Source: Telluribacter humicola (lineage in GTDB: Bacteria > Bacteroidota > Bacteroidia > Cytophagales > Spirosomataceae). Taken from it: DNA of 64,000 nucleotides. The stretch is taken from the NCBI RefSeq assembly GCF_017355935.1, contig NZ_JAFIQT010000002.1:372001-436000 (forward strand), read 5' to 3'. The notes under the pieces were generated by a model. That model worked only from the letters and a program-made list of their open reading frames with translations, ran no database searches and was not told the origin of the DNA. The translations under genes and the position numbers were made by a program. This document shows positions 1 through 64,000 of the stretch, piece by piece. How positions within the stretch are numbered: the first letter of the stretch is position 1; every line of letters begins with the position of its first letter.

Positions 1-176
1 TACATTAAAATTGCTGTTTGCTATTGATTAGTGCATTGGGTTGTCAATTCTGTTTTTAACTCCAAGATGTTTTGGATAAAATAGTGTCAGTCCAAGCGGC
101 GGTCCTGTCCGCTCAGCCTGCCAGTAGCTACAAGCTAACTCATTTGGTACTAATTGAATTATCCATAATAATGCAC

Positions 177-1760
177 CTACTCATTCACGACCAGCGTAGT
201 AATCGAGCGCGGAGGCAGGCTAATGGCCTGATTTAGTTTTCCGCCCGGAAAGGGCTTCATGTTTTCGTCGGGATCAGCTGTGGTAACGTAGCGGGTATAG
301 GTAGTACCTTTCTTACTATTCTTTACATCCAGTTGCAGGCTTCGGGCCTGCGGTTCATAATTAATAGCTACCACTACCAGTTTACCTTTTTCTCCCGCAA
401 AAGCCGATACCATCACCTGCTGTGCTGCTTCTACGGCGGTTAGGTTATCGTTCCGCTGGGTCAGTACCCGGTGCATGCCCGGCCTTACAAACAGGCTATA
501 ATGCCCGAGGGCCCAGAGGTTTTTTGTCTGGGAGAAGGTACCGTCCGTATGGTCACTATTCGGTTGCAGGGCTATGAGGTAGTACCGGGTATCAAATTCA
601 GCCCGTCCAGGTTCAAAGGCGTTCCAGAACTGCCAGGCCCCGGCGTTGGCTACGGTTAGGTCCTGGTGGATGATCTTGGCCAGAAACAGACCGCAGTCCA
701 TGGCGGAGCGTCGGGCCTTGGTACCTTCCCGGAAGCCGTCGGCCAGCATGGAGTACTCCGATTGCCAGAATCTGACCCCATACTTCGACGCCGTATCAGC
801 TACCTGTTGTCGGATGGCTACTATGGCGCTGTCGCCGTTATCAGTAAAGTAGCTGTGGCCCACCACTAGCTTACGTAGATGGTTCAGACTGCTTAGATTC
901 AACGGGCTGTTTTTGCCGTAAAAATGCTGGATTTGTCGCGAAGTACCTGAGGTACCCCCGTACAGGAAATTGAGCTGGGCGGCTTCGGGGGCAATGATCT
1001 GAGCAGACAGTTTTTTTCGTTCCAGCGACTGATCCAGCGCCTTTACTACTCGCGCTATTTCTTCATTTCGCCAGGGGCTGCCTTCCTGCTTGGCTTCCCC
1101 GATTTTGCCGGTCCAGTCCCACTGGGGCTCATTGACCGGGCTGATGTACTGAAACTTTAACCCTTCTGCTTCGTAATGATGAAGTACCTCCGTCAGAAAA
1201 TTGGCGAAGGCATCGTACTTGTCATCTTTCAGGTTGGAGCGGTAGTCTTTTTCCGTTTTAAAACCCAGACCGTTCTTGGTGTACTGTACCGGTGGCGTGT
1301 TTGAGAAGGCAATGAGATTTTCCACGCCATAGTGCTTCGCTTTTTTAAGAAACCAGGTATAGCCTACTTGTTTGTTCCAGTCGTAGGTGCCATCCTCATT
1401 CAGAAAGCCCTCCACCCGACGGTTCACGTCCCTGATGCCGCTGCTGTCGCCCTGCTCGGCTGTCCCCCCGCCGATGTTGAAGCGCCAGGCCGATAGCCCA
1501 ATACCCCTGGGGTTGCCCTTTGTGTCACGTTCCCGGCTGAAAAGCAATTCGGCAATTCGTTCTCGCTTCTCGGCCGGCCAGTGTTTGCCGATGCCTTCGG
1601 CGTACCAGCAGCCCGCGGCTCCGAAATTATCAATCAGCTGAGCCCGTTTCTTTGGGTCAATAGTAATAACCAGTGGTTTCTGACTTGCTTTTTGTGCCTG
1701 GCTTACTTGTGTAGAAAGAGCAGTAAAGACTACTAAAGATAGGATAAAGTACTTTTTCAT
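177..1760 (-). CDS. Secreted glycoside hydrolase, GH30 family
   Basis: Predicted exported retaining glycoside hydrolase acting on a beta-linked polysaccharide; the exact substrate (for example beta-1,6-galactan or glucan) cannot be read from the sequence. Residues 1-22 form a Sec signal peptide ending in SQA. The putative acid/base is Glu211 in VNEPQW and the putative nucleophile is Glu335 in WQSEYS, the two conserved GH30 glutamates; the early FGAAGCW segment also fits the family. The 527-residue length is normal for a TIM barrel with the C-terminal beta-sandwich, which ends in a typical PPRSITTLV strand. No SusC/SusD pair or transporter lies nearby. The next gene upstream on the same strand is a GlxA-type regulator 78 bp away, but a regulatory link is only a guess. 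Confidence 0.88.
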   Translation of the reverse strand: MKKYFILSLVVFTALSTQVSQAQKASQKPLVITIDPKKRAQLIDNFGAAGCWYAEGIGKHWPAEKRERIAELLFSRERDTKGNPRGIGLSAWRFNIGGGTAEQGDSSGIRDVNRRVEGFLNEDGTYDWNKQVGYTWFLKKAKHYGVENLIAFSNTPPVQYTKNGLGFKTEKDYRSNLKDDKYDAFANFLTEVLHHYEAEGLKFQYISPVNEPQWDWTGKIGEAKQEGSPWRNEEIARVVKALDQSLERKKLSAQIIAPEAAQLNFLYGGTSGTSRQIQHFYGKNSPLNLSSLNHLRKLVVGHSYFTDNGDSAIVAIRQQVADTASKYGVRFWQSEYSMLADGFREGTKARRSAMDCGLFLAKIIHQDLTVANAGAWQFWNAFEPGRAEFDTRYYLIALQPNSDHTDGTFSQTKNLWALGHYSLFVRPGMHRVLTQRNDNLTAVEAAQQVMVSAFAGEKGKLVVVAINYEPQARSLQLDVKNSKKGTTYTRYVTTADPDENMKPFPGGKLNQAISLPPRSITTLVVNE

Positions 1761-1838
1761 GAATTTGGTAAATGGGGAGTAGACGGACCGGCTTTGGTCA
1801 GGTAGTCGGCTTCAGGAAGAGGCAATAATCCACCACGA

Positions 1839-2822
1839 CTACTCGTATACGACTTCTTCCCGGTTGTATTTCTGCCGGTATTGAACGGGTGAGAGCCCCG
1901 TAATTTTCTTGAAAGTAGTTCGGAATGCCTTCGGGTCTGTGTAGCCTACGTTGTACATCACTTCGTTGATGTGCTCGCGCGACGTCTCCAGGCTCATCTT
2001 GGCCGCTTCTATCTTTACCCGCTGTATGTATTCTACGATCGAATTGGCCGTAGCCTTCTTGAACCGGCGTTCCAGGTTGCGGCGGCTCAGTGCCAGCCGA
2101 TCGGCCAGTTCTTCTACGGTAATGCGCTCCTGATAGTTTTGCTCAATGAATTCCTGAGCAGCTTTGATCTCGAGGTCCTCGTGGTCTTTCTGCCCATTAA
2201 AAATCACAAAGGGCGACTGGCTGCGGCGCTCAATGTCGATCTGGAAAGCCTTGGACATAAATACGGCCACATCACGTCCCACGTACTTCTCGATCAGGTA
2301 CAGGATCAGGTTAAGGTACGAGAAGGCACCGCCGCTGGAGTAGATACCCAGTTCGTCGGTAATGATCCGGTCCTGCACCAACTCCACATCCGGGAACATC
2401 CGGCGGAAGTCATGGGCCGCCATCCAGTGCGTGGCACATTTGCGACCATTGACCAGGCCCGTAGTAGCCAGCAGAAAAGCACCCACGCACAGACTGGCCA
2501 CCTCGGTACCTGCCTGGTGCTGGCTGACGATCCAGGGGATAAAGCCCTCATTGGCTTCCAGCGTTTTGACCATATCTCCATCCAGCGCCGGAATGATGAT
2601 CAGGTCGGTATTGGTGACCTCACTGATCAGCAGATCTGTATTTACGGTATAAATACCCCCGGCTACGGTCACTTCGCGGGCTAGTCCTACCAGTTGTACG
2701 TCAAACATGGCAGGAGCTCCCTTACTTTTGAGTAGCTTATTGACTTCGGTAAGTACCTGTCGGGGGCCTTCGACGCTACCTAGAATAGCGCCCTGTGGAA
2801 CAAGGATGGAGATGTGTTTCAT
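1839..2822 (-). CDS. GlxA-family transcriptional regulator (DJ-1/PfpI domain plus AraC helix-turn-helix)
   Basis: Cytoplasmic transcription factor of 327 residues. Residues 1 to about 185 are a DJ-1/PfpI-like domain with the conserved cysteine loop at Cys112 (SLCVGAF). Residues from about 225 to the end are an AraC-type double helix-turn-helix, with ITVEELADRLALSRRNLERRFKK and the NVGYTDPKAFRTTFKK second helix. The ATG at 2822 (MKHISILV) was preferred over an ATG 12 codons upstream because the conserved beta strand begins there. It follows the same orientation as the GH30 gene downstream. The ligand is unknown; in this family the PfpI domain senses small metabolites. Confidence 0.88.
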   Translation of the reverse strand: MKHISILVPQGAILGSVEGPRQVLTEVNKLLKSKGAPAMFDVQLVGLAREVTVAGGIYTVNTDLLISEVTNTDLIIIPALDGDMVKTLEANEGFIPWIVSQHQAGTEVASLCVGAFLLATTGLVNGRKCATHWMAAHDFRRMFPDVELVQDRIITDELGIYSSGGAFSYLNLILYLIEKYVGRDVAVFMSKAFQIDIERRSQSPFVIFNGQKDHEDLEIKAAQEFIEQNYQERITVEELADRLALSRRNLERRFKKATANSIVEYIQRVKIEAAKMSLETSREHINEVMYNVGYTDPKAFRTTFKKITGLSPVQYRQKYNREEVVYE

Positions 2823-2905
2823 AGGCTCAAATCTATCCAAAAAAGTTGTCGCAATCAACCCCTCAATTGCCGTACTGACACCCCTTTTAAAAAGCTGAAT
2901 AGCTA

Positions 2906-2913
2906 TAAGTTTG
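2906..2913 (+). promoter_or_regulatory. Putative Bacteroidota -7 promoter element (TAAGTTTG)
   Basis: The octamer matches the TAnnTTTG consensus used by the primary sigma factor of Bacteroidota. It lies about 88 bp upstream of the SRPBCC start codon at 3001 and in the divergent gap from the GlxA-type regulator. The upstream -33 TTTG element is poor, so this is a motif match only. Confidence 0.4.
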
Positions 2914-3000
2914 TACTATCCAAACCAGAGAAAGTGTATAGCTGATCTGAGAGTTAGGGATTTTGTACAAAAGAAAACTTTAACTAAACCTTTTAGAATA

Positions 3001-3531
3001 ATGGAAGCAGTAACCGAAACTATGCGTGGTGTAGAAGCACAGGAATTTATAATCACTCGTGTTCTGGATGCTCCGCGCGAGCTGGTATTCAAGGTGTGGA
3101 CGGAGCAGGAGCATCTGGTCGAGTGGTGGGGACCTAAGGGCATGAACCTGGCTGTGTCAAAGTTAGAGCTATACCCCGGTGGTATGTTTCATTATAACAT
3201 GGAAGCTCCCAATGGTATGAAAATGTGGGGGCGATTCATCTATCTTGACATCCTGGCTCCTGAGCAGATTCTGTATATCAGTTCTTTCTCGGATGAGGAG
3301 GGAGGTCTCGCCCGTGCCCCATTCAGCGCAACCTGGCCGATGGAAGTTCACAATTCGCTTACACTGAAAGAGGAGGGGGGCAAAACAGTCCTGACTCAGA
3401 GAAGCATACCCATCAATGCTACGGAGGAGGAGCAAAGGACATTTCAGGGGATGCACAAGTCGCTGGAACAGGGTTTTAACGGCACCTTCGAGCAACTGGA
3501 AGCGCATCTGGATAGTGTGCTGAATTCTTAA
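3001..3531 (+). CDS. SRPBCC (START/AHSA1-like) domain protein
   Basis: Small cytoplasmic helix-grip protein of 176 residues related to the AHSA1/CalC group. It shows the typical N-terminal strand VLDAPRELVFKVWTEQEHLVEWWGP and a final amphipathic helix that closes the hydrophobic cavity. The function is unknown; members bind hydrophobic ligands or act in stress tolerance. The ATG at 3001 was chosen because an in-frame upstream ATG at 2911 would add 30 residues unrelated to the fold and overlap the promoter motif. A VOC protein follows 80 bp downstream; the two families often occur together in Bacteroidota as small ligand-binding proteins. Confidence 0.82.
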   Translation: MEAVTETMRGVEAQEFIITRVLDAPRELVFKVWTEQEHLVEWWGPKGMNLAVSKLELYPGGMFHYNMEAPNGMKMWGRFIYLDILAPEQILYISSFSDEEGGLARAPFSATWPMEVHNSLTLKEEGGKTVLTQRSIPINATEEEQRTFQGMHKSLEQGFNGTFEQLEAHLDSVLNS

Positions 3532-3611
3532 TCACAAACTATCGCTTCTGAATAGTGGAATACTATCTATCATTCTATATTTAATTTCTAATTCCTAAAC
3601 CAACTACTACC

Positions 3612-4043
3612 ATGGCTACCGTTAACACCTATCTCAACTTCAAGGGCAACACCGAAGAAGCCTTCAACTTTTATAAAACCGTATTTGGAGGTGAATTCCT
3701 GGCCTTACAGCGGTTCAAAGATACCCCGGAGGCGGGTAGACTACCAGCTGAAGATCAGGACAAAATCATGCATGTAGCCTTGCCCATCGGAGCTGGCAAT
3801 GTACTCATGGCCACTGATGCTCTGGAATCCATGGGGCACTCTCTTACGGTTGGTAATAACTTCTCTATATCCATTAATGCCGATAGTGAGTCGGAGGCCG
3901 ATCAGCTATTTGGTCGACTGGCTGAGGGAGGACAGGTAACGGTACCACTCGAGAAAGCTTTCTGGAATGCCTACTTCGGTATGGTGACGGATAGATTCGG
4001 TATTCAATGGATGGTCAACTACGATTACAACTCGCAGAATTAA
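3612..4043 (+). CDS. VOC family protein (PhnB/3-demethylubiquinone methyltransferase-like glyoxalase fold)
   Basis: A 143-residue vicinal-oxygen-chelate protein of the PhnB-like type. The start YLNFKGNTEEAFNFYKTVFGGEF and the end NAYFGMVTDRFGIQWMVNYD are diagnostic for this subgroup. These proteins have the paired beta-alpha-beta-beta-beta fold of glyoxalases, often without a clear metal site; the substrate is unknown. Translation starts at an ATG preceded by an A-rich stretch rather than a Shine-Dalgarno. It probably shares a transcript with the SRPBCC gene 80 bp upstream and is followed by a good rho-independent terminator at 4072-4116. Confidence 0.85.
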   Translation: MATVNTYLNFKGNTEEAFNFYKTVFGGEFLALQRFKDTPEAGRLPAEDQDKIMHVALPIGAGNVLMATDALESMGHSLTVGNNFSISINADSESEADQLFGRLAEGGQVTVPLEKAFWNAYFGMVTDRFGIQWMVNYDYNSQN

Positions 4044-4071
4044 TTAAATATAAAGATTTACTCCATTTTGC

Positions 4072-4116
4072 AGCCTGCTTACAAGCGCATCATGCTACCT
4101 TGTACGCAGGCTTTTT
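4072..4116 (+). terminator. Rho-independent terminator after the VOC gene
   Basis: Arms 4072-4078 (AGCCTGC) and 4106-4112 (GCAGGCT) pair perfectly, and after one mismatch 4080-4085 pairs with 4099-4104. A T tract follows at 4112-4116. The hairpin lies between the VOC stop codon and the start of the ThuA-like gene. Confidence 0.75.
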
Positions 4117-4141
4117 GCTGTCAAAACTTTTAATTAACACG

Positions 4142-5008
4142 ATGCCCCAATTTACCCTATCTCTCTCCAGGTTACTCCTCTTCGTTACAGGCTTTTGCCT
4201 GATATTTCTAAGTACTACTTACCATGCCCTTGCCCAGGGCCATACTTCTTCCTTTAAGGTTGTGGCCTTTTTCACCGCCCAGCGCGACCAGGCCCATATC
4301 AGCTTTGTGCAGGAGGCGAATCAGTGGTTTTCCAGGATGTCGGCAACACACCATTTTAGCTATGATACTACTTCCAACTGGACTAATCTTAACGAAGCTT
4401 TCCTGTCAGACTACCAAGTAGTCTTGTTTCTGGATAGTCGGCCGGAAGATCCGGCGCAGCGAGCAGCTTTTAAGACCTACATGGAGAAGGGAGGAGGCTG
4501 GATGGGATTTCATTTTGCGGCCTTTGCCCTTACGCCCTCAGCCTATCCTCAAAACTGGGACTGGTACCACAATGAGTTCCTGGGCTCGGGCTCCTACGGT
4601 AGTAATACCTGGCGACCTACTTCCGCGGTATTGCGGGTTGAAAAACAGCATCCGGCTACCCGGCACCTGCCCCGCACTTTCAAATCTTCACCAAACGAAT
4701 GGTACCGATGGGAAAAGGACTTGCGTACCAATCCGGATATTCAGATCCTGCTGTCCATTGACCCGACCAGCTTTCCGTTGGGTACCGGCCCCAAGCAGCA
4801 CGAAATATGGCACAGTGGCTACTACCCGGTTGTCTGGACCAACAAAAAGTACCAGATGCTCTACCTGAACATGGGGCACAACGATATCGACTACGAAAAA
4901 GGGACCAACAAGACCCTGTCCTATACATTTGAAAATGAGGTACAGAATACCCTGATCCTGGATGGACTATTGTGGCTTGGTGGCAAAAAGCAGGAAAGGA
5001 GGAAGTAG
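4142..5008 (+). CDS. Secreted ThuA-like domain protein
   Basis: A 288-residue protein with an N-terminal signal peptide of about 31 residues ending in HALAQ, followed by a ThuA-like domain (class I glutamine-amidotransferase-like fold). Visible family traits are VVAFFTAQRDQAH, DYQVVLFLDSRPEDP, the MEKGGGWMGFHFAAF elbow, and the late QMLYLNMGHNDIDYE strand. ThuA relatives in Bacteroidota are exported and associated with sugar metabolism, but a catalytic activity has not been settled. The ATG at 4142 was chosen since it begins the signal peptide; the longer frame from 4007 overlaps the VOC gene and its terminator. A VOC gene follows 57 bp downstream. Confidence 0.82.
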   Translation: MPQFTLSLSRLLLFVTGFCLIFLSTTYHALAQGHTSSFKVVAFFTAQRDQAHISFVQEANQWFSRMSATHHFSYDTTSNWTNLNEAFLSDYQVVLFLDSRPEDPAQRAAFKTYMEKGGGWMGFHFAAFALTPSAYPQNWDWYHNEFLGSGSYGSNTWRPTSAVLRVEKQHPATRHLPRTFKSSPNEWYRWEKDLRTNPDIQILLSIDPTSFPLGTGPKQHEIWHSGYYPVVWTNKKYQMLYLNMGHNDIDYEKGTNKTLSYTFENEVQNTLILDGLLWLGGKKQERRK

Positions 5009-5065
5009 GCCGTGTTACCGATTTTCAAAATCGTTTTTATTTAATCAACATCAAACAGATACACC

Positions 5066-5467
5066 TTGAAACAAAGACTAGCTCAACTCGCACTGGTCGT
5101 GGCCGACTACGACGAAGCAATCCAATTCTATACTCAGAAACTCCATTTTGTATTGCTGGAAGATACTTTACTAAGTGAAACCAAACGCTGGGTACGGGTA
5201 GCTCCGCCGGGGTCCGAGGGATGCGCGCTACTGTTGGCCAAAGCCGCCAACGAGGAACAGAAAAGCCGGGTCGGGAATCAGACCGGTGGTAGGGTGTTTC
5301 TTTTCCTGTACACCGATAATCTTGAGCGGGATTACCAGAACTTACTCCATCACCAAATCCCAATCATGAGGGGACCGGTGCAGGAGCCGTACGGAAAAGT
5401 CCTTGTATTCAGTGACCTTTATGGCAACCTCTGGGACCTGATTGAGCCCGTAGAGCAGCCAGTCTGA
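5066..5467 (+). CDS. VOC (glyoxalase/bleomycin-resistance-like) family protein
   Basis: A 133-residue single-unit VOC protein. The N-terminus KQRLAQLALVVADYDEAIQFY and the C-terminal FSDLYGNLWDLIEP, which carries the usual terminal metal-ligand glutamate, mark the fold. The substrate is unknown. The only start in a suitable place is TTG at 5066; no ATG occurs before the first conserved strand. It is distinct from the PhnB-like VOC protein at 3612. It probably lies in the ThuA-like gene's transcript, which ends in the hairpin at 5505-5544. Confidence 0.8.
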   Translation: MKQRLAQLALVVADYDEAIQFYTQKLHFVLLEDTLLSETKRWVRVAPPGSEGCALLLAKAANEEQKSRVGNQTGGRVFLFLYTDNLERDYQNLLHHQIPIMRGPVQEPYGKVLVFSDLYGNLWDLIEPVEQPV

Positions 5468-5504
5468 CTGGTTATCTGACAATTAGAGGCTTGATAAAAT
5501 AAAT

Positions 5505-5544
5505 AGTAGAGTAGTAGCCGGTTAGCTTTGCCGGCTTCTCTGCT
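5505..5544 (+). terminator. Rho-independent terminator after the VOC gene
   Basis: Inner stem AGCCGG (5516-5521) with CCGGCT (5531-5536), outer stem 5505-5511 with 5538-5544 (one G-U pair), then a short T run. It closes the ThuA-like/VOC transcript just before the TIM-barrel gene. Confidence 0.6.
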
Positions 5545-5584
5545 TTTATGCCCTAGTAGTACTTTCTTCAAAACCATTCAATCT

Positions 5585-6577
5585 ATGGAAAATCAAGAGA
5601 TTTCACGGCGGCAGTTCTTTGGCAAATCAGCGCTGGCTCTGGCTGGCTTTAGCCTTCTTACCGAAACTGCATTTGGCGCACCGGCCTATATTAAGAACCT
5701 GGGTAAGCCCAACTCCCTGTTCAACGGGGTGCAGGTAGGAGCCATTACCTACTCATGGCGGAGCATGCCCGGCAGTGCCGAAAACATCCTGCAGTACTGT
5801 ATTGACTGTAACGTGAGCGCCATTGAGCTGATGGGCCCTGCTGCCGAGGAATTTGCCGGAGCACCGGCAGCACCACCGCGTCCCGGAGGTCCGCGTCAGC
5901 CCCTGACCGACGAGCAGAAAGCTCAGATGGCAGAGTACCAGAAAAAGATGGCTGACTGGCGCTCGAAGGTCTCCATGGATAAGTTTACGCAGCTCCGGAA
6001 GATGTACAACAAGGCCGGTGTGAGTATCTACGGTTTTAAGCCCAATGCCCTGGGTGTAAATAATACCGACGCAGAGGTAGACTACGCTATGCGTGCGGCC
6101 AAAGCGCTGGGAGCCAATCAGGTGACGATAGAACTACCTACCAGCGGTGATCAGACCAAGCGACTGGGTGACATTGCAGCCAGAAACAAGGTATACGTAG
6201 GCTACCACGGCCATACCCAGCAGACTCCTACCTGGTGGGATGAGGCCCTGGGGCAGTCCAATTACAATGCGATGAACTTCGACATGGGACACTACGTAGC
6301 CGCTGGTTATGATCCCATTCCCCTGATTAAGGAGAAGCATCAGCATATCGTAAGCATGCACACAAAGGACCGCAAAAATAAGGAGAATGGTGGCGCCAAC
6401 CTGCCTTGGGGTGAGGGCGATACGCCCATCGTAGAGGTACTGCAGCTGATGCGGAAGAACAAGTACAAATTCCCGGCTACGGTGGAGCTTGAGTACGAGA
6501 TTCCGGCCGGTTCGGATGCGGTTAAGGAAGTAGCGAAGTGCGTGGAGTTTGCCCGTAAAGCACTGATGACTACCTAG
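5585..6577 (+). CDS. Tat-exported sugar phosphate isomerase/epimerase-like TIM-barrel protein
   Basis: A 330-residue xylose-isomerase-like TIM barrel (AP endonuclease family 2 fold). The N-terminus ISRRQFFGKSALALAG is a twin-arginine signal, so the protein is probably folded before export. Metal-site residues are plausible in ELPTSGD, VGYHGHTQQ, NFDMGHY, VSMHTKDR and VELEYE. A proline/alanine-rich insert near residues 95-120 (APAAPPRPGGPRQP) followed by a charged helix is common in Bacteroidota members. The ATG at 5585 begins the Tat signal; the frame extends upstream to a TTG that lacks support. The substrate is not known. It is monocistronic, with a terminator at 6605. Confidence 0.85.
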   Translation: MENQEISRRQFFGKSALALAGFSLLTETAFGAPAYIKNLGKPNSLFNGVQVGAITYSWRSMPGSAENILQYCIDCNVSAIELMGPAAEEFAGAPAAPPRPGGPRQPLTDEQKAQMAEYQKKMADWRSKVSMDKFTQLRKMYNKAGVSIYGFKPNALGVNNTDAEVDYAMRAAKALGANQVTIELPTSGDQTKRLGDIAARNKVYVGYHGHTQQTPTWWDEALGQSNYNAMNFDMGHYVAAGYDPIPLIKEKHQHIVSMHTKDRKNKENGGANLPWGEGDTPIVEVLQLMRKNKYKFPATVELEYEIPAGSDAVKEVAKCVEFARKALMTT

Positions 6578-6604
6578 CAATACTTGAATACTATAACTAT
6601 AAAG

Positions 6605-6637
6605 GAGCCCGGTACCTCATAAGGAACCGGGCTCTTC
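6605..6637. terminator. Bidirectional terminator
   Basis: GAGCCCGGT (6605-6613) pairs with ACCGGGCTC (6626-6634), followed by a pyrimidine-rich TTCTTTG on the plus strand and CTTTAT on the minus strand. It lies between convergent genes, the TIM-barrel protein and the methyltransferase, and probably ends both. Confidence 0.75.
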
Positions 6638-6643
6638 TTTGTT

Positions 6644-7255
6644 TTATAGCTTCTGTGCGCACCAGGTAGTCATGCAGCGAAGGTTCTGGACATTAGTGGT
6701 TTTGATGGGTTCAAAAAGCTCTCCGCCAAGCTCCTGCGTATACGATAGCAGGGTTTGCTCATCGACCAGGTACCGTTCTGATCCATCCGGCAGGTAGTAC
6801 CGACCCCTGCCCAGACTCTCTACCCGATCCTCAATACCAATGGTAGAGGCCAACCGGGCAAGGAGGTACCCTCCGGGCGCCAGTACCCGCCAGAGCGACC
6901 GCACCATGGCATCAAAGTGGGCTTCATCCCGGGCAAAGTGCAGCACCGCACTGCAAATTACCAGATCAAAGGTATTGTCCGGAAATGGCATGTCTTCGAC
7001 GGGAGCTACCTGAAAATAATCAGGAGGGAGCTGAGGGGCAAGTTGCTGAGCCAGATGTTGTACATTCTGGATGGCCTGCTCGTGCAGGTCTACACCATAT
7101 ACCTCAAAGCCATTTTGCAGGAAGTACAGCAAGTTTCGTCCGCCACCGCAGCCCGCGTCCAGTACGTTCCGGCACGAGTCAAACCTACCTTTAAGCAGTT
7201 GATCAAATAGGTAGATATCAATGTTTCCGAAGGCCTGTTGTAGTGTAGTATTCAT
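6644..7255 (-). CDS. Class I SAM-dependent methyltransferase
   Basis: A 203-residue cytoplasmic methyltransferase of the Methyltransf_11 type. Motif I is VLDAGCGGGRNLLYFLQNG (residues about 31-49), the acidic motif II is VYGVDLHEQAI, and NTFDLVICSAVLHFA is motif IV. The C-terminal part contains LWRVLAPGGYLLAR, the usual motif after which the strand enters the active site. The methyl acceptor cannot be predicted. It lies between two hairpins and appears to be transcribed alone, 71 bp downstream of the DUF2911 gene. Confidence 0.85.
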   Translation of the reverse strand: MNTTLQQAFGNIDIYLFDQLLKGRFDSCRNVLDAGCGGGRNLLYFLQNGFEVYGVDLHEQAIQNVQHLAQQLAPQLPPDYFQVAPVEDMPFPDNTFDLVICSAVLHFARDEAHFDAMVRSLWRVLAPGGYLLARLASTIGIEDRVESLGRGRYYLPDGSERYLVDEQTLLSYTQELGGELFEPIKTTNVQNLRCMTTWCAQKL

Positions 7256-7277
7256 TCTCTACTAAAAAATGACACAA

Positions 7278-7317
7278 AAACGCTCCTGTCATCCTAAGCA
7301 GGGGAGCAGGAGCGTTT
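7278..7317 (-). terminator. Rho-independent terminator for the DUF2911 gene
   Basis: AAACGCTCCTG (7278-7288) and CAGGAGCGTTT (7307-7317) form an 11-bp perfect stem. Read on the minus strand it is followed by TTTTTGTG. It ends the DUF2911 transcript before the methyltransferase gene. Confidence 0.8.
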
Positions 7318-7326
7318 CGTTTAATA

Positions 7327-7893
7327 TTATTGGAAGGAAACAGGTACCTCTACCATCGTTTGATCCCAGCCCATACGCATGACAGCATCATTTGCACCAT
7401 TTCCTGCTTTGGCAAATTGGATAGAGAAGTTCTCAATGTGCTCACTGGCTTTTTTAACCGGTGCCGTTACCCGAATGACATCCTCGTGCTCTTTGTAGCG
7501 GAACGCACCCCAGTAATCTGTTTCATTGTTCAGGATGATGGTCCATTCATTCTCACCAGGGATCGTGAATAGAGAATAAGTACCTGCCTTTACCTTTTTA
7601 CCCCCAATGGTAGCATCCTGATACAGCTTGATCTCTGTATTTTCGTTAGCACCGGTACGCCATACTTTTCCGTAGGGTACCAGCTTGCCGAATACCTCAC
7701 GGTCTTTTTTGGGGGGACGACTATAAAGTACCCGTGCCAGTGGCTTTTCTTCACCAGTTTTACGGGTATGGGCAAAATCATCCGGGTAGTAGGCCATTTC
7801 CAGTGGACTCTTGTCCAGGCCCCGGAAGGTCTGGGCTTGTGCACAGAAGGTACTCAGGGTTAGAAATCCAAATAGTAACAGTGTCTTTTTCAT
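7327..7893 (-). CDS. Secreted DUF2911 domain protein
   Basis: A 188-residue exported protein of the DUF2911 family, which is common in Bacteroidota and has no defined biochemical role. A signal peptide spans residues 1-20 (ending CAQAQ). The conserved core includes SRPPKKDREVFGKLVPYGKVWRTGANENTEI, AGTYSLFTIPGENEWTIILN and DYWGAFRYKEHEDVIRV, and the family's terminal VEVPVSF strand is present, so the protein is full length. It is monocistronic, flanked by hairpins at 7278-7317 and 7975-8004. Confidence 0.88.
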   Translation of the reverse strand: MKKTLLLFGFLTLSTFCAQAQTFRGLDKSPLEMAYYPDDFAHTRKTGEEKPLARVLYSRPPKKDREVFGKLVPYGKVWRTGANENTEIKLYQDATIGGKKVKAGTYSLFTIPGENEWTIILNNETDYWGAFRYKEHEDVIRVTAPVKKASEHIENFSIQFAKAGNGANDAVMRMGWDQTMVEVPVSFQ

Positions 7894-7974
7894 AATTATA
7901 ATACGAGTTGGAATTGATAAGGGTTATAAATAATAAGAGCGGTAAAATACGAATCTTTTGTGTGGTCAGGACAT

Positions 7975-8004
7975 AAAAAATACCGGTAAGGGCCGGTATT
8001 TTTT
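7975..8004 (-). terminator. Terminator for the lipoprotein gene at 8052-8570
   Basis: A12-bp perfect stem, 7975-7986 with 7993-8004, has a CCGGTA core and A/T flanks that supply a T tract in both directions. Its position downstream of the minus-strand lipoprotein gene fits a terminator. Confidence 0.8.
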
Positions 8005-8051
8005 ATTTTGCTATCCTTCCAACTGAAAGGTCAGCTATATATATTCATTTA

Positions 8052-8570
8052 TTATGGTGTTAGCTTTTTCATACGGGCATTAACCGTTGTAGGTACATAA
8101 AGCGGACTCTCCCCCGTACTTTTAGGAAAATCTTCCCGTCCGTTAGGACCAATGAGAGTAGCCTGTATTACATTGGTTTTTGGATCGATGAGCAGAAAGC
8201 CTGATTTATTCCCGGCAGTACTCATGGTATAGTACACCTGATCCTTTTTCAGGGGCTCCCCGTTTTTCATTACATCTCTGAATTCATTGAGTCGATTACC
8301 CAGTATAACCTTGAGACGCGTGTTCAAAGGTTCGGTTTCCAGCAGGTTGTTTTGAGTAGGCGTTTCGCCAATATGGCTATCCAGGTACTGCATACTCATC
8401 TCACCCAGGGCCTCGCTGGTGGCTATGGTATCAAGTGGATTGTCTTCCTGCTCTACCTCATCCTGCCTGGTTACGGGAGTTTCGTTATCAGCCAGGTTCT
8501 GAGTTTCGTTATTATTGGTACAGGCTGCCAGACTAAAAAGGGTCAGGGCCAGCATTATTCCTTTTTTCAT
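8052..8570 (-). CDS. Hypothetical lipoprotein
   Basis: A 172-residue predicted lipoprotein of unknown function. The signal peptide MKKGIMLALTLFSLAAC ends in a lipobox, with Cys17 as the acylation site. An acidic, Asn/Asp/Glu/Thr-rich linker follows (about residues 18-55). The globular C-terminal part contains LKVILGNRLNEFRDVM and a strand-rich region GFLLIDPKTNVIQATLIGPNG. I do not recognise the family. It is monocistronic between two hairpins. Confidence 0.75.
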   Translation of the reverse strand: MKKGIMLALTLFSLAACTNNNETQNLADNETPVTRQDEVEQEDNPLDTIATSEALGEMSMQYLDSHIGETPTQNNLLETEPLNTRLKVILGNRLNEFRDVMKNGEPLKKDQVYYTMSTAGNKSGFLLIDPKTNVIQATLIGPNGREDFPKSTGESPLYVPTTVNARMKKLTP

Positions 8571-8638
8571 GGTATTAATCGCTTTGATTGGACATATATG
8601 AGTAGCTATATCTCTAAAAAAATCGAGCCATAAAAAAA

Positions 8639-8666
8639 CTGCCCCTTCCGGAAAAGGAAGAGGCAG
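8639..8666 (-). terminator. Terminator of the carbohydrate operon
   Basis: CTGCCCCTTCC (8639-8649) pairs with GGAAGAGGCAG (8656-8666) with one position that becomes G-U in the minus-strand RNA, and seven T residues follow on that strand. It lies 28 bp after the SDR gene that ends the operon. Confidence 0.8.
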
Positions 8667-8693
8667 GGAATATATTAGTAAAGGTAATAGCCT

Positions 8694-9464
8694 TTAGAGC
8701 CTGTCAATCAGCATACCTCCGTCTACTCCGATGACCTGTCCGGTCGAGTAGGGGAAATCGCCGCGAGTGAGGGCCGCTACAGCTTTACCAATGTCCTCCG
8801 GAGTACCCCAGCGAGGCTGCAGGGCCAGTCCGTTCTCAAATAGCTGGTTGTATTTATCCTGTACCTTGGAGGTCATATCGGTAGCGATAATGCCCGGACG
8901 TACTTCGTAAACGGGTATGCCATATTCCGCCATCCGCACAGCAAAGAGCGAAGCCGTCATGGCTAGTCCGGCTTTGGAAATACAGTACTCACCCCGATTA
9001 ATAGAGGCCACCGTAGCCGAAATAGAAGTTACGAACACGATCGTAGCCTGAAAGCTGGTATCAGCCTGCCGGGCTTCGGCCATGCGTTTGGCAATGGCCT
9101 GGGTGAAGAAGAAAGGGCCTTCCAGGTTGGTTTGCATCACTTCCTGATAACTCTCGGGAGTAGTTTCGAGCAGGTCGAGGCGTTGACGGGGAGCAATACC
9201 GGCATTATTGATCAGGACATTGAGCTGACCGAAAGCTGAATAGGCCGTTTCAATGATCTGCGCTCGGTCTTCGGCTACGGCTATGTTACCCTGGCAGTAC
9301 ACAACTTCCACGCCCATACCCCGTAGCTCATTCAGCGTTTCCTGAGCGGCCTCTTCGGGTCGTACTCCGTTAATAGCCAGATTGTACCCTTCGCGGGCCA
9401 GGGCTTTGGCGATGCCGAGGCCAATGCCCCGGCTACCGCCTGTAACTAATGCTGTTTTTTTCAT
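8694..9464 (-). CDS. SDR family oxidoreductase (3-ketoacyl-ACP reductase-like), sugar operon
   Basis: A 256-residue classical short-chain dehydrogenase. The NAD(P)-binding motif TGGSRGIG is at residues 8-15, NNAG near 88-91, the catalytic Ser in VTSISA and the Tyr-Lys pair in YCISK. The C-terminal GQVIGVDGG is typical. It is the last gene of a minus-strand operon, separated by only 2 bp from the Gfo/Idh/MocA gene upstream. In this context it more likely oxidises or reduces a sugar or sugar acid than an acyl-ACP. The substrate is inferred only from context. Confidence 0.88.
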   Translation of the reverse strand: MKKTALVTGGSRGIGLGIAKALAREGYNLAINGVRPEEAAQETLNELRGMGVEVVYCQGNIAVAEDRAQIIETAYSAFGQLNVLINNAGIAPRQRLDLLETTPESYQEVMQTNLEGPFFFTQAIAKRMAEARQADTSFQATIVFVTSISATVASINRGEYCISKAGLAMTASLFAVRMAEYGIPVYEVRPGIIATDMTSKVQDKYNQLFENGLALQPRWGTPEDIGKAVAALTRGDFPYSTGQVIGVDGGMLIDRL

Positions 9465-9466
9465 GC

Positions 9467-10612
9467 TTACAGCTCATCAATGTTCACCCAGCACCGCTTT
9501 TCCCAGCTCTCGATGCCTTTTTCGGCCAGCTGTACTCCCTTAGCACCTTCTTTCAGTCCCCATGGGAACGGAGTGTCTTTTACCAGGTGCTTCAGGAACA
9601 GCTCCCACTGCGCTTTGAAGGCGTTGTCGAAAGGCTCCTGCTGAGGTACTTTAGACCAGCCTTCGTAGAAATTGATCGGCTGCTCGATGTCGGGATTCCA
9701 TACGGGCTTTGGTGTGTTGCCGTAGTGCTGGATGTAGCACTCGCGCAGACCGGCTACGGCCGATCCCTTGGTACCATCTACCTGTAGGGTAAGCAGGTCG
9801 TCGCGGCGTACACGTACGGTCCAGGACGAGTTGAAGTGGGCAATCACGTCACCTTCCAATTCGAAAGTAGCGTAGCAGGCGTCATCGGCGGTACACTTGT
9901 AGGGGTTACCCTTTTCGTCAATACGCTCTTCAATATGAGTAGCACCCAGACAGGATACCGCCTTCACATTACCGAACAGGTGGTCCAGTACGTAACGCCA
10001 GTGGCAAAGCATATCTACAATGATACCTCCGTCATCTTCCTTGCGGTAGTTCCAGGATGGGCGCTGAGCAGGTACACTATGTCCTTCAAATACCCAGTAG
10101 CCAAACTCACCCCGTACCGACAGGATCTTTCCGAAGAAATCATTTTCCATCAATCTTTTAAGCTTGAGCATGCCGGGCAGCCACAGTTTATCCTGTACTA
10201 CCCCGTGCTTCAGACCGGCAGCTTCGGCGAGTTCATACAGCTCCAGAGCCTCCTCGGTAGTGGTACCGGTTGGTTTTTCGCAGTAGATATGCTTACCCGC
10301 CTGGATGGCTTTTTTGATAGCGGGTGCACGGCGACCAGTTACCTGGGCATCAAAGTATACCTGGTAGTTAGGATCAGCCAGAACGGATTCCAGATCGGTT
10401 GTATACTTCTGTACCCCGGAGCGCTTGCAAAGTTCCTGCAGCTTGGCTTCGTTACGACCTACCAGAATAGGATCGGGCATGATGACTTCGTCGTCAGAAA
10501 TCTTAACACCACCCTGCGCGATGATTTCCTTAATAGAGCGCAACAGGTGCTGGTTAGTACCCATACGGCCGGTAACGCCGTTCATGATAATACCAATGGT
10601 ATGCTGAGTCAT
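9467..10612 (-). CDS. Gfo/Idh/MocA family oxidoreductase
   Basis: A 381-residue NAD(P)-dependent sugar or cyclitol dehydrogenase. The N-terminal Rossmann motif is GIIMNGVTGRMGTN, the conserved EKP motif is YCEKPTG (near residue 117), and the C-terminal alpha/beta domain carries the GGIIVDMLCHWRYVLDHLFG segment with the catalytic-site histidine. No Tat or Sec signal is seen, so it is cytoplasmic. The stop codon is 2 bp from the next gene's start, showing tight coupling to the SDR. Upstream is a sugar isomerase. A pathway of isomerisation and redox steps on a released sugar is inferred. Confidence 0.87.
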   Translation of the reverse strand: MTQHTIGIIMNGVTGRMGTNQHLLRSIKEIIAQGGVKISDDEVIMPDPILVGRNEAKLQELCKRSGVQKYTTDLESVLADPNYQVYFDAQVTGRRAPAIKKAIQAGKHIYCEKPTGTTTEEALELYELAEAAGLKHGVVQDKLWLPGMLKLKRLMENDFFGKILSVRGEFGYWVFEGHSVPAQRPSWNYRKEDDGGIIVDMLCHWRYVLDHLFGNVKAVSCLGATHIEERIDEKGNPYKCTADDACYATFELEGDVIAHFNSSWTVRVRRDDLLTLQVDGTKGSAVAGLRECYIQHYGNTPKPVWNPDIEQPINFYEGWSKVPQQEPFDNAFKAQWELFLKHLVKDTPFPWGLKEGAKGVQLAEKGIESWEKRCWVNIDEL

Positions 10613-10733
10613 GAGAATATTTTTGATTTAGTGAATTAGTGAATTGTCAATTTTCGAATTCTGAATGTCGATTAAATCCTGGAAGCAGTGATCTGGCGGA
10701 GCTAAAAGCTAACACCTACTAGCTAACAACTAC

Positions 10734-11549
10734 CTACACATGCGCTACGAATGAATCCGTAATTTTCTTCAGGAACTCGTGCTGGTCTTGCTGCCAGTAA
10801 ATGTTGGAGAATATCTCTACTTCGCAGAAGCCCTTGAAGCCGGTCTCTTCCACCCACTGACGGATTTGCTTCAGGTTAATGCAGCCTTCGCCCATCAGGC
10901 CCCGGTCGTTGAGCAGGTCCAGCGTGTTGACTTTCCAGTCGCATACGTGGTAAGCCAGCAAGTTGCCGTTGGCACCACAGCGGGCTATTTCACCCTGCAG
11001 GTTGGGCTCCCACCAGAGGTGATATACATCCACCGCTACCCCTACGTGCGCCGAGCCAATGGCTTCGGCCATATCGTTGGCCTGTTTCAGTGTGTTGATA
11101 GCCGAGCGGTCTGCGGCGTACATCGGGTGCAGGGGCTCGATGGCGAGCTTCACGTTCAGTTTTTCGGCCAGGGGCAGTACAGCTTCTATGCCGTCCCGGA
11201 TCTGCTGACGCGATACGTCCAGCGACTGGTCGGGTGAAGCTCCGCACACCAGCACGATCAGAGGAGCACCCAGCGCGGCGGCTTCTTCCAGCAGCTTGCG
11301 GTTGTGATCAATGGCTTTGGCGCGTTCGGTACTGCTGGTGTGGGGAAAGAAGCCACCCCGTACGTACGATACCACATCCAGTCCCGCACTACGGATCAGT
11401 TCGCCAGCCCGGTGCGGCCCTATACCCTCAATGGCATTCTGCCACACGCTTATTCCTTTAATGCCAGCCGCGGCATAATTCTCCACGGCCTCCGACAACC
11501 CCCAGGGCTTGGTGGTAATCGTATGCACACAGCATCTATCTAGATTCAT
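10734..11549 (-). CDS. Sugar phosphate isomerase/epimerase (TIM barrel)
   Basis: A 271-residue xylose-isomerase-like TIM barrel without a signal peptide. Metal-binding residues are plausible in LAIEPLHPMY, GVAVDVYHLWWEP, LAYHVCDWK and FCEVEIFS, the usual Glu, Asp/His, His and Glu positions. It lacks the Tat signal found on the related protein at 5585, so it works in the cytoplasm. It lies between a GH88-like hydrolase and a Gfo/Idh/MocA dehydrogenase, suggesting isomerisation or epimerisation of a sugar released by the hydrolase. Confidence 0.85.
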   Translation of the reverse strand: MNLDRCCVHTITTKPWGLSEAVENYAAAGIKGISVWQNAIEGIGPHRAGELIRSAGLDVVSYVRGGFFPHTSSTERAKAIDHNRKLLEEAAALGAPLIVLVCGASPDQSLDVSRQQIRDGIEAVLPLAEKLNVKLAIEPLHPMYAADRSAINTLKQANDMAEAIGSAHVGVAVDVYHLWWEPNLQGEIARCGANGNLLAYHVCDWKVNTLDLLNDRGLMGEGCINLKQIRQWVEETGFKGFCEVEIFSNIYWQQDQHEFLKKITDSFVAHV

Positions 11550-11564
11550 TTTTGAATGAGTGAT

Positions 11565-11640
11565 TTAGAGAATGAGAGAATGAGTACTTCAGTTAGAGAA
11601 TGAGAGAATCCTTTCATCATTCACAATTCTCTCATTCTCT
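11565..11640. repeat. Direct and inverted GAGAATGAGAGAAT repeats between operon genes
   Basis: The 17-mer TTAGAGAATGAGAGAAT occurs twice in direct orientation (11565-11581 and 11593-11609). A third, inverted copy lies at 11626-11640, so 11595-11609 and 11626-11640 can form a perfect 15-bp stem with a 16-nt loop. The repeats fill the 100-bp gap between the GH88-like and isomerase genes. The role is unknown: mRNA stabilisation, processing or partial termination are possible. Confidence 0.8.
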
Positions 11641-11649
11641 CAATCAAAA

Positions 11650-13044
11650 TTATTTAACCGCTCCCAGATAGGTATAGTACGGCTGGTTCTTGTTGATGCG
11701 GTGCAGGTACAGCGCTACCTCGCGGGCGTGGTAGTCGCCCCACATGCTCGATTCGCCACAAGGTACCTGCTGTCCTTCGGGGATGTAGTCCCAGCCATTG
11801 GGGCGGTGGTATACCGAGTGCAGGAGTAGCCCCTGGTGCTGCGCATCAGCAGACAGGTAGGGCTCCTGGAATAGCGAGTCCACCGCAGTAAGTCCGGCCT
11901 GCCAGTAGCGGTTGCCGTCTTCTTGTTGGCCCTGATCCTGGAGGTACTTACCCAGGCGCAGGAGTCCCTGTGAGCCAATGGCGGCCGCTGAGCTATCAAC
12001 CGGTTCGTAAGCATTGTACGGGTCCGAGGCGCGCTCGGTATAGTCGCCGAGTTTGTAGAGCTGAGGGGCTCCGGTATCCCAGTAGGGGATACCGTCGGCG
12101 GCTGTATTTTCTATATAGAAGTCGCAGGTAGCTTTGGCAGCTTTAAGGTAGATAGACTCAATGGCGCTGCGTCCTCCCAAGGAAGCCAGTTCTTCGTCAG
12201 AGAAGCTCGCCAGTGACTCTAGTTGCTCGGCAAAGCCTACCATCGCCCAGGCCAGTCCGCGGGTCCAGGTGGTAAAGCCCGAGAAGCCCTGCTGTGAGTT
12301 GGGGCTACGGAAGTTGCCGTCGTTGGTATTGAATATACTTTCGTGAGCGGTACGTCCGCGCAGGTCGTAGCTGTCGCGGCCCTCGCCGTAGTACACCGAG
12401 TACATAGCCGTAGCGATGGAGTGCTTGGTACCCCGCTCCAGTAGGCTTACCTTCAGGTCGTTTTCGCCCATGAGGCTGTGGCCCAGTCGGTGCGATACCA
12501 TCAGGGCGCGTACCGAACGAATAGTATCTACAAAGAGAGAGTGCGGACCATTAAACGAATAGATATAACCGCCGTTCTCCACGGGAAGGGTTTTGATATT
12601 TGTCCAGCGACGAGCCTGTACCGCACCGGATATTTTGAGAGCAATCTCGTAGAAGTCGCGCTCCCACTTGTTCTCGGGGATGCGCCCCTCGTTCATCAGA
12701 CGAAGCAGGTTACCGTAGGTACTTACGTTGTTGAAGCCATGGTCGTGTACACCAAAATGTCCTACGTGTGAAGCCATCTGTGCTACGGTATGCTTACGAG
12801 CTTCTTCCAGAAATTCCTCTTCTCCGGTAGCATCGTACTGCAGTACCTCGGCTCCGTAACGGAACCCTTCGGTCCATTCGGTCCAGCCGCGGGTGGTGTA
12901 CTTACCCTGCACCGTAAATACCGGCGAGCCTTTGGTGATGTCGTATTCCTGGTTGATTAACCGGATTTTTTCGGCCGAGAGCTGCCACAACCGGTCGATC
13001 TTGGGCTGCAATTGAGCCGCTGAGAGGTCTTCTCTGATCTTCAT
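11650..13044 (-). CDS. GH88-like glycoside hydrolase (unsaturated glucuronyl hydrolase type)
   Basis: A 464-residue alpha/alpha-barrel protein resembling family 88 unsaturated uronyl hydrolases, which remove terminal unsaturated uronic acids from oligosaccharides made by polysaccharide lyases. The FTTWTRGLAWAMVGFAEQ segment is characteristic, as are the HDHGFNN and CGESSMWGDYHARE stretches near the active cleft and terminus. No signal peptide is seen, consistent with cytoplasmic processing of imported oligosaccharides. It opens an operon with an isomerase, a Gfo/Idh/MocA dehydrogenase and an SDR. Assignment to the exact GH family is by motif recall. Confidence 0.75.
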   Translation of the reverse strand: MKIREDLSAAQLQPKIDRLWQLSAEKIRLINQEYDITKGSPVFTVQGKYTTRGWTEWTEGFRYGAEVLQYDATGEEEFLEEARKHTVAQMASHVGHFGVHDHGFNNVSTYGNLLRLMNEGRIPENKWERDFYEIALKISGAVQARRWTNIKTLPVENGGYIYSFNGPHSLFVDTIRSVRALMVSHRLGHSLMGENDLKVSLLERGTKHSIATAMYSVYYGEGRDSYDLRGRTAHESIFNTNDGNFRSPNSQQGFSGFTTWTRGLAWAMVGFAEQLESLASFSDEELASLGGRSAIESIYLKAAKATCDFYIENTAADGIPYWDTGAPQLYKLGDYTERASDPYNAYEPVDSSAAAIGSQGLLRLGKYLQDQGQQEDGNRYWQAGLTAVDSLFQEPYLSADAQHQGLLLHSVYHRPNGWDYIPEGQQVPCGESSMWGDYHAREVALYLHRINKNQPYYTYLGAVK

Positions 13045-13133
13045 AAGGTTCTACGATAGTATTATTACGTGATGTATTAGTTGGATAATACAAAGGTAGA
13101 ACTGTATGAAAGGGGCTTCAAGGTACTTTTTTG

Positions 13134-14072
13134 CTAGTGACTGGCACTTTTCCGAACTGATACCCGGTATTCATTCGGAGTGAGGCCGGTTTTTCTTTTA
13201 AAAATACGGCCGAAGTAAGAAGGGTCTTCTATATGAATGTGATACGAGATTTCCTTGCTGCTCAACTGGGTAAATACCAGCAGCCGCTTGGCCTCCAGCA
13301 GGAGTTTATCCAGGATATATTCGCCCGCTGATACGCCTACATGCTTCTTGATGGTTTTACTTAGGTAGTCAGGCGACACGTCCAGAGCGGCGGCGTACTG
13401 CTGTACTTCGTGCATTTCCCGAAAGTTCTTCTCCACCATTTCTCGGAATCTACCCGTCAGGTCCGACGTAGGCGCAGGTGACTGGGTACGTACTTCGGTC
13501 TGGCGGGCGGCCAGCCGCTGGCACTTTTGCAGGAAGATGTGGAGGTAGGAACCGAGTACAGCGCTATTATCGGTACTGTTCTCTAAGAAATCACCTACCA
13601 TATTTTCAAGCATGTGCTGAAAGTACTTCTTGGTTTCTTCCGGTAAGGAGAGTACCGGTTCGTGGAGGCCCGTCTGGAAGAATGGTACCTGCGACAAGGG
13701 GAGGGACTGCGGAGTGCCATAGAACGAGTAAAACCCTTCTGAAAACGCTACTATATAGCCCCGGCAATCGGCGGTAGGAGTGAGCAGATGTACCTTACCC
13801 GGCGGTAGAAAATGAACACTGGGCGCACTGACCGGATACGTACGGAAGTCTACTTCGTGAAAGCCCTGGCCTTCTTCAAAGAACAGGATCTCGTAGTAGC
13901 TGTGCCGGTGGGGGGTATTGGTAGGTAAGGGTGTGACGGGCAGCAGACCCGTTGTCTGTGTTTTAGGTTCCGGACTATTCTTGAACCGAAATATCTTCAG
14001 GACGGGAGCTTCACCGGCAGCCTTTGGCAGGTTATGGGTAGGCAGTGTATTACTCAGGACTAATTGCTCCAT
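13134..14072 (-). CDS. AraC family transcriptional regulator (cupin sensor)
   Basis: A 312-residue regulator with an N-terminal cupin-like sensor, HRHSYYEILFFEEGQGFHEVDF, and a C-terminal AraC DNA-binding domain ending in IHIEDPSYFGRIFKRKTGLTPNEYR. The first 48 residues are proline/threonine-rich and not part of the cupin. It lies 89 bp upstream of the GH88-like operon in the same orientation, the usual place for a dedicated activator of a sugar-use operon. The inducer would be a sugar released by the pathway; this is inference. Confidence 0.9.
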   Translation of the reverse strand: MEQLVLSNTLPTHNLPKAAGEAPVLKIFRFKNSPEPKTQTTGLLPVTPLPTNTPHRHSYYEILFFEEGQGFHEVDFRTYPVSAPSVHFLPPGKVHLLTPTADCRGYIVAFSEGFYSFYGTPQSLPLSQVPFFQTGLHEPVLSLPEETKKYFQHMLENMVGDFLENSTDNSAVLGSYLHIFLQKCQRLAARQTEVRTQSPAPTSDLTGRFREMVEKNFREMHEVQQYAAALDVSPDYLSKTIKKHVGVSAGEYILDKLLLEAKRLLVFTQLSSKEISYHIHIEDPSYFGRIFKRKTGLTPNEYRVSVRKSASH

Positions 14073-14090
14073 AGGGTAGTGAGGGCTTGG

Positions 14091-14660
14091 CTATTGGGGC
14101 TGCACGGTTTTTTTTCTCCACCGGTCTATGCGCCGGAATAGCCACCAAAGTAGACCCGCAACGAGCAGAAAAGCAATAATTGGTAGAAATATAGCTATTC
14201 CGGAGAGAAAGAAGGAGGCAATATTTTCAAATGTAGAAATAACCGGATTGCCCAGCCCGACGGTGGTTTTAGAAGAAGCCAGCCGTAGCAAACCAGTACC
14301 TGCCTGTATGAGCCCGGCGCTACCTCCACCTACGATCAGCCCCAGGCCCCACTGGAGTACCGGACTATCTACTTCTACAAATGAAGTGGTCAGTAGTGTA
14401 CCCGCTGCCACCGACAGGGGAGTGGCTATGGTATCGAGCAGGTTATCAATGAAGGGGATATAATAGGCACCTATCTCGACGATGGTTGCCGTCAGCAAGG
14501 CAAAGAAAGCCGGCCAGGTGGCAAGCCAGGCAAAGCCTTCGGTGGGGGTAATCCATCCGTTCATGGTGGCGATGTTGGCCAGTAGCATGGGCACAAAAAT
14601 GCGGAATCCCGTACTGGCACTTAGCCCCAAACCCAGACAAATACTAAGGAAGAGTTCCAT
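14091..14660 (-). CDS. DUF4126 integral membrane protein
   Basis: A 189-residue membrane protein of the DUF4126 family, function unknown. About five hydrophobic segments are visible: residues 2-20, 33-55, 68-92, about 100-120 and 148-172, with the family motif GFRIFVPMLLANIA near the start and GLGNPVISTFENIASFFLS near the end. The tail RRIDRWRKK is cytoplasmic. ATG at 14660 (MELFLSIC) was chosen; an upstream ATG adds 10 unlikely residues. It is 18 bp upstream of the AraC gene and may be co-transcribed with it. Confidence 0.82.
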   Translation of the reverse strand: MELFLSICLGLGLSASTGFRIFVPMLLANIATMNGWITPTEGFAWLATWPAFFALLTATIVEIGAYYIPFIDNLLDTIATPLSVAAGTLLTTSFVEVDSPVLQWGLGLIVGGGSAGLIQAGTGLLRLASSKTTVGLGNPVISTFENIASFFLSGIAIFLPIIAFLLVAGLLWWLFRRIDRWRKKTVQPQ

Positions 14661-14830
14661 AGAAAGAGTACCTTTGGATGAATTACACAAGTAAAATAGA
14701 TATATGTCCCAAATCTACCCTCACAGTGACTACTACTCACCCATAGATTGTAGCATTGAGAGGTTAGCTGTAACTTTCGTTCATTTTTTTGTGTTAGAAA
14801 AAACATACCAGTAACTACTTTTCTTCACTC

Positions 14831-16603
14831 GTGAATCAGGAAACCAAAAGCGGCCAAATATTCGATCTGCCTACACTGAAGCGTCTTTACACTTTCGTGG
14901 GGCCGTACAAAAAACAATTTTACCTGCTGATCTTTATCATTATGGTCAGTGCGGTACTGGCTCCGGTCATTCCGCTGCTGATCAAGTATACCATAGATGA
15001 GCCGATCGCTAATAGTAATTACGACCAGCTGGCCCTGATGCTGGGGATCATGATCGTGGTGTTGGTGGTACAGGGGTTGGTACAGTTTGTCAATACGTAC
15101 CTGTCGGGCTGGCTCGGGCAGTACATCATCCGCGATATCCGGGTGCAGTTGTACGAGAAGATCGTTAACCTTCGTCTTAAGTTCTTTGATAATACGCCCA
15201 TCGGCCGGTTAGTAACCCGGACTATTTCGGACATCGAAACCCTCTCAAACGTATTCAGTGACGGTATGGCGGCCATCGCGGGTGATATCCTGCAGCTGGT
15301 CCTGATCATATCCGTTATGTTTTATACCGACTGGAAGCTGTCACTGATTAGTCTCTCGATGATCCCGCTGATGCTATTCAGTACCTATGTATTCAAGGAG
15401 AAGATCAAGGATGCCTTCAACGAAGTACGGGCGGCGGTTTCTAACCTCAACTCCTTTGTACAGGAGCATATTACAGGTATGAGCATCGTCCAGATATTCA
15501 GCAGCGAAAAGATCGAGTACGAAAAGTTCAGAGAGATCAACGTGCAGCACCGCGACTCCAACATCCGGTCTATCCTGTACTATTCTATCTACTTCCCGGT
15601 AGCGGACGTCATAGCCGCGGCGGGTACGGGTCTGGTGGTATGGTACGGCTCAAAGCAGATCCTGAACTACGAGGTTACATTCGGTACTGTGACGGCCTTC
15701 GTGATGTTCATTAACCTGTTCTTCCGCCCCATCAGGCAACTGGCTGACCGCTTTAATACCTTACAGATGGGGATCGTAAGTACCGATCGTATTCTGAAAC
15801 TACTGGATAGTGATGAGTATACTGCCAACGAGGGTACGCATAATCCGGATACGATCAAGGGGAATGTGGAATTCAAAAACGTTTGGTTTGCCTACAATGA
15901 CGAAGATTACGTACTTAAGGATATCAACTTTAAGGTTAACGAAGGCGAAACAGTAGCCTTTGTAGGCGCTACTGGTGCGGGTAAATCATCCATTATCAAC
16001 CTGCTGAGCCGCTTCTATGATATCAATAAGGGCAATATCTACATCGATGATGTCGAAGTACATGATTTTGAACTGGGTGCTCTTCGTCGCAATATAGGGG
16101 TAGTACTACAGGATGTATTCCTGTTCTCGGATACCATCGAGAATAACATTCGCCTGGGAAATCCGGATATTACACACGAAAAGATCATAGAGGCCGCCAA
16201 ACTGGTAGGAGTACACGAGTTTATTGAGCGCCTGCCCGGCGGCTATGAGTACAACGTGATGGAGCGGGGCTCGACGCTATCAGTAGGGCAGCGGCAGCTG
16301 ATTTCGTTTGTGCGGGCGATGGTACACGATCCCCGGATTATCGTACTGGATGAGGCTACGTCGTCGGTAGATACCGAAACGGAGGAACTGATCCAGAAGG
16401 CCATTGAAAAACTGATGGAAGGCCGTACGGCCATTGTGATTGCTCACCGGCTCTCAACCATTCAGGAGGCAGATAAGATCATAGTAGTAGATAAAGGAGA
16501 AATCAAGGAAGAAGGTACCCACGAAAAACTACTCGAGAAGAATGGTTTCTATGCTAACCTATACCGGATGCAGTACAAGGATGTTCTGAAAATAGCCGGT
16601 TAA
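14831..16603 (+). CDS. ABC transporter ATP-binding/permease protein (exporter type)
   Basis: A 590-residue half-transporter with an N-terminal six-helix exporter domain (residues about 20-310) and a C-terminal ATPase. Walker A is GATGAGKSS, the signature is LSVGQRQL, Walker B is IIVLDEATSS and the switch histidine is in IAHRLST. It resembles MsbA/MdlB-like lipid or peptide exporters and probably forms a homodimer since no partner half-transporter is adjacent. Translation starts with GTG at 14831. The gene ends at a strong bidirectional terminator facing the PBP1A gene. Confidence 0.92.
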   Translation: MNQETKSGQIFDLPTLKRLYTFVGPYKKQFYLLIFIIMVSAVLAPVIPLLIKYTIDEPIANSNYDQLALMLGIMIVVLVVQGLVQFVNTYLSGWLGQYIIRDIRVQLYEKIVNLRLKFFDNTPIGRLVTRTISDIETLSNVFSDGMAAIAGDILQLVLIISVMFYTDWKLSLISLSMIPLMLFSTYVFKEKIKDAFNEVRAAVSNLNSFVQEHITGMSIVQIFSSEKIEYEKFREINVQHRDSNIRSILYYSIYFPVADVIAAAGTGLVVWYGSKQILNYEVTFGTVTAFVMFINLFFRPIRQLADRFNTLQMGIVSTDRILKLLDSDEYTANEGTHNPDTIKGNVEFKNVWFAYNDEDYVLKDINFKVNEGETVAFVGATGAGKSSIINLLSRFYDINKGNIYIDDVEVHDFELGALRRNIGVVLQDVFLFSDTIENNIRLGNPDITHEKIIEAAKLVGVHEFIERLPGGYEYNVMERGSTLSVGQRQLISFVRAMVHDPRIIVLDEATSSVDTETEELIQKAIEKLMEGRTAIVIAHRLSTIQEADKIIVVDKGEIKEEGTHEKLLEKNGFYANLYRMQYKDVLKIAG

Positions 16604-16633
16604 CTAGGAGCTTACTGTAAGCTTAGAAATATA

Positions 16634-16666
16634 AAAAAGGGAAGGCCTCAGCGGCCTTCCCTTTTT
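16634..16666. terminator. Bidirectional terminator between ABC transporter and PBP1A genes
   Basis: A perfect 14-bp stem pairs 16634-16647 with 16653-16666, GGGAAGGCC with GGCCTTCCC flanked by A and T tracts. It lies between convergent stop codons and supplies T tracts in both directions. Confidence 0.92.
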
Positions 16667-16676
16667 AGTTATGCTA

Positions 16677-19244
16677 TCAGAAGTTTCTGCGGATGGAATC
16701 ATAGCCCGGCAGCGGTGGTGGAGGCGGACCAAAGTCAATCTCTTCCTCGTCAATTTGAACTTCGGTACTATCCGGCTCAAATTCCAGTGAATCAGGTCGG
16801 GCTTCGTATACGGGTGTACAATTAATATCCTTGCTGATCGGGAAGCTGGGCTTGGGAAAGGGGCCCCGCTCCAGTCCAACGGCCTTATCCTTATATACCC
16901 TCTCCAGGAAGCTGCCTACCAGAGGCAGGGCCGTCTTAGCACCTTCACCCAATCGGGTACTTCGGAAGTGAATACTGCGGTCATCTCCACCCACCCAGGC
17001 ACCGGCTACCAGTTCGCGGGTAATGGCGATAAACCAGCCGTCGGAGTTATTAGAAGTCGTACCGGTCTTGCCACCGATTTCATTACCGTCCTTGGCTACT
17101 TCCGGATACAGCCAGCGTATGCTCGAAGAAGTACCTCCCGATTCTTCTACGCCTCCTTTTAGCATATGCACCATCAGGTAGGCCGACTCGGGCCGGATAG
17201 CCTGGCGGTGCTCAGCCACAAACTCCTCTATGACAGCACCATTACGATCTTCGATGCTTGTTACCAGAATAGGTTCGGTGTAAATACCACTGTTGACAAA
17301 GGCGCTATATGCGGCAATCATATCGTACAGACTGACATCAAATGGCCCCAGACCTATGGAAGGTACTGGATCCAGCTTGCTACTAATACCTAGTTTCTTA
17401 GCGTAGCGGACTACGTTGGAGGCACCTACCTGATCCGTGAGGGAGGCCGTAATGGAGTTAACTGACTGGGCCAGGGCTCTCCGTAAGGTCATGTTGGAGT
17501 AGGAAAAGTAACCCGTTGAGTTCTTGGGTCTCCATACCGTCATTTTACCATCCTGCTCCACTTCTTTCTCGAAGGGTTTATCCTGAATCCGGTCACAGGG
17601 GCCCAGATTATAGGTGGAGTCGTCAATGGCCGTGGCGTACACAAAAGGCTTAAAGGTTGAACCCGGCTGGCGGCGTCCCTGCTTTACGTGGTCATACTTA
17701 AAGAAGTCGTAGTTAAGGTCACCTACCCAGGCTTTGATGTGGCCCGTATACGGATTCATGGCCATCATACCGGCTCTCAGAACCCGCTTGTAGTAGTTGA
17801 GCGAGTCCATCGGGCTCCAGAACTTCGTCATCTCGCCACCGGTCTTCCAGTCATACACAACCATCGTGTCTTTCTTGGTAAGATAGTAGTTGACGGAGTC
17901 AGGCTGATTAGGGAAGCGGGCGGCCAGAGTCTGGTAGCGGCGGGTACGCTTCACTACGTTTTCCAGAAAGTCCTCAATTTCTTTCCCGCTTTCGTCAACC
18001 CACGGATTCTTATTTCCCCAGTGATCCTCAAACACACGTTGTAGCTGCTGCATTTTCTGCGATACGGCATCTTCGGCGTGGGCCTGCATCCGGGAGTCAA
18101 TAGTGGTATATATTTTCAACCCGTCGGTGTAGAGATCATAGCCATTTTCCTCCCCCCATTTTTTTACAAAGTCCACCACCGCATTTTTGAAGTAGTTGGC
18201 GTTGCCGTCATAAGGGGTTTCAAAATTGGTTTTCAGTTCGATAGGTAGCTGGCTGATGGAGTCCGCCTCCTGAGGCTTGATATAGCCGTACTTAGCCATC
18301 TGGTTAATTACCACATCCCGCCGCTCCTTGGAGCGCTTCGGGTTACGGATGGGGTTATAGGTAGTCGTTGCCTTCTGCAGACCTACCAGTACGGCGGCTT
18401 CCTGTACATTAAGGCTGTCCGGTGCTTTGCTAAAGTAGGATTTGGTGGCTGTGTTGATACCGTAGGTGTTATTACCATAATCGACGGTATTGAAGTACAT
18501 GGTCAGGATCTCCTGCTTCGTGAAGTTACGCTCCAGTTTTATAGCCGTCAGCCACTCTTTTGTTTTGTAAATAATGGTACGTACTACGGGTACATAGCCC
18601 AGTAATCCGCGGGCCGCTGACCTGCGGGTTTTGAATAATTTTTTGGCCAGCTGCTGGGTAATGGTACTTCCACCTCCGCGGTCGGTGTCGCCCGTGACTA
18701 TTCCTACGGCCACAGCGCCAAGCGCTTTGTAGTCAATGCCCGAGTGGTAAAAAAAGCGAATATCTTCGGTAGCGATCAGTGCCTCTACCAGGTGTGGAGA
18801 TATCTTTTCGAAAGGTACGGGAGTACGGTTTTCGGTGTAGAACTTACCGATCATCACGCCGTCTGATGTATAGATCTCCGACGACTGCGCTACCTTGGGG
18901 TTCTGCAGGTCTTCTACGCTGGGCATGCTGCCCATGAGCCAGAGGAAGTTGGTCTCGACGCAAAAGATGTAAAAAGCAGCGAACAGTAAGCCGTACGCAA
19001 AGAACTTCCAGGTGCGTACTATGGGGCGGTAGTAGGGGGAGTTGCGGTCAACGTTACGATCCCAGTATTGCTGCAACCGGCTGTATCTGTAATCTACCTG
19101 TGACCTGAATCGATCAACTCGTTCTTTACCAGCAATCCTGTTGGCTAAACCATAGAAAAGATTGCTCAGAAAGGCCTTAATCTGATGTACAAAGTGGTGG
19201 AGTACGGTACTTAGTTTTCTAAAAAAAGCTCGTATAGCTTCCAT
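16677..19244 (-). CDS. Penicillin-binding protein 1A, bifunctional transglycosylase/transpeptidase
   Basis: Class A penicillin-binding protein of 855 residues that polymerises and cross-links peptidoglycan in the periplasm. A cytoplasmic basic region (1-85) precedes one membrane anchor near residues 90-110. The GT51 domain carries ATEDIRFFYHSGID, with the catalytic Glu, and GGSTITQQLAKKLF. The transpeptidase has the SxxK serine in GSTFKPF, the SxN motif in QSVNS and the KTG motif in GGKTGTT. The C-terminal tail is proline-rich (PPPPPLPG). It is transcribed alone, converging with the ABC exporter. Confidence 0.95.
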   Translation of the reverse strand: MEAIRAFFRKLSTVLHHFVHQIKAFLSNLFYGLANRIAGKERVDRFRSQVDYRYSRLQQYWDRNVDRNSPYYRPIVRTWKFFAYGLLFAAFYIFCVETNFLWLMGSMPSVEDLQNPKVAQSSEIYTSDGVMIGKFYTENRTPVPFEKISPHLVEALIATEDIRFFYHSGIDYKALGAVAVGIVTGDTDRGGGSTITQQLAKKLFKTRRSAARGLLGYVPVVRTIIYKTKEWLTAIKLERNFTKQEILTMYFNTVDYGNNTYGINTATKSYFSKAPDSLNVQEAAVLVGLQKATTTYNPIRNPKRSKERRDVVINQMAKYGYIKPQEADSISQLPIELKTNFETPYDGNANYFKNAVVDFVKKWGEENGYDLYTDGLKIYTTIDSRMQAHAEDAVSQKMQQLQRVFEDHWGNKNPWVDESGKEIEDFLENVVKRTRRYQTLAARFPNQPDSVNYYLTKKDTMVVYDWKTGGEMTKFWSPMDSLNYYKRVLRAGMMAMNPYTGHIKAWVGDLNYDFFKYDHVKQGRRQPGSTFKPFVYATAIDDSTYNLGPCDRIQDKPFEKEVEQDGKMTVWRPKNSTGYFSYSNMTLRRALAQSVNSITASLTDQVGASNVVRYAKKLGISSKLDPVPSIGLGPFDVSLYDMIAAYSAFVNSGIYTEPILVTSIEDRNGAVIEEFVAEHRQAIRPESAYLMVHMLKGGVEESGGTSSSIRWLYPEVAKDGNEIGGKTGTTSNNSDGWFIAITRELVAGAWVGGDDRSIHFRSTRLGEGAKTALPLVGSFLERVYKDKAVGLERGPFPKPSFPISKDINCTPVYEARPDSLEFEPDSTEVQIDEEEIDFGPPPPPLPGYDSIRRNF

Positions 19245-19279
19245 TAATCGAATTAGTTCATTGGGGTCAAATATAACGA

Positions 19280-19309
19280 AAGCCGAACGATAACTGGTAC
19301 GTTCGGCTT
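19280..19309 (-). terminator. Terminator after msrB
   Basis: AAGCCGAACG (19280-19289) and CGTTCGGCTT (19300-19309) form a perfect 10-bp stem, followed on the minus strand by a modest TTTCGTTAT tract. It lies just downstream of the msrB stop and before the PBP1A start. Confidence 0.65.
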
Positions 19310-19325
19310 CATTACATAGTGTATA

Positions 19326-19823
19326 TTATTTCTTTTCGAAGTTCAAAGCTACCCCATTCAGGCAATAACGAAGCCCCGTAGGAGCAGGACCATCCTCAAA
19401 TACGTGCCCCAAATGACCTCCACAAACCTTGCAAAGTACTTCGGTCCGGACCATCCCAAGTTCATGATCCGCTCTCTCTTCTACATTGTTAGCGTGGAGT
19501 GGTTTGTAAAAGCTGGGCCAGCCGGTACCCGATTCAAATTTGTGCTGGGAACTGAACAGAGGTGTACCGCAGGCGGCGCACTTGTAGACTCCTTTCTGCT
19601 TATTGGCGTTCAGGGGACTGCTAAAAGCTCGCTCCGTTCCTTTTTCGCGCAGTACAGTGTACTGCATGGCGGTAAGTTGATTTTTCCATTCCTCCTTCGT
19701 TTTCTGTACCTGACGAACGGGCTCTTTCTCCTGTTCTTTCTGCTTCTGCGCATTGGTGGTACACGAAAAAGAAAGTAATCCTATAATGGTACTGGCCAAG
19801 GTTATTAATCGTATTCTTCTCAT
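19326..19823 (-). CDS. msrB: Peptide-methionine (R)-S-oxide reductase, exported lipoprotein form
   Basis: A 165-residue MsrB that reduces methionine-R-sulfoxide in proteins. An N-terminal signal ending LLSFSC suggests a lipoprotein, placing repair in the periplasm. The domain starts at about residue 44 (WKNQLTAMQYTVLREKGTERAFS). Zinc-binding CxxC pairs are CAAC and CKVC, SGTGWPSF is the substrate loop, and the catalytic cysteine is in RYCLNG. The charged linker QKQKEQEKEPVRQVQKTK tethers the domain. An msrA fusion or neighbour is absent. Confidence 0.95.
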   Translation of the reverse strand: MRRIRLITLASTIIGLLSFSCTTNAQKQKEQEKEPVRQVQKTKEEWKNQLTAMQYTVLREKGTERAFSSPLNANKQKGVYKCAACGTPLFSSQHKFESGTGWPSFYKPLHANNVEERADHELGMVRTEVLCKVCGGHLGHVFEDGPAPTGLRYCLNGVALNFEKK

Positions 19824-19971
19824 GGATAGGTCTTCCTGGTTTATGGTTGTTGTTTATTTATCTCAGATCCCCCGATTTAGTACGTGCGGAGGTATATGAT
19901 AAGCTCTTAAGGCTTATATAAATAAACGTTGAAACGAAAAGAATGGTTTACTGCCGGCCAACAGGATTATT

Positions 19972-21309
19972 CTACTTCAATTCAGCAGCTCTCAGCTCGC
20001 GGGTCCACAGCTCCTGCCCTTTTACATCGTATACTGTAACTTTCAGAATACGGCCCTGGAGGGGGCCGCTGATGTCGAAGGTGGCAAAGTTACGCTGGAT
20101 GACTACAGTGCTGGGCTCGAGGGTAGGCTGCGTGAGTTCTGGTCCTACCGGATTGGCGCTACCCGAGGTAAGTGGCGAAATAGTAAAGTCATACAGCGGA
20201 TAAGTACCAGCCCGATCCAGCTTATGAACCGAGGTGTAGTGACGGTCACCGGTCAGGAATAGGACACCGGGTATCCGGGCATCGGTGATGGCTTTTAGAA
20301 ACCGTTCCCGCTCGGCAGAATAGTTGGCGTAATTCTCAAAAACGGCCGTTGGATTGATGATTTGCCCACCCGAAACGATAAACTTAAAAGAAGCCGTACT
20401 ACTGGCCAACGCATCCAGCAACCAGTTGATCTGTGCTTCGCCAAAGTAGTCGCGCTGCGGACTAACTAACTTGTTAGGAGCTTTAAACCAGCGATCATCA
20501 AGCAGGAAAAACTGGGCATCATTCCAGGTGAAAGTACCCGTGGTAGCCCCTGGAAATATAAAGTTGGGGTTGCCCCAAAATAGCCGGAATACGTCAGCGG
20601 CAGTTTCCTTGAGCCAGAAGGAGCGGTCGGAGTCGTCGGGGCCATAATCGTGGTCGTCCCAGATGGCGTAGTTATGGGTGCTACCCAGGAGGGGCTGCAT
20701 CTGCGGTAGGGAGCGGGTATGGGTGTAGCGGTGCAGGAAGCCGGTCCGGGAGTTCCAGTCGGGCTCGCGCAGGTAGGTATTATCACCACCCCACAGCATG
20801 AAGTCGGGCTTTTTATCAGCGATACTCCCGAATATCTCGTAGCCATCACCGTAGGCACGACCGGGACGGTCATAAGGGGGGGCATTTACATAATTACAGC
20901 TACCGATGGCAAACCTGAAGGCGGGCGGGTCACTTCGCCACTGCCAGAGTGGTTGCGTCTGAAACCGTAGCGGGTACTTGATGGCTACTTTTTTACCATC
21001 AACATGTACCTCATACTCATACTTTTTGCCGGGTGTAACCTGATCCGCAAACAAACGGACCACGTAGGCAGATTCTTTCCGAGTCAGTACTTCGTCGGTA
21101 CTTCGCTTTTGAGCCGGTTTGCCTTCTTCCCAGTATTGGATCTTAACCTTGGCGGGCTGGGCGGTCTGAGCCCATAGCATTACTTCCAGCATATCCGAAT
21201 AGCCTACCATAGGTCCGGATTTGAGCTGAGCAAAAGCGCTATTGAGTGAAACAAGTACTACAAGCAGACTTAACTTCAAGTGCCTGATAGAGGATAATGA
21301 ATGATGCAT
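19972..21309 (-). CDS. Alkaline phosphatase D-like (PhoD) metallophosphatase, secreted
   Basis: A 445-residue exported phosphatase or phosphodiesterase of the PhoD-like family. A signal peptide covers about residues 1-27 (LNSAFAQ). An N-terminal fibronectin-like domain with YSDMLEVMLWAQ precedes the metallophosphatase core: FRFAIGSCNY, FMLWGGDNTYLRE, NYAIWDDHDYGPDDSD, FLLDDRWF and VLFLTGDRHYTSVHK carry the Asp, His and Asn metal ligands. The C-terminal domain ends in a beta-rich strand. No phosphate-regulon neighbours are seen. The natural substrate may be phospholipid or nucleotide phosphodiesters. Confidence 0.88.
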   Translation of the reverse strand: MHHSLSSIRHLKLSLLVVLVSLNSAFAQLKSGPMVGYSDMLEVMLWAQTAQPAKVKIQYWEEGKPAQKRSTDEVLTRKESAYVVRLFADQVTPGKKYEYEVHVDGKKVAIKYPLRFQTQPLWQWRSDPPAFRFAIGSCNYVNAPPYDRPGRAYGDGYEIFGSIADKKPDFMLWGGDNTYLREPDWNSRTGFLHRYTHTRSLPQMQPLLGSTHNYAIWDDHDYGPDDSDRSFWLKETAADVFRLFWGNPNFIFPGATTGTFTWNDAQFFLLDDRWFKAPNKLVSPQRDYFGEAQINWLLDALASSTASFKFIVSGGQIINPTAVFENYANYSAERERFLKAITDARIPGVLFLTGDRHYTSVHKLDRAGTYPLYDFTISPLTSGSANPVGPELTQPTLEPSTVVIQRNFATFDISGPLQGRILKVTVYDVKGQELWTRELRAAELK

Positions 21310-21427
21310 AATACTAACTAGGAAATGGCAGAGGCTGATGTACCTCTAAAATAGTACAATGCAAAAATGAGGAAGAAAAATGGAAGCTGGTAATTACTAG
21401 CAGATGGAATCAATTATTTAATAGTGG

Positions 21428-22984
21428 CTAGCGGTACTCATTTCTCTGAAACAGGCGTTTCCACCAGGGTGTCTCTAACGGCCAGCAGCGGGTGGGCGAA
21501 AGGGGAGGACGACGAAACAACCCAGCCGACACTCCAAAATAAAAATTGAATACCTTGGGTTTGCCGATATTGAGCAGGGACGTCAGGTGGTCAGTTCCGA
21601 ACCACAGGGGGCCTACCCGTCCGGCCAGGCCGATCCCCAGCGAGCTGTAGCGGTTCATGAGCGACACCGGTACCGACAGCTCGTACCAGCGGTGCTCGTA
21701 GCGGGGGGTAAAGGCCAATACCGATTCGGCTTTCATACCAAAGGCGGATGGACTACGCAGATTCTGTACCCATAGTGTATTGACATACACATTAGGTTTG
21801 ATGTTATAATCCAGACTAGCCTGGAAAGCCGTAGGCAGAACGGATTTAAAGCTGGCAGGTTGTGGAGCAGGAGCGCCTAAAGAGCTACTTACCGCGGCAA
21901 AAAATCCATCACTTCCCTGAAGTTTCTGAAAGTTATCATATCGGAACTCCTTGTCTTCGGCAGTGACTTCCTGTTGTTTTACATAAGTAGGATTGTTGAA
22001 ATTGACCCGGCCGATATCTGTCAGCGAAACCGCCAGTCGGTACAGATACTTATTTTTAGTGCCATCCCGCTTGCGTATTCCTTTTTCGGTGTAGCTGTAC
22101 TTATTTACATCCGGACGATACTCATACACTACCCCCAGATCCAGCCCCCAGCCGCTACCGGCCGGATTACCACCCAGCAACCAGCCCGGTGTAGGCCGGA
22201 AGTTCTGGAAAGCCCCCTCCGAAGTATAGCCGTAGCGGGTCGTAATATTTGGTAGGCGTATTATTTCTTTTCTATTATTATAGGCCGGATCAGGTACTAC
22301 CTCAAAGCTGGCGTCCTGGATCTCGGCGTGGGCGTTATACAGCCCAACTAGTCGCTTAACGGTTACGCCAGCCTTAAAGAAATCGGTTTCATCATCGAGT
22401 ACAACTCCCCCAAAAGAGAAGGCTACCTCGGCTAATCCGTTAAAATGCAGATTACCCTTCTGGTTATCAAATTCCTGATTCATCAGTTCACTTTCGCGGG
22501 TACCACCACGCGCCAGTCTGGCTACTGGTTCAGTAACCTGAGTGGTATTGAGTAGCATCCGGGTACGGGAGGTGACAGCCATCCCGTAGCGCCCTCCGGG
22601 CAAGGTGACCAGTAGAGAAGGTAATCGTACTTCTGCTCCCACGTTGAGGCGTTTAAGATTACCATTGGATGTTTCGCCAATATAGCTGCGGGGAAAGCGG
22701 ATCGCTCCCCGCTCATTACGATACTGGTCGGGTACAGTGTTAGTAAGCAGTGAGGCTATTGAAAACGGAGCATTGTACTTGGCATGATTGCCAGCCATAT
22801 ATACCTGAGCTCCCACCAGATTCAGAAAGACACTATGGCGTGAGTCAGCGACAAAGGCAGGATTGTGATACAGTGCCTGAGTACCAGCATAATTACTCAT
22901 GGCAGCTCCCGGCAAATGTTGCGCCCTTCCCATTGATGCTATTCCTAACCAGCTTACTACTAATACTATTTGGATTTTGCGCAT
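21428..22984 (-). CDS. DUF5723 family outer-membrane protein
   Basis: A 518-residue predicted beta-barrel protein of the DUF5723 family, widespread in Bacteroidota and of unknown function. A signal peptide spans residues 1-21 (SMGRAQ). The start of the mature part, YAGTQALYHNPAFVADSRHSVFLNL, is diagnostic. Many alternating aromatic/hydrophobic strands follow, and the C-terminus contains the usual NIGKPKVFNFYFGVSAGLF strand, although about 25 residues extend past it. The gene is alone, 118 bp downstream of nothing related, and upstream is a 338-bp AT-rich gap. Confidence 0.8.
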   Translation of the reverse strand: MRKIQIVLVVSWLGIASMGRAQHLPGAAMSNYAGTQALYHNPAFVADSRHSVFLNLVGAQVYMAGNHAKYNAPFSIASLLTNTVPDQYRNERGAIRFPRSYIGETSNGNLKRLNVGAEVRLPSLLVTLPGGRYGMAVTSRTRMLLNTTQVTEPVARLARGGTRESELMNQEFDNQKGNLHFNGLAEVAFSFGGVVLDDETDFFKAGVTVKRLVGLYNAHAEIQDASFEVVPDPAYNNRKEIIRLPNITTRYGYTSEGAFQNFRPTPGWLLGGNPAGSGWGLDLGVVYEYRPDVNKYSYTEKGIRKRDGTKNKYLYRLAVSLTDIGRVNFNNPTYVKQQEVTAEDKEFRYDNFQKLQGSDGFFAAVSSSLGAPAPQPASFKSVLPTAFQASLDYNIKPNVYVNTLWVQNLRSPSAFGMKAESVLAFTPRYEHRWYELSVPVSLMNRYSSLGIGLAGRVGPLWFGTDHLTSLLNIGKPKVFNFYFGVSAGLFRRPPLSPTRCWPLETPWWKRLFQRNEYR

Positions 22985-23322
22985 AAAAGCCTTGAAGGAA
23001 TCACCTGCACGTTAGGAACAGATATCAAACTAAAAGTTATAAATAATACAATATATACTAACAGGATACCTGCTAAAACGTTTTATAAAACTTTATAAGT
23101 ACTAGTCGGAATAAGACTGGCTACATCAGGCGAAATTTATACAACCAAGCCTAAAAACCAGAATAATTGTGTTTAAATGGTATAAAAATGTAATTTGACT
23201 AAAGTTGTTAATTTATTATTTTAATTAAGAGCTAATTGTTAGTAGCTAGTTTGGTAATATGGCTCTTGTGCAATAAATTGTTCGGTAGTATTTGTAGTAG
23301 AACCTAATCATATTTTGTGAAT
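22985..23322. other. AT-rich divergent intergenic region, no gene seen
   Basis: This gap separates the divergent DUF5723 and ATP-grasp genes and must hold both promoters. It is strongly AT-rich with runs such as TTTATTATTTTAATTAA. No open frame of useful length, tRNA-like fold or convincing -33/-7 pair was identified. One AGCTAA-type motif (23230-23249) resembles short motifs in the gaps near 124-140 and 10701-10730. Confidence 0.6.
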
Positions 23323-24753
23323 ATGAATTTTTCCTTCTCCAGTTATCAGAGTGAAAGTTTTTATGATGAAATGTTTGCTCCGGAGGGATCCATACGGCCC
23401 GGGTACGAATATCTTAAGAATAAGTTTGAACTACTGACCAGTGAGGATCTGATCAACCGGAGGCTTACGGCAGAGCGGGCGATGCTTTCCCTAGGGATTA
23501 CTTTTAATGTATATTCCGAAGGGCAAGGGACTGAACGGATCATGCCGCTGGACATTATTCCACGAATAGTACCCAATAGTGAATGGGAGCACCTGGAACG
23601 GGGACTGAAGCAGCGTATCAAGGCGCTGAACATGTTTATTCACGATATCTATAACAAGCAGCATATCCTGAAAGATGGGGTAGTACCCAGGGACCTGATT
23701 GAGTCCAGCAAGTGCTTTCTGCCGGCTTGTATGGGCCTGAAACCTCCTAAGGGAGTCTGGTGCCATATTACAGGGACTGACCTGATACGGGGAGATGATG
23801 GCTCATTTATGGTCCTGGAAGATAACCTGCGTTGTCCTTCGGGGGTCTCCTACATGCTGGAGAATCGTGAGCTATCCAAGCAGATATTTCCGGATGTGCT
23901 GGCTCGCACCGGCGTACGGCCCGTATCGGACTATCCGACACGCCTGCTATCCATGCTTCAGTACCTGGCCGACCGCCCTAACCCGACGGTAGCGGTGTTG
24001 ACACCGGGTATTTATAACTCCGCGTACTTTGAGCATTCGTACCTGGCTCAGCAGATGGGTGTCGAGCTGGTAGATGCACGCGACCTGGTCGTGTCGGACG
24101 GATATGTAAAAATGCGTACGACCAATGGCTTACAGATCGTGGATGTCATCTACCGCCGAATTGATGATACATTTATGGACCCGAAAGTCTTCAATCCGGA
24201 TTCGCTCATTGGTATACCCGGAATATTTGATGTGTACAAGAAGGGCCGGATAGCGCTGGCCAATGCCCCCGGTACGGGTGTGGCCGACGACAAGGTGATC
24301 TATGCCTACGTACCCCGCATTATTAAGTACTACCTGCAGGAAGACCCTATTATTTCCAACGTGCAGACCTACATCTGTCGTGAAGAAAGTGACATGAAGT
24401 ATGTACTTGAAAATATTGAACAACTGGTGGTAAAAGAAGCCAACGAGGCCGGTGGCTATGGTATGCTCATTGGCCCTAAGGCGACCAAAGCGGAGCATGA
24501 GTTGTTCCGGCAAAAGATCAAGGACAATCCGCGTAACTACATTGCGCAGCCAACCATTTCACTCTCCCGCGTACCTTGTATGATCGATGACCATGCAGAG
24601 GGACGGCACGTGGACCTGCGCCCTTACATCCTGTATGGAGAAGATATCCACGTGATACCAGGAGGACTGACGAGGGTAGCCTTACGCAAGGGCTCGCTCG
24701 TTGTAAACTCTTCCCAGGGAGGTGGTGGCAAAGATACCTGGGTATTGTACTGA
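23323..24753 (+). CDS. Circularly permuted type 2 ATP-grasp protein (DUF404/DUF407)
   Basis: A 476-residue circularly permuted ATP-grasp enzyme, expected to form an amide or peptide bond using ATP. Recognisable segments are SFYDEMFAPEGSIRPGYEYL, the DNLRCPSGVSYMLENRE motif, VVKEANEAGGYGMLIGP with the ATP-binding lysine, and RHVDLRPYILYGEDI near the end, followed by NSSQGGGGKDTW. ATG at 23323 was taken; a GTG two codons upstream is equally possible. In most genomes this family is followed by an alpha-E (DUF403) protein and a transglutaminase-like protease; here a terminator follows at once. Confidence 0.9.
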   Translation: MNFSFSSYQSESFYDEMFAPEGSIRPGYEYLKNKFELLTSEDLINRRLTAERAMLSLGITFNVYSEGQGTERIMPLDIIPRIVPNSEWEHLERGLKQRIKALNMFIHDIYNKQHILKDGVVPRDLIESSKCFLPACMGLKPPKGVWCHITGTDLIRGDDGSFMVLEDNLRCPSGVSYMLENRELSKQIFPDVLARTGVRPVSDYPTRLLSMLQYLADRPNPTVAVLTPGIYNSAYFEHSYLAQQMGVELVDARDLVVSDGYVKMRTTNGLQIVDVIYRRIDDTFMDPKVFNPDSLIGIPGIFDVYKKGRIALANAPGTGVADDKVIYAYVPRIIKYYLQEDPIISNVQTYICREESDMKYVLENIEQLVVKEANEAGGYGMLIGPKATKAEHELFRQKIKDNPRNYIAQPTISLSRVPCMIDDHAEGRHVDLRPYILYGEDIHVIPGGLTRVALRKGSLVVNSSQGGGGKDTWVLY

Positions 24754-24772
24754 TAACCTGTGGAGTTAAAAT

Positions 24773-24806
24773 AAAAAAGAGCGGCTTCTAGAAGCCGCTC
24801 TTTTTT
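24773..24806. terminator. Bidirectional terminator (perfect 34-bp palindrome)
   Basis: The arms 24773-24789 and 24790-24806 are exact reverse complements with an AGAGCGGCTTCT core and A6/T6 ends. It separates the convergent ATP-grasp and lipoprotein genes and ends both transcripts. Confidence 0.93.
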
Positions 24807-24831
24807 ACTGTATACAATGCCTGCGCATATA

Positions 24832-25374
24832 TTAGTTAGAACCTATAACGCGTGCTTTCATCTTGGAATAAAACTTAAGGTTAACGGCCATTTTTACCGG
24901 CCCTTTGTTGACTTTACCGGTAACAAAGGTGGTGAATTTGTTGGGGTCGTTCAGCACGAAGTCTTCTAGTTTCTTGAGGTCAGCGGCAGAGGCTGTAACA
25001 TCGGTTTCCTGACCAGCAATGGCGGGAAGGTTCACATTAGTCATAGTATGAAGTACTACCCGGTTGTTACCGTCCTGATCGCCTACTTCAATGGTGCCGG
25101 TAGTAAGTACCTGATCAGAAGGTCCGCCAAAGGATGTAACGGTATACGTAATGCGCTCTACGTCGATGCTATTAATCTTCTTTTTGTACTTACTAAAATC
25201 ACTGTCACTGTTGGCGTCAACCAGTTTGCTTTCACTGTACGAAGTACTGTTGGTATTGATAGTCAGAGTTTCGTCAAAGTTGGCTGTTGCCTTCACAGTA
25301 GGGAAATCCTGGCAGGAGGAAAGCGTGAGCATACCGGTCAGGGCAAGGCTTACGGAGAGGAGACGTTTTTTCAT
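24832..25374 (-). CDS. Hypothetical lipoprotein
   Basis: A 180-residue predicted lipoprotein. The signal peptide MKKRLLSVSLALTGMLTLSSC gives Cys21 as the acylation site. The mature part is rich in Thr, Asn, Asp and Val and looks like an all-beta domain, with a conserved-looking IDVERITYTVTSFGG segment and a LKKLEDFVLNDPNKFTTFVTG helix-strand unit. I do not recognise the family. ATG at 25374 was chosen because it begins the signal peptide; a longer start at 25404 adds 10 residues. It is monocistronic. Confidence 0.75.
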   Translation of the reverse strand: MKKRLLSVSLALTGMLTLSSCQDFPTVKATANFDETLTINTNSTSYSESKLVDANSDSDFSKYKKKINSIDVERITYTVTSFGGPSDQVLTTGTIEVGDQDGNNRVVLHTMTNVNLPAIAGQETDVTASAADLKKLEDFVLNDPNKFTTFVTGKVNKGPVKMAVNLKFYSKMKARVIGSN

Positions 25375-25448
25375 GAGTGAACAAGAGGGTTGGTGATTAA
25401 TCAAACAGGAATCACAAAGCTAAACAAAAGAAAGACTAGTCCTATCTG

Positions 25449-26177
25449 TTACAGCGTAACTAGCTCCGCCAGAGCAGAAAAGTTAGCAAGTGGAAACAGT
25501 TCCTGCAGCATCCGCTGAAACTCAGCCTGTACCGGAGCCGTAATCTGTATCGGTTCACCCGTAGCAGGATGAGAAAAGCGGACCCACTGGGCGTGCAGGA
25601 GCATCGTAGTCATTTCAAATCGCTCCTTGAAGAGCTTGTTCTGCTTGTTACAGCCGTGGGGACGGTCGCCTATGATCGGGTGAAAGATGTGCGCCATGTG
25701 CTTACGTAGCTGGTGCATCCGGCCCGTGGTAGGAGTGAGCTCGACCAGGGAGTATCGTGAGGTAGCATGTTTGCCCAAAGGTATAGCCACTTCGGTTCGC
25801 TCCAGAGTTTTGAGATAGGTGAATGCCTCCTGCACTACTCCATCTTCCCGCCGCAGCGGGTAGTCTATTTCCAGCGAGTCCGGAGTATGACCCCGCACAA
25901 TGGCCAGGTACCGCTTCTGTACCTTACTCTCCGCAAAGAGTACCTGCATGGCTGAGTTGACCTCTTCATTCAGCGCGAATAGAAGTACTCCCCCCGTCTT
26001 GCGATCCAGCCGGTGGACCGGATATACTCTTTGTCCCAACTGGTCGCGGAGTAGCTGCACCGCAAACTCACTGGCATCGCTGGCGATAGGCGACCGGTGT
26101 ACCAGCAGGCCGTGTGGCTTGTTGATAGCTACCAGTTCAGCTGACTGGTAAAGTATGGAAAGAGGAGTAAAGCTCAC
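25449..26177 (-). CDS. truC: tRNA pseudouridine synthase C-like protein (RluA family)
   Basis: A 242-residue RluA-family pseudouridine synthase resembling TruC, which modifies U65 in tRNA in Escherichia coli. The N-terminus ILYQSAELVAINKPHGLLVHRS and the catalytic motif HRLDRKTGG, with the conserved Asp, identify it; GRMHQLRKHMAHI and HAQWVRFSHPATGE are the other RluA motifs. The start is uncertain: no ATG is available. GTG at 26177 was preferred to TTG at 26195 because the upstream lysA terminator hairpin and its T tract reach 26189. Confidence 0.85.
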   Translation of the reverse strand: MSFTPLSILYQSAELVAINKPHGLLVHRSPIASDASEFAVQLLRDQLGQRVYPVHRLDRKTGGVLLFALNEEVNSAMQVLFAESKVQKRYLAIVRGHTPDSLEIDYPLRREDGVVQEAFTYLKTLERTEVAIPLGKHATSRYSLVELTPTTGRMHQLRKHMAHIFHPIIGDRPHGCNKQNKLFKERFEMTTMLLHAQWVRFSHPATGEPIQITAPVQAEFQRMLQELFPLANFSALAELVTL

Positions 26178-26188
26178 AGGTACTAAGT

Positions 26189-26224
26189 AAAACAAGCAGG
26201 ACCACCCTACGACGGCCCTGCTTG
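26189..26224 (-). terminator. Terminator of lysA next to the truC start
   Basis: CAAGCAGG (26193-26200) pairs with CCTGCTTG (26217-26224) and a TTTT tract follows on the minus strand (26192-26189). It lies 28 bp after the lysA stop and immediately before truC, which argues for the inner GTG start of truC. Confidence 0.65.
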
Positions 26225-26252
26225 CCAGAAAGAAAATGTAATGTTCAGGTAC

Positions 26253-27482
26253 TTATAGTAGCTCCTCCTGCGTACGTAGCAGATCATCCAGCGTCTCGCG
26301 ACGACGTACCAGGCGGGCCTGTCCGTTGTCAATGAGTACTTCGGCCGGACGTACCCGGGCGTTATAGTTAGAGCTCATCGTAAAGCCGTAGGCACCCGCG
26401 TTCAGGAAGGCAAGTACATCACCGGGCCGGACTTCGGGCAGTTCGCGATCGGTGGCAAACGTATCCGTTTCGCAGATATATCCGACTACCGTGTAGGTAC
26501 GCTTTTCGCCCTCCGGATTAGATACGTTCAGGATGTGATGGTAGGAGCCGTACATCATGGGGCGGATCAGGTGGTTGAGGCCGGAGTCAACGTGTACGAA
26601 AAAGCGTGCGGGATCATCTTTCAGTACGGTTGCTGTAACCAGCAGGTGGCCCGACTCACTAACCAGAAACTTACCCGGCTCAAACCACAGCTCCAGTTCA
26701 CGGCCGTAGCGGGCGCAGAAGTCCTTAAATCCGGCGGTGATCTGCTGACCGAGCGTTTTCATATCGGTCAGGGTATCCTCAGGGTGGTATGATACCTTGA
26801 AGCCTCCCCCCATATCAATCACTTCCAGATCCGGGAACTGCATAGCGGCTTCAAAAATAACGCTGGCCGCCCGCAGGAAAGGCTCCGCCTCCTTGATATC
26901 CGAACCCGTGTGCTGGTGCAGTCCAACAACCTTGATGTTGTACTTCTGTACGGTGGCAATAACTTTATCCAGCAGGGCTACTGATATACCAAACTTAGAG
27001 TCGGTATGGGCGGTCATGATCTTGATATTACCGCCGGCGGCTACGTTGGGTTTCAGGCGGATGAGGCAGGGCTTGCTGTTGCCGTAGGTTTGGCCAAACC
27101 ACTCGAGCAGGGGCAGACTGTCTACATTCACAGTAGCACCTTCTTCTACTGCCGTGCTTACTTCGTGGTAAGGTACTCCACTGGGCGTAAAAGTGATCTG
27201 GTGGCCTTCGTAGCCTACCCGACGTCCCATGGCGAATTCGCCCGGTGATACTACGTCCAGCTCTACGCCCAGCTCACGCATCAGGCGCAGGACAGCCAGG
27301 TTAGTATTGGCTTTGCAGGCGTATTTAATTTTCATTTTAACGCCGGCAAAGGCATCCTGTAGCTCCTGTACCTTCCTGCGGATGGTACCGCCATCGTATA
27401 CATAAAGGGGGGAGCCATACTGCTGGCACAGCTCAACGGGATTGACTCCCTGAATTGAATATTGGTTATCTATGACTTGCAT
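26253..27482 (-). CDS. lysA: Diaminopimelate decarboxylase
   Basis: A 409-residue PLP enzyme that converts meso-diaminopimelate to lysine, the last step of lysine synthesis. The PLP lysine is in KYACKANTNL (near residue 55), HQHTGSDI and VIDMGGGFKV lie in the alanine-racemase-type barrel, EPGKFLVSESG is the substrate motif, and the C-terminal cysteine is in ICETDTFA. GAYGFTMSSNYNARVRPAE completes the C-terminal beta domain. It stands between pyrF and truC on the same strand, with its own terminator. Confidence 0.95.
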   Translation of the reverse strand: MQVIDNQYSIQGVNPVELCQQYGSPLYVYDGGTIRRKVQELQDAFAGVKMKIKYACKANTNLAVLRLMRELGVELDVVSPGEFAMGRRVGYEGHQITFTPSGVPYHEVSTAVEEGATVNVDSLPLLEWFGQTYGNSKPCLIRLKPNVAAGGNIKIMTAHTDSKFGISVALLDKVIATVQKYNIKVVGLHQHTGSDIKEAEPFLRAASVIFEAAMQFPDLEVIDMGGGFKVSYHPEDTLTDMKTLGQQITAGFKDFCARYGRELELWFEPGKFLVSESGHLLVTATVLKDDPARFFVHVDSGLNHLIRPMMYGSYHHILNVSNPEGEKRTYTVVGYICETDTFATDRELPEVRPGDVLAFLNAGAYGFTMSSNYNARVRPAEVLIDNGQARLVRRRETLDDLLRTQEELL

Positions 27483-27538
27483 TTGTATACGAGTACTTAC
27501 TATAATGACTTATGTTAATTAGGTAGAGTGAGGAGGGC

Positions 27539-28366
27539 TTATTTCAGAAACTGATCCAGGTAAGAGGCCATCTCCTGCTGCATCCGTTGCGCTTCCTTAC
27601 GAGCCTCATCAGCAAAGTCGGCACCATTGCCCGCATAGAGGATACTGCGTGAGGCATTGACCAGTAGCCCGCAGTGGGCGTTCATGCCGTAGCGTGATAC
27701 TTCTTCCAGGCTTCCTCCCTGTGCTCCTACACCGGGTACCAGCAAAAAATGATCGGGTACTATGGAACGGATCTGTTCCAGAGCAGTTGCCTGCGTGGCG
27801 CCTACCACGTACATCATCCGGTCAGCGCCCGCCCAGGTCTGCGAGGTGCGCAGGACCTGTTCGTACAGAGTACCATCGGAATTGGTCAATCGCTGGAAGT
27901 CGGCACTACCGGCGTTAGAGGTCAGTGCCAGCAGGATCACCCACTTACCCTCAAAGTCCAGAAAGGGTGTCACCGAGTCCTGACCCATATAAGGAGCTAC
28001 TGTCACTGAGTCAAAATCCAATCCGGACGAAGCAGGATCAAAAAAGGTACGGGCGTAAAGGCCCGAGGTATTTCCTATATCCCCCCGCTTGGCATCGGCT
28101 ATGGTGAATTGGCTCTCAGGTATATACTCGAGCGTTTTCTGCAGGCTTTCCCAGCCACGGGCGCCCATGGCTTCGTAGAAAGCGATATTGGGCTTATAAG
28201 CCACGCAGTAGTCAGCGGTGGCGTCTATGATCTGGCGGTTAAATTCAAAGACAGGATCGGCCTCGTTGTGAAGGTGGGCGGGTATCTTGCGGATGTCGGT
28301 ATCCAGCCCCACGCAGAGATAGGATTTTTTCTGCTGTATATGTTGAAAAAGCTCTTGGTAGGTCAT
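27539..28366 (-). CDS. pyrF: Orotidine 5'-phosphate decarboxylase, type 2
   Basis: A 275-residue enzyme that forms UMP from OMP, the last step of de novo pyrimidine synthesis. The N-terminus [17 protein letters not shown] and the catalytic motif [11 protein letters not shown], with the Asp-Lys-Asp constellation, mark the type 2 (longer) Pyr[15 protein letters not shown] is the phosphate-binding loop. It is upstream of lysA by 56 bp on the same strand. The other pyrimidine gene in the window, pyrB, is far away at 43744. Confidence 0.94.
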
Positions 28367-28414
28367 GATGCGTGAAATAATTCGCCGAAATTACAACCTC
28401 TACCAATAGATTCA

Positions 28415-28422
28415 TAAATTTG
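28415..28422 (+). promoter_or_regulatory. Putative Bacteroidota -7 promoter element (TAAATTTG)
   Basis: The octamer matches TAnnTTTG exactly and lies 51 bp upstream of the rfbC start codon in the divergent gap between pyrF and rfbC. The -33 element is weak. Only a motif match. Confidence 0.45.
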
Positions 28423-28472
28423 CGCGGAGATTACCTGTGCAAGTAAGATTTTAATTAATTAATCGAACATCT

Positions 28473-29006
28473 ATGCAGATTCGCGAAACGTCAATTAAAG
28501 GATTAGTCGAAATATTTCCGAGGGTATTTGAGGACGAGAGAGGGGCGTTTTTTGAATCATACAATGAGGAGACGTATAGTAAAGCCGGATTGCCTACCAA
28601 CTTTGTTCAGGACAACCAGTCTTTCTCGATCAAAGGAGTCCTTAGAGGGCTACATTTCCAGAATGCTCCCTTTGCGCAGGGTAAGCTCGTGAGGGTGATC
28701 AGCGGCCGGGTACTGGATGTAGCCGTTGATATTCGTCCCGATTCACCTACTTTCGGAAAATATGAAGTATTTGAGCTGGATGGAAAAAGGAATAACCTGG
28801 CTTATATACCCGAAGGTTTCGCCCACGGATTTGTGACGCTGGAAGACACCATTTTTAGCTATAAGTGTACCAACCTGTATAGTAAAGCTTCGGAGTCAGG
28901 TATAATCTGGAATGATCCGGATCTGGCTATTGACTGGGGTGTCAAAGATCCTATTGTATCCGAAAAAGATATAGTGTTACCTACCTTCAAATCCTTATTT
29001 GCTTAA
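28473..29006 (+). CDS. rfbC: dTDP-4-dehydrorhamnose 3,5-epimerase
   Basis: A 177-residue cupin-fold epimerase of the dTDP-L-rhamnose pathway that feeds surface polysaccharide. It shows FEDERGAFFESY, the NQSFSIKGVLRGLHFQ motif with the catalytic His, VRVISGRVLDVAVDIR with the Asp of the dyad, and FAHGFVTLEDT. It is complete and ends at a good terminator. The rfbA, rfbB and rfbD partners are not in the window, so the locus is split. The following gene is a CpsB-like phosphatase, another polysaccharide-related function. Confidence 0.93.
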   Translation: MQIRETSIKGLVEIFPRVFEDERGAFFESYNEETYSKAGLPTNFVQDNQSFSIKGVLRGLHFQNAPFAQGKLVRVISGRVLDVAVDIRPDSPTFGKYEVFELDGKRNNLAYIPEGFAHGFVTLEDTIFSYKCTNLYSKASESGIIWNDPDLAIDWGVKDPIVSEKDIVLPTFKSLFA

Positions 29007-29053
29007 CAGTAGGAACTGCTAATAGTACAATAAATATACCATAAAATAGCCTT

Positions 29054-29089
29054 ATCCTGTAATCCAGCAGATTACAGGATATTTTTTTT
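29054..29089 (+). terminator. Rho-independent terminator after rfbC
   Basis: ATCCTGTAATC (29054-29064) and GATTACAGGAT (29070-29080) form a perfect 11-bp stem, followed by eight T residues at 29082-29089. It separates rfbC from the sigma-54-driven phosphatase gene. Confidence 0.9.
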
Positions 29090-29111
29090 AATACAATTTT
29101 CTGCTTCAGAT

Positions 29112-29127
29112 TGGCACGCTCATTGCC
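29112..29127 (+). promoter_or_regulatory. Sigma-54 (RpoN) promoter
   Basis: The sequence TGGCACGCTCATTGCC matches the TGGCAC-N5-TTGC consensus, with GG at 29113-29114 and GC at 29125-29126 in the required 10-nt spacing. Transcription would start near 29138, 13 bp before the phosphatase ATG. It needs an enhancer-binding activator, which is not in this window. Confidence 0.75.
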
Positions 29128-29150
29128 CAGATAAAGTCAAATTCCTCTAT

Positions 29151-29915
29151 ATGACTTTTTCTTTTTTTTCTCGTAAATCCAATTCAGTGGCAAGTTACGG
29201 AAAGCCCATTTCATCAATAAGAGTAGACGTTCATGCACATATATTACCCGGCTTAGACAACGGAGCTCCGCTGCTGGACAACAGCATCCGGATGGCCCAG
29301 GTGCTTGTAGATGCCGGTATCACCAGAGTAGTTGCTACGCCCCACATCATGAAGGGGTACTATGAAAACTCGTTGCCGCGTATCCAGCAGGCCAAGGCCG
29401 AATTGGTGGAGGAGCTAAAGAGGCGGAAAATTACCCTTGTGGTAGACTTGGCGGCGGAGTATTACGTAGGAGAAGAACTGTTGCATCAGGTAAATGAGGG
29501 AGAACCCCTGCTCACCTTTGGGGTGCGGGGAAAAAAGCCCTATTTACTGATGGAAACAGGTATACTGGAAGAGCCTAAAGAACTGGAAGCCCTGATACAG
29601 GGTCTGGTAAAACGTAATATCGTTCCTTTGCTGGCACATCCCGAACGATACGTGTACCTTCAGAATAACTTCGAAAGGGCTATTGAATTATTCAGAATGG
29701 GAGTACTTTTTCAGGTGGACTGGCAGTCGTTCCACGGCCGAGAAGATCGGCACATCCAAAAATTCGTCGAACGAATGGTAGACTACCGGATGGTTTCCTT
29801 TGTGGGTACCAACCTCCGAAACGAAGACCAGATGCCGCAACTCATAGATGCCGCCAGCCAGCCTTACTTTCGCCTCATGACTGAGATTGGGTTGCTCAAT
29901 AATGAACTCAGATAG
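29151..29915 (+). CDS. CpsB/YwqE-like PHP-domain tyrosine-protein phosphatase, altered metal motif
   Basis: A 254-residue PHP-fold protein like the CpsB/YwqE phosphatases, which dephosphorylate tyrosine kinases controlling polysaccharide export. Metal residues present are His28 and His30 (VHAHILPG), His65 (ATPHIM), Glu103 (AAEYYV), Glu135 (LLMETG) and His163 (LAHPERY). The last motif, normally D-x-H, reads GTNLRN, with Asn221 and Arg223 replacing two ligands. The residue after LPGLD is Asn instead of the usual Asp. Activity may be weakened or altered. It stands behind a sigma-54 promoter, with no kinase gene adjacent. Confidence 0.85.
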   Translation: MTFSFFSRKSNSVASYGKPISSIRVDVHAHILPGLDNGAPLLDNSIRMAQVLVDAGITRVVATPHIMKGYYENSLPRIQQAKAELVEELKRRKITLVVDLAAEYYVGEELLHQVNEGEPLLTFGVRGKKPYLLMETGILEEPKELEALIQGLVKRNIVPLLAHPERYVYLQNNFERAIELFRMGVLFQVDWQSFHGREDRHIQKFVERMVDYRMVSFVGTNLRNEDQMPQLIDAASQPYFRLMTEIGLLNNELR

Positions 29916-29961
29916 GCCTGATCAATGGCAGTAGAGTAGGAGAGCATGTCTCTATAACCTC

Positions 29962-30642
29962 CTACTTCTCATACATCTCTTCAAGTACTTTTTTTGCCAC
30001 TTTTCGGGCCGAGTTAGGGTTCTGTCCCGTCACGAGCCGCTCATCTACTTCAATAAACTGGACAAAAGGAATCATCCCTTTTGTATAATGGGCGCCACTC
30101 TCAGTGAGCTTGTCTTCCAGATAAAAAGGTACTTCGGCGACAAAGCTTACCAGTTTTTCCTCCACATTAGAGAATCCGGTCAGGTACTTGTCCTTGATAA
30201 ACAGGGTACCGTCAGACAGGGTTACGTTCAGAAGCCCACTTAGTCCGTGACATACCGCGGCTACCATGCCGTAACTTTCGTAGATGGAGCGGGTGATGGC
30301 CTGTAGCTCGGTGTTATCGGGGAAGTCCCACATGGTACCATGTCCGCCCGTATAGTAGACTAGCCGGTAGTCATTGGGGTTAATATCGGATGGTTTCAAC
30401 GAGTTTTCCAGCTTTTGACGAAAAGTCTGATCGTCATAGTATTTACGGTTGGTTTCGTCCTTAAGGTCCAGGCTCCGCTCATCCAGGGGGATGACTCCCC
30501 CCTTTGGACTTACCAGATCCATCTGTATCCCACGGCGGGCCAGTTCGTCATAAAAGTGGGTAAGTTCGCTCAGCCACAGGCCGGTTTTGCCGGACTTGGT
30601 GGGGTAGGTACTATGGTTGGTACAAACGATAAGGGCTTTCAT
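29962..30642 (-). CDS. DJ-1/PfpI family protein (type 1 glutamine amidotransferase domain)
   Basis: A 226-residue DJ-1/PfpI-superfamily protein of the Hsp31-like subgroup. The nucleophile elbow is AAVCHGLSG with the conserved Cys; the preceding YYTGGHGTMWDFPDN strand and the N-terminal STYPTKSGKTGLWLSELTHFYD are typical. Relatives act as chaperones or glyoxalase-like enzymes against methylglyoxal; the exact role is unknown here. ATG at 30642 (MKALIVCT) was used. It follows the polyferredoxin gene by 81 bp on the same strand and might share its transcript. Confidence 0.85.
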   Translation of the reverse strand: MKALIVCTNHSTYPTKSGKTGLWLSELTHFYDELARRGIQMDLVSPKGGVIPLDERSLDLKDETNRKYYDDQTFRQKLENSLKPSDINPNDYRLVYYTGGHGTMWDFPDNTELQAITRSIYESYGMVAAVCHGLSGLLNVTLSDGTLFIKDKYLTGFSNVEEKLVSFVAEVPFYLEDKLTESGAHYTKGMIPFVQFIEVDERLVTGQNPNSARKVAKKVLEEMYEK

Positions 30643-30723
30643 GGCGTCGATGAGTAGGAATAGTTTGTTCCGAAAAATAGGAAAAAACAAACTAACTCCG
30701 AAGGTTTGCCCATTATCAAAGCG

Positions 30724-32298
30724 TTAGTTCTGTGAGCCGGTAGTGCGAGCCTGAGTTTTTATCACAGGCATGTCATTGCCCATGAGTACCTCCGGTGCGA
30801 TCATTACCCGGCTGCCCGGTTCAGCATTTTCAAGATTAAGTACCCCCCGTGGACACACCGCCGAGCAGATACCGCAGCCTACACAGGAAGCCCGAACTAC
30901 ATCCTGGCCCCGCTGAGCGTACCAGCGTACATCAATCCCCATCTCGCAGTAGGTAGAGCAATTGCCGCAGGAGATACACTGACCTCCGTTGGTCGTGATC
31001 CGGAAGCGCGACTTGAACCGCTGTACGATACCAATGTAAGCCGCCAGCGGACACCCGTACCGGCACCACACCCGGTTACCCATAAGCGGGTAAAAACCAA
31101 CCCCCACTACGCCTGAAAACAGCGCTCCGATCCAGAACCCATAGATGCTGCGCACACTGTAGCTGCTGATAGGACCAATATTGGACTGACCGGTAAAGTA
31201 GGTATAGAGTACCATCGCCGTCATAACCACCACAAAAACCAAGACGCCATACACCATATACCGCTCCACCTTCCAGGCCTTGAGGGACTTGTCGGAGAGC
31301 TGGCGGTAAGGGTCGCCGAGGGTTTCGGCCAGGCCACCGCAGCCACACACCCATGAGCAATACCAGCGCTTACCATAGAGGTACGTAAATAAGGGGACTC
31401 CAATTGTGAATAGTGCTATTCCCCATACCAGCATGAAAAGACCCAACTGGCCACTACTGGTGAGAGAGTCGAGGTGCCACTCAAAGAAAAAGTCATAGTC
31501 AAGCGGCCACATATTCTTGAAGTCGTAGTAGGGTAGGCTCAGGCTGATGAGTATTTCGGCAATGATAAAGGCAAAAGACAGCTGGAAGAACATAACCGAT
31601 ACCGTACGTACCTGCTGATAGCGGTTGTGACGGTATTTGATGAGCATCCGGACTCCCATCACCAGGATGGCCAACGTATACAATGTTCCGTACAGAAACC
31701 ACTGCCCGGCCGGAGTACCGCTGAGTACCCTACTGAGCGGGTCAACGAGCAGCGTCCAATTGACGATGTACTGGGGAAAGAAATAGATGACTATATAGAA
31801 CAGGATCAAAAAGGTACCAATGATGATTCCCACCCAGCCCCGTGAGGTAGCCGGATTGTGGTAGATATTATCGTTTTTGTTACCCGGTAATTTCCGCAGA
31901 CCTGCCAGTATATAAATCAGCGCGCCCACTATGGACAATCCAATACTCGCCCAAAACAGCAATAAGTTAGAGTCACGGATATAGCCATGCGAAGCCGCCT
32001 TGGTAAGGGCAAAGGCATAGCTGTCGTTGATGACCTTATCCATCTGGTTCTGGACCTTGTACCCTTCATTGACCTGCTCAATGGTATGACTCAAATCTTT
32101 ATTAAAACCAAAAGGTGTATCATAGGTCTTGTTGAGCATGGGCGCCAGCGAAGAGTGTAACTGCTCGTAATGCTCGGGCTTCAGGTTGTCTTTCAGGACC
32201 TGATCGGTCAGCGTAAATTTTCCCATCGTCAGGGTCGCTATCCAGACCAGAAACCCAATAATGAAAAGGCCCAGGCCGATTCTCTGTATTTTATTCAT
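30724..32298 (-). CDS. Membrane polyferredoxin (NapH/NosR-like 4Fe-4S protein)
   Basis: A 524-residue membrane iron-sulfur protein. One N-terminal helix (7-26) precedes an extracytoplasmic stretch (about 30-105), then several helices with the paired cysteine motifs CSWVCGC and CRYGCP typical of NapH/NosR-type proteins. The C-terminal part holds two 4Fe-4S motifs, CISCGNCSTYC and CVGCGICSAVCP, on the cytoplasmic side. It probably passes electrons between the FAD oxidoreductase encoded 86 bp upstream and a membrane or periplasmic acceptor. No denitrification gene is nearby, so the acceptor is unknown. Confidence 0.85.
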   Translation of the reverse strand: MNKIQRIGLGLFIIGFLVWIATLTMGKFTLTDQVLKDNLKPEHYEQLHSSLAPMLNKTYDTPFGFNKDLSHTIEQVNEGYKVQNQMDKVINDSYAFALTKAASHGYIRDSNLLLFWASIGLSIVGALIYILAGLRKLPGNKNDNIYHNPATSRGWVGIIIGTFLILFYIVIYFFPQYIVNWTLLVDPLSRVLSGTPAGQWFLYGTLYTLAILVMGVRMLIKYRHNRYQQVRTVSVMFFQLSFAFIIAEILISLSLPYYDFKNMWPLDYDFFFEWHLDSLTSSGQLGLFMLVWGIALFTIGVPLFTYLYGKRWYCSWVCGCGGLAETLGDPYRQLSDKSLKAWKVERYMVYGVLVFVVVMTAMVLYTYFTGQSNIGPISSYSVRSIYGFWIGALFSGVVGVGFYPLMGNRVWCRYGCPLAAYIGIVQRFKSRFRITTNGGQCISCGNCSTYCEMGIDVRWYAQRGQDVVRASCVGCGICSAVCPRGVLNLENAEPGSRVMIAPEVLMGNDMPVIKTQARTTGSQN

Positions 32299-32384
32299 TT
32301 TATGAAAATCTATATGTAAAGCTTGGTGAGTAGGCTTGGACTCTATGTACAGAGCGTTTAAGCGAGTACTATAGCACTAGTAAA

Positions 32385-33722
32385 TCAGGAGAAAAGTCGG
32401 CTAAAGAATGACTTCTTTCCCCTCTGTAATACAACGTGTTCGGACTGGCTGCTGTTGTAGGCCTGCACAATCTCCTCCTCGTAACGTCTGAAAAACTCCG
32501 GATCAAAATGTACCTCTCTCAGGTGAGCAAGCGCATCATTAATAGATCGCCCCTCCTTGATCCATCGATCGCATACCTCATGCCGTAGCCGCAGTCCCAG
32601 AGCGTTAAAACCAACTACCGCGCCTGACCCTTTTTTATAATTTATTCGCAGGGCTACCCGGCCGTTGGAATGCTCCCAGTAGAACGTATCGGTATCGTCT
32701 GGTAAGGGAACTGTCACTTCTCCGTAGGTCTGGTACTCAATATCAAAGAACTTGGCAGAGTTGAAGAAAATACCCGGTGTATAAGTCGTGCGGGAACCAC
32801 ATATAGTACGGGCTACGGTTTCACCCATAATCCGGCCGGTGTACCAGATTTGCTCCACAGCTTTGCGTCCGGCCGGAGGCTGGCGATGCTGGGCGCAGTC
32901 ACCAATGGCGTATACATCGGGCAGGTTTGTTTCCAGGTACTCATTCACCAGTATCCCCCGATCCGTTTCCAGTGCTGTATCCGCCAGGATACGTATAAAT
33001 GGATGTACCCCCACCGACAGGCACACAAACTGGCACTCGATGGTCTCCCCATTGGTAGTGACAATGCTCCCGACCTTCTTACCGCTACTATCAGGTCTGA
33101 TTTCGGCTAGTTCCCTATTAAGCCGGAGATCAATGCTGTGTTCCTGAATGTGTCGGGTAACCAGAGCTGACTCTTCGGTCGGCAGTACGTGGTTCCAATA
33201 CGACTCTTCCCGGACCAGGAGCGTGACCTCTATGCCCCGGCTCAGGAGCATCTCGGCCATTTCTACTCCGATTAGCCCGCCTCCTACTATGACACCTCTC
33301 TTGATACCATGAGTATATACTTCCATTTTTTCCAGATCCTGATAGCTATACAGCCCCTGAACGCCCTCCAGATCCTGTCCCGGCCAGCTAAACCGGTTGG
33401 GCTCTGATCCAACAGCCAGAATAAGTATATCATAGGTAAGGGGAGCTTCCCCCACCAGAACGAGCTCCTTCTTGTCAAACTCTATGCGACTGACCCAGGC
33501 TTTCTTCAACTCAATCCGGTTTTTTCCCCAGAAATGGTCTTCATAAGGCTTGGTGTGCTCGTACTTCATATGCCCCATGTATATGTACATCAGGGCTGTA
33601 CGCGAAAAAAAGTGCTCAGTTTCACCCGATATAACGGTGATGCGATGGTTACTATGCTTACGGATATGGCGGGCTGCTGTAATACCGCTGATGCCATTTC
33701 CGAGGATTACAATATGTTTCAT
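32385..33722 (-). CDS. NAD(P)/FAD-dependent oxidoreductase (nitrite reductase/ferredoxin reductase-like)
   Basis: A 445-residue pyridine-nucleotide disulfide-type flavoprotein without signal peptide. The FAD motif is GNGISGITAARH near the N-terminus, the NAD(P) motif is GVIVGGGLIGVEMAEML, and the second FAD motif is VYAIGDCAQH. It lacks the CxxxxC redox pair, so it resembles rubredoxin or ferredoxin reductases and the NirB FAD domain. It is the first gene of a likely operon with a polyferredoxin, implying electron transfer between NAD(P)H and iron-sulfur clusters at the membrane. Confidence 0.85.
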   Translation of the reverse strand: MKHIVILGNGISGITAARHIRKHSNHRITVISGETEHFFSRTALMYIYMGHMKYEHTKPYEDHFWGKNRIELKKAWVSRIEFDKKELVLVGEAPLTYDILILAVGSEPNRFSWPGQDLEGVQGLYSYQDLEKMEVYTHGIKRGVIVGGGLIGVEMAEMLLSRGIEVTLLVREESYWNHVLPTEESALVTRHIQEHSIDLRLNRELAEIRPDSSGKKVGSIVTTNGETIECQFVCLSVGVHPFIRILADTALETDRGILVNEYLETNLPDVYAIGDCAQHRQPPAGRKAVEQIWYTGRIMGETVARTICGSRTTYTPGIFFNSAKFFDIEYQTYGEVTVPLPDDTDTFYWEHSNGRVALRINYKKGSGAVVGFNALGLRLRHEVCDRWIKEGRSINDALAHLREVHFDPEFFRRYEEEIVQAYNSSQSEHVVLQRGKKSFFSRLFS

Positions 33723-33869
33723 GCTGGAGGTGGTAGCCTGTAGACCAGGCGGGCGAAGTGTGTACTACGTTTTGGCTGATTTACTTCTGTGCGACTAATT
33801 TAGGTAACATACGATCAAAGTACTACATTTAGATCGTGTAATCCCAATTACCTCCATTAGCCATTACCC

Positions 33870-34262
33870 ATGAACAAGAGAACTAATTTTGCTTCGGGTG
33901 CCCCCTGGGAATCAATAGTAGGGTATTCGAGAGCCGTTCGCATCGGCCATGTCGTAGAGGTAACCGGTACAGTAGCCTCTTGTGAGGGGAAAGTTGTCGG
34001 TGAAAACAATATGTACGAGCAGGCCCGCTACGCGCTTGAAAAGATCGGAACTGTACTGGCCGAGGCTGGAGCCACTTACGCAGACGTAGTCCGAACCCGT
34101 ATGTTTGTGACGGATATCAGCTTGTGGGAAGAAGCAGGAAGGGCGCACGGCGAAGTATTCAGCCAGATACGCCCTTGTACCACTATGGTGGAGGTATCAG
34201 CACTGATAGCTCCTGAATATATGATCGAAATTGAGGCTACCGCCTACATCCCGGATGCATGA
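33870..34262 (+). CDS. RidA/YjgF family protein
   Basis: A 130-residue Rid-family protein. RidA itself hydrolyses reactive enamine/imine intermediates made by PLP enzymes. The C-terminal arginine-bearing DVVRTRMFVTDISLWEE and the RPCTTMVEVSALIAPEYMIEIEATA segment are typical, though substitutions place it in a Rid subgroup other than archetypal RidA. It is read alone. Its stop codon ends at 34262 and the convergent response regulator's stop begins at 34263, so no terminator fits between them. Confidence 0.87.
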   Translation: MNKRTNFASGAPWESIVGYSRAVRIGHVVEVTGTVASCEGKVVGENNMYEQARYALEKIGTVLAEAGATYADVVRTRMFVTDISLWEEAGRAHGEVFSQIRPCTTMVEVSALIAPEYMIEIEATAYIPDA

Positions 34263-34913
34263 CTAGATCAAATGATTTTTATAGGCAAATGCTACTGCAG
34301 CGGCGGTATTCTTGGTGCCGGTTTTTTCCAGGATACGCAGACGGTGTCCTTCCACAGTACGGGAGCTTATAAAAAGCTTCTCACTAATCTCGGTCGTTGA
34401 CAAGCCATCGCAAAGAAGCTGCAGTACTTCCTGCTCCCGGTTAGACAGACCCACGTTGCTGGCGCTGTTAAAGAACGGCTGCTTGGTAGGCATGCGGTTC
34501 ACCATTTTGCGGTGCATGGCTCTGGATACAAAGTCGCTATAGTAAAAACCCTCTTCGGATACCCGACGTATGGCCTTTTCAACCTCATCGGGGGATGTAT
34601 CCTTAAGCAGATAGCCCTGTACTCCTTTTTCAAGCATATGTATAACGAAGCGGTCTTCGTCGTACATAGAAACTACTATGACTTTGACATCAGGATACTT
34701 TTCAAAAATAATCTCCGTAGCCTGCATTCCATCCATGACAGGCATCTGCAGATCCATCAGCACAATATCCGGCATATTAGTAGGAAGCTTGTCAAGTAGT
34801 TCCTGTCCGTTCGAAGCCTCCAGCACAAACTCAAAATCGGGTACGGCGTTCAGCATAGAGATGAACCCCTTCCGGAACAATTCATGATCGTCAGCAATAG
34901 CTAATTTTAGCAT
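34263..34913 (-). CDS. NarL/FixJ-family response regulator
   Basis: A 216-residue two-component response regulator. The receiver domain has the acidic pair Asp8-Asp9, the phospho-acceptor Asp54 in VLMDLQMP and a conserved KD in YLLKD. The C-terminal LuxR-type helix-turn-helix is LSNREQEVLQLLCDGLSTTEISEKLFISSRTVEGH. ATG at 34913 was chosen because MLKLAIADD begins the receiver fold; an ATG at 34967 would add 18 residues. It is the third gene of an operon with a 7-TM protein and a histidine kinase. Confidence 0.93.
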   Translation of the reverse strand: MLKLAIADDHELFRKGFISMLNAVPDFEFVLEASNGQELLDKLPTNMPDIVLMDLQMPVMDGMQATEIIFEKYPDVKVIVVSMYDEDRFVIHMLEKGVQGYLLKDTSPDEVEKAIRRVSEEGFYYSDFVSRAMHRKMVNRMPTKQPFFNSASNVGLSNREQEVLQLLCDGLSTTEISEKLFISSRTVEGHRLRILEKTGTKNTAAAVAFAYKNHLI

Positions 34914-34992
34914 ATTAGTATTCTTGTAATCGTACGTTTCTTTATGGTCAGGAATAATATGTAGCATAAATTAACAGTGTAGTCGTATGATA

Positions 34993-35844
34993 TCAGGCAC
35001 TTTTTCTGAATGGATGCAGGGGTTCAGCCTTGTTTGCTTTTTCAGGTTCTACTGGTACCTGTACTTTCACCCGACACCCTTTGGCTCCGGGGGTTAGGTA
35101 AGATACGGTACCATACACTACGCTAAGCCGGCTGTCTATACTATGGAGACCTAATCCGGCTTTTTTACTTTCCTTCATGGCCTTTGCATCAAATCCCTTT
35201 CCGTTATCAGTTACCTGTAGCTCGATTTTCCCCATCTCCATGTGCAAGTCAACCACTATCTCATCACCGTTGGAGTGTTTGAGTGCATTGTTGACCAACT
35301 CCTGCATGATCCGGTACAGGGTCAGCTCTACTTTTTGGGATTGGCGTGGAATATTCTCGAAGATACAGTTAAAATGGATAGATATAGAATGATTAGCGTC
35401 AAGTTTTTGAACAAACTCATCAATGGCCGTAGGTAGGCCAAACTGCTTCAGTGTCGTGGGCACCAGCTCCCGCGTGATCCGTCGGACATGCAGTATAGTC
35501 TCTTCCAGCAAAGATTGTACCTTATTAGCTGTATATTCAGTTTGAGGTTCATCTTTGTTGATGATCTTCATTAACTGGTTAAGACTCAGCTTAGTCAGGG
35601 AGAGCATGGTACCAATATCGTCATGCAGATCCTGTGCTATGCGCTTTCGTTCCGACTCTTCGGAGTTCAGTGCCGTTTCGAGGAGTTTGAGCTGGTACTC
35701 CTTTTCCATTTCGCGCAGATTTTTCTCCTGGGCCAACTGTCTCTTCTGATACAGGATCACGAACGTAATAACAAAGACCGCCATCATCAGCATGGCCAGC
35801 ATTGCTATCAGTATAGCCCAGCGTATTTGTTCAGGATCTATCAT
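34993..35844 (-). CDS. Sensor histidine kinase, HisKA_3/NarX type, without sensor domain
   Basis: A 283-residue kinase with one N-terminal membrane helix (residues 9-31), a short coiled coil (35-65), the dimerisation/phosphoacceptor helix with His74 in QDLHDDIGTML and a HATPase domain with ELVNNALKHS and DNGKGFD. There is no extracellular or PAS domain. It overlaps the upstream 7-TM gene by 14 bp, so translation is coupled. The sensing step therefore probably lies in the 7-TM protein. The response regulator follows 79 bp downstream. Confidence 0.92.
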   Translation of the reverse strand: MIDPEQIRWAILIAMLAMLMMAVFVITFVILYQKRQLAQEKNLREMEKEYQLKLLETALNSEESERKRIAQDLHDDIGTMLSLTKLSLNQLMKIINKDEPQTEYTANKVQSLLEETILHVRRITRELVPTTLKQFGLPTAIDEFVQKLDANHSISIHFNCIFENIPRQSQKVELTLYRIMQELVNNALKHSNGDEIVVDLHMEMGKIELQVTDNGKGFDAKAMKESKKAGLGLHSIDSRLSVVYGTVSYLTPGAKGCRVKVQVPVEPEKANKAEPLHPFRKSA

Positions 35845-36526
35845 AGGGGCGAGGAGAATAGTACATTATACCTACAGCAATGAGCACAATACTTATTATT
35901 TCGAATAAGTAAGGGACATACAGTAAAAAACCTAAGTCCAAAGGACCAATCCTTCTGGCATTATAATGCATGAGAGGTGCAATAAAAACAAAACTAGAGT
36001 AAAAGAGTAACAAACCTCCACAAATCCAAAAGAAGGGGAAAGCTAAAAGATTGTCTATCTTTAGTGATTGTATTGCTTCATAATAAAAGGCTAGCAACCA
36101 GAATATCATAAGTACGCTTTCAATAGTGGCTGAGTAACGTATGATGGTATGGTTGTAGGTATCAGTTAGATCTTTATTGGCACTTACAATATCCCAGATC
36201 GAAAACAGAACAAAAAATATAGCTGAAAAAAGCAACAGTTGTTTATATCTTTTCGAATCAAAGTAGTGATACAGCATACTACTGAGTAGGATATACCTGA
36301 TTGGAATATTGATGTTATAGAATAAAAGGTTATTCAGGTTATATGCTGCATAATGTAGCATCACCATATCAATAGCTAGCTTCACTATAAGATAATAAAA
36401 TAGAACACGTAATGCCTTATTGCTATATGCTCGTCTGTACCAGATTATGGCTATTGGTAAAAGAGTAATAAATACCGACAAGCTTGAAAGGGGTTGGCGA
36501 AGAAAGAACTGAGTATAATTATTCAT
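35831..36526 (-). CDS. Hypothetical 7-TM membrane protein, probable sensor partner of the histidine kinase
   Basis: A 231-residue protein with seven predicted membrane helices, at about residues 14-31, 38-58, 68-87, 96-114, 133-152, 160-183 and 197-223, and very short loops. I do not recognise a named family; orphan proteins of this kind accompany histidine kinases in Cytophagales, as far as I recall. The gene is more AT-rich than its neighbours. Its 3' end overlaps the kinase start by 14 bp. The inferred role is signal input to a kinase that lacks its own sensor domain. Confidence 0.75.
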   Translation of the reverse strand: MNNYTQFFLRQPLSSLSVFITLLPIAIIWYRRAYSNKALRVLFYYLIVKLAIDMVMLHYAAYNLNNLLFYNINIPIRYILLSSMLYHYFDSKRYKQLLLFSAIFFVLFSIWDIVSANKDLTDTYNHTIIRYSATIESVLMIFWLLAFYYEAIQSLKIDNLLAFPFFWICGGLLLFYSSFVFIAPLMHYNARRIGPLDLGFLLYVPYLFEIISIVLIAVGIMYYSPRPYDRS

Positions 36527-37374
36527 TAGGCCAATTATGATTCAGCAGATAAAGTTTATTTGTAGGTGGTTTTGAGTCAAAGCCGACAGCCCTATTGGCT
36601 AAGGTATCAGTTCTATCTTTTGAAGTAGCTCAGATAAGGGTTTCCAACGGCAATAATACAAATTTTATTGCTCAAATGATATAGACACTTCTACTACAGT
36701 TAAGTTACTGGACCTGGAAGTGTAACAGAACCAGATTTTGCTATGGGCAAGATGGGAATGCAGGTAGAGCGGGTAGCAGGTCTGCTGGCTACTTGTACAT
36801 ATAATTCTGATCGTTAGCCCTTAAGATTTCGTGATAGGGGGGGCTATTCCGTTTTCTGTTGTGTAAAGAAAGACGAAGTACCATTGGTCTTTGCTGTAAC
36901 CATTATTTATTAAAAGTGCATACGTATTTTTACGCGATTTATGGGGTAAACTACGCTATTTTTGTAAACAGTACTTGAGCACTGTAATATAAGTGTTTAT
37001 TAATTTTATCTTTGAACCGTAAAGGAAAACCAAGAAAGACTGCTAGGTTGATTAAAGGAAAAGTGATAGTCTACTTCATGCTGTTGAAAAAGTTTAAGCA
37101 GATAAAAAACGTTACATTTTGAGCAGCAGTTGTACTTTTTAATATTGATTTAATGTAGTTCGTACTTTTTTTTGTCATTCGTTTTCTATATTTACATCAA
37201 TTATGTTTGCGAAAAAAAATTGCCTGCTAATAAAAATTTAATTTAAGTATTTGTGATTTTTGGCACGGTAATTGATGATGGCCGAAAAGGAAAGTAACGT
37301 CTTATCTTACCATGTTTTTTTTATTTTAGTATAAATCAATTAACCATTTATTATCCACTGTATTTCATTTATTT
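36527..37374. other. 848-bp AT-rich intergenic region
   Basis: This divergent gap separates the 7-TM gene from the small lipoprotein gene. It is AT-rich, particularly 36900-37374, with many T and A runs. A GC-richer patch at 36700-36800 can be read as a short frame (GSVTEPDFAMGKMGMQ) that I do not recognise, possibly a gene relic. The sigma-54-like site lies at 37261-37276. A 14-codon frame at 37078-37122 has no support. No tRNA or known riboswitch was found. Confidence 0.55.
37261..37276 (+). promoter_or_regulatory. Imperfect sigma-54-like promoter
   Basis: TGGCACGGTAATTGAT matches the -24 half (TGGCAC) exactly, but the -12 GC reads GA. Spacing is correct. Transcription would begin near 37287, about 88 bp before the lipoprotein ATG. 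The damaged -12 makes this tentative. Confidence 0.35.
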
Positions 37375-37836
37375 ATGAGAAAGCTACTCTTTACTTTACT
37401 TATTTTAGCGGGCTCTCTATGGGCTTGCGAAAAGGAATCTCAGAAAGAGGTTTCACCTTTGGAACAACAGAAATCTGCTTCAGGAAGAACAGGAGTATTG
37501 ACAAGTGAGGAGAGAGCTGCAGCAGATGCTATGGGTAGAATAATTCCTATGAGTGAGTTCCAGAAGATGACAAAGGCCTATCAGAAAGGTATTTCTTCAA
37601 CTGATACGCGTGCTGTTATGTACGGTGCTCCTGTACTGGAAGAAATTCTGAGTCAAAAGGGATGTGTTGGTATTCGCTTCTACCTGGCTAAGGACGCTGA
37701 AGGCAGAACTACTGTTGTCTTTATAGGTGTAGACAAGAACGGCAAAGATATTAATTCAAATGCCGCTGGTCGTACTTCTGATGGAAAAGGATCAACAGGT
37801 GGAGATGGCCCTATTTGTCCATCAATGTGTGGCTGA
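37375..37836 (+). CDS. Small cysteine-tipped lipoprotein, function unknown
   Basis: A 153-residue predicted lipoprotein with lipobox SLWAC (Cys18). A charged linker precedes a helical part (SEERAAADAMGRIIPMSEFQKM), and then a compact strand region with QKGCVGIRFYLAKDAEG and TVVFIGVDKNGKDI. The C-terminus ends in ICPSMCG, two cysteines three residues apart. I recall similar uncharacterised proteins in Bacteroidota but no assigned function. Codon use is AT-richer than in most of the window. It faces the 7-TM/kinase operon across an 848-bp gap and ends at a very strong terminator. Confidence 0.75.
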   Translation: MRKLLFTLLILAGSLWACEKESQKEVSPLEQQKSASGRTGVLTSEERAAADAMGRIIPMSEFQKMTKAYQKGISSTDTRAVMYGAPVLEEILSQKGCVGIRFYLAKDAEGRTTVVFIGVDKNGKDINSNAAGRTSDGKGSTGGDGPICPSMCG

Positions 37837-37845
37837 TAGTCAGAC

Positions 37846-37905
37846 GCATTCAAAAATCAGAAAGCCCCTCACCGATCGGTGAGGGGCTTTCTGATTTTTG
37901 AATGC
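37846..37905. terminator. Bidirectional terminator made of a perfect 60-bp palindrome
   Basis: The arms 37846-37875 and 37876-37905 are exact reverse complements, 30 bp each with no loop. The core AAAGCCCCTCACCG is flanked by CAAAAATCAG, giving A-rich and T-rich sides. It lies between convergent genes, the small lipoprotein and rlmB. Such length without a mismatch is unusual for a terminator. Confidence 0.9.
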
Positions 37906-37912
37906 CGGGAGA

Positions 37913-38686
37913 TTACTTAGTAGTTGCCCGCTGGCGTACGGCTTCGTATAATACTATAGAAGTAGCTGCTGAAACGTTTAAGGATTCTACCTGTCCCATA
38001 AGCGGTATCCTGACGCGGTGGTTGCAGGCCCGGAGTAGCTCAGGTGAAATACCATCTTCCTCGGACCCCATGATGATTACCGTAGGGGTAGAAAAATCTA
38101 CATCATAGAGTTCTGTACTGGCTTTCTCAGTACAGGCTACTATCTGTAGGCCACTTTCGCTCAGGTACCTTAAGGTTTCTACCAGATTAGGCTCGCGGGA
38201 GATAGGTAGGTAGTTCAGAGCACCCGACGATGTTTTCATAGCATCGGCATTGATTTGGGCAGCTCCCTTCTGTGGCACTACCAGCGCCTGTACACCAGCA
38301 CACTCGGCTGTGCGGGTGATGGCACCGAAGTTTCGGACATCAGTTACACGGTCCAGCATCAGCAGTAGGGGCGTCTTTCCCTCTTCGTATACTTGTGTAA
38401 GTACATTGTGTAGCGGTACATACCGGATAGGAGATACAAAACAAATGACTCCCTGGTGGTTTTTGCGCGTAACACGATTTAGCTTCTCAACGGGTACCCG
38501 CTGGTAAGGTATCTGCAGCTCCTGAGCCAGTTTTACAATTTCACCCATACCCAGCTCCCGCTGGATCAGCAACCGCTCGATTTCTTTACCCGAGCGGAGC
38601 GTTTCAAGTACCGACTGTGTGCCAAATACCATGTCGGCCTGCTGGGGGCGGGCCGGTTTTCTTATCGGATAGCTCCGTTTCTCCAT
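37913..38686 (-). CDS. rlmB: 23S rRNA (guanosine-2'-O-)-methyltransferase RlmB (SpoU/TrmH family)
   Basis: A 257-residue SPOUT methyltransferase that methylates the 2'-O of a guanosine in 23S rRNA (G2251 in Escherichia coli). The N-terminal substrate-binding domain starts VFGTQSVLETLRSGKEIERLLIQ. The knotted catalytic domain carries LDRVTDVRNFGAITRTAEC, VIIMGSEEDGISPELL and IPLMGQVESLNVSAATSIVLYE, the three SpoU motifs. The start overlaps the GWxTD lipoprotein gene by 25 bp. An internal ATG (residue 19) could instead be used. Confidence 0.92.
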   Translation of the reverse strand: MEKRSYPIRKPARPQQADMVFGTQSVLETLRSGKEIERLLIQRELGMGEIVKLAQELQIPYQRVPVEKLNRVTRKNHQGVICFVSPIRYVPLHNVLTQVYEEGKTPLLLMLDRVTDVRNFGAITRTAECAGVQALVVPQKGAAQINADAMKTSSGALNYLPISREPNLVETLRYLSESGLQIVACTEKASTELYDVDFSTPTVIIMGSEEDGISPELLRACNHRVRIPLMGQVESLNVSAATSIVLYEAVRQRATTK

Positions 38687-39942
38687 GCTTCTACGATTGG
38701 ATACCAGATGGGCTGATACTCTACATAGCGTACCAGTTCATAGTGGTCATCCACAAATTGATTAGTTCGACGATTAAAAGTAAAATTAACGTTGCTGGCG
38801 TTGGCGCGCTGGTCATATACCCACACTTCCTTGTCCTTGCTACGCTGTACCTTATCGGGTGGGCCCAGGATGATGTAAATCATGCCTTTATCAGTTTTCC
38901 ACCCTTCTTTATAGCTGGTGAAGAGGCGATTGGCATCTTCGACCCGCTGGTAGTAATTCTTAATAACCTGACGGGCCAGGTCAGGATTGCCATTCATGAG
39001 CGACAGCCAGTACTTGTCCAGCGCTTTTTTATGATTCTGGGCAGTCTGGAGTTCATTAATCTCCTGGTTAGTACTCATGTACAGCAGAGGTTCCACCAAG
39101 TCTTCAGGCCGGGTTAACTTGGGGTAACGCTCATTAGTTACCAGTACTCCCAAACCTTCGGTCTTGGTTGTGTCTGACAGCATGTAGTAGAGCCCTTCCT
39201 TCTCGAAGGAAACAGGTTCGCCGGTGGTGATCGTAAAGAGACTGTCAACTTTCAGGGTCTTGGACACGGAGCGTGGTACCGTATTCATGGGAGATCCAGC
39301 CGGATCAAACGGATGGCTGTAATAGTATACATACAGACGTTCCGCATCATTTTTCAGATTTTTGATCTGCATGGTTTCTCCCTGATTGACGTAGTGGCGC
39401 TGTAGTGGAACTTCGCCATTGGCGCTGAAAACTCCGTACCGATCACTGGCCCGCTGTTCACGGAAACGGATCGGCAGGTCGTTCAGTACTTTTTTGAGCG
39501 TACCGGTCTGGCTAATTTCGCTCAGTAACACTCCGTAGTCACGGTCGGGCTTCTTTACATCAAACTGGATTACAACCTGATCTCCGGATTGCGAAAGATT
39601 GCCGCTACTGAGAGGAACATTGCCGTAGCCCAGGCGGTCGCGGGTACCGTAATCTGAATAGATGACATAGTTCAGCGTATACAGATTGGCGAACTCTTCG
39701 GCAGGAATGGGTTTGCCGCCTTTTAGCGCATCTACGTACAGGAATACCCTCATATTGGCAGAGTCTTTTTCCAGAAATTTGCTCCGGACACCTACCAGTG
39801 AAAGTTCATTTTCAGAAGAGAGGGGAGTAGCTGCTGATCCACCGCGGGACTCGGGCATACGGGCTGCATTACGGGAAGATGAACAACCTGCAACTAGTAC
39901 CGAAGCCAGCAGTAAGCCGCTTAATAGATAATGTGTTTTCAT
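38662..39942 (-). CDS. GWxTD domain lipoprotein
   Basis: A 426-residue GWxTD-family protein, a group common in Bacteroidota and of unknown function. The lipobox VLVAGC places Cys20 at the mature N-terminus. The signature is EGWKTDKGMIYIILGPPDKV, in the C-terminal region, which continues to RNGAIR at the terminus. Upstream, repeated strand-rich segments form an Ig-like part. The gene overlaps rlmB by 25 bp and is co-transcribed with it. A role in the cell envelope is likely from localisation. Confidence 0.9.
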   Translation of the reverse strand: MKTHYLLSGLLLASVLVAGCSSSRNAARMPESRGGSAATPLSSENELSLVGVRSKFLEKDSANMRVFLYVDALKGGKPIPAEEFANLYTLNYVIYSDYGTRDRLGYGNVPLSSGNLSQSGDQVVIQFDVKKPDRDYGVLLSEISQTGTLKKVLNDLPIRFREQRASDRYGVFSANGEVPLQRHYVNQGETMQIKNLKNDAERLYVYYYSHPFDPAGSPMNTVPRSVSKTLKVDSLFTITTGEPVSFEKEGLYYMLSDTTKTEGLGVLVTNERYPKLTRPEDLVEPLLYMSTNQEINELQTAQNHKKALDKYWLSLMNGNPDLARQVIKNYYQRVEDANRLFTSYKEGWKTDKGMIYIILGPPDKVQRSKDKEVWVYDQRANASNVNFTFNRRTNQFVDDHYELVRYVEYQPIWYPIVEAWRNGAIR

Positions 39943-40089
39943 ACCATTGGTCCTTCTTTTTTCAAATAACGAACGAAGTGACCTATTTACCCAAAAACCG
40001 CGGAGAAAAAGTATAATATACCTGAATTTGTACGGCCAAGGCTACAAAGGTAGCTATTCTGGCCGGATTTCAAGCGGTTAGGGAAGGGG

Positions 40090-40989
40090 CTAGTCACCCG
40101 TGCCTTCTTTCTTGCTGGCTCGATTGGCTTTCTTGATCTGCTCCCCGATCTGATCCCACTGCTCGTCGTTTACTTCATGCAGGAAGTTGAACTGGCCGCC
40201 TGATAGTACCTCACCCCCGTCAATGGTAATGACTTCTCCGGTTACGTAGCCCGAGAAGTCAGACATCAGGTAAGCTGCCAGGTTAGCTAGCTCCTGGTGG
40301 TCGCCAACCCGCTGCAGAGGGATTCTGTTTTCAAAGGCAAATTTTTCGGCCAGCTCTTCCGGGAACAGGCGATCCCAGGCACCCTTGGTAGGGAAGGGCC
40401 CCGGAGCAATGGCATTGAGTCGGATACCGTATTTGCCCCATTCAAAGGCTAAAGACTTAGTCATGGTCAGTACACCAGCCTTGGCCATGGCCGAAGGTAC
40501 AACCCAGCCCGAGCCGGTCCAGGCGTAGGTAGTAGAGATATTAAGTACCGTACCTTTTATGTTCTTTTCGATCCAGTACTTACCTGCGGCCAGTGTAAAG
40601 TAATAGGTGCCTCTAAGTACTATATCTACAACTACGTCAACGGCTTTGTATGAGAGCCGCTCGGTAGGACTGATAAAGTTACCGGCCGAATTATTGACCA
40701 GGCCATCCACCTGGCCGAACCGGCTAATGGCCTGCTCCAGGACCTGCTCAATCTGCTGCGGATTACGAACGTCACACTCTACCGGTAGTACTTTTCCCCC
40801 GGTAGCAGCTTCCAGCTCACGGGCAGTATCTTCCAGTATAGCCAGCCTGCGGCTGCATATGACTACGTTGGCACCCAGTTCGAGGAAGTAGCGGCTCATG
40901 GATTTTCCTAGTCCGGTACCTCCACCGGTTACGATTATGGTTTTGCCGTCAAGAGCTCCTTCCCGGAGCATACCCTGGGTATGGTTCAT
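40090..40989 (-). CDS. SDR family oxidoreductase, 2,4-dienoyl-CoA reductase-like
   Basis: A 299-residue short-chain reductase resembling peroxisomal-type 2,4-dienoyl-CoA reductase (DECR2), for beta-oxidation of unsaturated fatty acids. TGGGTGLGKSMSRYFLELGANVVIC is the NADP site, followed by NNSAGNFISPTERLS. The usual Tyr of YxxxK is absent: the segment reads PSAMAKAGV, with only the Lys conserved, as in DECR proteins. GYVTGEVITIDGG closes the core. It is monocistronic, and a terminator-like hairpin lies in its 5' leader. Confidence 0.82.
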   Translation of the reverse strand: MNHTQGMLREGALDGKTIIVTGGGTGLGKSMSRYFLELGANVVICSRRLAILEDTARELEAATGGKVLPVECDVRNPQQIEQVLEQAISRFGQVDGLVNNSAGNFISPTERLSYKAVDVVVDIVLRGTYYFTLAAGKYWIEKNIKGTVLNISTTYAWTGSGWVVPSAMAKAGVLTMTKSLAFEWGKYGIRLNAIAPGPFPTKGAWDRLFPEELAEKFAFENRIPLQRVGDHQELANLAAYLMSDFSGYVTGEVITIDGGEVLSGGQFNFLHEVNDEQWDQIGEQIKKANRASKKEGTGD

Positions 40990-41377
40990 GCTGTAGTTCG
41001 ATTAAATGGTGAGTAAAAAAATCGGGTAGTAAGATATCAAATGATTCCTTACTACCCATATATATAGAGGTTAAGAAAATGAAACTTGTTTTGCAGGCAG
41101 TAGAAGGGACTCTATTACCACGCTTCGACCTGGATCAGCTAGAATCTTCGTGAGCAGGTTTACATCTAGTATTTCCTTAAAGAGGCAAAACTAGTTAGAC
41201 TAGTGAACGTTAGGATGCTAATAGTATGCAGGCATACTGTTACAAATATACAACCAAGAAATATAATTTGTAATAAACAGAGAAAAAATTTTCTTTAAAA
41301 AGTATAGAGGTGAGAATCTGAGGCTACTCTGTTTAATTTGAAAGTCAGATATCTAATGTAATCAAAGCCGTAGAACG
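40990..41377. other. 388-bp divergent intergenic region with hairpins
   Basis: The gap separates the divergent SDR and trans-sulfuration genes. On the minus strand, a hairpin pairs 41024-41033 with 41048-41057 and is followed by T7 at 41014-41020, 25 bp before the SDR start: a terminator-like leader. A palindrome AGTATGC-AG-GCATACT lies at 41223-41238 and looks like an operator. No riboswitch that I know was recognised. The rest is AT-rich. Confidence 0.6.
41024..41057 (-). promoter_or_regulatory. Terminator-like hairpin in the 5' leader of the SDR gene
   Basis: GGGTAGTAAG (41024-41033) pairs with CTTACTACCC (41048-41057) and is followed on the minus strand by GATTTTTTT ending 25 bp upstream of the SDR start. 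It could be an attenuator, or the end of an unrecognised small transcript from the gap. Confidence 0.5.
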
Positions 41378-42502
41378 ATGCATCCCGAAACCTTAGCTCT
41401 CAGAAGTACTCATTTTCCAGACGCGAATGTTGCCTCTGTGGTACCTCCTTTGTACCTCTCAACCACGTACGAGCGGGATGCCAACTACGAACTTTCAAAG
41501 GGGTATCTGTACACCCGTGCCGATAATCCCAACCGACAACAGCTCGAAAGCTCGCTGGCAGTGCTGGAAGGCGGAGCGACAGCCATGGCTTTTGCGTCGG
41601 GACAGGCGGCTACTATGGCCGTTTTTCAAAGCCTGAAGCCGGGAGATCATGTAATCGTACCCGATGACGCGTACTATGGTACCCCCTCCTTACTACAAAG
41701 TATATTTGCAGACTGGGGGATGAGCTTCTCAAAAGTGGATACTACCAATCTGGCGGCGGTGGAGGAGTCCCTTCGGCCCGAAACGAGGCTGGTCTGGCTG
41801 GAGACGCCTTCAAACCCCCAGCTAAAAATAACTGATATTGAAGCCGTAGCTAACCTGGCCCGTAGTAGAGGTGCCCTCACCGTGTGTGATAATACCTGGA
41901 GTACACCTATCCTGCAGCGACCACTGGATCTGGGGTGTGATGTGGTGATGCACTCCACAACCAAGTACCTAGGGGGCCATAGTGATGTACTGGGCGGGGC
42001 ACTGGTGTTTAAGCAGGATGATTCTTTTGTCCAGCGGGTCAGACTAGTACAGACATTGGGTGGAGCTGTTCCTTCTCCTTTTGACTGCTGGCTCCTCTCC
42101 CGGGGGATCAAGACCCTGGCGGTGCGGGTTCGTCAGCAATCTATCCATGCACAGCGGCTGGCGGACTTTCTGAGCGAACATCCGGCCGTAGAGCAGGTAC
42201 ACTATCCGGGGCTACCCAGTCACCAGGGGTACTTCCTTGCTCAGCGGCAAATGACCATGCCCGGTGCTATGCTTTCGGTACAGGTAAAAGGAGGAGCGGA
42301 AGAAGCTCTTCGCTTCATCAATAAACTGCAGCTATTTACAAAAGCAACCAGTCTTGGGGGAGTAGAAAGCCTGATTGAACACCGGGCCTCGGTAGAGGGG
42401 CCTGAAAGTACCACCCCAGCGAACCTGTTGCGTGTATCGGTAGGGCTCGAGCATCCTGATGATCTGATTGGAGACCTTCGTCAGGCACTTTCAAACTTAT
42501 AG
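41378..42502 (+). CDS. Trans-sulfuration PLP enzyme (cystathionine gamma-synthase/beta-lyase family)
   Basis: A 374-residue Cys/Met-metabolism PLP enzyme of the cystathionine gamma-synthase, beta-lyase or gamma-lyase group. The PLP lysine is in HSTTKYLGGHSDVLGG (near residue 198). The N-terminal YLSTTYERDANYELSKGYLYTRADNPNRQQLE and FASGQAATMAVFQSLKPGDHV segments, and the Ser/Gly motif in SLGGVESLIEHRAS, are typical. The reaction cannot be fixed from sequence alone. Homocysteine or methionine supply is the likely context. No neighbour in the pathway is present. Confidence 0.88.
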   Translation: MHPETLALRSTHFPDANVASVVPPLYLSTTYERDANYELSKGYLYTRADNPNRQQLESSLAVLEGGATAMAFASGQAATMAVFQSLKPGDHVIVPDDAYYGTPSLLQSIFADWGMSFSKVDTTNLAAVEESLRPETRLVWLETPSNPQLKITDIEAVANLARSRGALTVCDNTWSTPILQRPLDLGCDVVMHSTTKYLGGHSDVLGGALVFKQDDSFVQRVRLVQTLGGAVPSPFDCWLLSRGIKTLAVRVRQQSIHAQRLADFLSEHPAVEQVHYPGLPSHQGYFLAQRQMTMPGAMLSVQVKGGAEEALRFINKLQLFTKATSLGGVESLIEHRASVEGPESTTPANLLRVSVGLEHPDDLIGDLRQALSNL

Positions 42503-42751
42503 TTTATGTACCTTTATTTCTTCTGGTAAAGCGCCAGATCAATGGCTATTGGCCTGTATATTCCTCCGGCACGGTTAGTTGCTGGGGGATTTCTTTTTTA
42601 TGCCTCCCAAGACCCTCATCAATCACGCTTCTGCTTCTAAAGTAGATCCGGCCTCCTTTTATATTAAAATAGTTCTATTCAACGTTTTATGTCTGGGCTG
42701 CGCCAGGAATAGTAACAAACGGTGGTGATGTCTGGTTAAACCTGCCTTCAG

Positions 42752-42786
42752 GTCTACTTAAAGCCAGAAATTGGCTTTAAGTAGAC
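42752..42786. repeat. 15-bp perfect inverted repeat (hairpin)
   Basis: GTCTACTTAAAGCCA (42752-42766) and TGGCTTTAAGTAGAC (42772-42786) are exact reverse complements with a 5-nt loop. No clear T run follows on either strand, so a regulatory RNA structure or an mRNA end stabiliser is as likely as a terminator. Confidence 0.75.
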
Positions 42787-42972
42787 TCAATCATTCTTTT
42801 AGATTACTAACTTTTTTGTAACTCTTGTTTACTAAAATAAAGCGTCTCGTATTGTAAAAGTTAAATAAAGGAAAGAAATAGTCTGATTGATCTAGAGTCA
42901 ATAGGAATTATAACCACTTACTAATTTTACTAATTTAAAACGGGTAAAAGAACGTATATTATTGATAATAAA

Positions 42973-42988
42973 TAAGTAAATTTACTTA
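42973..42988. promoter_or_regulatory. Perfect 16-bp palindrome upstream of the AlkD-like gene
   Basis: TAAGTAAATTTACTTA is self-complementary and centred about 36 bp upstream of the ATG at 43017. Position and symmetry fit a dimeric repressor or activator site, but no regulator is assigned. Confidence 0.45.
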
Positions 42989-43016
42989 GTTAGACTACTA
43001 CCACACCCAAACCTTA

Positions 43017-43721
43017 ATGAAAGAAGTGCAAGAAGTAATGAATGAGCTAGCCAGGTACGGCAACAGCTCATATAAAAAAGTATACCTTAGTCAGGGAGCT
43101 CGGGAACCTCTATATGGTGTTAAAATCGGAGACCTGAAAAAAATTGCAAAGCGTTACAAACACGAACACACCCTTGCACTAGCCCTTTATCGGACCGGTA
43201 ACTCTGACGCCATGTATCTGGCAGGGCTGATGGCTGACCCCCAGCAAATGACTCCGGAACTTCTTGAAGAATGGGTCAATGCAGCCAATTGGTATATACT
43301 TAGTGAATATGCAGTGGCCGGTGTAGCCGCCGAAAGTCCTTATGGTACAGATATGGCCCGGAAGTGGATCAATTCTGATCAGGAAATGGTTGCCAATGCC
43401 GGCTGGGCTACCTGGGCGCATCTGGTGGCGTTTTTGCCGGATGATGAGCTGGACGAGCAGGAGATAGATCAGTTACTGGATACCGTACGGACTACGATTC
43501 ATGAAAAGGCAAATCGGGTACGGTACAGTATGAATAACTTTATTATAGCAGTGGGAGGACTGTACAGTCCCTTGAGCGAAAAGGCTATGCAGGTAGCTAA
43601 GGAAATCGGAGATGTAATTGTGGAACTGGAAGGAAATCAATTTAAAGCCCCCAGTGCACCCGATCAGATAAAAAAGATCAAGGGTGCCGGAGAACCTGGT
43701 ACCGAAAAAGGATCAGAATAA
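43017..43721 (+). CDS. DNA alkylation repair (AlkD-like HEAT-repeat) protein
   Basis: A 234-residue alpha-helical HEAT-like protein of the AlkD/DNA-alkylation-repair superfamily. The N-terminus MNELARYGNSSYKKVYLSQGAREPLYGVKIGDLKKIAKRY is typical of a subgroup widespread in Bacteroidota. The AlkD catalytic Asp and Trp positions are not certain here, so glycosylase activity is unproven. VNAANWYILSEYAVAGVAAESPYG, WATWAHLV and RYSMNNFIIAVGGL are helical repeat cores. It is monocistronic with a palindrome in its upstream region. Confidence 0.8.
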   Translation: MKEVQEVMNELARYGNSSYKKVYLSQGAREPLYGVKIGDLKKIAKRYKHEHTLALALYRTGNSDAMYLAGLMADPQQMTPELLEEWVNAANWYILSEYAVAGVAAESPYGTDMARKWINSDQEMVANAGWATWAHLVAFLPDDELDEQEIDQLLDTVRTTIHEKANRVRYSMNNFIIAVGGLYSPLSEKAMQVAKEIGDVIVELEGNQFKAPSAPDQIKKIKGAGEPGTEKGSE

Positions 43722-43743
43722 GTACAGTCACTAAATAGCTGAT

Positions 43744-44664
43744 TTACTGCTGAGCCAGCAGGTAAAGAACCGCCATTCGCACGGCTACCCCATTCTCGAC
43801 CTGATTCAGGATAATGGAATGTTGCGAGTCGGCGGCATCTGACGAGAGCTCAACCCCCCGGTTGATAGGGCCCGGGTGCATCAGTACGATCTCTTTATTT
43901 ACTTCGTCCAGCATCTGCTTCGTAATACCAAAGTACAACGAGTATTCGCGTAGGGAGGGGAAGTACTTGATTTGCTGACGTTCCAGCTGTATACGGAGGA
44001 CGTTCGCGACGTCGCACCACTGCAGGGCTTCCCGTACATTATGACCGATCTTTACTCCCAGCTCGCCAATGTACTTTGGGATAAGGGTAGTAGGGCCACA
44101 TACCATCACCTCAGCGCCCAGCTTCTGCAGGCAGAATATATTAGAAAGAGCTACCCGCGAGTGCAGGATATCCCCAATGATTGCAATTTTCTTTCCGGCC
44201 AGGTTGCCTAGTTTTTCCCGCATCGAGAAGGCATCCAGCAAGGCCTGTGTAGGGTGCTCATGAGTACCGTCACCAGCATTGACTACGTTGGCCGGTATGC
44301 GACTCGACAGGTAGTGCGGTGCCCCGGGGCTGCTGTGTCGCATTACGATCATATCCACCTTCATCGCCAGGATATTATTGACGGTATCCAGTAGCGTTTC
44401 TCCTTTCTTTACCGAACTGCCCGAGGCCGAGAAGTTGATCACGTCAGCCGAAAGCCGCTTTTCGGCTAGCTCAAAAGAAAGACGGGTACGGGTGGAATTC
44501 TCAAAAAAAACGTTGGCAATGGTAATATCACGTAGGGAAGGTACTTTCTTGATCGGTCGGTTGATGACTTCTTTGAACTGGGTAGCGGTATCTAAAATAG
44601 TTTGAATATCGTTCTCAGTAAGGTTTTTGATGCCAAGGAGGTGCCGAACCGAAAGTTGTGCCAT
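43744..44664 (-). CDS. pyrB: Aspartate carbamoyltransferase catalytic subunit
   Basis: A 306-residue enzyme for carbamoyl-aspartate formation in de novo pyrimidine synthesis. The carbamoyl phosphate motif STRTR lies in FFENSTRTRLSFELAEKR, HPTQALLDAF is the second motif, and HPGPINRGVELSSD closes the C-terminal domain. ATG at 44664 (MAQLSVRHLLG) was chosen; an in-frame ATG 14 codons upstream would give an unlikely leader. No pyrI regulatory subunit or pyrR is adjacent. It is convergent with the AlkD-like gene, 22 bp away. Confidence 0.95.
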   Translation of the reverse strand: MAQLSVRHLLGIKNLTENDIQTILDTATQFKEVINRPIKKVPSLRDITIANVFFENSTRTRLSFELAEKRLSADVINFSASGSSVKKGETLLDTVNNILAMKVDMIVMRHSSPGAPHYLSSRIPANVVNAGDGTHEHPTQALLDAFSMREKLGNLAGKKIAIIGDILHSRVALSNIFCLQKLGAEVMVCGPTTLIPKYIGELGVKIGHNVREALQWCDVANVLRIQLERQQIKYFPSLREYSLYFGITKQMLDEVNKEIVLMHPGPINRGVELSSDAADSQHSIILNQVENGVAVRMAVLYLLAQQ

Positions 44665-44743
44665 TGCGATTTTACAGGAAAGTTTTGCAAAGATAAGCAC
44701 AGCCAACCCAAACAGAAAACAGAATTTTCATTCTGCACCCATA

Positions 44744-45478
44744 TCAGCCTGGCCAGGTGGTAAGTGCGGTCACGATTTCCTCCCTCCGTTCATTCTGTAA
44801 TCGATGCAGGTATACTCCATCAGATAAAGGTTCACACAGGGAGGTAACCTGTTCACCCCGAAGACATTCAGCCTTGAAAGTAATATCTACCGTCTGGCAC
44901 TGCTGCTGGTGAATAAACTCCACCGGCAGGGCCTCAAGCAGCCACTGAAAATACACGCTATTATTGACGTGTTGGGTAGTATCTATTTCGTTGTGGCGGG
45001 CCGTTACCTGCGTCTGGTACTTCCAGGAAGTAGGTAGAGCGGGGTACTTCTCCTTAGCCCGGGGGAAGTGAGGGAAGTTGTGATAGGGCTCAAAATACTG
45101 CTTCAGATCGGGGGAGGGGGAGGTGAGTTTTCTTTTGATCACGTCAAACAAGAGCCACGTAGAGGTAGCCGACACCAGCAGGTTATGTTCACTGTCGTAC
45201 ATCCGGTAGTCGCGGTAGACGTACACCCTCTCCTCGCCGGATGGGTGGGTAGTTACCGTTACTTCTTCGGGGATGCGGGGCCAGCGATGGATGGTAATTT
45301 TCATCCGGTACAGCACCCACGCCAGCCCCTGTTCCAGGAGTTGGGGGGCTCCGGCACCCAGTTCGATGGCGTGGCGGTTGGCGGCGTCCTGCAGGTAGTT
45401 CGCCAGGGAGGACAGCCACAGGTTACCATTGGTATCAGCTTCGTAATTTCGGATGCGGTATGTTTCTGAGTGAATCAT
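44744..45478 (-). CDS. Acyl-ACP thioesterase
   Basis: A 244-residue double hot-dog acyl-ACP thioesterase that releases fatty acids from ACP. The N-terminal domain begins IRNYEADTNGNLWLSSLANYLQDAANRHAIELG. The second domain has HNEIDTTQHVNNSVYFQWLLEALP, with the Asn/His catalytic-type motif of FatA-like enzymes. ATG at 45478 (MIHSETYRIR) was chosen over a TTG three codons upstream. A copy of its first 18 codons lies at 47677-47733. Confidence 0.9.
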   Translation of the reverse strand: MIHSETYRIRNYEADTNGNLWLSSLANYLQDAANRHAIELGAGAPQLLEQGLAWVLYRMKITIHRWPRIPEEVTVTTHPSGEERVYVYRDYRMYDSEHNLLVSATSTWLLFDVIKRKLTSPSPDLKQYFEPYHNFPHFPRAKEKYPALPTSWKYQTQVTARHNEIDTTQHVNNSVYFQWLLEALPVEFIHQQQCQTVDITFKAECLRGEQVTSLCEPLSDGVYLHRLQNERREEIVTALTTWPG

Positions 45479-45682
45479 AAGGCCCAATTGGATTTGGGCA
45501 CAAAGGTAGATAAATTTTGGGAGGCGGGAGCGCTTACAGGCTTCTCACAACGGCAGCAGCTAAATCCAGTTTGGCTTGACTACATCTGGTTTTGCACTAA
45601 TGCAGTGATTTAGCAGCAGGATGTAAGCTGGTATAATGCTCATTATACTTCTGTTGTGTTTAGCCGTAGGTATGGCGTTTAC

Positions 45683-46660
45683 TTATGTACGGATCTTACC
45701 CGGCAGATAGCCAAAGTACTTTTTGAACGCCTCCGAAAAGCTGCTGATGGTTTGGTACCCGATGTGGAAGGAGACCTCCGATACATTCATTTGCCCTGAA
45801 CTAAGCAGGTGCCGGGCTGACTGCATCCGTAAGGTATGAACATGCCCAAAAACGGTCTGACCAAATAGGTACTTGTACCCTTTCTTAAGCTTGAATTCAT
45901 TAAGGCCAAAGCGGAGGCACAGATCTGCCAGGCAGAGGGACTCCAGGTGGTGCCGGATGATATATTCATGAACTGCTTTCAGACGCTCCCGATCAGCGAT
46001 ACTCCATGGATCCTTGTTGGTTTGTCCAGCATTGAGCTGCTCGATCTGCAGGGCAAACAGTTCCAGTATTTTAGCTTCTAAAAATAAGTACCTGGTCAGG
46101 CCCTGAAACTGACATAGCTCGATGGCATGCAGCAGCTCGGCCATGCGGGGCTGAAGCTCTAACATGCCGGGAGGTACCAGCAGGGTTTCGCTTCGCTCCA
46201 TGCAGTTCAGTACCTGGTCCAGATAGGGCATTCCTGCCGATTCAGCCAGGCTATGGAAGTAGGCTTTGTCGTAAGAGACCGATATAGCATGTAGCTGCTG
46301 ATTGTGTATAATGTGCTCGCCCTGAAAGTCGGGTGTGTACTGAAAGCAGTGGGTACTGTCCCAGTGGCGTACGGAGCTTTTATTCAGCGAAAAGCGGGAC
46401 TCGACACCGCCCCCCAGTATAAACGAGGAGCTGATCTTTTCGACGCTCTCGGGATCAACCAGGACCAGCTTACGCTGGCTATGGATATCGGCGCGGATGA
46501 TTTCGACGCCCGGGGTGTGGATGGTGGCAATGCGGGCACAGGCTAGTTCGGGTTCGTTAAAGTAGCCTACTACCTCAGCATAGCGACTACTACGGAAGAC
46601 TTCCTGGTGCGTAATGTCGCTAAAAACATCACCCCAGTTATGATTTGCTATTGTATCCAT
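45683..46660 (-). CDS. AraC family transcriptional regulator
   Basis: A 325-residue regulator with an N-terminal AraC-type ligand or dimerisation region (about 1-220) and a C-terminal helix-turn-helix, LCLADLCLRFGLNEFKLKKGYKYLFGQTVFGHVHTLRMQSARHLL and MNVSEVSFHIGYQTISSFSEAFKKYFGYLPG. It is divergent from the membrane cupin gene, with only 90 bp between their start codons, which suggests control of that gene and itself. The ligand is unknown. Confidence 0.9.
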   Translation of the reverse strand: MDTIANHNWGDVFSDITHQEVFRSSRYAEVVGYFNEPELACARIATIHTPGVEIIRADIHSQRKLVLVDPESVEKISSSFILGGGVESRFSLNKSSVRHWDSTHCFQYTPDFQGEHIIHNQQLHAISVSYDKAYFHSLAESAGMPYLDQVLNCMERSETLLVPPGMLELQPRMAELLHAIELCQFQGLTRYLFLEAKILELFALQIEQLNAGQTNKDPWSIADRERLKAVHEYIIRHHLESLCLADLCLRFGLNEFKLKKGYKYLFGQTVFGHVHTLRMQSARHLLSSGQMNVSEVSFHIGYQTISSFSEAFKKYFGYLPGKIRT

Positions 46661-46750
46661 TTTGCCGTAATCATAATCCGTTTAGCCGTAACAGAATGAG
46701 GAGGTTAAGGTACAAATTTGCCGGTACAATAACCAAAACAAATAATAGCC

Positions 46751-47518
46751 ATGAATGAAGTAACACTTACACCCGCGGCCAGTCAGTCCCGCCCCTGGAA
46801 ATGGATTGAATTTGTATTTTACCCCACCGGAGTTGTTAGTATCTGGAAGGGCAACTACCGCCTGTGGATCAGGCTGCTCTATACGCTTGTGGGCTTACCT
46901 CTATTCCTTTTTATCACCCTTTTTCTGACCATTACCGGCTTTGCGCTATTCCTGCCCCCGCTGGATTTGAGTGTAGGCAATCGCACTGACCGCACCGTGA
47001 TCAATAGCGAAGGCAACTATAAGTCGACGTTCCTGAAGACCGGAAAAGAAACCGGCGGGGCATACGAACTGATCAGGGTAGAGGTAGAGCCGCACGGGGG
47101 CAATAGTTTGCACTACCATAAGGCTTTTGATGAGTACTTTACGGTGCTGCAAGGTAAAGCGCTGGTGGGCAAAGAAGGGCAGGAGTTAATAGTGGAGAGA
47201 GGGGGCAAGGCCATAGCACGGAGAGGTGAAATGCACTACTTTAGTAACCCTACTGGATCTATTACCGTACTACTGGTTAAGACCATGCCGGCTAGAGGCC
47301 TTGAGAAAAGCATCCGGGTGGTATATGGCCTCGCCAACGATGGGTTGTTTAAGGGGGGTATAACCGATAATCCCTGGCACATGGCGCTGTTGCTGGGATA
47401 TAGCGGTACCTATCTGCCCGATATTCCGGGTTTTATTCAGGAGCCTCTTGTGAATGCTCTGGCGAAAATAGCCCAGTGGAAAGGCGAGGACAAGGCACTT
47501 GAGAAGTACTTCAAATAA
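46751..47518 (+). CDS. Membrane-anchored cupin domain protein
   Basis: A 255-residue protein with one or two N-terminal membrane helices (about residues 40-72) and a cupin domain with a metal-type motif, GGNSLHYHKAFDEYFTVLQGKALVG. A late GLANDGLFKGG segment and a C-terminal helical stretch match the soluble cupin at 56178, which suggests a common family. Function is not known. It is divergent from an AraC regulator 90 bp away, so induction by that regulator is likely. It ends at a bidirectional hairpin (47609-47667). Confidence 0.8.
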   Translation: MNEVTLTPAASQSRPWKWIEFVFYPTGVVSIWKGNYRLWIRLLYTLVGLPLFLFITLFLTITGFALFLPPLDLSVGNRTDRTVINSEGNYKSTFLKTGKETGGAYELIRVEVEPHGGNSLHYHKAFDEYFTVLQGKALVGKEGQELIVERGGKAIARRGEMHYFSNPTGSITVLLVKTMPARGLEKSIRVVYGLANDGLFKGGITDNPWHMALLLGYSGTYLPDIPGFIQEPLVNALAKIAQWKGEDKALEKYFK

Positions 47519-47608
47519 CGGAAGTTTAGAGGTAGAGGCAGTGGCTTTGAGCGAATAAAGCAGCGGAGTAGTTTCACCTCTTACTTTTTAGTACCTGATA
47601 AAAAGTGT

Positions 47609-47667
47609 ATAATTAAGACAGCCCCCCCACTAATGCCCAGCCGCGTTAGTGGGGCTGTCTTAATTAT
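47609..47667. terminator. Bidirectional terminator with bulge
   Basis: The arms 47609-47633 and 47646-47667 pair as ATAATTAAGACAGCCCC...ACTAA with TTAGTGGGGCTGTCTTAATTAT, interrupted by a 3-C bulge on the left. It ends the cupin gene on the plus strand and, on the minus strand, follows the thioesterase relic. Confidence 0.8.
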
Positions 47668-47676
47668 ATTGCTCAA

Positions 47677-47733
47677 TTAGCTTTCAGTTGCAGCTTCATA
47701 GTTTCGGCTACGGTATGTTTCGGAGTGAATCAT
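47677..47733 (-). pseudogene. 5' relic of an acyl-ACP thioesterase gene (18 codons)
   Basis: On the minus strand ATG at 47733 encodes MIHSETYRSRNYEAATES and then a stop. The first 14 codons match the start of the thioesterase at 45478 (MIHSETYRIRNYEA); I count 38 of 43 identical bases, and four of the five changes are synonymous. The rest of the gene is missing and a terminator follows 10 bp after the stop. This looks like a second thioesterase gene reduced to its first codons. Confidence 0.8.
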
Positions 47734-47918
47734 TCAGCCTTTTTAACTTTTTGGGGCGCTAAGTTAACTTCAAAATGGATTTGTTGCTAAATCCGCTTGA
47801 AGTAACTCTACTACGTTTGTTTCCCTATTCTTGTTTTTTGCGACTAACTGTTCAGATGGAGCCGTATATCATGCTGCTATCTAAATCAACTTATCGTGTA
47901 AGTCAAAAAAACATTCAC

Positions 47919-48632
47919 ATGAAAAGAGACTTACCACTTCTTCTGCTGCTGGTTGGGATGATGACCTCGTGCCGCTCCTCCTTACTTTTGAAATCTGATT
48001 TTGAAAGTCAGACCATAGGCAGTTTACCAGAAAAAAACATCCCCGGCGAACCCAGTGGAGACTCCATCCTTTATACGAGAGAACAGCAGCCCCGTATTAG
48101 AGTGGTGGCATCGTCATCTGCTTCTGAAAAAGCATTAGAATTCAACACAGCCTCTGCCCCGGGCCTCACAGCTCATAATCAATGGCTCTCATTTAAGGGA
48201 GTCCGGACTAATCTTACACAACCAATCTATTTTTATTATACGAGAATACAAACAGGTACTTTTGACAGATTAATGGTAGATATCGATGATGGCTCAGCCA
48301 CTACGATGGCCCGTATGCACATCGAAAGGTCTGGTAGAGTTATCCTGGTTACTAGTTTTCCGTCTGGTGAAACCTATGAAGTGGGTACAATTCCGCCAGG
48401 AACTATGCATACTATCATATTCACCGTAAATGTACGGGCTGGTAAGTATAATCTTACAATTATAAAAAGTGGTGGCAATCTGACGGCCACCGATAGACCT
48501 CTGATCAATTCTGATCTGTTGTCCTATGCTAATCCAGCTCGTCCCTCTATTCATTTCCGATATTCCGACACCGAGTTTTCAGGTAATAAGTACGTCTTAG
48601 AAAACGTGTATATAAGCAAGAAGCGGCCATAA
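47919..48632 (+). CDS. Hypothetical lipoprotein with LamG-like beta fold
   Basis: A 237-residue predicted lipoprotein. MKRDLPLLLLLVGMMTSC is a signal peptide with Cys18 at the lipobox. The mature part is strand-rich (FYYTRIQTGTFDRLMVDIDDG, IIFTVNVRAGKYNLTII) and resembles a concanavalin/LamG-like fold, but I do not recognise a family. The end, KYVLENVYISKKRP, is nearly repeated in a relic at 55505-55684. ATG at 47919 was chosen because it begins the signal peptide. Confidence 0.7.
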   Translation: MKRDLPLLLLLVGMMTSCRSSLLLKSDFESQTIGSLPEKNIPGEPSGDSILYTREQQPRIRVVASSSASEKALEFNTASAPGLTAHNQWLSFKGVRTNLTQPIYFYYTRIQTGTFDRLMVDIDDGSATTMARMHIERSGRVILVTSFPSGETYEVGTIPPGTMHTIIFTVNVRAGKYNLTIIKSGGNLTATDRPLINSDLLSYANPARPSIHFRYSDTEFSGNKYVLENVYISKKRP

Positions 48633-48691
48633 TGAAGTGTAGTACTTACTGAGTGGATGGAGCTGGCGTAGGATTATTTAATTACATGTAT

Positions 48692-49147
48692 TTAGTCCAG
48701 ACGGACCGGTAGTTGGTACTGTCGACTTCCATCATTAGCGCTGGCCTCATATAGGACTAGCATGAGGGTAGAGTTGGGCTCTTGTTTCTGTACTTCAACC
48801 GTAAAATCAAAAGAGCCCCAGGCAGGCGCCCCGGCACTGGTCATCTGGTGGCCCTGCTTGAGCTCATTATGACCATCCTCCACCACCCAGCTAAATGCCG
48901 CTTCGAATACCTGAGCCTGACCCTGTACCTGGTACGTGTGCTCGTCCACTTTCTTGACCGTCACATCTCTGAACCGCTCGTTGGAATAGCTGGTACTGGT
49001 ACTATCTGCGGAGGGCGCGGATGGTCGTGTGGCCGTTTCTGCTCCGGCAGAGTCGGCTTGCACATCATGGGTAGTGGTAGTACTGTCACTATTCTGATTA
49101 CAGGCCAGCAGACACATGGTAAGAAATAGACAAATAGCTTTCTTCAT
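48692..49147 (-). CDS. Lipoprotein with Gmad2-like (Ig-like) domain
   Basis: A 151-residue predicted lipoprotein. The lipobox LLAC puts the acylated Cys at residue 16. A Ser/Thr/Asp-rich linker (about 17-53) follows. The C-terminal part, with VQGQAQVFEAAFSWVVEDGHNEL, MTSAGAPAWGSFDFTVEV and LYEASANDGSRQYQLPVRL, resembles the Gmad2 immunoglobulin-like domain. Function is unknown. It is followed by an AT-rich terminator shared with no other gene on that strand. Confidence 0.7.
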   Translation of the reverse strand: MKKAICLFLTMCLLACNQNSDSTTTTHDVQADSAGAETATRPSAPSADSTSTSYSNERFRDVTVKKVDEHTYQVQGQAQVFEAAFSWVVEDGHNELKQGHQMTSAGAPAWGSFDFTVEVQKQEPNSTLMLVLYEASANDGSRQYQLPVRLD

Positions 49148-49161
49148 TTCCTGACTAAAAG

Positions 49162-49209
49162 ATTTTGAATAAATAGCAGATGCTATGTTACCTGCTATTT
49201 ATTCAAAAT
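49162..49209 (-). terminator. Terminator after the DinB-like gene
   Basis: ATTTTGAATAAATAGCAG (49162-49179) and CTGCTATTTATTCAAAAT (49192-49209) form a perfect 18-bp stem with a 12-nt loop. It follows the minus-strand DinB-like gene and precedes the Gmad2-like gene, though the T tract lies within the stem. Confidence 0.7.
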
Positions 49210-49230
49210 TCCGGAACCAGTCAACAGGTT

Positions 49231-49860
49231 CTATTGAGCAGGCTTAGGGAAAGCAGGATTGGCTTTAATCCTCCTGATCTGGTTGGTGTGCCGGGCGGTG
49301 TGTGCAATCCAGAGTAAGGTATACTGCTGCAAGTCCCGAATATGCCAAACCCCGACCTCCTCTGATCGAAAAATAAAATGCAGGCGGAAATCAGCCTCTG
49401 TTACTTTTACTAAATCCGTGACGGCATCCCGGAAGCGATTGAAATAATCTATCGACTCCTGCTTGCGATGAAAACGGCCCAGCGGCTGCCCTACTAAGGG
49501 TGCCTTCAGCTTGATAGGGTCGTGCGTGTAGGCAATCATGATGGAGTCTACGCCTTTTACTTGGGCGGCGAGTTCGGGCATCTCAGGTGTGTACTGGTTG
49601 TTTAGGAGGTCCCAGTACAGTAATTCTTCATAAACACCCAGGTGTTCTAGTACCTGAGCGATGGACCACTGGCTGCTGTCGGACTTAAAGTGCATTTGCT
49701 TCTCATTCAGAGCACTGACTTCATGCAGCAGGTTCTTCTGTGTGCTGTCCAGTCCAAGTAGCAAAACCTGCCTGTCCTGCTCTGTCCATAGCTTTTGGGT
49801 TGTTTGTGCGCCTGCTGTAGTTGTTGCCAGGCAAAGAATTAAAAAATAAAAGAGTTTCAT
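49231..49860 (-). CDS. Secreted DinB-like four-helix protein
   Basis: A 209-residue DinB/YfiT-superfamily protein with an uncommon signal peptide (residues 1-18, ATTTAGAQ), so it is predicted to be exported. The three metal-binding histidines are plausible in VLEHLGVYEE, and in LLWIAHTARHTNQI near the C-terminus. DinB-like metalloenzymes include thiol transferases, but no function can be assigned. Neighbours are unrelated (Gmad2-like lipoprotein and DPP7-like peptidase). It ends at a hairpin 22 bp downstream. Confidence 0.8.
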   Translation of the reverse strand: MKLFYFLILCLATTTAGAQTTQKLWTEQDRQVLLLGLDSTQKNLLHEVSALNEKQMHFKSDSSQWSIAQVLEHLGVYEELLYWDLLNNQYTPEMPELAAQVKGVDSIMIAYTHDPIKLKAPLVGQPLGRFHRKQESIDYFNRFRDAVTDLVKVTEADFRLHFIFRSEEVGVWHIRDLQQYTLLWIAHTARHTNQIRRIKANPAFPKPAQ

Positions 49861-50064
49861 GGCTGATGATTTAAGAGTACGCTGGCAAGTTCAGCAGATT
49901 TTATAGAGTCAGCTTGTAAAAAAACGACTTTTTAGACCGTTACTTCTCCGTCCAGGCCTACGCCGTTTTACCGGATAATTTTCACCTTCACCCTAAACTC
50001 CTAGGCTATTCCGCCATCAGATTCAGATTATGTATTTAGATGTAGAAGAATTAGAAATGAATAA

Positions 50065-50092
50065 AAAAAGCCCCGCTCCGGCGGGGCTTTTT
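50065..50092. terminator. Terminator of the S46 peptidase gene
   Basis: AAAAAGCCCCGC (50065-50076) and GCGGGGCTTTTT (50081-50092) pair perfectly around a TCCG loop, with A and T tracts that suit both strands. It lies 17 bp beyond the DPP7-like stop codon. Confidence 0.88.
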
Positions 50093-50108
50093 GTTGGGAG
50101 AGAGAATG

Positions 50109-52262
50109 TTATTTTCGAATAGTCAGTTCCTTGATGATATGATCAGCACCACCTAGTTGGTCAATGAGCCAAAGTACGTAGCGGATGTCCACGTTGATGG
50201 TCCGGTTCAGATCTTTGTCAAAGGCAATTTTGTGGCTGAGCGCCTCATAGTTTCCATCGAAGGCCAGGCCGATCAGTTCGCCGTTGCCGTTTATAACGGG
50301 CGAGCCGGAGTTACCTCCCGTGATGTCATTGCTCGTGATAAAGTTCACAACCAGGTCGCCGGTGCGGGGGTCTTTGTAGGGGCCATACTCCTTAGCTCGG
50401 GCCAGCTTGACCAGTTCTTCCGGCAGGTCAAATTCATAATCACCAGGTTTGTACTTCTGCAATACTCCCTGCATGGTCGTGTGGTTCTGGTACGTGACGG
50501 CATCGCGGGGCTGGTAATCATCCACCTTACCGTACGATACCCGCATGGTAAAGGTCGCATCGGGATACAGGGCTTTGCCCGGATTCATCTCCCGGACTCC
50601 TTTCAGGTACAGACGTCCCCACTCGTTGTTTTTGGAAACAAACTGCTGGTACAGGGGCAGATACTTGCTCTGGTAGTTACGGATGAATGCGCTCGACAGG
50701 CTGTAGGCCAGATCCTGCCGTAGAGTGGTCACATCAGGGTTCTTTACAAACTGGTTCCACTTCGCATCATTCAGGATGATGGTACTGTTGAATACCTGAT
50801 CCACGTACCGCTCATAGGTTGAAGCTTTGTCCAGTGCACCATATTCATTGCCAATGGCTCCGTATAGTACAGTGGGTTGCTGGTCTTTGGGTACATCGTT
50901 GTAGTACATCTGCAGTACTGATGTGACTATGTTCTTGTCCGACGGCTTGTTATGGCCCTTCAGGAAGTTCTGCCGGGCGTTAGTGGCGGCTTCCAGTGCT
51001 TTCTGCACATCAGCAGTATTGGCCTGGGCCATAGTGGCTTCCAGTTGCTGTAGCGAGGCCGCAAAGGATAGTAGCGGAGAGCCCAGAATACCTTCGTTGA
51101 TATATACCCGGTGCAGCGCATAGGGGCTCCAGGCTGAGTAGGTCTGTTCAAGATCAGCGAATATCTCCTTGTACTCAGGCTTAGACTGCGCCCACTTGAT
51201 AAAAGCCTCTTCTTCCTTTTTCTTCTGTCCGTACACATCGTACTTAAGCAGTTGCTCGGTTTCGCCTTTAAAAAACTTCCAGTAGTTGGCAATGGAGGCA
51301 TAGTCCGAAGCCAGCTGGAGCTTGATGGCCGGATCATTTTTCATCTGCTCAAACATGTACTTAAGGCGCATGTCCCGCAGCTTGACCAGCGTAGGGTTAT
51401 TCACTTCGGTTGCCAGTTGTACCCCGTACGATGATTCGTAGCGATTGGTACCGCCCGGGTAGCCAAAGATCATCGCAAAGTCATTTTCCTTAACGCCTTT
51501 CAGCGAAATGGGCAGATGGTACTTAGGCTTGAGCGGTACGTTGGTCGTGGCATACGGAGCCGGTTTGCCATCGGGAGTAGCGTACACCCTGAATACCGAA
51601 AAGTCGCCGGTGTGGCGGGGCCACTCCCAGTTGTCGGTATCGCCCCCAAACTTACCTACGCTCTCCGGCGGAGTACCTACCAGGCGCACATCATTGTAGC
51701 GCTGGTACACAAATGCCAGGAACTGGTTGCCCTTGAAGAGTGGACTGATCCGGGTCTCGAGGTTTTTGGAAAGGTCGCTCATCCGGCTGTTGATATGGCT
51801 CATTACCGCGGCCTGCTTGCTGGCTCTGGCCGCACCGGACAAGCCCATCAGCGAATCATTCACCTCTTTGGTCACGTCCTCAATCCTGACCAGAAACTGT
51901 ACAGTCAGGTTAGTGGGAATCTCCTCGCTGTTGCTCTTGGCATAGAAGCCATCACGAAGGTAGTTATGCTCCACGGAGCTGGCGCTGGCAATGGCGCCAT
52001 ACCCGCAGTGGTGGTTGGTAAAGATCAGGCCCTTGGAGCTTACAATCTCACCGGTACAGCCGTTGCCAAAAATAATTACGGCATCCTTAATAGAGGCTTT
52101 GTTGATGCTGTATAATTGTTCTTTAGAAAGTTTAAGTCCTTTCTTGACCATGTCGTTGTAGACCTGCTGCCCCAGTAGTAGGGGGAGCCACATACCTTCG
52201 TCGGCGGCGGCCCTGAATACGAGGGTGATGCTGAGTAAAAACGTAATAGTTACTTTTTTCAT
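50109..52262 (-). CDS. S46 family dipeptidyl-peptidase (DPP7-like)
   Basis: A 717-residue secreted serine peptidase that removes N-terminal dipeptides from imported peptides in the periplasm. A signal peptide spans residues 1-20. The catalytic triad is visible: His in TNHHCGY (near residue 85), Asp in GGDTDNWEWPRHTGDFS and Ser in TGGNSGSPV. The residue that tells the two types apart lies in LAFDGNYEAL: Gly (DPP7-like, hydrophobic P1) instead of Arg (DPP11, acidic P1). The C-terminal region ends in a typical DIRYVLWLID. Type assignment rests on that residue. Confidence 0.9.
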   Translation of the reverse strand: MKKVTITFLLSITLVFRAAADEGMWLPLLLGQQVYNDMVKKGLKLSKEQLYSINKASIKDAVIIFGNGCTGEIVSSKGLIFTNHHCGYGAIASASSVEHNYLRDGFYAKSNSEEIPTNLTVQFLVRIEDVTKEVNDSLMGLSGAARASKQAAVMSHINSRMSDLSKNLETRISPLFKGNQFLAFVYQRYNDVRLVGTPPESVGKFGGDTDNWEWPRHTGDFSVFRVYATPDGKPAPYATTNVPLKPKYHLPISLKGVKENDFAMIFGYPGGTNRYESSYGVQLATEVNNPTLVKLRDMRLKYMFEQMKNDPAIKLQLASDYASIANYWKFFKGETEQLLKYDVYGQKKKEEEAFIKWAQSKPEYKEIFADLEQTYSAWSPYALHRVYINEGILGSPLLSFAASLQQLEATMAQANTADVQKALEAATNARQNFLKGHNKPSDKNIVTSVLQMYYNDVPKDQQPTVLYGAIGNEYGALDKASTYERYVDQVFNSTIILNDAKWNQFVKNPDVTTLRQDLAYSLSSAFIRNYQSKYLPLYQQFVSKNNEWGRLYLKGVREMNPGKALYPDATFTMRVSYGKVDDYQPRDAVTYQNHTTMQGVLQKYKPGDYEFDLPEELVKLARAKEYGPYKDPRTGDLVVNFITSNDITGGNSGSPVINGNGELIGLAFDGNYEALSHKIAFDKDLNRTINVDIRYVLWLIDQLGGADHIIKELTIRK

Positions 52263-52464
52263 AGGATGAAGTTTTATAAAACAATCGTTCTGGTAGGGAT
52301 AGTTACCACCCAGGTGGCAGTTCCCTACTGTATTCTATGTTATAAACTAAAAAGCCTAAAAATAGATAAATGATTAGTAGGTCAATTAAAAGGTCTGCTA
52401 ATTTATCTCAAACCACACGCTGGGACTACATAAACCGACGTGAGCCGTACATACTACTATACCT

Positions 52465-53244
52465 ATGAAAATAGCTACGTACAATGTTAATGGAATCAAC
52501 GCCCGGCTTCCGGTGCTGCTTCGCTGGCTGCAGACTACTGCACCGGACGTAGTTTGTCTGCAGGAGCTGAAAGCCCCGGACGAGAAGTTTCCGGAGGAAG
52601 CCATCACTGGGGTAGGGTACAAGGCGGTATGGCACGGGCAAAAAAGCTGGAATGGAGTAGCCATCCTGACCCGCCACCACGATATCGGGGAAGTAAAGCG
52701 GGGACTGCCGGGTGATCCGAACGACGAGCAGAGCCGCTACATTGAGGCCGAAGTGAATGGTATCCTGATCGGTTGCCTGTACCTGCCCAATGGCAATCCG
52801 GCTCCCGGGCCCAAGTTTGACTATAAGCTGCAATGGATGGAGCGGCTGAATAGCTACGCAGCCCACCTGCTTACCCTCAATAAACCCATAGTATTGACCG
52901 GCGACTACAATGTCATACCTACCGAGCGGGATGTGTACCGGCCGGATCGGTGGCTGGATGATGCCCTCTTCCGACCCGAGTCTCGCTCGGCCTTTCATTC
53001 CCTCCTTAGCCAGGGTTGGGTAGATGCCATCAGGCACCTCCACCCGGACGAGACCATCTACACCTTCTGGGACTACTTCCGAACCTCTTTCAGCCGTAAT
53101 GCAGGATTGCGTATAGACCACTTCCTGCTCAGTCCCCAGCTTAGGGGCCGCCTACTTGCCACTGGGGTAGATCGGGATGTACGGGGTTGGGAGAAAACCA
53201 GTGACCACGCTCCGGTGTGGGTGGAGTTGTCTGAGGGAGTGTAG
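52465..53244 (+). CDS. xth: Exodeoxyribonuclease III
   Basis: A 259-residue EEP-fold nuclease for base excision repair: 3'-5' exonuclease, phosphatase and AP endonuclease. The sequence starts MKIATYNVNGINARLPVL, with CLQELKAPDE (catalytic Glu), VLTGDYNVIPTERDVY (Asp/Asn), RIDHFLLSP and TSDHAPVWVEL (final catalytic His) all present. It is divergent from the S46 peptidase gene; a large antisense frame on the minus strand is a shadow. Confidence 0.93.
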   Translation: MKIATYNVNGINARLPVLLRWLQTTAPDVVCLQELKAPDEKFPEEAITGVGYKAVWHGQKSWNGVAILTRHHDIGEVKRGLPGDPNDEQSRYIEAEVNGILIGCLYLPNGNPAPGPKFDYKLQWMERLNSYAAHLLTLNKPIVLTGDYNVIPTERDVYRPDRWLDDALFRPESRSAFHSLLSQGWVDAIRHLHPDETIYTFWDYFRTSFSRNAGLRIDHFLLSPQLRGRLLATGVDRDVRGWEKTSDHAPVWVELSEGV

Positions 53245-53683
53245 CGTCAAGAAGGAGCTTTTAATGCTCGTTACTGCTTCGGACTAGTACTGTGTATAAC
53301 TTTTGATTGAGTGGTCATAATCGCTCAAAAGGTAGCGTTTTGCCTTCTATTTAAGCCATTTAGTATATATCTTCCATAGTTCTGGCCATCAAATGTATAA
53401 GGTAAATGTAGTCTCTGTTTTCCCTGTCCTTACCACTCCCTAAAGTTTACTTGAGGTAGGTACCTATTGTACTTACTTTTATCAACAATTAAGAGCTGCA
53501 GCGCTTATTAAGTATTTTTTTATTGCTCCCTATAATGCTTTGTGACCGGTAAATGGTGGTGAACCAGGCAGGAGAAGTTGATAGTGCACCTAAGCACTTG
53601 TAGTACCTCCTCCTTCACCCACCAGTCTAACGGTCACGCAGAGCTATGGACGTAGTGTGTAGAATAACTAAATCTTAAAAGCC
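53245..53683. other. 439-bp intergenic region with a structured element
   Basis: This gap between xth and the 577-residue unknown protein is AT-rich in its first two-thirds. It contains an imperfect inverted structure at 53542-53637 immediately upstream of the unknown gene. A weak terminator-like hairpin (53489-53506 with a T run) may serve an earlier transcript. No open reading frame is evident. Confidence 0.55.
53542..53637. promoter_or_regulatory. Imperfect 96-bp inverted-repeat element upstream of the unknown gene
   Basis: GTGACCG (53542-53548) pairs with CGGTCAC (53631-53637); further inside, TGGTGG/TGAA segments pair with CCACCA/TTCA segments, and GTGCACCTAAGCAC forms a central hairpin. 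It lies about 46 bp before the ATG at 53684. It may be a leader RNA or a terminator for upstream transcription; no family is recognised. Confidence 0.45.
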
Positions 53684-55417
53684 ATGCAAGAGATACTTAC
53701 CAATCAAAAGTTGCTAGATCTGGTCCGTGAACGTGACCATCTGCTAACATTCGATCCGAACAAACTTTATCCTATACTTTTTCGCCCATGCCGGGTCAGA
53801 GTGCTGCTTGTTGCAGATGGTGGCCTCGACTTTTCGATTGGAGGATTTGGTCTTCGGGCATTTGTAGAAAGTCTGCTTGATATGCCGGGGTATCACGTAA
53901 AGTTTGATATTACGCTCGCACACATTCATGCTCGCTCAGGAGGACAAATGATGGATCCGGACACCCGGATAACAAGACGAATCTCCCAGTTTAAATTTGA
54001 CAATCCCGAGCACTTTGGTCCTGACAAGTACGATCAGGTGTGGCTGTTTGGAATAGATACAATTTATCGTCAGCGCAATGGATATCCAACGGACCGACTA
54101 GGTGACAAAGAACTGGCAGCCATCACGCAGTTCATGAATGGTGGCGGTGGACTGTTTGCAACGGGTGACCACGGGTCGCTGGGCGCTTGTCTGGGAGGTT
54201 CAGTACCACGAGCCCGATCTATGCGGTTGTGGGGACCTGCCGGGGATGCCGTAGGTAGTGAAGTGAGCATGACACATTCACGTCGTAACGATACCAACCG
54301 TCAGGGTAGTAGTCCGGGAAGTCAGTTTAATGACCAGTCCGATGATGTTCCCCAACCAATAGAGCCTAAGATGTACCATCGGCGGATGGGCATCTTCAGA
54401 TTCTCGTATCCACATCCGCTCCTTTGTAGCCCTGGTGGAGTAATTCGGGTAATGCCCGACCACCCACACGAGGGGGAATGTGTGGCTCCGGCTAATCCGA
54501 ACCAGCAAATTAACTATGTTAATCCGCCCGTTCCCGAATATCCTCCGGCGGCTGGGGGTGGGACTCGTCCCCTACCGGAAATAATCTCCACCAGTAGCGT
54601 ACCTGCCGGTAATACAGCATCGGCGACAAAAGATCCGACAGTAGCACAGACATTCGGAGGTATATGTGCTTACGATGGACATCTGGCTAAAGTCGGTAGG
54701 GTAGTGACGGACCCCACCTGGCACCACTTCGTGAATATTAACCTGATTGGTGATCAGGGAGCACCTTTCGGTGATCCCAAGCGGTTAGGTTATCTGGCTT
54801 CTCCCGCTGGTATGGCCCATCTGGAACAGATTAAAACGTATTTCCGAAATATAGCGGTATGGTTATCCCGGCCATCGCAGATCGTGTGTATGCAACGTCG
54901 GCTTAAGTGGGGAGTGATCTGGACTGACCGGGTGATGGAAGCCGTAATGACCAAGGCGGACATTCCACTGGCCAAACTTGATACCCGTAACCTGCTGGAT
55001 ATTGGCCGTCACGCCCGCGATGTTCTTGGCCAGTACGTAGGTGCATGCCAGGCACGAAGAATCATCCTGTACGAGATTGAACGTGTCTTCCCTAAACCAT
55101 GGCTGGATCTTGTAGATCCCTGGCTACCACTGCCGCCGCGCGGGCCCGAGCCTGGTCCTGATCCCGTACCGTGGCTGGATCCTGAACTGGTACTGGACAT
55201 AGCTTTGGGGGGAGCGTTGGCAGCTTTGCGGGAAGAATTTCCGGATCCGGACCCACAACGGCTGGAAGAGATTGAAAAGTCAATGGATAAGGTGTCAGCA
55301 CGGGGGGTGGAAGTCGCAGTAGGTTTTGCACTGGAATCGTTTGGTACTACAGTCAATCGCTATACCAAGTTGTTTGAGAGCTTTAAGGGAGGACGGACCA
55401 ACTCTGAGGCAGAATAA
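53684..55417 (+). CDS. Large hypothetical protein with ThuA/GATase-like N-terminal fold
   Basis: A 577-residue protein that I cannot assign to a named family. There is no signal peptide or membrane helix. The N-terminal half shows a ThuA or class I amidotransferase-like order: VLLVADGG (40-47), YDQVWLFGID (117-125), then GGGGLFATGDHGSLGACLG (153-171), and a later GRVVTDPTWHHFVNINL. The central section has many Asn, Pro and Gly. A proline-rich linker (PLPPRGPEPGPDP) precedes a C-terminal helical part. The start at 53684 follows the structured element. Nothing nearby suggests function. Confidence 0.65.
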   Translation: MQEILTNQKLLDLVRERDHLLTFDPNKLYPILFRPCRVRVLLVADGGLDFSIGGFGLRAFVESLLDMPGYHVKFDITLAHIHARSGGQMMDPDTRITRRISQFKFDNPEHFGPDKYDQVWLFGIDTIYRQRNGYPTDRLGDKELAAITQFMNGGGGLFATGDHGSLGACLGGSVPRARSMRLWGPAGDAVGSEVSMTHSRRNDTNRQGSSPGSQFNDQSDDVPQPIEPKMYHRRMGIFRFSYPHPLLCSPGGVIRVMPDHPHEGECVAPANPNQQINYVNPPVPEYPPAAGGGTRPLPEIISTSSVPAGNTASATKDPTVAQTFGGICAYDGHLAKVGRVVTDPTWHHFVNINLIGDQGAPFGDPKRLGYLASPAGMAHLEQIKTYFRNIAVWLSRPSQIVCMQRRLKWGVIWTDRVMEAVMTKADIPLAKLDTRNLLDIGRHARDVLGQYVGACQARRIILYEIERVFPKPWLDLVDPWLPLPPRGPEPGPDPVPWLDPELVLDIALGGALAALREEFPDPDPQRLEEIEKSMDKVSARGVEVAVGFALESFGTTVNRYTKLFESFKGGRTNSEAE

Positions 55418-55459
55418 GGCAAAGAGATACCTTAATCACACTATAGACCTGCCACGATC

Positions 55460-55493
55460 AACCTACCTACCTCGTCTATGGTAGGTAGGTTTT
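55460..55493 (+). terminator. Terminator after the 577-residue protein gene
   Basis: AACCTACCTAC (55460-55470) and GTAGGTAGGTT (55481-55491) form a perfect 11-bp stem followed by TTT at 55491-55493. It lies 42 bp downstream of the stop codon. Confidence 0.75.
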
Positions 55494-55504
55494 AGTTAGC
55501 CTGA

Positions 55505-55684
55505 TTGGCAATTGGCAAGTGCGGCGAGAATATCAATGTTAACCATAGACCCCTGCTATATACTGATCCTTTATTATATGCTAATCCTGCCAGTCCTACT
55601 ATTGCATTCCAATTTGATGATGGTATATCGTTGATCAACCGATATGTACTGGAGAACATGAATATAAGTAAGAGACGGCCCTAG
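55505..55684 (+). pseudogene. 3' relic of a lipoprotein gene related to the one at 47919
   Basis: The frame from 55505 to the stop at 55684 encodes 59 residues ending YVLENMNISKRRP, closely like YVLENVYISKKRP of the lipoprotein at 47919-48632. Over the last 45 residues I count about 25 identities, with YANPASP aligned to YANPARP. No signal peptide or start exists upstream; a stop lies directly before 55505. It is the remnant of a lost paralogue. Confidence 0.8.
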
Positions 55685-55786
55685 TAGGAGCGGACTAATT
55701 CGGATAGGGGACAAAGGAACTCTCAAAAACCATTGGTTGCAGAATGGGTTGTTTTAGGTATATACTCATCTTAAACAACAAGAAAA

Positions 55787-56101
55787 ATGGGATTTGACCA
55801 GTACCACGAACCACCTCATGAGCTATCGGAAGAAACCCGCACCTTTGCCCGCATGGTACGTTCCGTGATCGAGGAGGCCGAAGCCATTGACTGGTATGAG
55901 CAACGCATATCGGTTGAGAAAGACGATCAGGCCAAACGCATTATGCAGAATGCACAGAAGGAAGAGTTCAAACACTTTGCTATGGATCTGGAATTTCTGC
56001 TCAGGAAAAAGCCCAAGTGGCGACAGATTATGCAGATGATCCTTTTTCAGGAAGGTGACATTGTCGATCTGGGAGAAAAAGCCGAAGAAGAGGCAGAGTA
56101 G
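55787..56101 (+). CDS. Encapsulated-ferritin-like (EncFtn) protein, orphan
   Basis: A 104-residue two-helix protein of the EncFtn ferritin-like family, which forms decamers with iron-binding ferroxidase centres. Comparison with the Rhodospirillum rubrum protein, by memory, puts its ferroxidase residues Glu32, Glu62 and His65 at Glu30, Glu60 and His63 here (EEAEAIDWYEQR and EEFKHFAMD), and the conserved Trp at Trp36. It has no C-terminal encapsulin-targeting peptide; the tail is acidic (LGEKAEEEAE). No encapsulin shell gene lies in the window. An intact two-helix core makes it likely functional. Confidence 0.82.
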   Translation: MGFDQYHEPPHELSEETRTFARMVRSVIEEAEAIDWYEQRISVEKDDQAKRIMQNAQKEEFKHFAMDLEFLLRKKPKWRQIMQMILFQEGDIVDLGEKAEEEAE

Positions 56102-56110
56102 GAACAAGAA

Positions 56111-56142
56111 GGCGGCTGCCCCATATACGGACAGCCGCCTTT
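56111..56142 (+). terminator. Terminator after the EncFtn-like gene
   Basis: GGCGGCTG (56111-56118) and CAGCCGCC (56132-56139) pair perfectly and are followed by TTTGCTTT. It lies 9 bp after the stop codon. Confidence 0.75.
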
Positions 56143-56177
56143 GCTTTCGTAGTGTCTGGTACTAAGAGGGCATAGTC

Positions 56178-56729
56178 TTAATCAAGGTACTTCTTATCCG
56201 TTGGCTTGTATCCCAGCAGGTAGGCAAAGGGAGTCAGGATAGTGAATAAAGATTTCTGAACGGCATAGGAGGGCTTAGCCAGTCGCATCACATGATTGTA
56301 CTTATCGATCAAAACGGCCACCTGCAGGAGAGAAGGCATACCCGCTTCGTTGGTTTTGCCGTCATTGGCCAACCCGTGGAGCGTTTCGAGCAGGTGCTCT
56401 GTTTCCAAAGCAGGGCGCACTTTCCAGTTTACGACGGTTTTGGTAGTGGTGTTGTTCCACATCGAGTGGACTTTGTTCTTTGGGACATGTAGTTTATCTC
56501 CCTTTGTCAATACTCTTAGGTCACCGTCGATCCGTACGGTCATTTCCCCTTCTAAAACGATAAACTCTTCCTCCTGATGGGGGTGGTAGTGGGCAGCCGG
56601 TTCTTTGGAGAAAGCATTGTAAGTAGCTTCCATTTCTAGGAGTTGCCCATTGGTGTCCTTGCCTGTCCGTAGAAATCGGATGGTCTGGTGTGTTCTGGGA
56701 TTCGAAATTGTCTTGTTTTGGTAGGCCAT
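56178..56729 (-). CDS. Cupin domain protein
   Basis: A 183-residue cupin with a metal-type motif AAHYHPHQEEEFIVLEGEMTVRIDG, followed by VPKNKVHSMWNN. The C-terminal helical part, LETLHGLANDGKTNEAG, shares the GLANDG motif with the membrane cupin at 46751, so both belong to one family, though this one lacks the N-terminal membrane helix. The end is hydrophobic (LFTILTPFAYLLGYKP), possibly membrane-associated. Function is unknown. Confidence 0.8.
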   Translation of the reverse strand: MAYQNKTISNPRTHQTIRFLRTGKDTNGQLLEMEATYNAFSKEPAAHYHPHQEEEFIVLEGEMTVRIDGDLRVLTKGDKLHVPKNKVHSMWNNTTTKTVVNWKVRPALETEHLLETLHGLANDGKTNEAGMPSLLQVAVLIDKYNHVMRLAKPSYAVQKSLFTILTPFAYLLGYKPTDKKYLD

Positions 56730-56813
56730 TTTTCTGTGTTAGCTAATAGACGAAAACTTTTATTGTACTTCAATTTTGGTAATTGTCATGGCTGGTTGCT
56801 GGACGTTAGGCCA

Positions 56814-56851
56814 TAAAAAAAGGCATACCGTCTGTTCATGACCGGTATGCC
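56814..56851 (-). terminator. Terminator after the dienelactone hydrolase-like gene
   Basis: GGCATACCG (56822-56830) and CGGTATGCC (56843-56851) form a perfect 9-bp stem. Read on the minus strand it is followed by TTTTTTT. It lies 22 bp beyond the stop codon at 56873. Confidence 0.85.
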
Positions 56852-56872
56852 CTGTATAGATATACTCTGGTC

Positions 56873-57748
56873 TTATACGTTAAACTTATCTTTCAGGTAG
56901 GCGATGGACATACCGTAGGCCTGCTCGGCGTTGAGCTGGTCGTACTTGGGATTGCTGGGGTTGGCAAAGCCGTGTACCCCGGGAAAAATCTTATAGATAA
57001 GCTGCTTACCTGCCTTGTCCATGTTGGCGTCAAACTGCTCAACCACCTCCTTCGAGATACGCTCCTCGGTGGCGAATACGCCCAGTACATCGCTGTTAAG
57101 AGTCTTGAGCTGTTGTACATCCTGCACCGGCATACCGTAGTACATCACTACCCCGATGGTGTTCTTACCACCCAGCAGTCCTGAGCGCAGCGACCAGCCT
57201 CCCCCAAAGCACCAGCCTACGTTGGCTACCTGCGCCTTAGGTCCGGCATAGGCCAGTCCGCCCTTCACGATATTGACTAGGCGATCTTCTTTTACGCTCG
57301 ATACCAGCTTACCGGCATCCTGGGGCGTGGTAGCCACCTGTCCGTCGTACATGTCGAGCGCCAGTACGTTCACATCTCCGCGCAGGTCGTCGTAGTAGCG
57401 GTCCGACTCGCGACGGATGTAGTCGTTGAGTCCCCACCACTCCTGGTACACAAACAGCCACTTGTCGCTCGCCTTAGCGGCTTTGATCAGGTACCCGTTG
57501 GCCTCTTTCCCGTCGGGAGTCTTGAAAGTGATGTTTTGGCCCTTTGCTTGGTACTGGAGCGGGAGGGGAGCCGGGTGCAACGCCTGAAAAGCCGGGTCCA
57601 GCGCAAACTGTTTCATGCCATCTTCGGCAATAGCCGGCGTAAAGCATACCGGTATGGCCGTCTCTGTTACGGGAGCAGCGGGCCGCCAGCCCCAGAAGCT
57701 CAGGCTACCTACCAGCAGCAGGTGGAGTATGATCAGAAGTCTTGACAT
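56873..57748 (-). CDS. Secreted dienelactone hydrolase family protein
   Basis: A 291-residue alpha/beta hydrolase of the dienelactone-hydrolase family with an N-terminal signal or anchor (residues 1-25). The nucleophile Cys is in VGWCFGGGWS, and the catalytic His in VHGFANPS; where Asp is usual, the segment reads FATEERISKE, so a Glu may serve. YQEWWGLNDYIRRESDR is the conserved oxyanion-side segment. The substrate is unknown; exported members are common in Bacteroidota. It is 84 bp downstream of the heme-binding gene and may be co-transcribed. Confidence 0.87.
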   Translation of the reverse strand: MSRLLIILHLLLVGSLSFWGWRPAAPVTETAIPVCFTPAIAEDGMKQFALDPAFQALHPAPLPLQYQAKGQNITFKTPDGKEANGYLIKAAKASDKWLFVYQEWWGLNDYIRRESDRYYDDLRGDVNVLALDMYDGQVATTPQDAGKLVSSVKEDRLVNIVKGGLAYAGPKAQVANVGWCFGGGWSLRSGLLGGKNTIGVVMYYGMPVQDVQQLKTLNSDVLGVFATEERISKEVVEQFDANMDKAGKQLIYKIFPGVHGFANPSNPKYDQLNAEQAYGMSIAYLKDKFNV

Positions 57749-57831
57749 AAGTTGAATATAAATTTTGGTTAAATACAGCTACGTCACCTATTACACCGGG
57801 AGTAGCTTATTTGTTTTGATACCTACATCAA

Positions 57832-58326
57832 CTAGCCGCGGCGCTTCCGTACCAGGCTGTCGGCAGGGTAGTTGGCCTTGAGCGTATCCATCTGCGCGCG
57901 GGCCCACTGGATCAGGCGCTGCTTCTGTACCTCAGTCAGGTTAGCCTCCGGATGCATACCCAGGTAGGTGTACTCCTTCATGGGCATTTCACTTTCTTCC
58001 ACTACTTCCACAATTTCTTCCAGCTTGTGGTACTGTATCGCCAGGGGCCTCCGGGTAAAGTCCGAGAAATTAAGGTGCTGCTTACCTTCCTGTATGTGGT
58101 GGTCCATCCACCAGGCTACTGGCTGCACATTAGAGTACCAGGGGTAAGTAGTCTGGTTGGTGTGGCAGTCGTTACAGGCTACGCTCAGGATGTGCTGCAC
58201 ATCTTCGGGCACGCTGTAGCGGGTAGCGATGTCATAGGTACGGTCGTTATAATTATTAGGCGTAGGACGAATGAGTTGGATGACAACGAGCAAAACGAGT
58301 ACGCCCAGAAAGATTTTACCGATCAT
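57832..58326 (-). CDS. Heme-binding domain protein (membrane-anchored)
   Basis: A 164-residue protein with an N-terminal membrane anchor (residues about 4-20) and one CxxCH heme motif, CNDCH, in VACNDCHTNQTTYPWYSNVQPVAWWM. This pattern matches the Haem_bd family. The distal ligand may be Met in EMPMKEY or His in YLGMHPEAN. A single covalent heme faces the periplasm, suggesting redox or sensing work. The downstream partner is a dienelactone-hydrolase-like gene; a direct functional link is not evident. Confidence 0.86.
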   Translation of the reverse strand: MIGKIFLGVLVLLVVIQLIRPTPNNYNDRTYDIATRYSVPEDVQHILSVACNDCHTNQTTYPWYSNVQPVAWWMDHHIQEGKQHLNFSDFTRRPLAIQYHKLEEIVEVVEESEMPMKEYTYLGMHPEANLTEVQKQRLIQWARAQMDTLKANYPADSLVRKRRG

Positions 58327-58415
58327 AGTAGAATGAGGAGTTTTGAGTGAATGGATAAGGTACTAAAATATACCTTTCCATAAGCAGGTTTATCCCCAGG
58401 CTTACTCAAAACCGG

Positions 58416-59111
58416 CTATCGTACCTGAATAGGCCCCAGTAGCCAGCCCAGATGGAAACCCAGGCTCAGACTGGGAGCCGGCCCATAGCGGCCGGGACTA
58501 TCCGGTCTGAACCATACTGGTTCATCATCGGTGAACAGGGTTTCATTCTCCACACTCAGATTCCGTACGGTGAGGGAGCGCAGGCCCAGCCCCCAGTAGA
58601 AGTCCAGGTTCATACGGGGGGAGAGTATATACTGCCAGCCCATTTTGATATGGTAGGCGCTGAGGAAGCGCCCCAGATTGACTATACGGTTCTCAAAGTA
58701 GGCACACTGCCATGGGTTGGTACAATCCATGCCCTGGGCACGCCACTCCCGAAGGCTGTTCTTTTTGAACATATACTCGGCCGCAAAGTACCCCGCTCCG
58801 TTTCGGTTCTGGCGGTAGTACATACGGAGCTGCGTCCGGAAGCGCCACGTTTCCTTGTTGGGGTACTCTTCGCGCTCCGTTGGGAAGACATTGAATGACG
58901 TGTGTCCGTAGCCTATTTCCTGCTGTACACTGTACTTAGGATTGGGCAGCGGTATCTCAATGCCTGCCTGCACGGTATTGTCCAGATCAAAAAGTGTGAG
59001 TGGTGTGATCTTGATAATGGGCTGCCTGTTTAGTGAATCTGGTCTCTGGGCAAAACCTGCGTTAAATCCCGCCCACAGCGCTACTAGTAATATTAAATAG
59101 GGCTTTTTCAT
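58416..59111 (-). CDS. Hypothetical outer-membrane protein (DUF3575-like)
   Basis: A 231-residue predicted small beta-barrel with a signal peptide (residues 1-21, AGFAQ). The strand pattern and PIIKITPLTLFDLDNTVQAGIEIPL segment resemble DUF3575-like proteins. The start overlaps the upstream LVIVD-repeat gene by 4 bp (ATGA), so translation is coupled. A role as an outer-membrane partner of LVIVD proteins is inferred from this operon. Two Cys (DCTNPWQC) could form a disulfide. Confidence 0.7.
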   Translation of the reverse strand: MKKPYLILLVALWAGFNAGFAQRPDSLNRQPIIKITPLTLFDLDNTVQAGIEIPLPNPKYSVQQEIGYGHTSFNVFPTEREEYPNKETWRFRTQLRMYYRQNRNGAGYFAAEYMFKKNSLREWRAQGMDCTNPWQCAYFENRIVNLGRFLSAYHIKMGWQYILSPRMNLDFYWGLGLRSLTVRNLSVENETLFTDDEPVWFRPDSPGRYGPAPSLSLGFHLGWLLGPIQVR

Positions 59112-59884
59112 TCCACAGGTATTTTGCTGAGTAGTTCCAGAGAAGTGCCGGTACTTTGTCCGTCGTAGCGATACTGGTACAGACCGTTCTTCCCGGTTAC
59201 GATCAGGGTATTTTTATTAGGTATCACATCGTACGAAGGTACATCCGTCAGAAACTGTGTCTGGGTCGGGGTGGCCGGGTTGGTGATATCAAATACTTTC
59301 AGGCCTTTGTCCCCTTCACACACAAACAGTTTGTTGCCATCCACACCCAGCCCATAGGGTGTCTCGAGGGGCTGGGAACTAAGCAACTGAGGATTGGCTG
59401 GATTGGATACGTCCACCACATCCAGCGAGCTGAGGTTGTTCCACTGACGGCAGGCGGCTCCTCCCCGCAGCGTCACGTAGGCATACTGACCCTGTACCAC
59501 CACCGGATCACAGCTCATAACGTGCCGGTACTTGGAGAGCAATATAGGTGACTGAGGCTGACGGCTGTCAAAGATGTACATACCGTCGTTGGCACCTACG
59601 AACAGGTTTTTCTGGTAGGGGAATATGGTTTCGATGCCCATGCCCAGGTCGGCCTTACCCTTACGGACCGGCTCGGAAGGACTAGCAATATCATACACAT
59701 CCAGGATGTTGTGGGTGACGATATAAAGCGTGTTGTCGGTAATGGCAAAGCGGGCCATAGAGCCACCTACTCCGGTCACGCCGGGACCTACGTCGGCCGA
59801 GTTGGCCGTTTCGCACTGCCACATCACCAGGGGTACTACGCCCGCTATCAAGGCTATATAGAATATTCGGAAGACTTTTTTCAT
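59108..59884 (-). CDS. LVIVD-repeat protein (beta-propeller), exported
   Basis: A 258-residue protein with repeated beta-propeller-like units: ITDNTLYIVTHNILDVYDIASPSEP, LGVDGNKLFVCEGDKGLKVFDITNPATP and similar. The N-terminal hydrophobic stretch, then MWQCETANS, suggests a lipoprotein, though the -1 Gln is atypical. The LVIVD family is widespread and lacks a defined role. It is second in an operon with another LVIVD-like lipoprotein (12 bp upstream) and a small outer-membrane protein overlapping by 4 bp. Confidence 0.82.
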   Translation of the reverse strand: MKKVFRIFYIALIAGVVPLVMWQCETANSADVGPGVTGVGGSMARFAITDNTLYIVTHNILDVYDIASPSEPVRKGKADLGMGIETIFPYQKNLFVGANDGMYIFDSRQPQSPILLSKYRHVMSCDPVVVQGQYAYVTLRGGAACRQWNNLSSLDVVDVSNPANPQLLSSQPLETPYGLGVDGNKLFVCEGDKGLKVFDITNPATPTQTQFLTDVPSYDVIPNKNTLIVTGKNGLYQYRYDGQSTGTSLELLSKIPVE

Positions 59885-59896
59885 GAGTGGGGTGGT

Positions 59897-60433
59897 TTAG
59901 CGGTAACAATTGGGCCGTACGGTCATGGCTACTTTCTCCCAGCCTACTACTACTCCTTTGGTATCATCTACACATTCAAAGTAGGTATTCTGAAAAGGCG
60001 GGTACTTGCTGAGCGGGATAGCCTTCTCCACCCTTTTGACAAGCTTAACATTTGTCGGGTTGCTGATGTCAAATACCACCAGGTCGGTACCATTGTCGGC
60101 ATAGAGCCATTGGCCCTTGACGGCAATGTCGTAGTTACCGGGTATGGACACAAAGGCCAGGTTCTCCGGGTTCTTGGGATCGCTGTTGTTGATGATATGG
60201 ACTCCGGTGCCCATTTCGTTGATGAACAGGAAGCTCCCCAGCAGGTAGATCTTGCCCGGATTGCGGAGGGGCCGGGCCGGTAAAGACTTAATGTCTTTTT
60301 GCTCCTGAGCCGTAGCATAGATAGGCCGATAGGCCGTGCCATCAAACCGGGGGCCGGGGGGGGCTTCGTCCATAGCGGTATTACAGGCCGTCATGGTCAG
60401 CACTAGTAGTAGTGAGTAGACAGGTATCTTCAT
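59897..60433 (-). CDS. LVIVD-repeat-like lipoprotein
   Basis: A 178-residue predicted lipoprotein with lipobox MTAC (Cys17). The mature part has LVIVD-like repeats, YLLGSFLFINEMGTGVHIINNSDPKNPENLAF and WLYADNGTDLVVFDISNPTNV, and ends in RPNCYR. The next gene, a longer LVIVD protein, starts 12 bp downstream with its own signal, so the two are separate genes rather than a frameshifted one. It opens the three-gene operon. Confidence 0.82.
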   Translation of the reverse strand: MKIPVYSLLLVLTMTACNTAMDEAPPGPRFDGTAYRPIYATAQEQKDIKSLPARPLRNPGKIYLLGSFLFINEMGTGVHIINNSDPKNPENLAFVSIPGNYDIAVKGQWLYADNGTDLVVFDISNPTNVKLVKRVEKAIPLSKYPPFQNTYFECVDDTKGVVVGWEKVAMTVRPNCYR

Positions 60434-60634
60434 AAGAATAATAGTTTCTTCTAGGAGCTACTTTTGTGGCTTATGGTTGTAAACCTAGATAAAGAAGTAG
60501 TCACAGCAAGCACCATGCCGAATCAACCGTTGTATTTGCTGGTTGAAATGTAACTTTTGGATAACTTGCTGTACGGAGAAAGCGGATTGATGAGGCCGGT
60601 ACTATCTGAATCAAGTTATAGAGGGCTTAAACGG

Positions 60635-61549
60635 CTACTTCACCAGTACCTCGTAGACATACAGAGTAGCGACCTCCCCATCATCCGGAACAAAGTAAGC
60701 ACGTAGCCCCTCCGCGGTATTTTCCAGCCAGAAAGGATTCTGGGTCATGGGGCGGCCCGAATGAGCCCACAGTGGTACCGGTACCTGATGTACGGGCTGG
60801 TGCGTGGTCAAGTCCACTAGATCCAGGCCGCCCAGGCGAAAGAGATTATTACCCTGGCGGTAGCTTTTCAAACCGCCGCACAGCATCAGGTGGCTGCCAG
60901 CGTAGTGGCAGTCCTGGTAATCGATGTAGTAGGAGGGGTTCGGAACGCGGAGCTGGTCGGGGCTTTGGTTGGCGGCAAGTACCTGGCCTTGTGCATTCAG
61001 TTTCCAGTCATAGTAATTTCGGGAACCCCAGCTGATACCGTGGAGGGAGTGGGCATCGGTGTTGTGGACGATGCCACCCAGGTGGTCGTCAAACCGGAAT
61101 ACTTCAACTACCTTCAGGCTTTCGGGATGTACCTTGTAGACTACCGAGCTACTGTTGGGCCGGTACTCCGCTACGGGTACCCATATATGCTGCCCATCGT
61201 AGTCAATGCCGCCGGGGTGGTACTTGGGCCCTTCACCCAGCTTTACATCCGCCAGGAGTTTGCCTGTAGCGTCAAATTTAAACAAGTGTCCCACACCCTT
61301 TCCAGCCGAGCGGTCCAGTACTTCCACGGACGATAGAATGAAGTCATCACCAACCCTGACCATGCCCTGCGGGTGGTGTACCGGAAATCGGAGAGGTACC
61401 TGCGCTACCTGCCTCCAGGTACTGGTGTCGCGGAGGGCTCGGAATTTTCTTATGAGGTCACTGGGAGCTTTTTCCTGAGCCCATACCGGACCGTACGAAA
61501 GCAGCGTGATTAAGCTTGACAGTAATAGCTTTGCTACGGACTGATGCAT
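60635..61549 (-). CDS. Secreted DUF6454 family protein
   Basis: A 304-residue protein with a signal peptide (residues 1-24, GPVWAQ), matching the DUF6454 family by recall. The body, HHPQGMVRVGDDFILSSVEVLDR, YHPGGIDYDGQHIWVPVAEYRPN and DAHSLHGISWGSRNYYDW, has a beta-propeller-like pattern. The role is unknown. It lies 201 bp upstream of the LVIVD operon on the same strand, and could belong to the same regulon. Confidence 0.75.
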   Translation of the reverse strand: MHQSVAKLLLSSLITLLSYGPVWAQEKAPSDLIRKFRALRDTSTWRQVAQVPLRFPVHHPQGMVRVGDDFILSSVEVLDRSAGKGVGHLFKFDATGKLLADVKLGEGPKYHPGGIDYDGQHIWVPVAEYRPNSSSVVYKVHPESLKVVEVFRFDDHLGGIVHNTDAHSLHGISWGSRNYYDWKLNAQGQVLAANQSPDQLRVPNPSYYIDYQDCHYAGSHLMLCGGLKSYRQGNNLFRLGGLDLVDLTTHQPVHQVPVPLWAHSGRPMTQNPFWLENTAEGLRAYFVPDDGEVATLYVYEVLVK

Positions 61550-61596
61550 CGGGAATGAAAGTGTGGAAAGGTTTCAAAGCCAGTGTTGCAGGCTAA

Positions 61597-62661
61597 TTAG
61601 CTATATAGTGTTTTGTACTGTTTAACCAGATTTAGAAATACTTCACGGGCTGACCCTCTTTCTGTTCTTCCGGCGGATTGTCCTGCCCACAAGGTTGTGT
61701 AGTCACTATCGCCTGCCTGCTGGGCTAGTTTTCTCAGTTTTGCTATCATACTATTTTGCAGTGGATAAGGGGGGATGGAGACGCCAGATTTCTCAATTTC
61801 ACTCATGAGCTCGTTGCGAATCCCTCTTGCCCATCTCCCTGAAAAAGCTCGGGTTAGGGTTGTGTCTGTATCTTTTGCTGCCATGAGTTTGTCTTTATAC
61901 GAAGCAATGGCCAAACTTTCGTCTGTTCCGATAAAGGCTGTTCCGATTTGTACGGCATCAGCACCTAGTTCAAAGGCTGCTTTGATGGTTTGTGCACTGT
62001 TTATCCCACCTGCGGCAATACAGGGTACTTGTACCGCGCTCTTGACCTGTGGCAGTAAAGAGAAAAGTCCCACCTGAGGCAGAGGGATATGATCGAGGAA
62101 TGTACCCCGGTGTCCTCCGGCTTCAATGCCCTGAACCGTAATCATGTCAATGTCATGCTGCTGCAAATACAAGGCTTCCTCTACACAAGTGGCGGTGCCA
62201 ATGAGTGTGCAACCCCCATTTTTTAACTGTTGAATGCTTGTACTGTCTAAGCATCCAAATGTGAAACTGACTATGGAGATGCCCTCTTGAATCAGGATGT
62301 CTAGCTGGTCGTGGTAGGTATAAAACCGGAAGTCTGACAGGTCCGTTGCATCGAGTTGGTAGCCTCTTTGGCTGGCCAGGTGCATAAGTAGTTGCCGCAT
62401 GGGTTCCAGGTCTTCCTCTGTATAGGGAGGAACCGCATGAGCAAACAAGTTAACAGCAAAGGGGTTATTGGTCAGGCTTTTGGTTTTGTGGATCAGTTGT
62501 CGGGTTACTTCCGGTGATAAACCACCAACAGCCAACGAACCCAGTCCACCTTCATTGGATACGGCAGCGGCCATTTCGGGTGTAGATACTCCCAGCATCG
62601 GAGCTTGTAGTATAGGATATTCCAGCTTCAGGATGTCAGTTACCGTGCTTTTCCAGCTCAT
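61597..62661 (-). CDS. Nitronate monooxygenase (NPD/FabK-like FMN enzyme)
   Basis: A 354-residue FMN TIM-barrel enzyme of the 2-nitropropane dioxygenase family, which oxidises alkyl nitronates. The start LEYPILQAPMLGVSTPEMAAAVSNEGGLGSLAVG is diagnostic. IEAGGHRG, AAGGINSAQTIKAAFELGADAVQIGTAFIGTDES and the catalytic-site region fit the family. Cytoplasmic. The role may be detoxification of propionate-3-nitronate. Neighbours do not add information. Confidence 0.9.
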   Translation of the reverse strand: MSWKSTVTDILKLEYPILQAPMLGVSTPEMAAAVSNEGGLGSLAVGGLSPEVTRQLIHKTKSLTNNPFAVNLFAHAVPPYTEEDLEPMRQLLMHLASQRGYQLDATDLSDFRFYTYHDQLDILIQEGISIVSFTFGCLDSTSIQQLKNGGCTLIGTATCVEEALYLQQHDIDMITVQGIEAGGHRGTFLDHIPLPQVGLFSLLPQVKSAVQVPCIAAGGINSAQTIKAAFELGADAVQIGTAFIGTDESLAIASYKDKLMAAKDTDTTLTRAFSGRWARGIRNELMSEIEKSGVSIPPYPLQNSMIAKLRKLAQQAGDSDYTTLWAGQSAGRTERGSAREVFLNLVKQYKTLYS

Positions 62662-62785
62662 AGTAGTTACTATTTATAGCTTACAGTCAACTCCTAAACA
62701 TACGAAAGATTCACCTTTGCTGGTATTGTAATATAGTAGTTCTGCCCATAGTACCTGCTCTACTGCCAGCCATGTACCCAAAGAC

Positions 62786-63934
62786 TTACTTTGATTTCTG
62801 CTCCCAGCCTTCGGACTTTACCACCGTCAGCTGATTTTTATCATTGAGAACAAAGCGCTGCAGAATAGTAGCATTTTCGTACTCGATCAGATAGAGATAG
62901 CTCCGCTGCTGGTCTGTTACTATGCGCTCCAGCAGCGTAAATGCTTCAATCCTGCCCAGTTTTTTAGCCTCTTCCTGAATCTCCTTTACATTAGGGGCAA
63001 TTTGCTGCCACAGTTCCGGACTGAACTCCTCAGCCTTCATAGAACCGGTGGCATTGCTTTCAAATAGAGTCCTGAATCGTTGGTCAATGGCGGGATCTGG
63101 GTCAGGTACTTGCGTGTATCCATCATGTAGAAAGCGCCGCATGCCGGGCCTCAGTGCCAATGGCGACTGGTTTAGCTGGTTGTTTAGCTGAGGCATATCG
63201 TAGTAATGTCCCCCTTTTGCCAATTCGGCTGACAGATTGAGCTTTATTTCCGCCGGCTGATCACCCGGAGGTACCAGGTAGATATCGCCCGACCGAAGAT
63301 CGTATATACTGGAGTACTTGGTAGCATACTGCCCCTGCTGCAAACAGGCCTGCAGAATCGGCAAGCCACCCTGCACCGTGGGTTGGGGGGCTTTAGCCAG
63401 GTGATCATCTAAGGCCTTTTTACCATAACCAAATCCTCTGGACTGGCTGGATCGGTCAAAATACAGCTGACCATTGCGGGCGCCAATAATCACCGATGCA
63501 CCGGATTTGTCAGCGATCATAATGCGGGCGTAGGAGAAGCTGGGCTCCTGGTACTTCTGATAGAAGGCAATGGCCTCCTCCACGGTGGCGCAGCTTTCCA
63601 GCATGCGTTCGCTGGGGTTACCCCGTGGTTTCAACAGGTTCGGACCCGGTACGTACTGCTCATTTACCCCTGCTACCCAGTCAAACGCCAATCCGGCGGT
63701 GTTGACACCTCCCTGCGCCCAGTCATTATCGAACCCAACGTAGGCAATGCCGTAGTACCCCTTACTGCCGGGCAGAAACCAGATTCGGGTAGCTGGATTC
63801 GAATAATCTTCGTTGTTAAAAAACAGGGTTCTTTCGGCATCGGTGAGGACGAAAATGGTGCAGGCGTACACCGGAACAGCGAGCACCACACCTATTACAA
63901 AAGTGAAGATTCCCTTCATCAATATCTTTTTCAT
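62786..63934 (-). CDS. Secreted Ntn hydrolase (choloylglycine hydrolase/linear amide C-N hydrolase-like)
   Basis: A 382-residue exported N-terminal-nucleophile hydrolase. The signal peptide ends VPVYA-CTIFVL; cleavage there would expose Cys25 as the N-terminal nucleophile. NNEDYSNP, the GGVNTAGLAFDWVAG strand and SPELW-type C-terminal features fit the linear amide C-N hydrolase group, which cleaves amide bonds in acyl amides or penicillin-like substrates. Activity depends on accurate signal cleavage. The substrate is unknown. It is the last gene in the window and complete. Confidence 0.82.
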   Translation of the reverse strand: MKKILMKGIFTFVIGVVLAVPVYACTIFVLTDAERTLFFNNEDYSNPATRIWFLPGSKGYYGIAYVGFDNDWAQGGVNTAGLAFDWVAGVNEQYVPGPNLLKPRGNPSERMLESCATVEEAIAFYQKYQEPSFSYARIMIADKSGASVIIGARNGQLYFDRSSQSRGFGYGKKALDDHLAKAPQPTVQGGLPILQACLQQGQYATKYSSIYDLRSGDIYLVPPGDQPAEIKLNLSAELAKGGHYYDMPQLNNQLNQSPLALRPGMRRFLHDGYTQVPDPDPAIDQRFRTLFESNATGSMKAEEFSPELWQQIAPNVKEIQEEAKKLGRIEAFTLLERIVTDQQRSYLYLIEYENATILQRFVLNDKNQLTVVKSEGWEQKSK

Positions 63935-64000
63935 ATTCTTTGAGCTCTTGTAGGTAGTAGTGAGGCCAGCTATCTGGAGTGTAAGTACTTATGGGTACTT

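What the first reader, a model, noticed from the sequence alone, without database searches (positions are those of the whole stretch)
55787..56101. Stand-alone EncFtn-type ferritin without encapsulin
The protein aligns to encapsulated ferritins with the ferroxidase residues in place (Glu30, Glu60, His63, and Trp36 nearby) by a constant two-residue offset, yet lacks a targeting peptide and has no encapsulin gene near. EncFtn is normally cargo of an encapsulin shell, because it cannot store iron by itself. A free form implies a different iron-handling or oxidative-defence role.
Basis: partly seen in the sequence, partly recalled or inferred. Interest (0 to 1): 0.6.

Follow-up and report, generated by a model that had tools for sequence, protein, structure and literature searches.

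The report
Shell-less relative of encapsulin ferritin
This gene makes a small iron-oxidising protein whose best-known relatives work locked inside a virus-like protein shell, but here, as in most of its close relatives across about ten bacterial phyla, there is neither a shell gene nor a shell address tag, so it most likely works free in the cell; such free forms were noticed before but hardly studied.

Summary
ORF 55787-56101 (+, 104 aa) is an EncFtn-like protein (Pfam PF22277, 1.6e-24). Ferroxidase and entry-site residues E29, E30, E32, Y37, E60, H63 align gaplessly, at +2 offset, with R. rubrum EncFtn. It has no targeting peptide (TP), and the genome (100% complete) has no family-1 encapsulin. 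The AlphaFold monomer fits 5da5/3k6c at 1.1-1.3 Å.

The free form is not exceptional. Of the EncFtn genes examined, all 10 with a TP have an encapsulin gene directly adjacent. Of 98 genomes whose copy lacks a TP, 93 have no encapsulin; the other five have DyP-peroxidase encapsulins whose cargo carries its own TP. None of 395 Bacteroidia genomes has a family-1 encapsulin. The window protein lies in a clade separate (100/100) from the R. rubrum/Nitrosomonas type, scattered over about ten phyla, under strong purifying selection, and in some Nitrobacteraceae on conjugative heavy-metal-efflux plasmids. A few actinomycete members of the same clade keep TP and encapsulin.

Best explanation: a soluble, probably decameric ferroxidase for metal/oxidative stress beside the cell's own ferritin and Dps; that role is inferred. 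'Non-EncFtn' proteins were named in 2016, so this is a variant of a known kind.

The parts
55787..56101 (+). CDS of the shell-less EncFtn-like protein (104 aa)
55871..55882 (+). codons of E29, E30 and E32: ferroxidase glutamate (E30) and entry-site glutamates (E29, E32), equal to Rru E32, E31, E34
   Evidence: alignment; E29 and E30 invariant, E32 at least 90%
55892..55897 (+). codons of W36 and Y37 (Rru W38, Y39)
55964..55975 (+). codons of E60-x-x-H63, the ExxH metal-binding motif (Rru E62, H65)
   Evidence: both invariant
56060..56098 (+). C-terminal acidic tail IVDLGEKAEEEAE, predicted helix, in the place where cargo EncFtns carry linker plus targeting peptide; no TP motif

Best explanation
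The gene encodes a shell-less EncFtn. Two long helices pair across a two-fold axis to form a symmetric di-iron ferroxidase centre, and the subunits probably assemble into the annular decamer of the relatives. It is not encapsulin cargo: it works free in the cytosol, oxidising Fe(II) (and perhaps binding other divalent metals) to blunt metal and oxidative stress. Since this architecture has no closed cavity, the Fe(III) must be taken up elsewhere, most simply by the cell's own ferritin and Dps. Shown: family, active-site residues, monomer fold (model), absence of TP and encapsulin, and the TP-encapsulin rule across relatives. Inferred: decamer, activity, stress role, hand-off. My confidence that it is not encapsulin cargo is about 0.95; that it is an active ferroxidase about 0.8; the figure below is for the whole statement.
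For: Family, residues, fold. No encapsulin in the own genome nor in 395 Bacteroidia genomes. All 10 TP-bearing relatives have an adjacent same-strand encapsulin. Of 98 genomes whose copy visibly lacks a TP, 93 have none and 5 have an encapsulin that sits beside a DyP-like protein with its own TP. Own genome has a 178-aa ferritin and a Dps-like gene. Metal context in relatives: directly behind a cadA/zntA-type P-type ATPase in czc efflux islands of Nitrobacteraceae including conjugative plasmids, divergent from the iron exporter gene mbfA on a B. betae plasmid, next to NRAMP in Ferruginibacter and in an NRAMP-CDF-P-type ATPase cluster in L077/L088. dN/dS 0.008-0.016. R. rubrum EncFtn alone is an active ferroxidase but does not mineralise iron (PMC5012862).
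Against: No activity or oligomer data for any member of this clade. In the window and in most non-alphaproteobacterial relatives the neighbours are not metal or stress genes and are not conserved. Metal-transporter enrichment outside Alphaproteobacteria is weak: within-locus permutation p 0.014 within three genes, 0.04 within two, 0.67 within one; Fisher p 0.13. R. rubrum EncFtn without shell left insoluble iron precipitates, a poor product for a free enzyme.
Confidence: 0.55

Rival explanations
1. It is a divalent-metal buffer or chaperone (Zn, Cd, Co, Mn) rather than an iron oxidase: the two-fold glutamate/histidine site holds metal and feeds efflux pumps or buffers the cytosol.
For: In Nitrobacteraceae the gene lies directly behind a cadmium/zinc-type P-type ATPase in czc islands and on conjugative plasmids; NRAMP and CDF neighbours elsewhere.
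Against: The full set of ferroxidase residues including the tyrosine is kept under strong constraint, and the metal-island link is mostly one lineage in the tree.
Confidence: 0.25
2. It is encapsulated after all, by a shell the searches cannot see or through an unrecognised short targeting sequence, as the 2024 review left open for s-FLPs.
For: The review (PMC11202242) notes that short EncFtns could fit inside a shell and lists a putative TP. Some close relatives are cargo.
Against: No family-1 encapsulin in the own genome, in 395 Bacteroidia, in 25 of 25 genomes with alphaproteobacterial short EncFtns, or in 70 of 75 window-clade genomes; the five exceptions are DyP systems. The family-2 search (PF19307) was also empty but its control was silent.
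Confidence: 0.05
3. It is a peroxide- or oxygen-scavenging di-iron enzyme, or an oxidase of another substrate, with iron as cofactor rather than substrate.
For: Half-ferritin di-iron sites are versatile across the ferritin-like superfamily (general knowledge); the genome already has ferritin and Dps for iron.
Against: Active-site residues equal those of an assayed ferroxidase; no partner reductase or substrate gene is conserved next to it.
Confidence: 0.12
4. It is a non-functional leftover of a lost encapsulin operon.
For: One relative (L069, Nafulsella) has an in-frame stop at codon 5, and the gene is absent from nearly all of its own family.
Against: Window ORF intact; dN/dS 0.008-0.016 between near pairs, 40 invariant columns over about ten phyla.
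Confidence: 0.03

Closest known systems
Encapsulated ferritins EncFtn of Rhodospirillum rubrum (Rru_A0973, 5da5) and Haliangium ochraceum (5n5f)
   Same: Half-ferritin fold (rmsd 1.2-1.3 Å, 36-42% identity) and all ferroxidase and entry-site residues at constant offset
   Different: They carry a C-terminal targeting peptide and their gene lies beside an encapsulin gene; the window protein has neither and falls in a separate clade (100/100)
Short EncFtn (s-FLP) NE0167 of Nitrosomonas europaea (3k6c), of the kind called 'Non-EncFtn' by He et al. 2016
   Same: Short, no TP, same fold (rmsd 1.1 Å); alphaproteobacterial short relatives, 25 of 25 genomes, have no encapsulin
   Different: About 40% identical; NE0167 groups on the R. 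rubrum side of the tree and ends LFTNKPIAHE, not with the acidic EKAEE tail. I could not read which proteins He et al. put in their Non-EncFtn group, so it may include this clade.
EncFtn-encapsulin operons of actinomycete MAGs (L054, L131, L133-L135)
   Same: Same clade as the window protein; L054 is 74% identical to it
   Different: They keep a TP (SLGIGSLR type; diverged to LGIGG in L134/L135) and an adjacent encapsulin gene

Membership tests
EncFtn-like family (PF22277) | Match to the family profile above its curated cut-off | tested here: met
   85.9 bits vs cut-off 27, profile 1-85 of 85
EncFtn-like family (PF22277) | Ferroxidase residues E32, E62, H65 (Rru numbering) with Y39 and entry-site E31/E34 | tested here: met
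   Ungapped alignment to 5da5; invariant or at least 90% in 37 relatives
EncFtn-like family (PF22277) | Two-long-helix half-ferritin fold | tested here: met
   AlphaFold2 pLDDT 92.7, helices 15-43 and 47-73; Foldseek TM by target about 0.9 to 5da5, 5n5f, 3k6c
EncFtn-like family (PF22277) | Annular decamer with metal-dependent dimer interface | not testable with these tools
   Only a monomer model could be made
EncFtn-like family (PF22277) | Ferroxidase activity | not testable with these tools
   Needs an Fe(II) oxidation assay
Encapsulated ferritin (encapsulin cargo, TIGR04535) | C-terminal targeting peptide | tested here: not met
   No LxIGSL-type motif in residues 86-104
Encapsulated ferritin (encapsulin cargo, TIGR04535) | Family-1 encapsulin gene adjacent, or at least in the genome | tested here: not met
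   PF04454 absent from the 100%-complete genome; TIGR04535 score 89.8 under its cut-off of 125
Short EncFtn / Non-EncFtn | EncFtn fold with neither TP nor encapsulin | tested here: met
NE0167-type s-FLP subgroup | Groups with NE0167 in a tree | tested here: not met
   Separate clades, 100/100 support

The most novel reading that the evidence does not exclude
Free EncFtn is the common and perhaps older form: a horizontally spread cytosolic metal oxidase or metal-stress protein, recruited into encapsulins several times by gain of a targeting peptide and an adjacent shell gene (or released from them several times by losing both), so that encapsulated ferritin is the special case.
Probability: 0.3. 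Interest if true: 0.65.

Novelty: new variant of a known kind. Interest (0 to 1): 0.4.

Why it matters
EncFtn is taught as an enzyme that needs its encapsulin shell, and a 2024 review left open whether short EncFtns are encapsulated by an unknown signal. The genome counts here answer that in the negative for both clades sampled: targeting peptide and adjacent encapsulin go together without exception in the genes examined, and most members have neither. If free EncFtns are active, cells use this open ring without a mineral cage, which makes the question of where the Fe(III) goes directly testable, and the link to metal-efflux plasmids suggests a metal-stress role.

Tried and rejected
Encapsulin hidden elsewhere in the genome: rejected. 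Family-2 shell (PF19307): no match, but that search's control was silent, so inconclusive. Phage origin: no match in phage records. Conserved operon partner across phyla: none; neighbours outside Nitrobacteraceae are lineage-specific (biotin synthase, riboflavin synthase, GntP, Mur ligase and so on). Simple near/far count of metal transporters outside Alphaproteobacteria: Fisher p 0.13, not significant; a within-locus permutation gave p 0.014 for three genes and 0.67 for one, so I treat the link as suggestive only. Foreign base composition: gene GC 0.487 vs window 0.492, GC3 0.56 within the local range, so composition gives no sign of recent transfer. Literature: no paper in the held library uses 'EncFtn-like' and none found describes function of free EncFtns. 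Chance or pseudogene: rejected. The direction of TP gain or loss stays open: the tree needs four changes, at least three on well-supported branches, but it is not rooted independently.

Full report
Observation. The ORF at 55787-56101 (+) is a complete 104-aa gene. It matches Pfam PF22277 EncFtn-like over the full profile at 1.6e-24 and R. rubrum EncFtn (5da5) at 2.6e-17 without a gap, window residue n lying on Rru n+2. E29, E30, E32, W36, Y37, E60 and H63 fall on Rru E31, E32, E34, W38, Y39, E62 and H65. He et al. 2016 assayed mutants of Rru E32, E62 and H65 and describe Glu31/Glu34 as the entry site. The AlphaFold2 monomer (pLDDT 92.7) superposes on 5da5 and 5n5f at 1.2-1.3 Å and on NE0167 (3k6c) at 1.1 Å. 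The C-terminus has no targeting peptide. The own genome, 6.56 Mb and 100% complete, has no PF04454 encapsulin, but has a 178-aa ferritin and a Dps-like gene.

Relatives. A scan of GTDB species genomes found 253 relatives; the best 80, at 68-81% identity, come from Bacteroidota, Pseudomonadota, Gemmatimonadota, Verrucomicrobiota, Acidobacteriota, Armatimonadota, Planctomycetota, Chloroflexota and Thermomicrobiota, Actinomycetota and one Doudnabacteria MAG. Within the window's own GTDB family only 1 of 222 genomes has it, and in the class 4 of 395 match PF22277 above its cut-off. The tree mixes phyla. This pattern points to horizontal transfer, although some placements may be misbinned MAG contigs, and base composition shows no recent import. 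Seven plasmid records carry a relative, four of them typed conjugative. Forty columns are invariant in 37 sequences, and dN/dS is 0.016 (L015/L022) and 0.008 (L050/L061), so the protein is under strong constraint.

Is it cargo? I used the presence of a TP to predict the presence of an encapsulin. Ten genomes hold an EncFtn with a TP: five in the R. rubrum clade and five actinomycete MAGs in the window's own clade. All ten have a PF04454 gene directly next to it on the same strand; in L054 the two ORFs share one base of the stop/start junction region (EncFtn 10001-10384, encapsulin from 10384). On the other side stand 75 genomes with a window-clade copy without TP, the own genome included, and 25 alphaproteobacterial genomes with a short EncFtn of the R. 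rubrum/NE0167 clade. In two of the 75 (L033, L078) the gene runs to the contig end, so TP absence was seen in 98. Of these 98, 93 have no encapsulin. The five that do (L017, L019, L087, L068, L062) have it beside a DyP-like protein ending in GSLGIGSLK or GSLDIGSLK, that is, beside another cargo. No family-1 encapsulin was found in 395 Bacteroidia genomes. MAGs in these sets may be incomplete, which can hide encapsulins, but not in such a one-sided way.

Where it sits in the family. A careful tree of 67 proteins separates the window clade from the clade of R. rubrum, H. ochraceum and NE0167 with 100/100 support. Both clades contain TP-bearing and TP-less members; the label needs four changes, at least three on well-supported branches. 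One case, L111, is TP-less inside the TP-bearing group and its genome has no encapsulin. The sampled NE0167-type proteins (82% identical to NE0167 at best) come from genomes without encapsulin, which speaks against the putative NE0167-type targeting sequence listed in the 2024 review.

Context. In the window the gene stands alone: upstream, 370 bp away, a 577-aa ORF without Pfam match; downstream, convergent, a cupin gene. In Nitrobacteraceae and related MAGs it sits in heavy-metal islands, often directly behind a cadA/zntA-type P-type ATPase, with CzcA-type RND and CDF genes, also on plasmids. On the Bradyrhizobium betae plasmid it is divergent from mbfA, annotated iron exporter. In Ferruginibacter (L055, L064) an NRAMP gene is directly upstream; L077 and L088 share a P-type ATPase, CDF, NRAMP, EncFtn cluster; L039 has a P-type ATPase two genes downstream. 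Elsewhere neighbours are unrelated housekeeping genes. The recurrence is suggestive, not strong.

How it most likely works. From homology: a two-fold di-iron site that oxidises Fe(II), in a ring of ten subunits. R. rubrum EncFtn alone oxidises iron but binds only 10-15 iron ions per decamer and leaves precipitate, and needs its shell to store iron (PMC5012862). A free member therefore cannot be a store in the ferritin sense; the likeliest roles are Fe(II) detoxification with the product passed to the cell's ferritin or Dps, or buffering of divalent metals. The first is my best explanation (0.55), the second the main rival (0.25). Activity, decamer and phenotype were not testable here.

Known or new. 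The existence of EncFtn-like proteins without encapsulin was reported in 2016 ('Non-EncFtn') and the NE0167 type is in the review as s-FLP. What seems not to have been set out, in the papers I could search, is this second clade, the exact TP-encapsulin agreement, and the link to mobile metal-efflux islands. I rate it a new variant of a known kind.

Noticed in passing
L054:10001-11187: Actinomycete MAG with a window-clade EncFtn that keeps a targeting peptide (TLGIGSLR) and runs straight into an encapsulin gene; four more MAG genomes (L131, L133, L134, L135) are alike. Natural cargo counterparts of the free form.
   Followed up: yes
L134 and L135, C-termini: Targeting peptides diverged to SLGIGGLK and SLGIGGKR beside an encapsulin gene; unusual TP variants.
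   Followed up: partly
L111 (G1002): EncFtn without TP nested inside the R. rubrum-type TP group, in a genome without encapsulin: a likely recent release from the shell.
   Followed up: partly
L091:8854-10315 (Bradyrhizobium betae plasmid NZ_CP044544.1): Free EncFtn gene divergent from mbfA (iron exporter) on a conjugative plasmid.
   Followed up: no
L004 and L008 (genome G331): One Bacteroidia genome holds two different free EncFtn genes.
   Followed up: no
L069:10001-10303 (Nafulsella turpanensis): Relative with an in-frame stop at codon 5 and a short deletion; probably a decaying copy or one using a later start.
   Followed up: partly
L027, L046 (Chthoniobacterales MAGs): Entry-site glutamate E32 replaced by Q, and W36 by R in L046, with the ferroxidase E30, E60, H63 kept.
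   Followed up: no
window 53684-55417 (+): 577-aa ORF upstream of the EncFtn gene with no Pfam match at 1e-5.
   Followed up: partly
L093-L095, L128, L129: DyP-peroxidase encapsulin pairs in Afipia and related genomes that also carry the free EncFtn elsewhere.
   Followed up: yes
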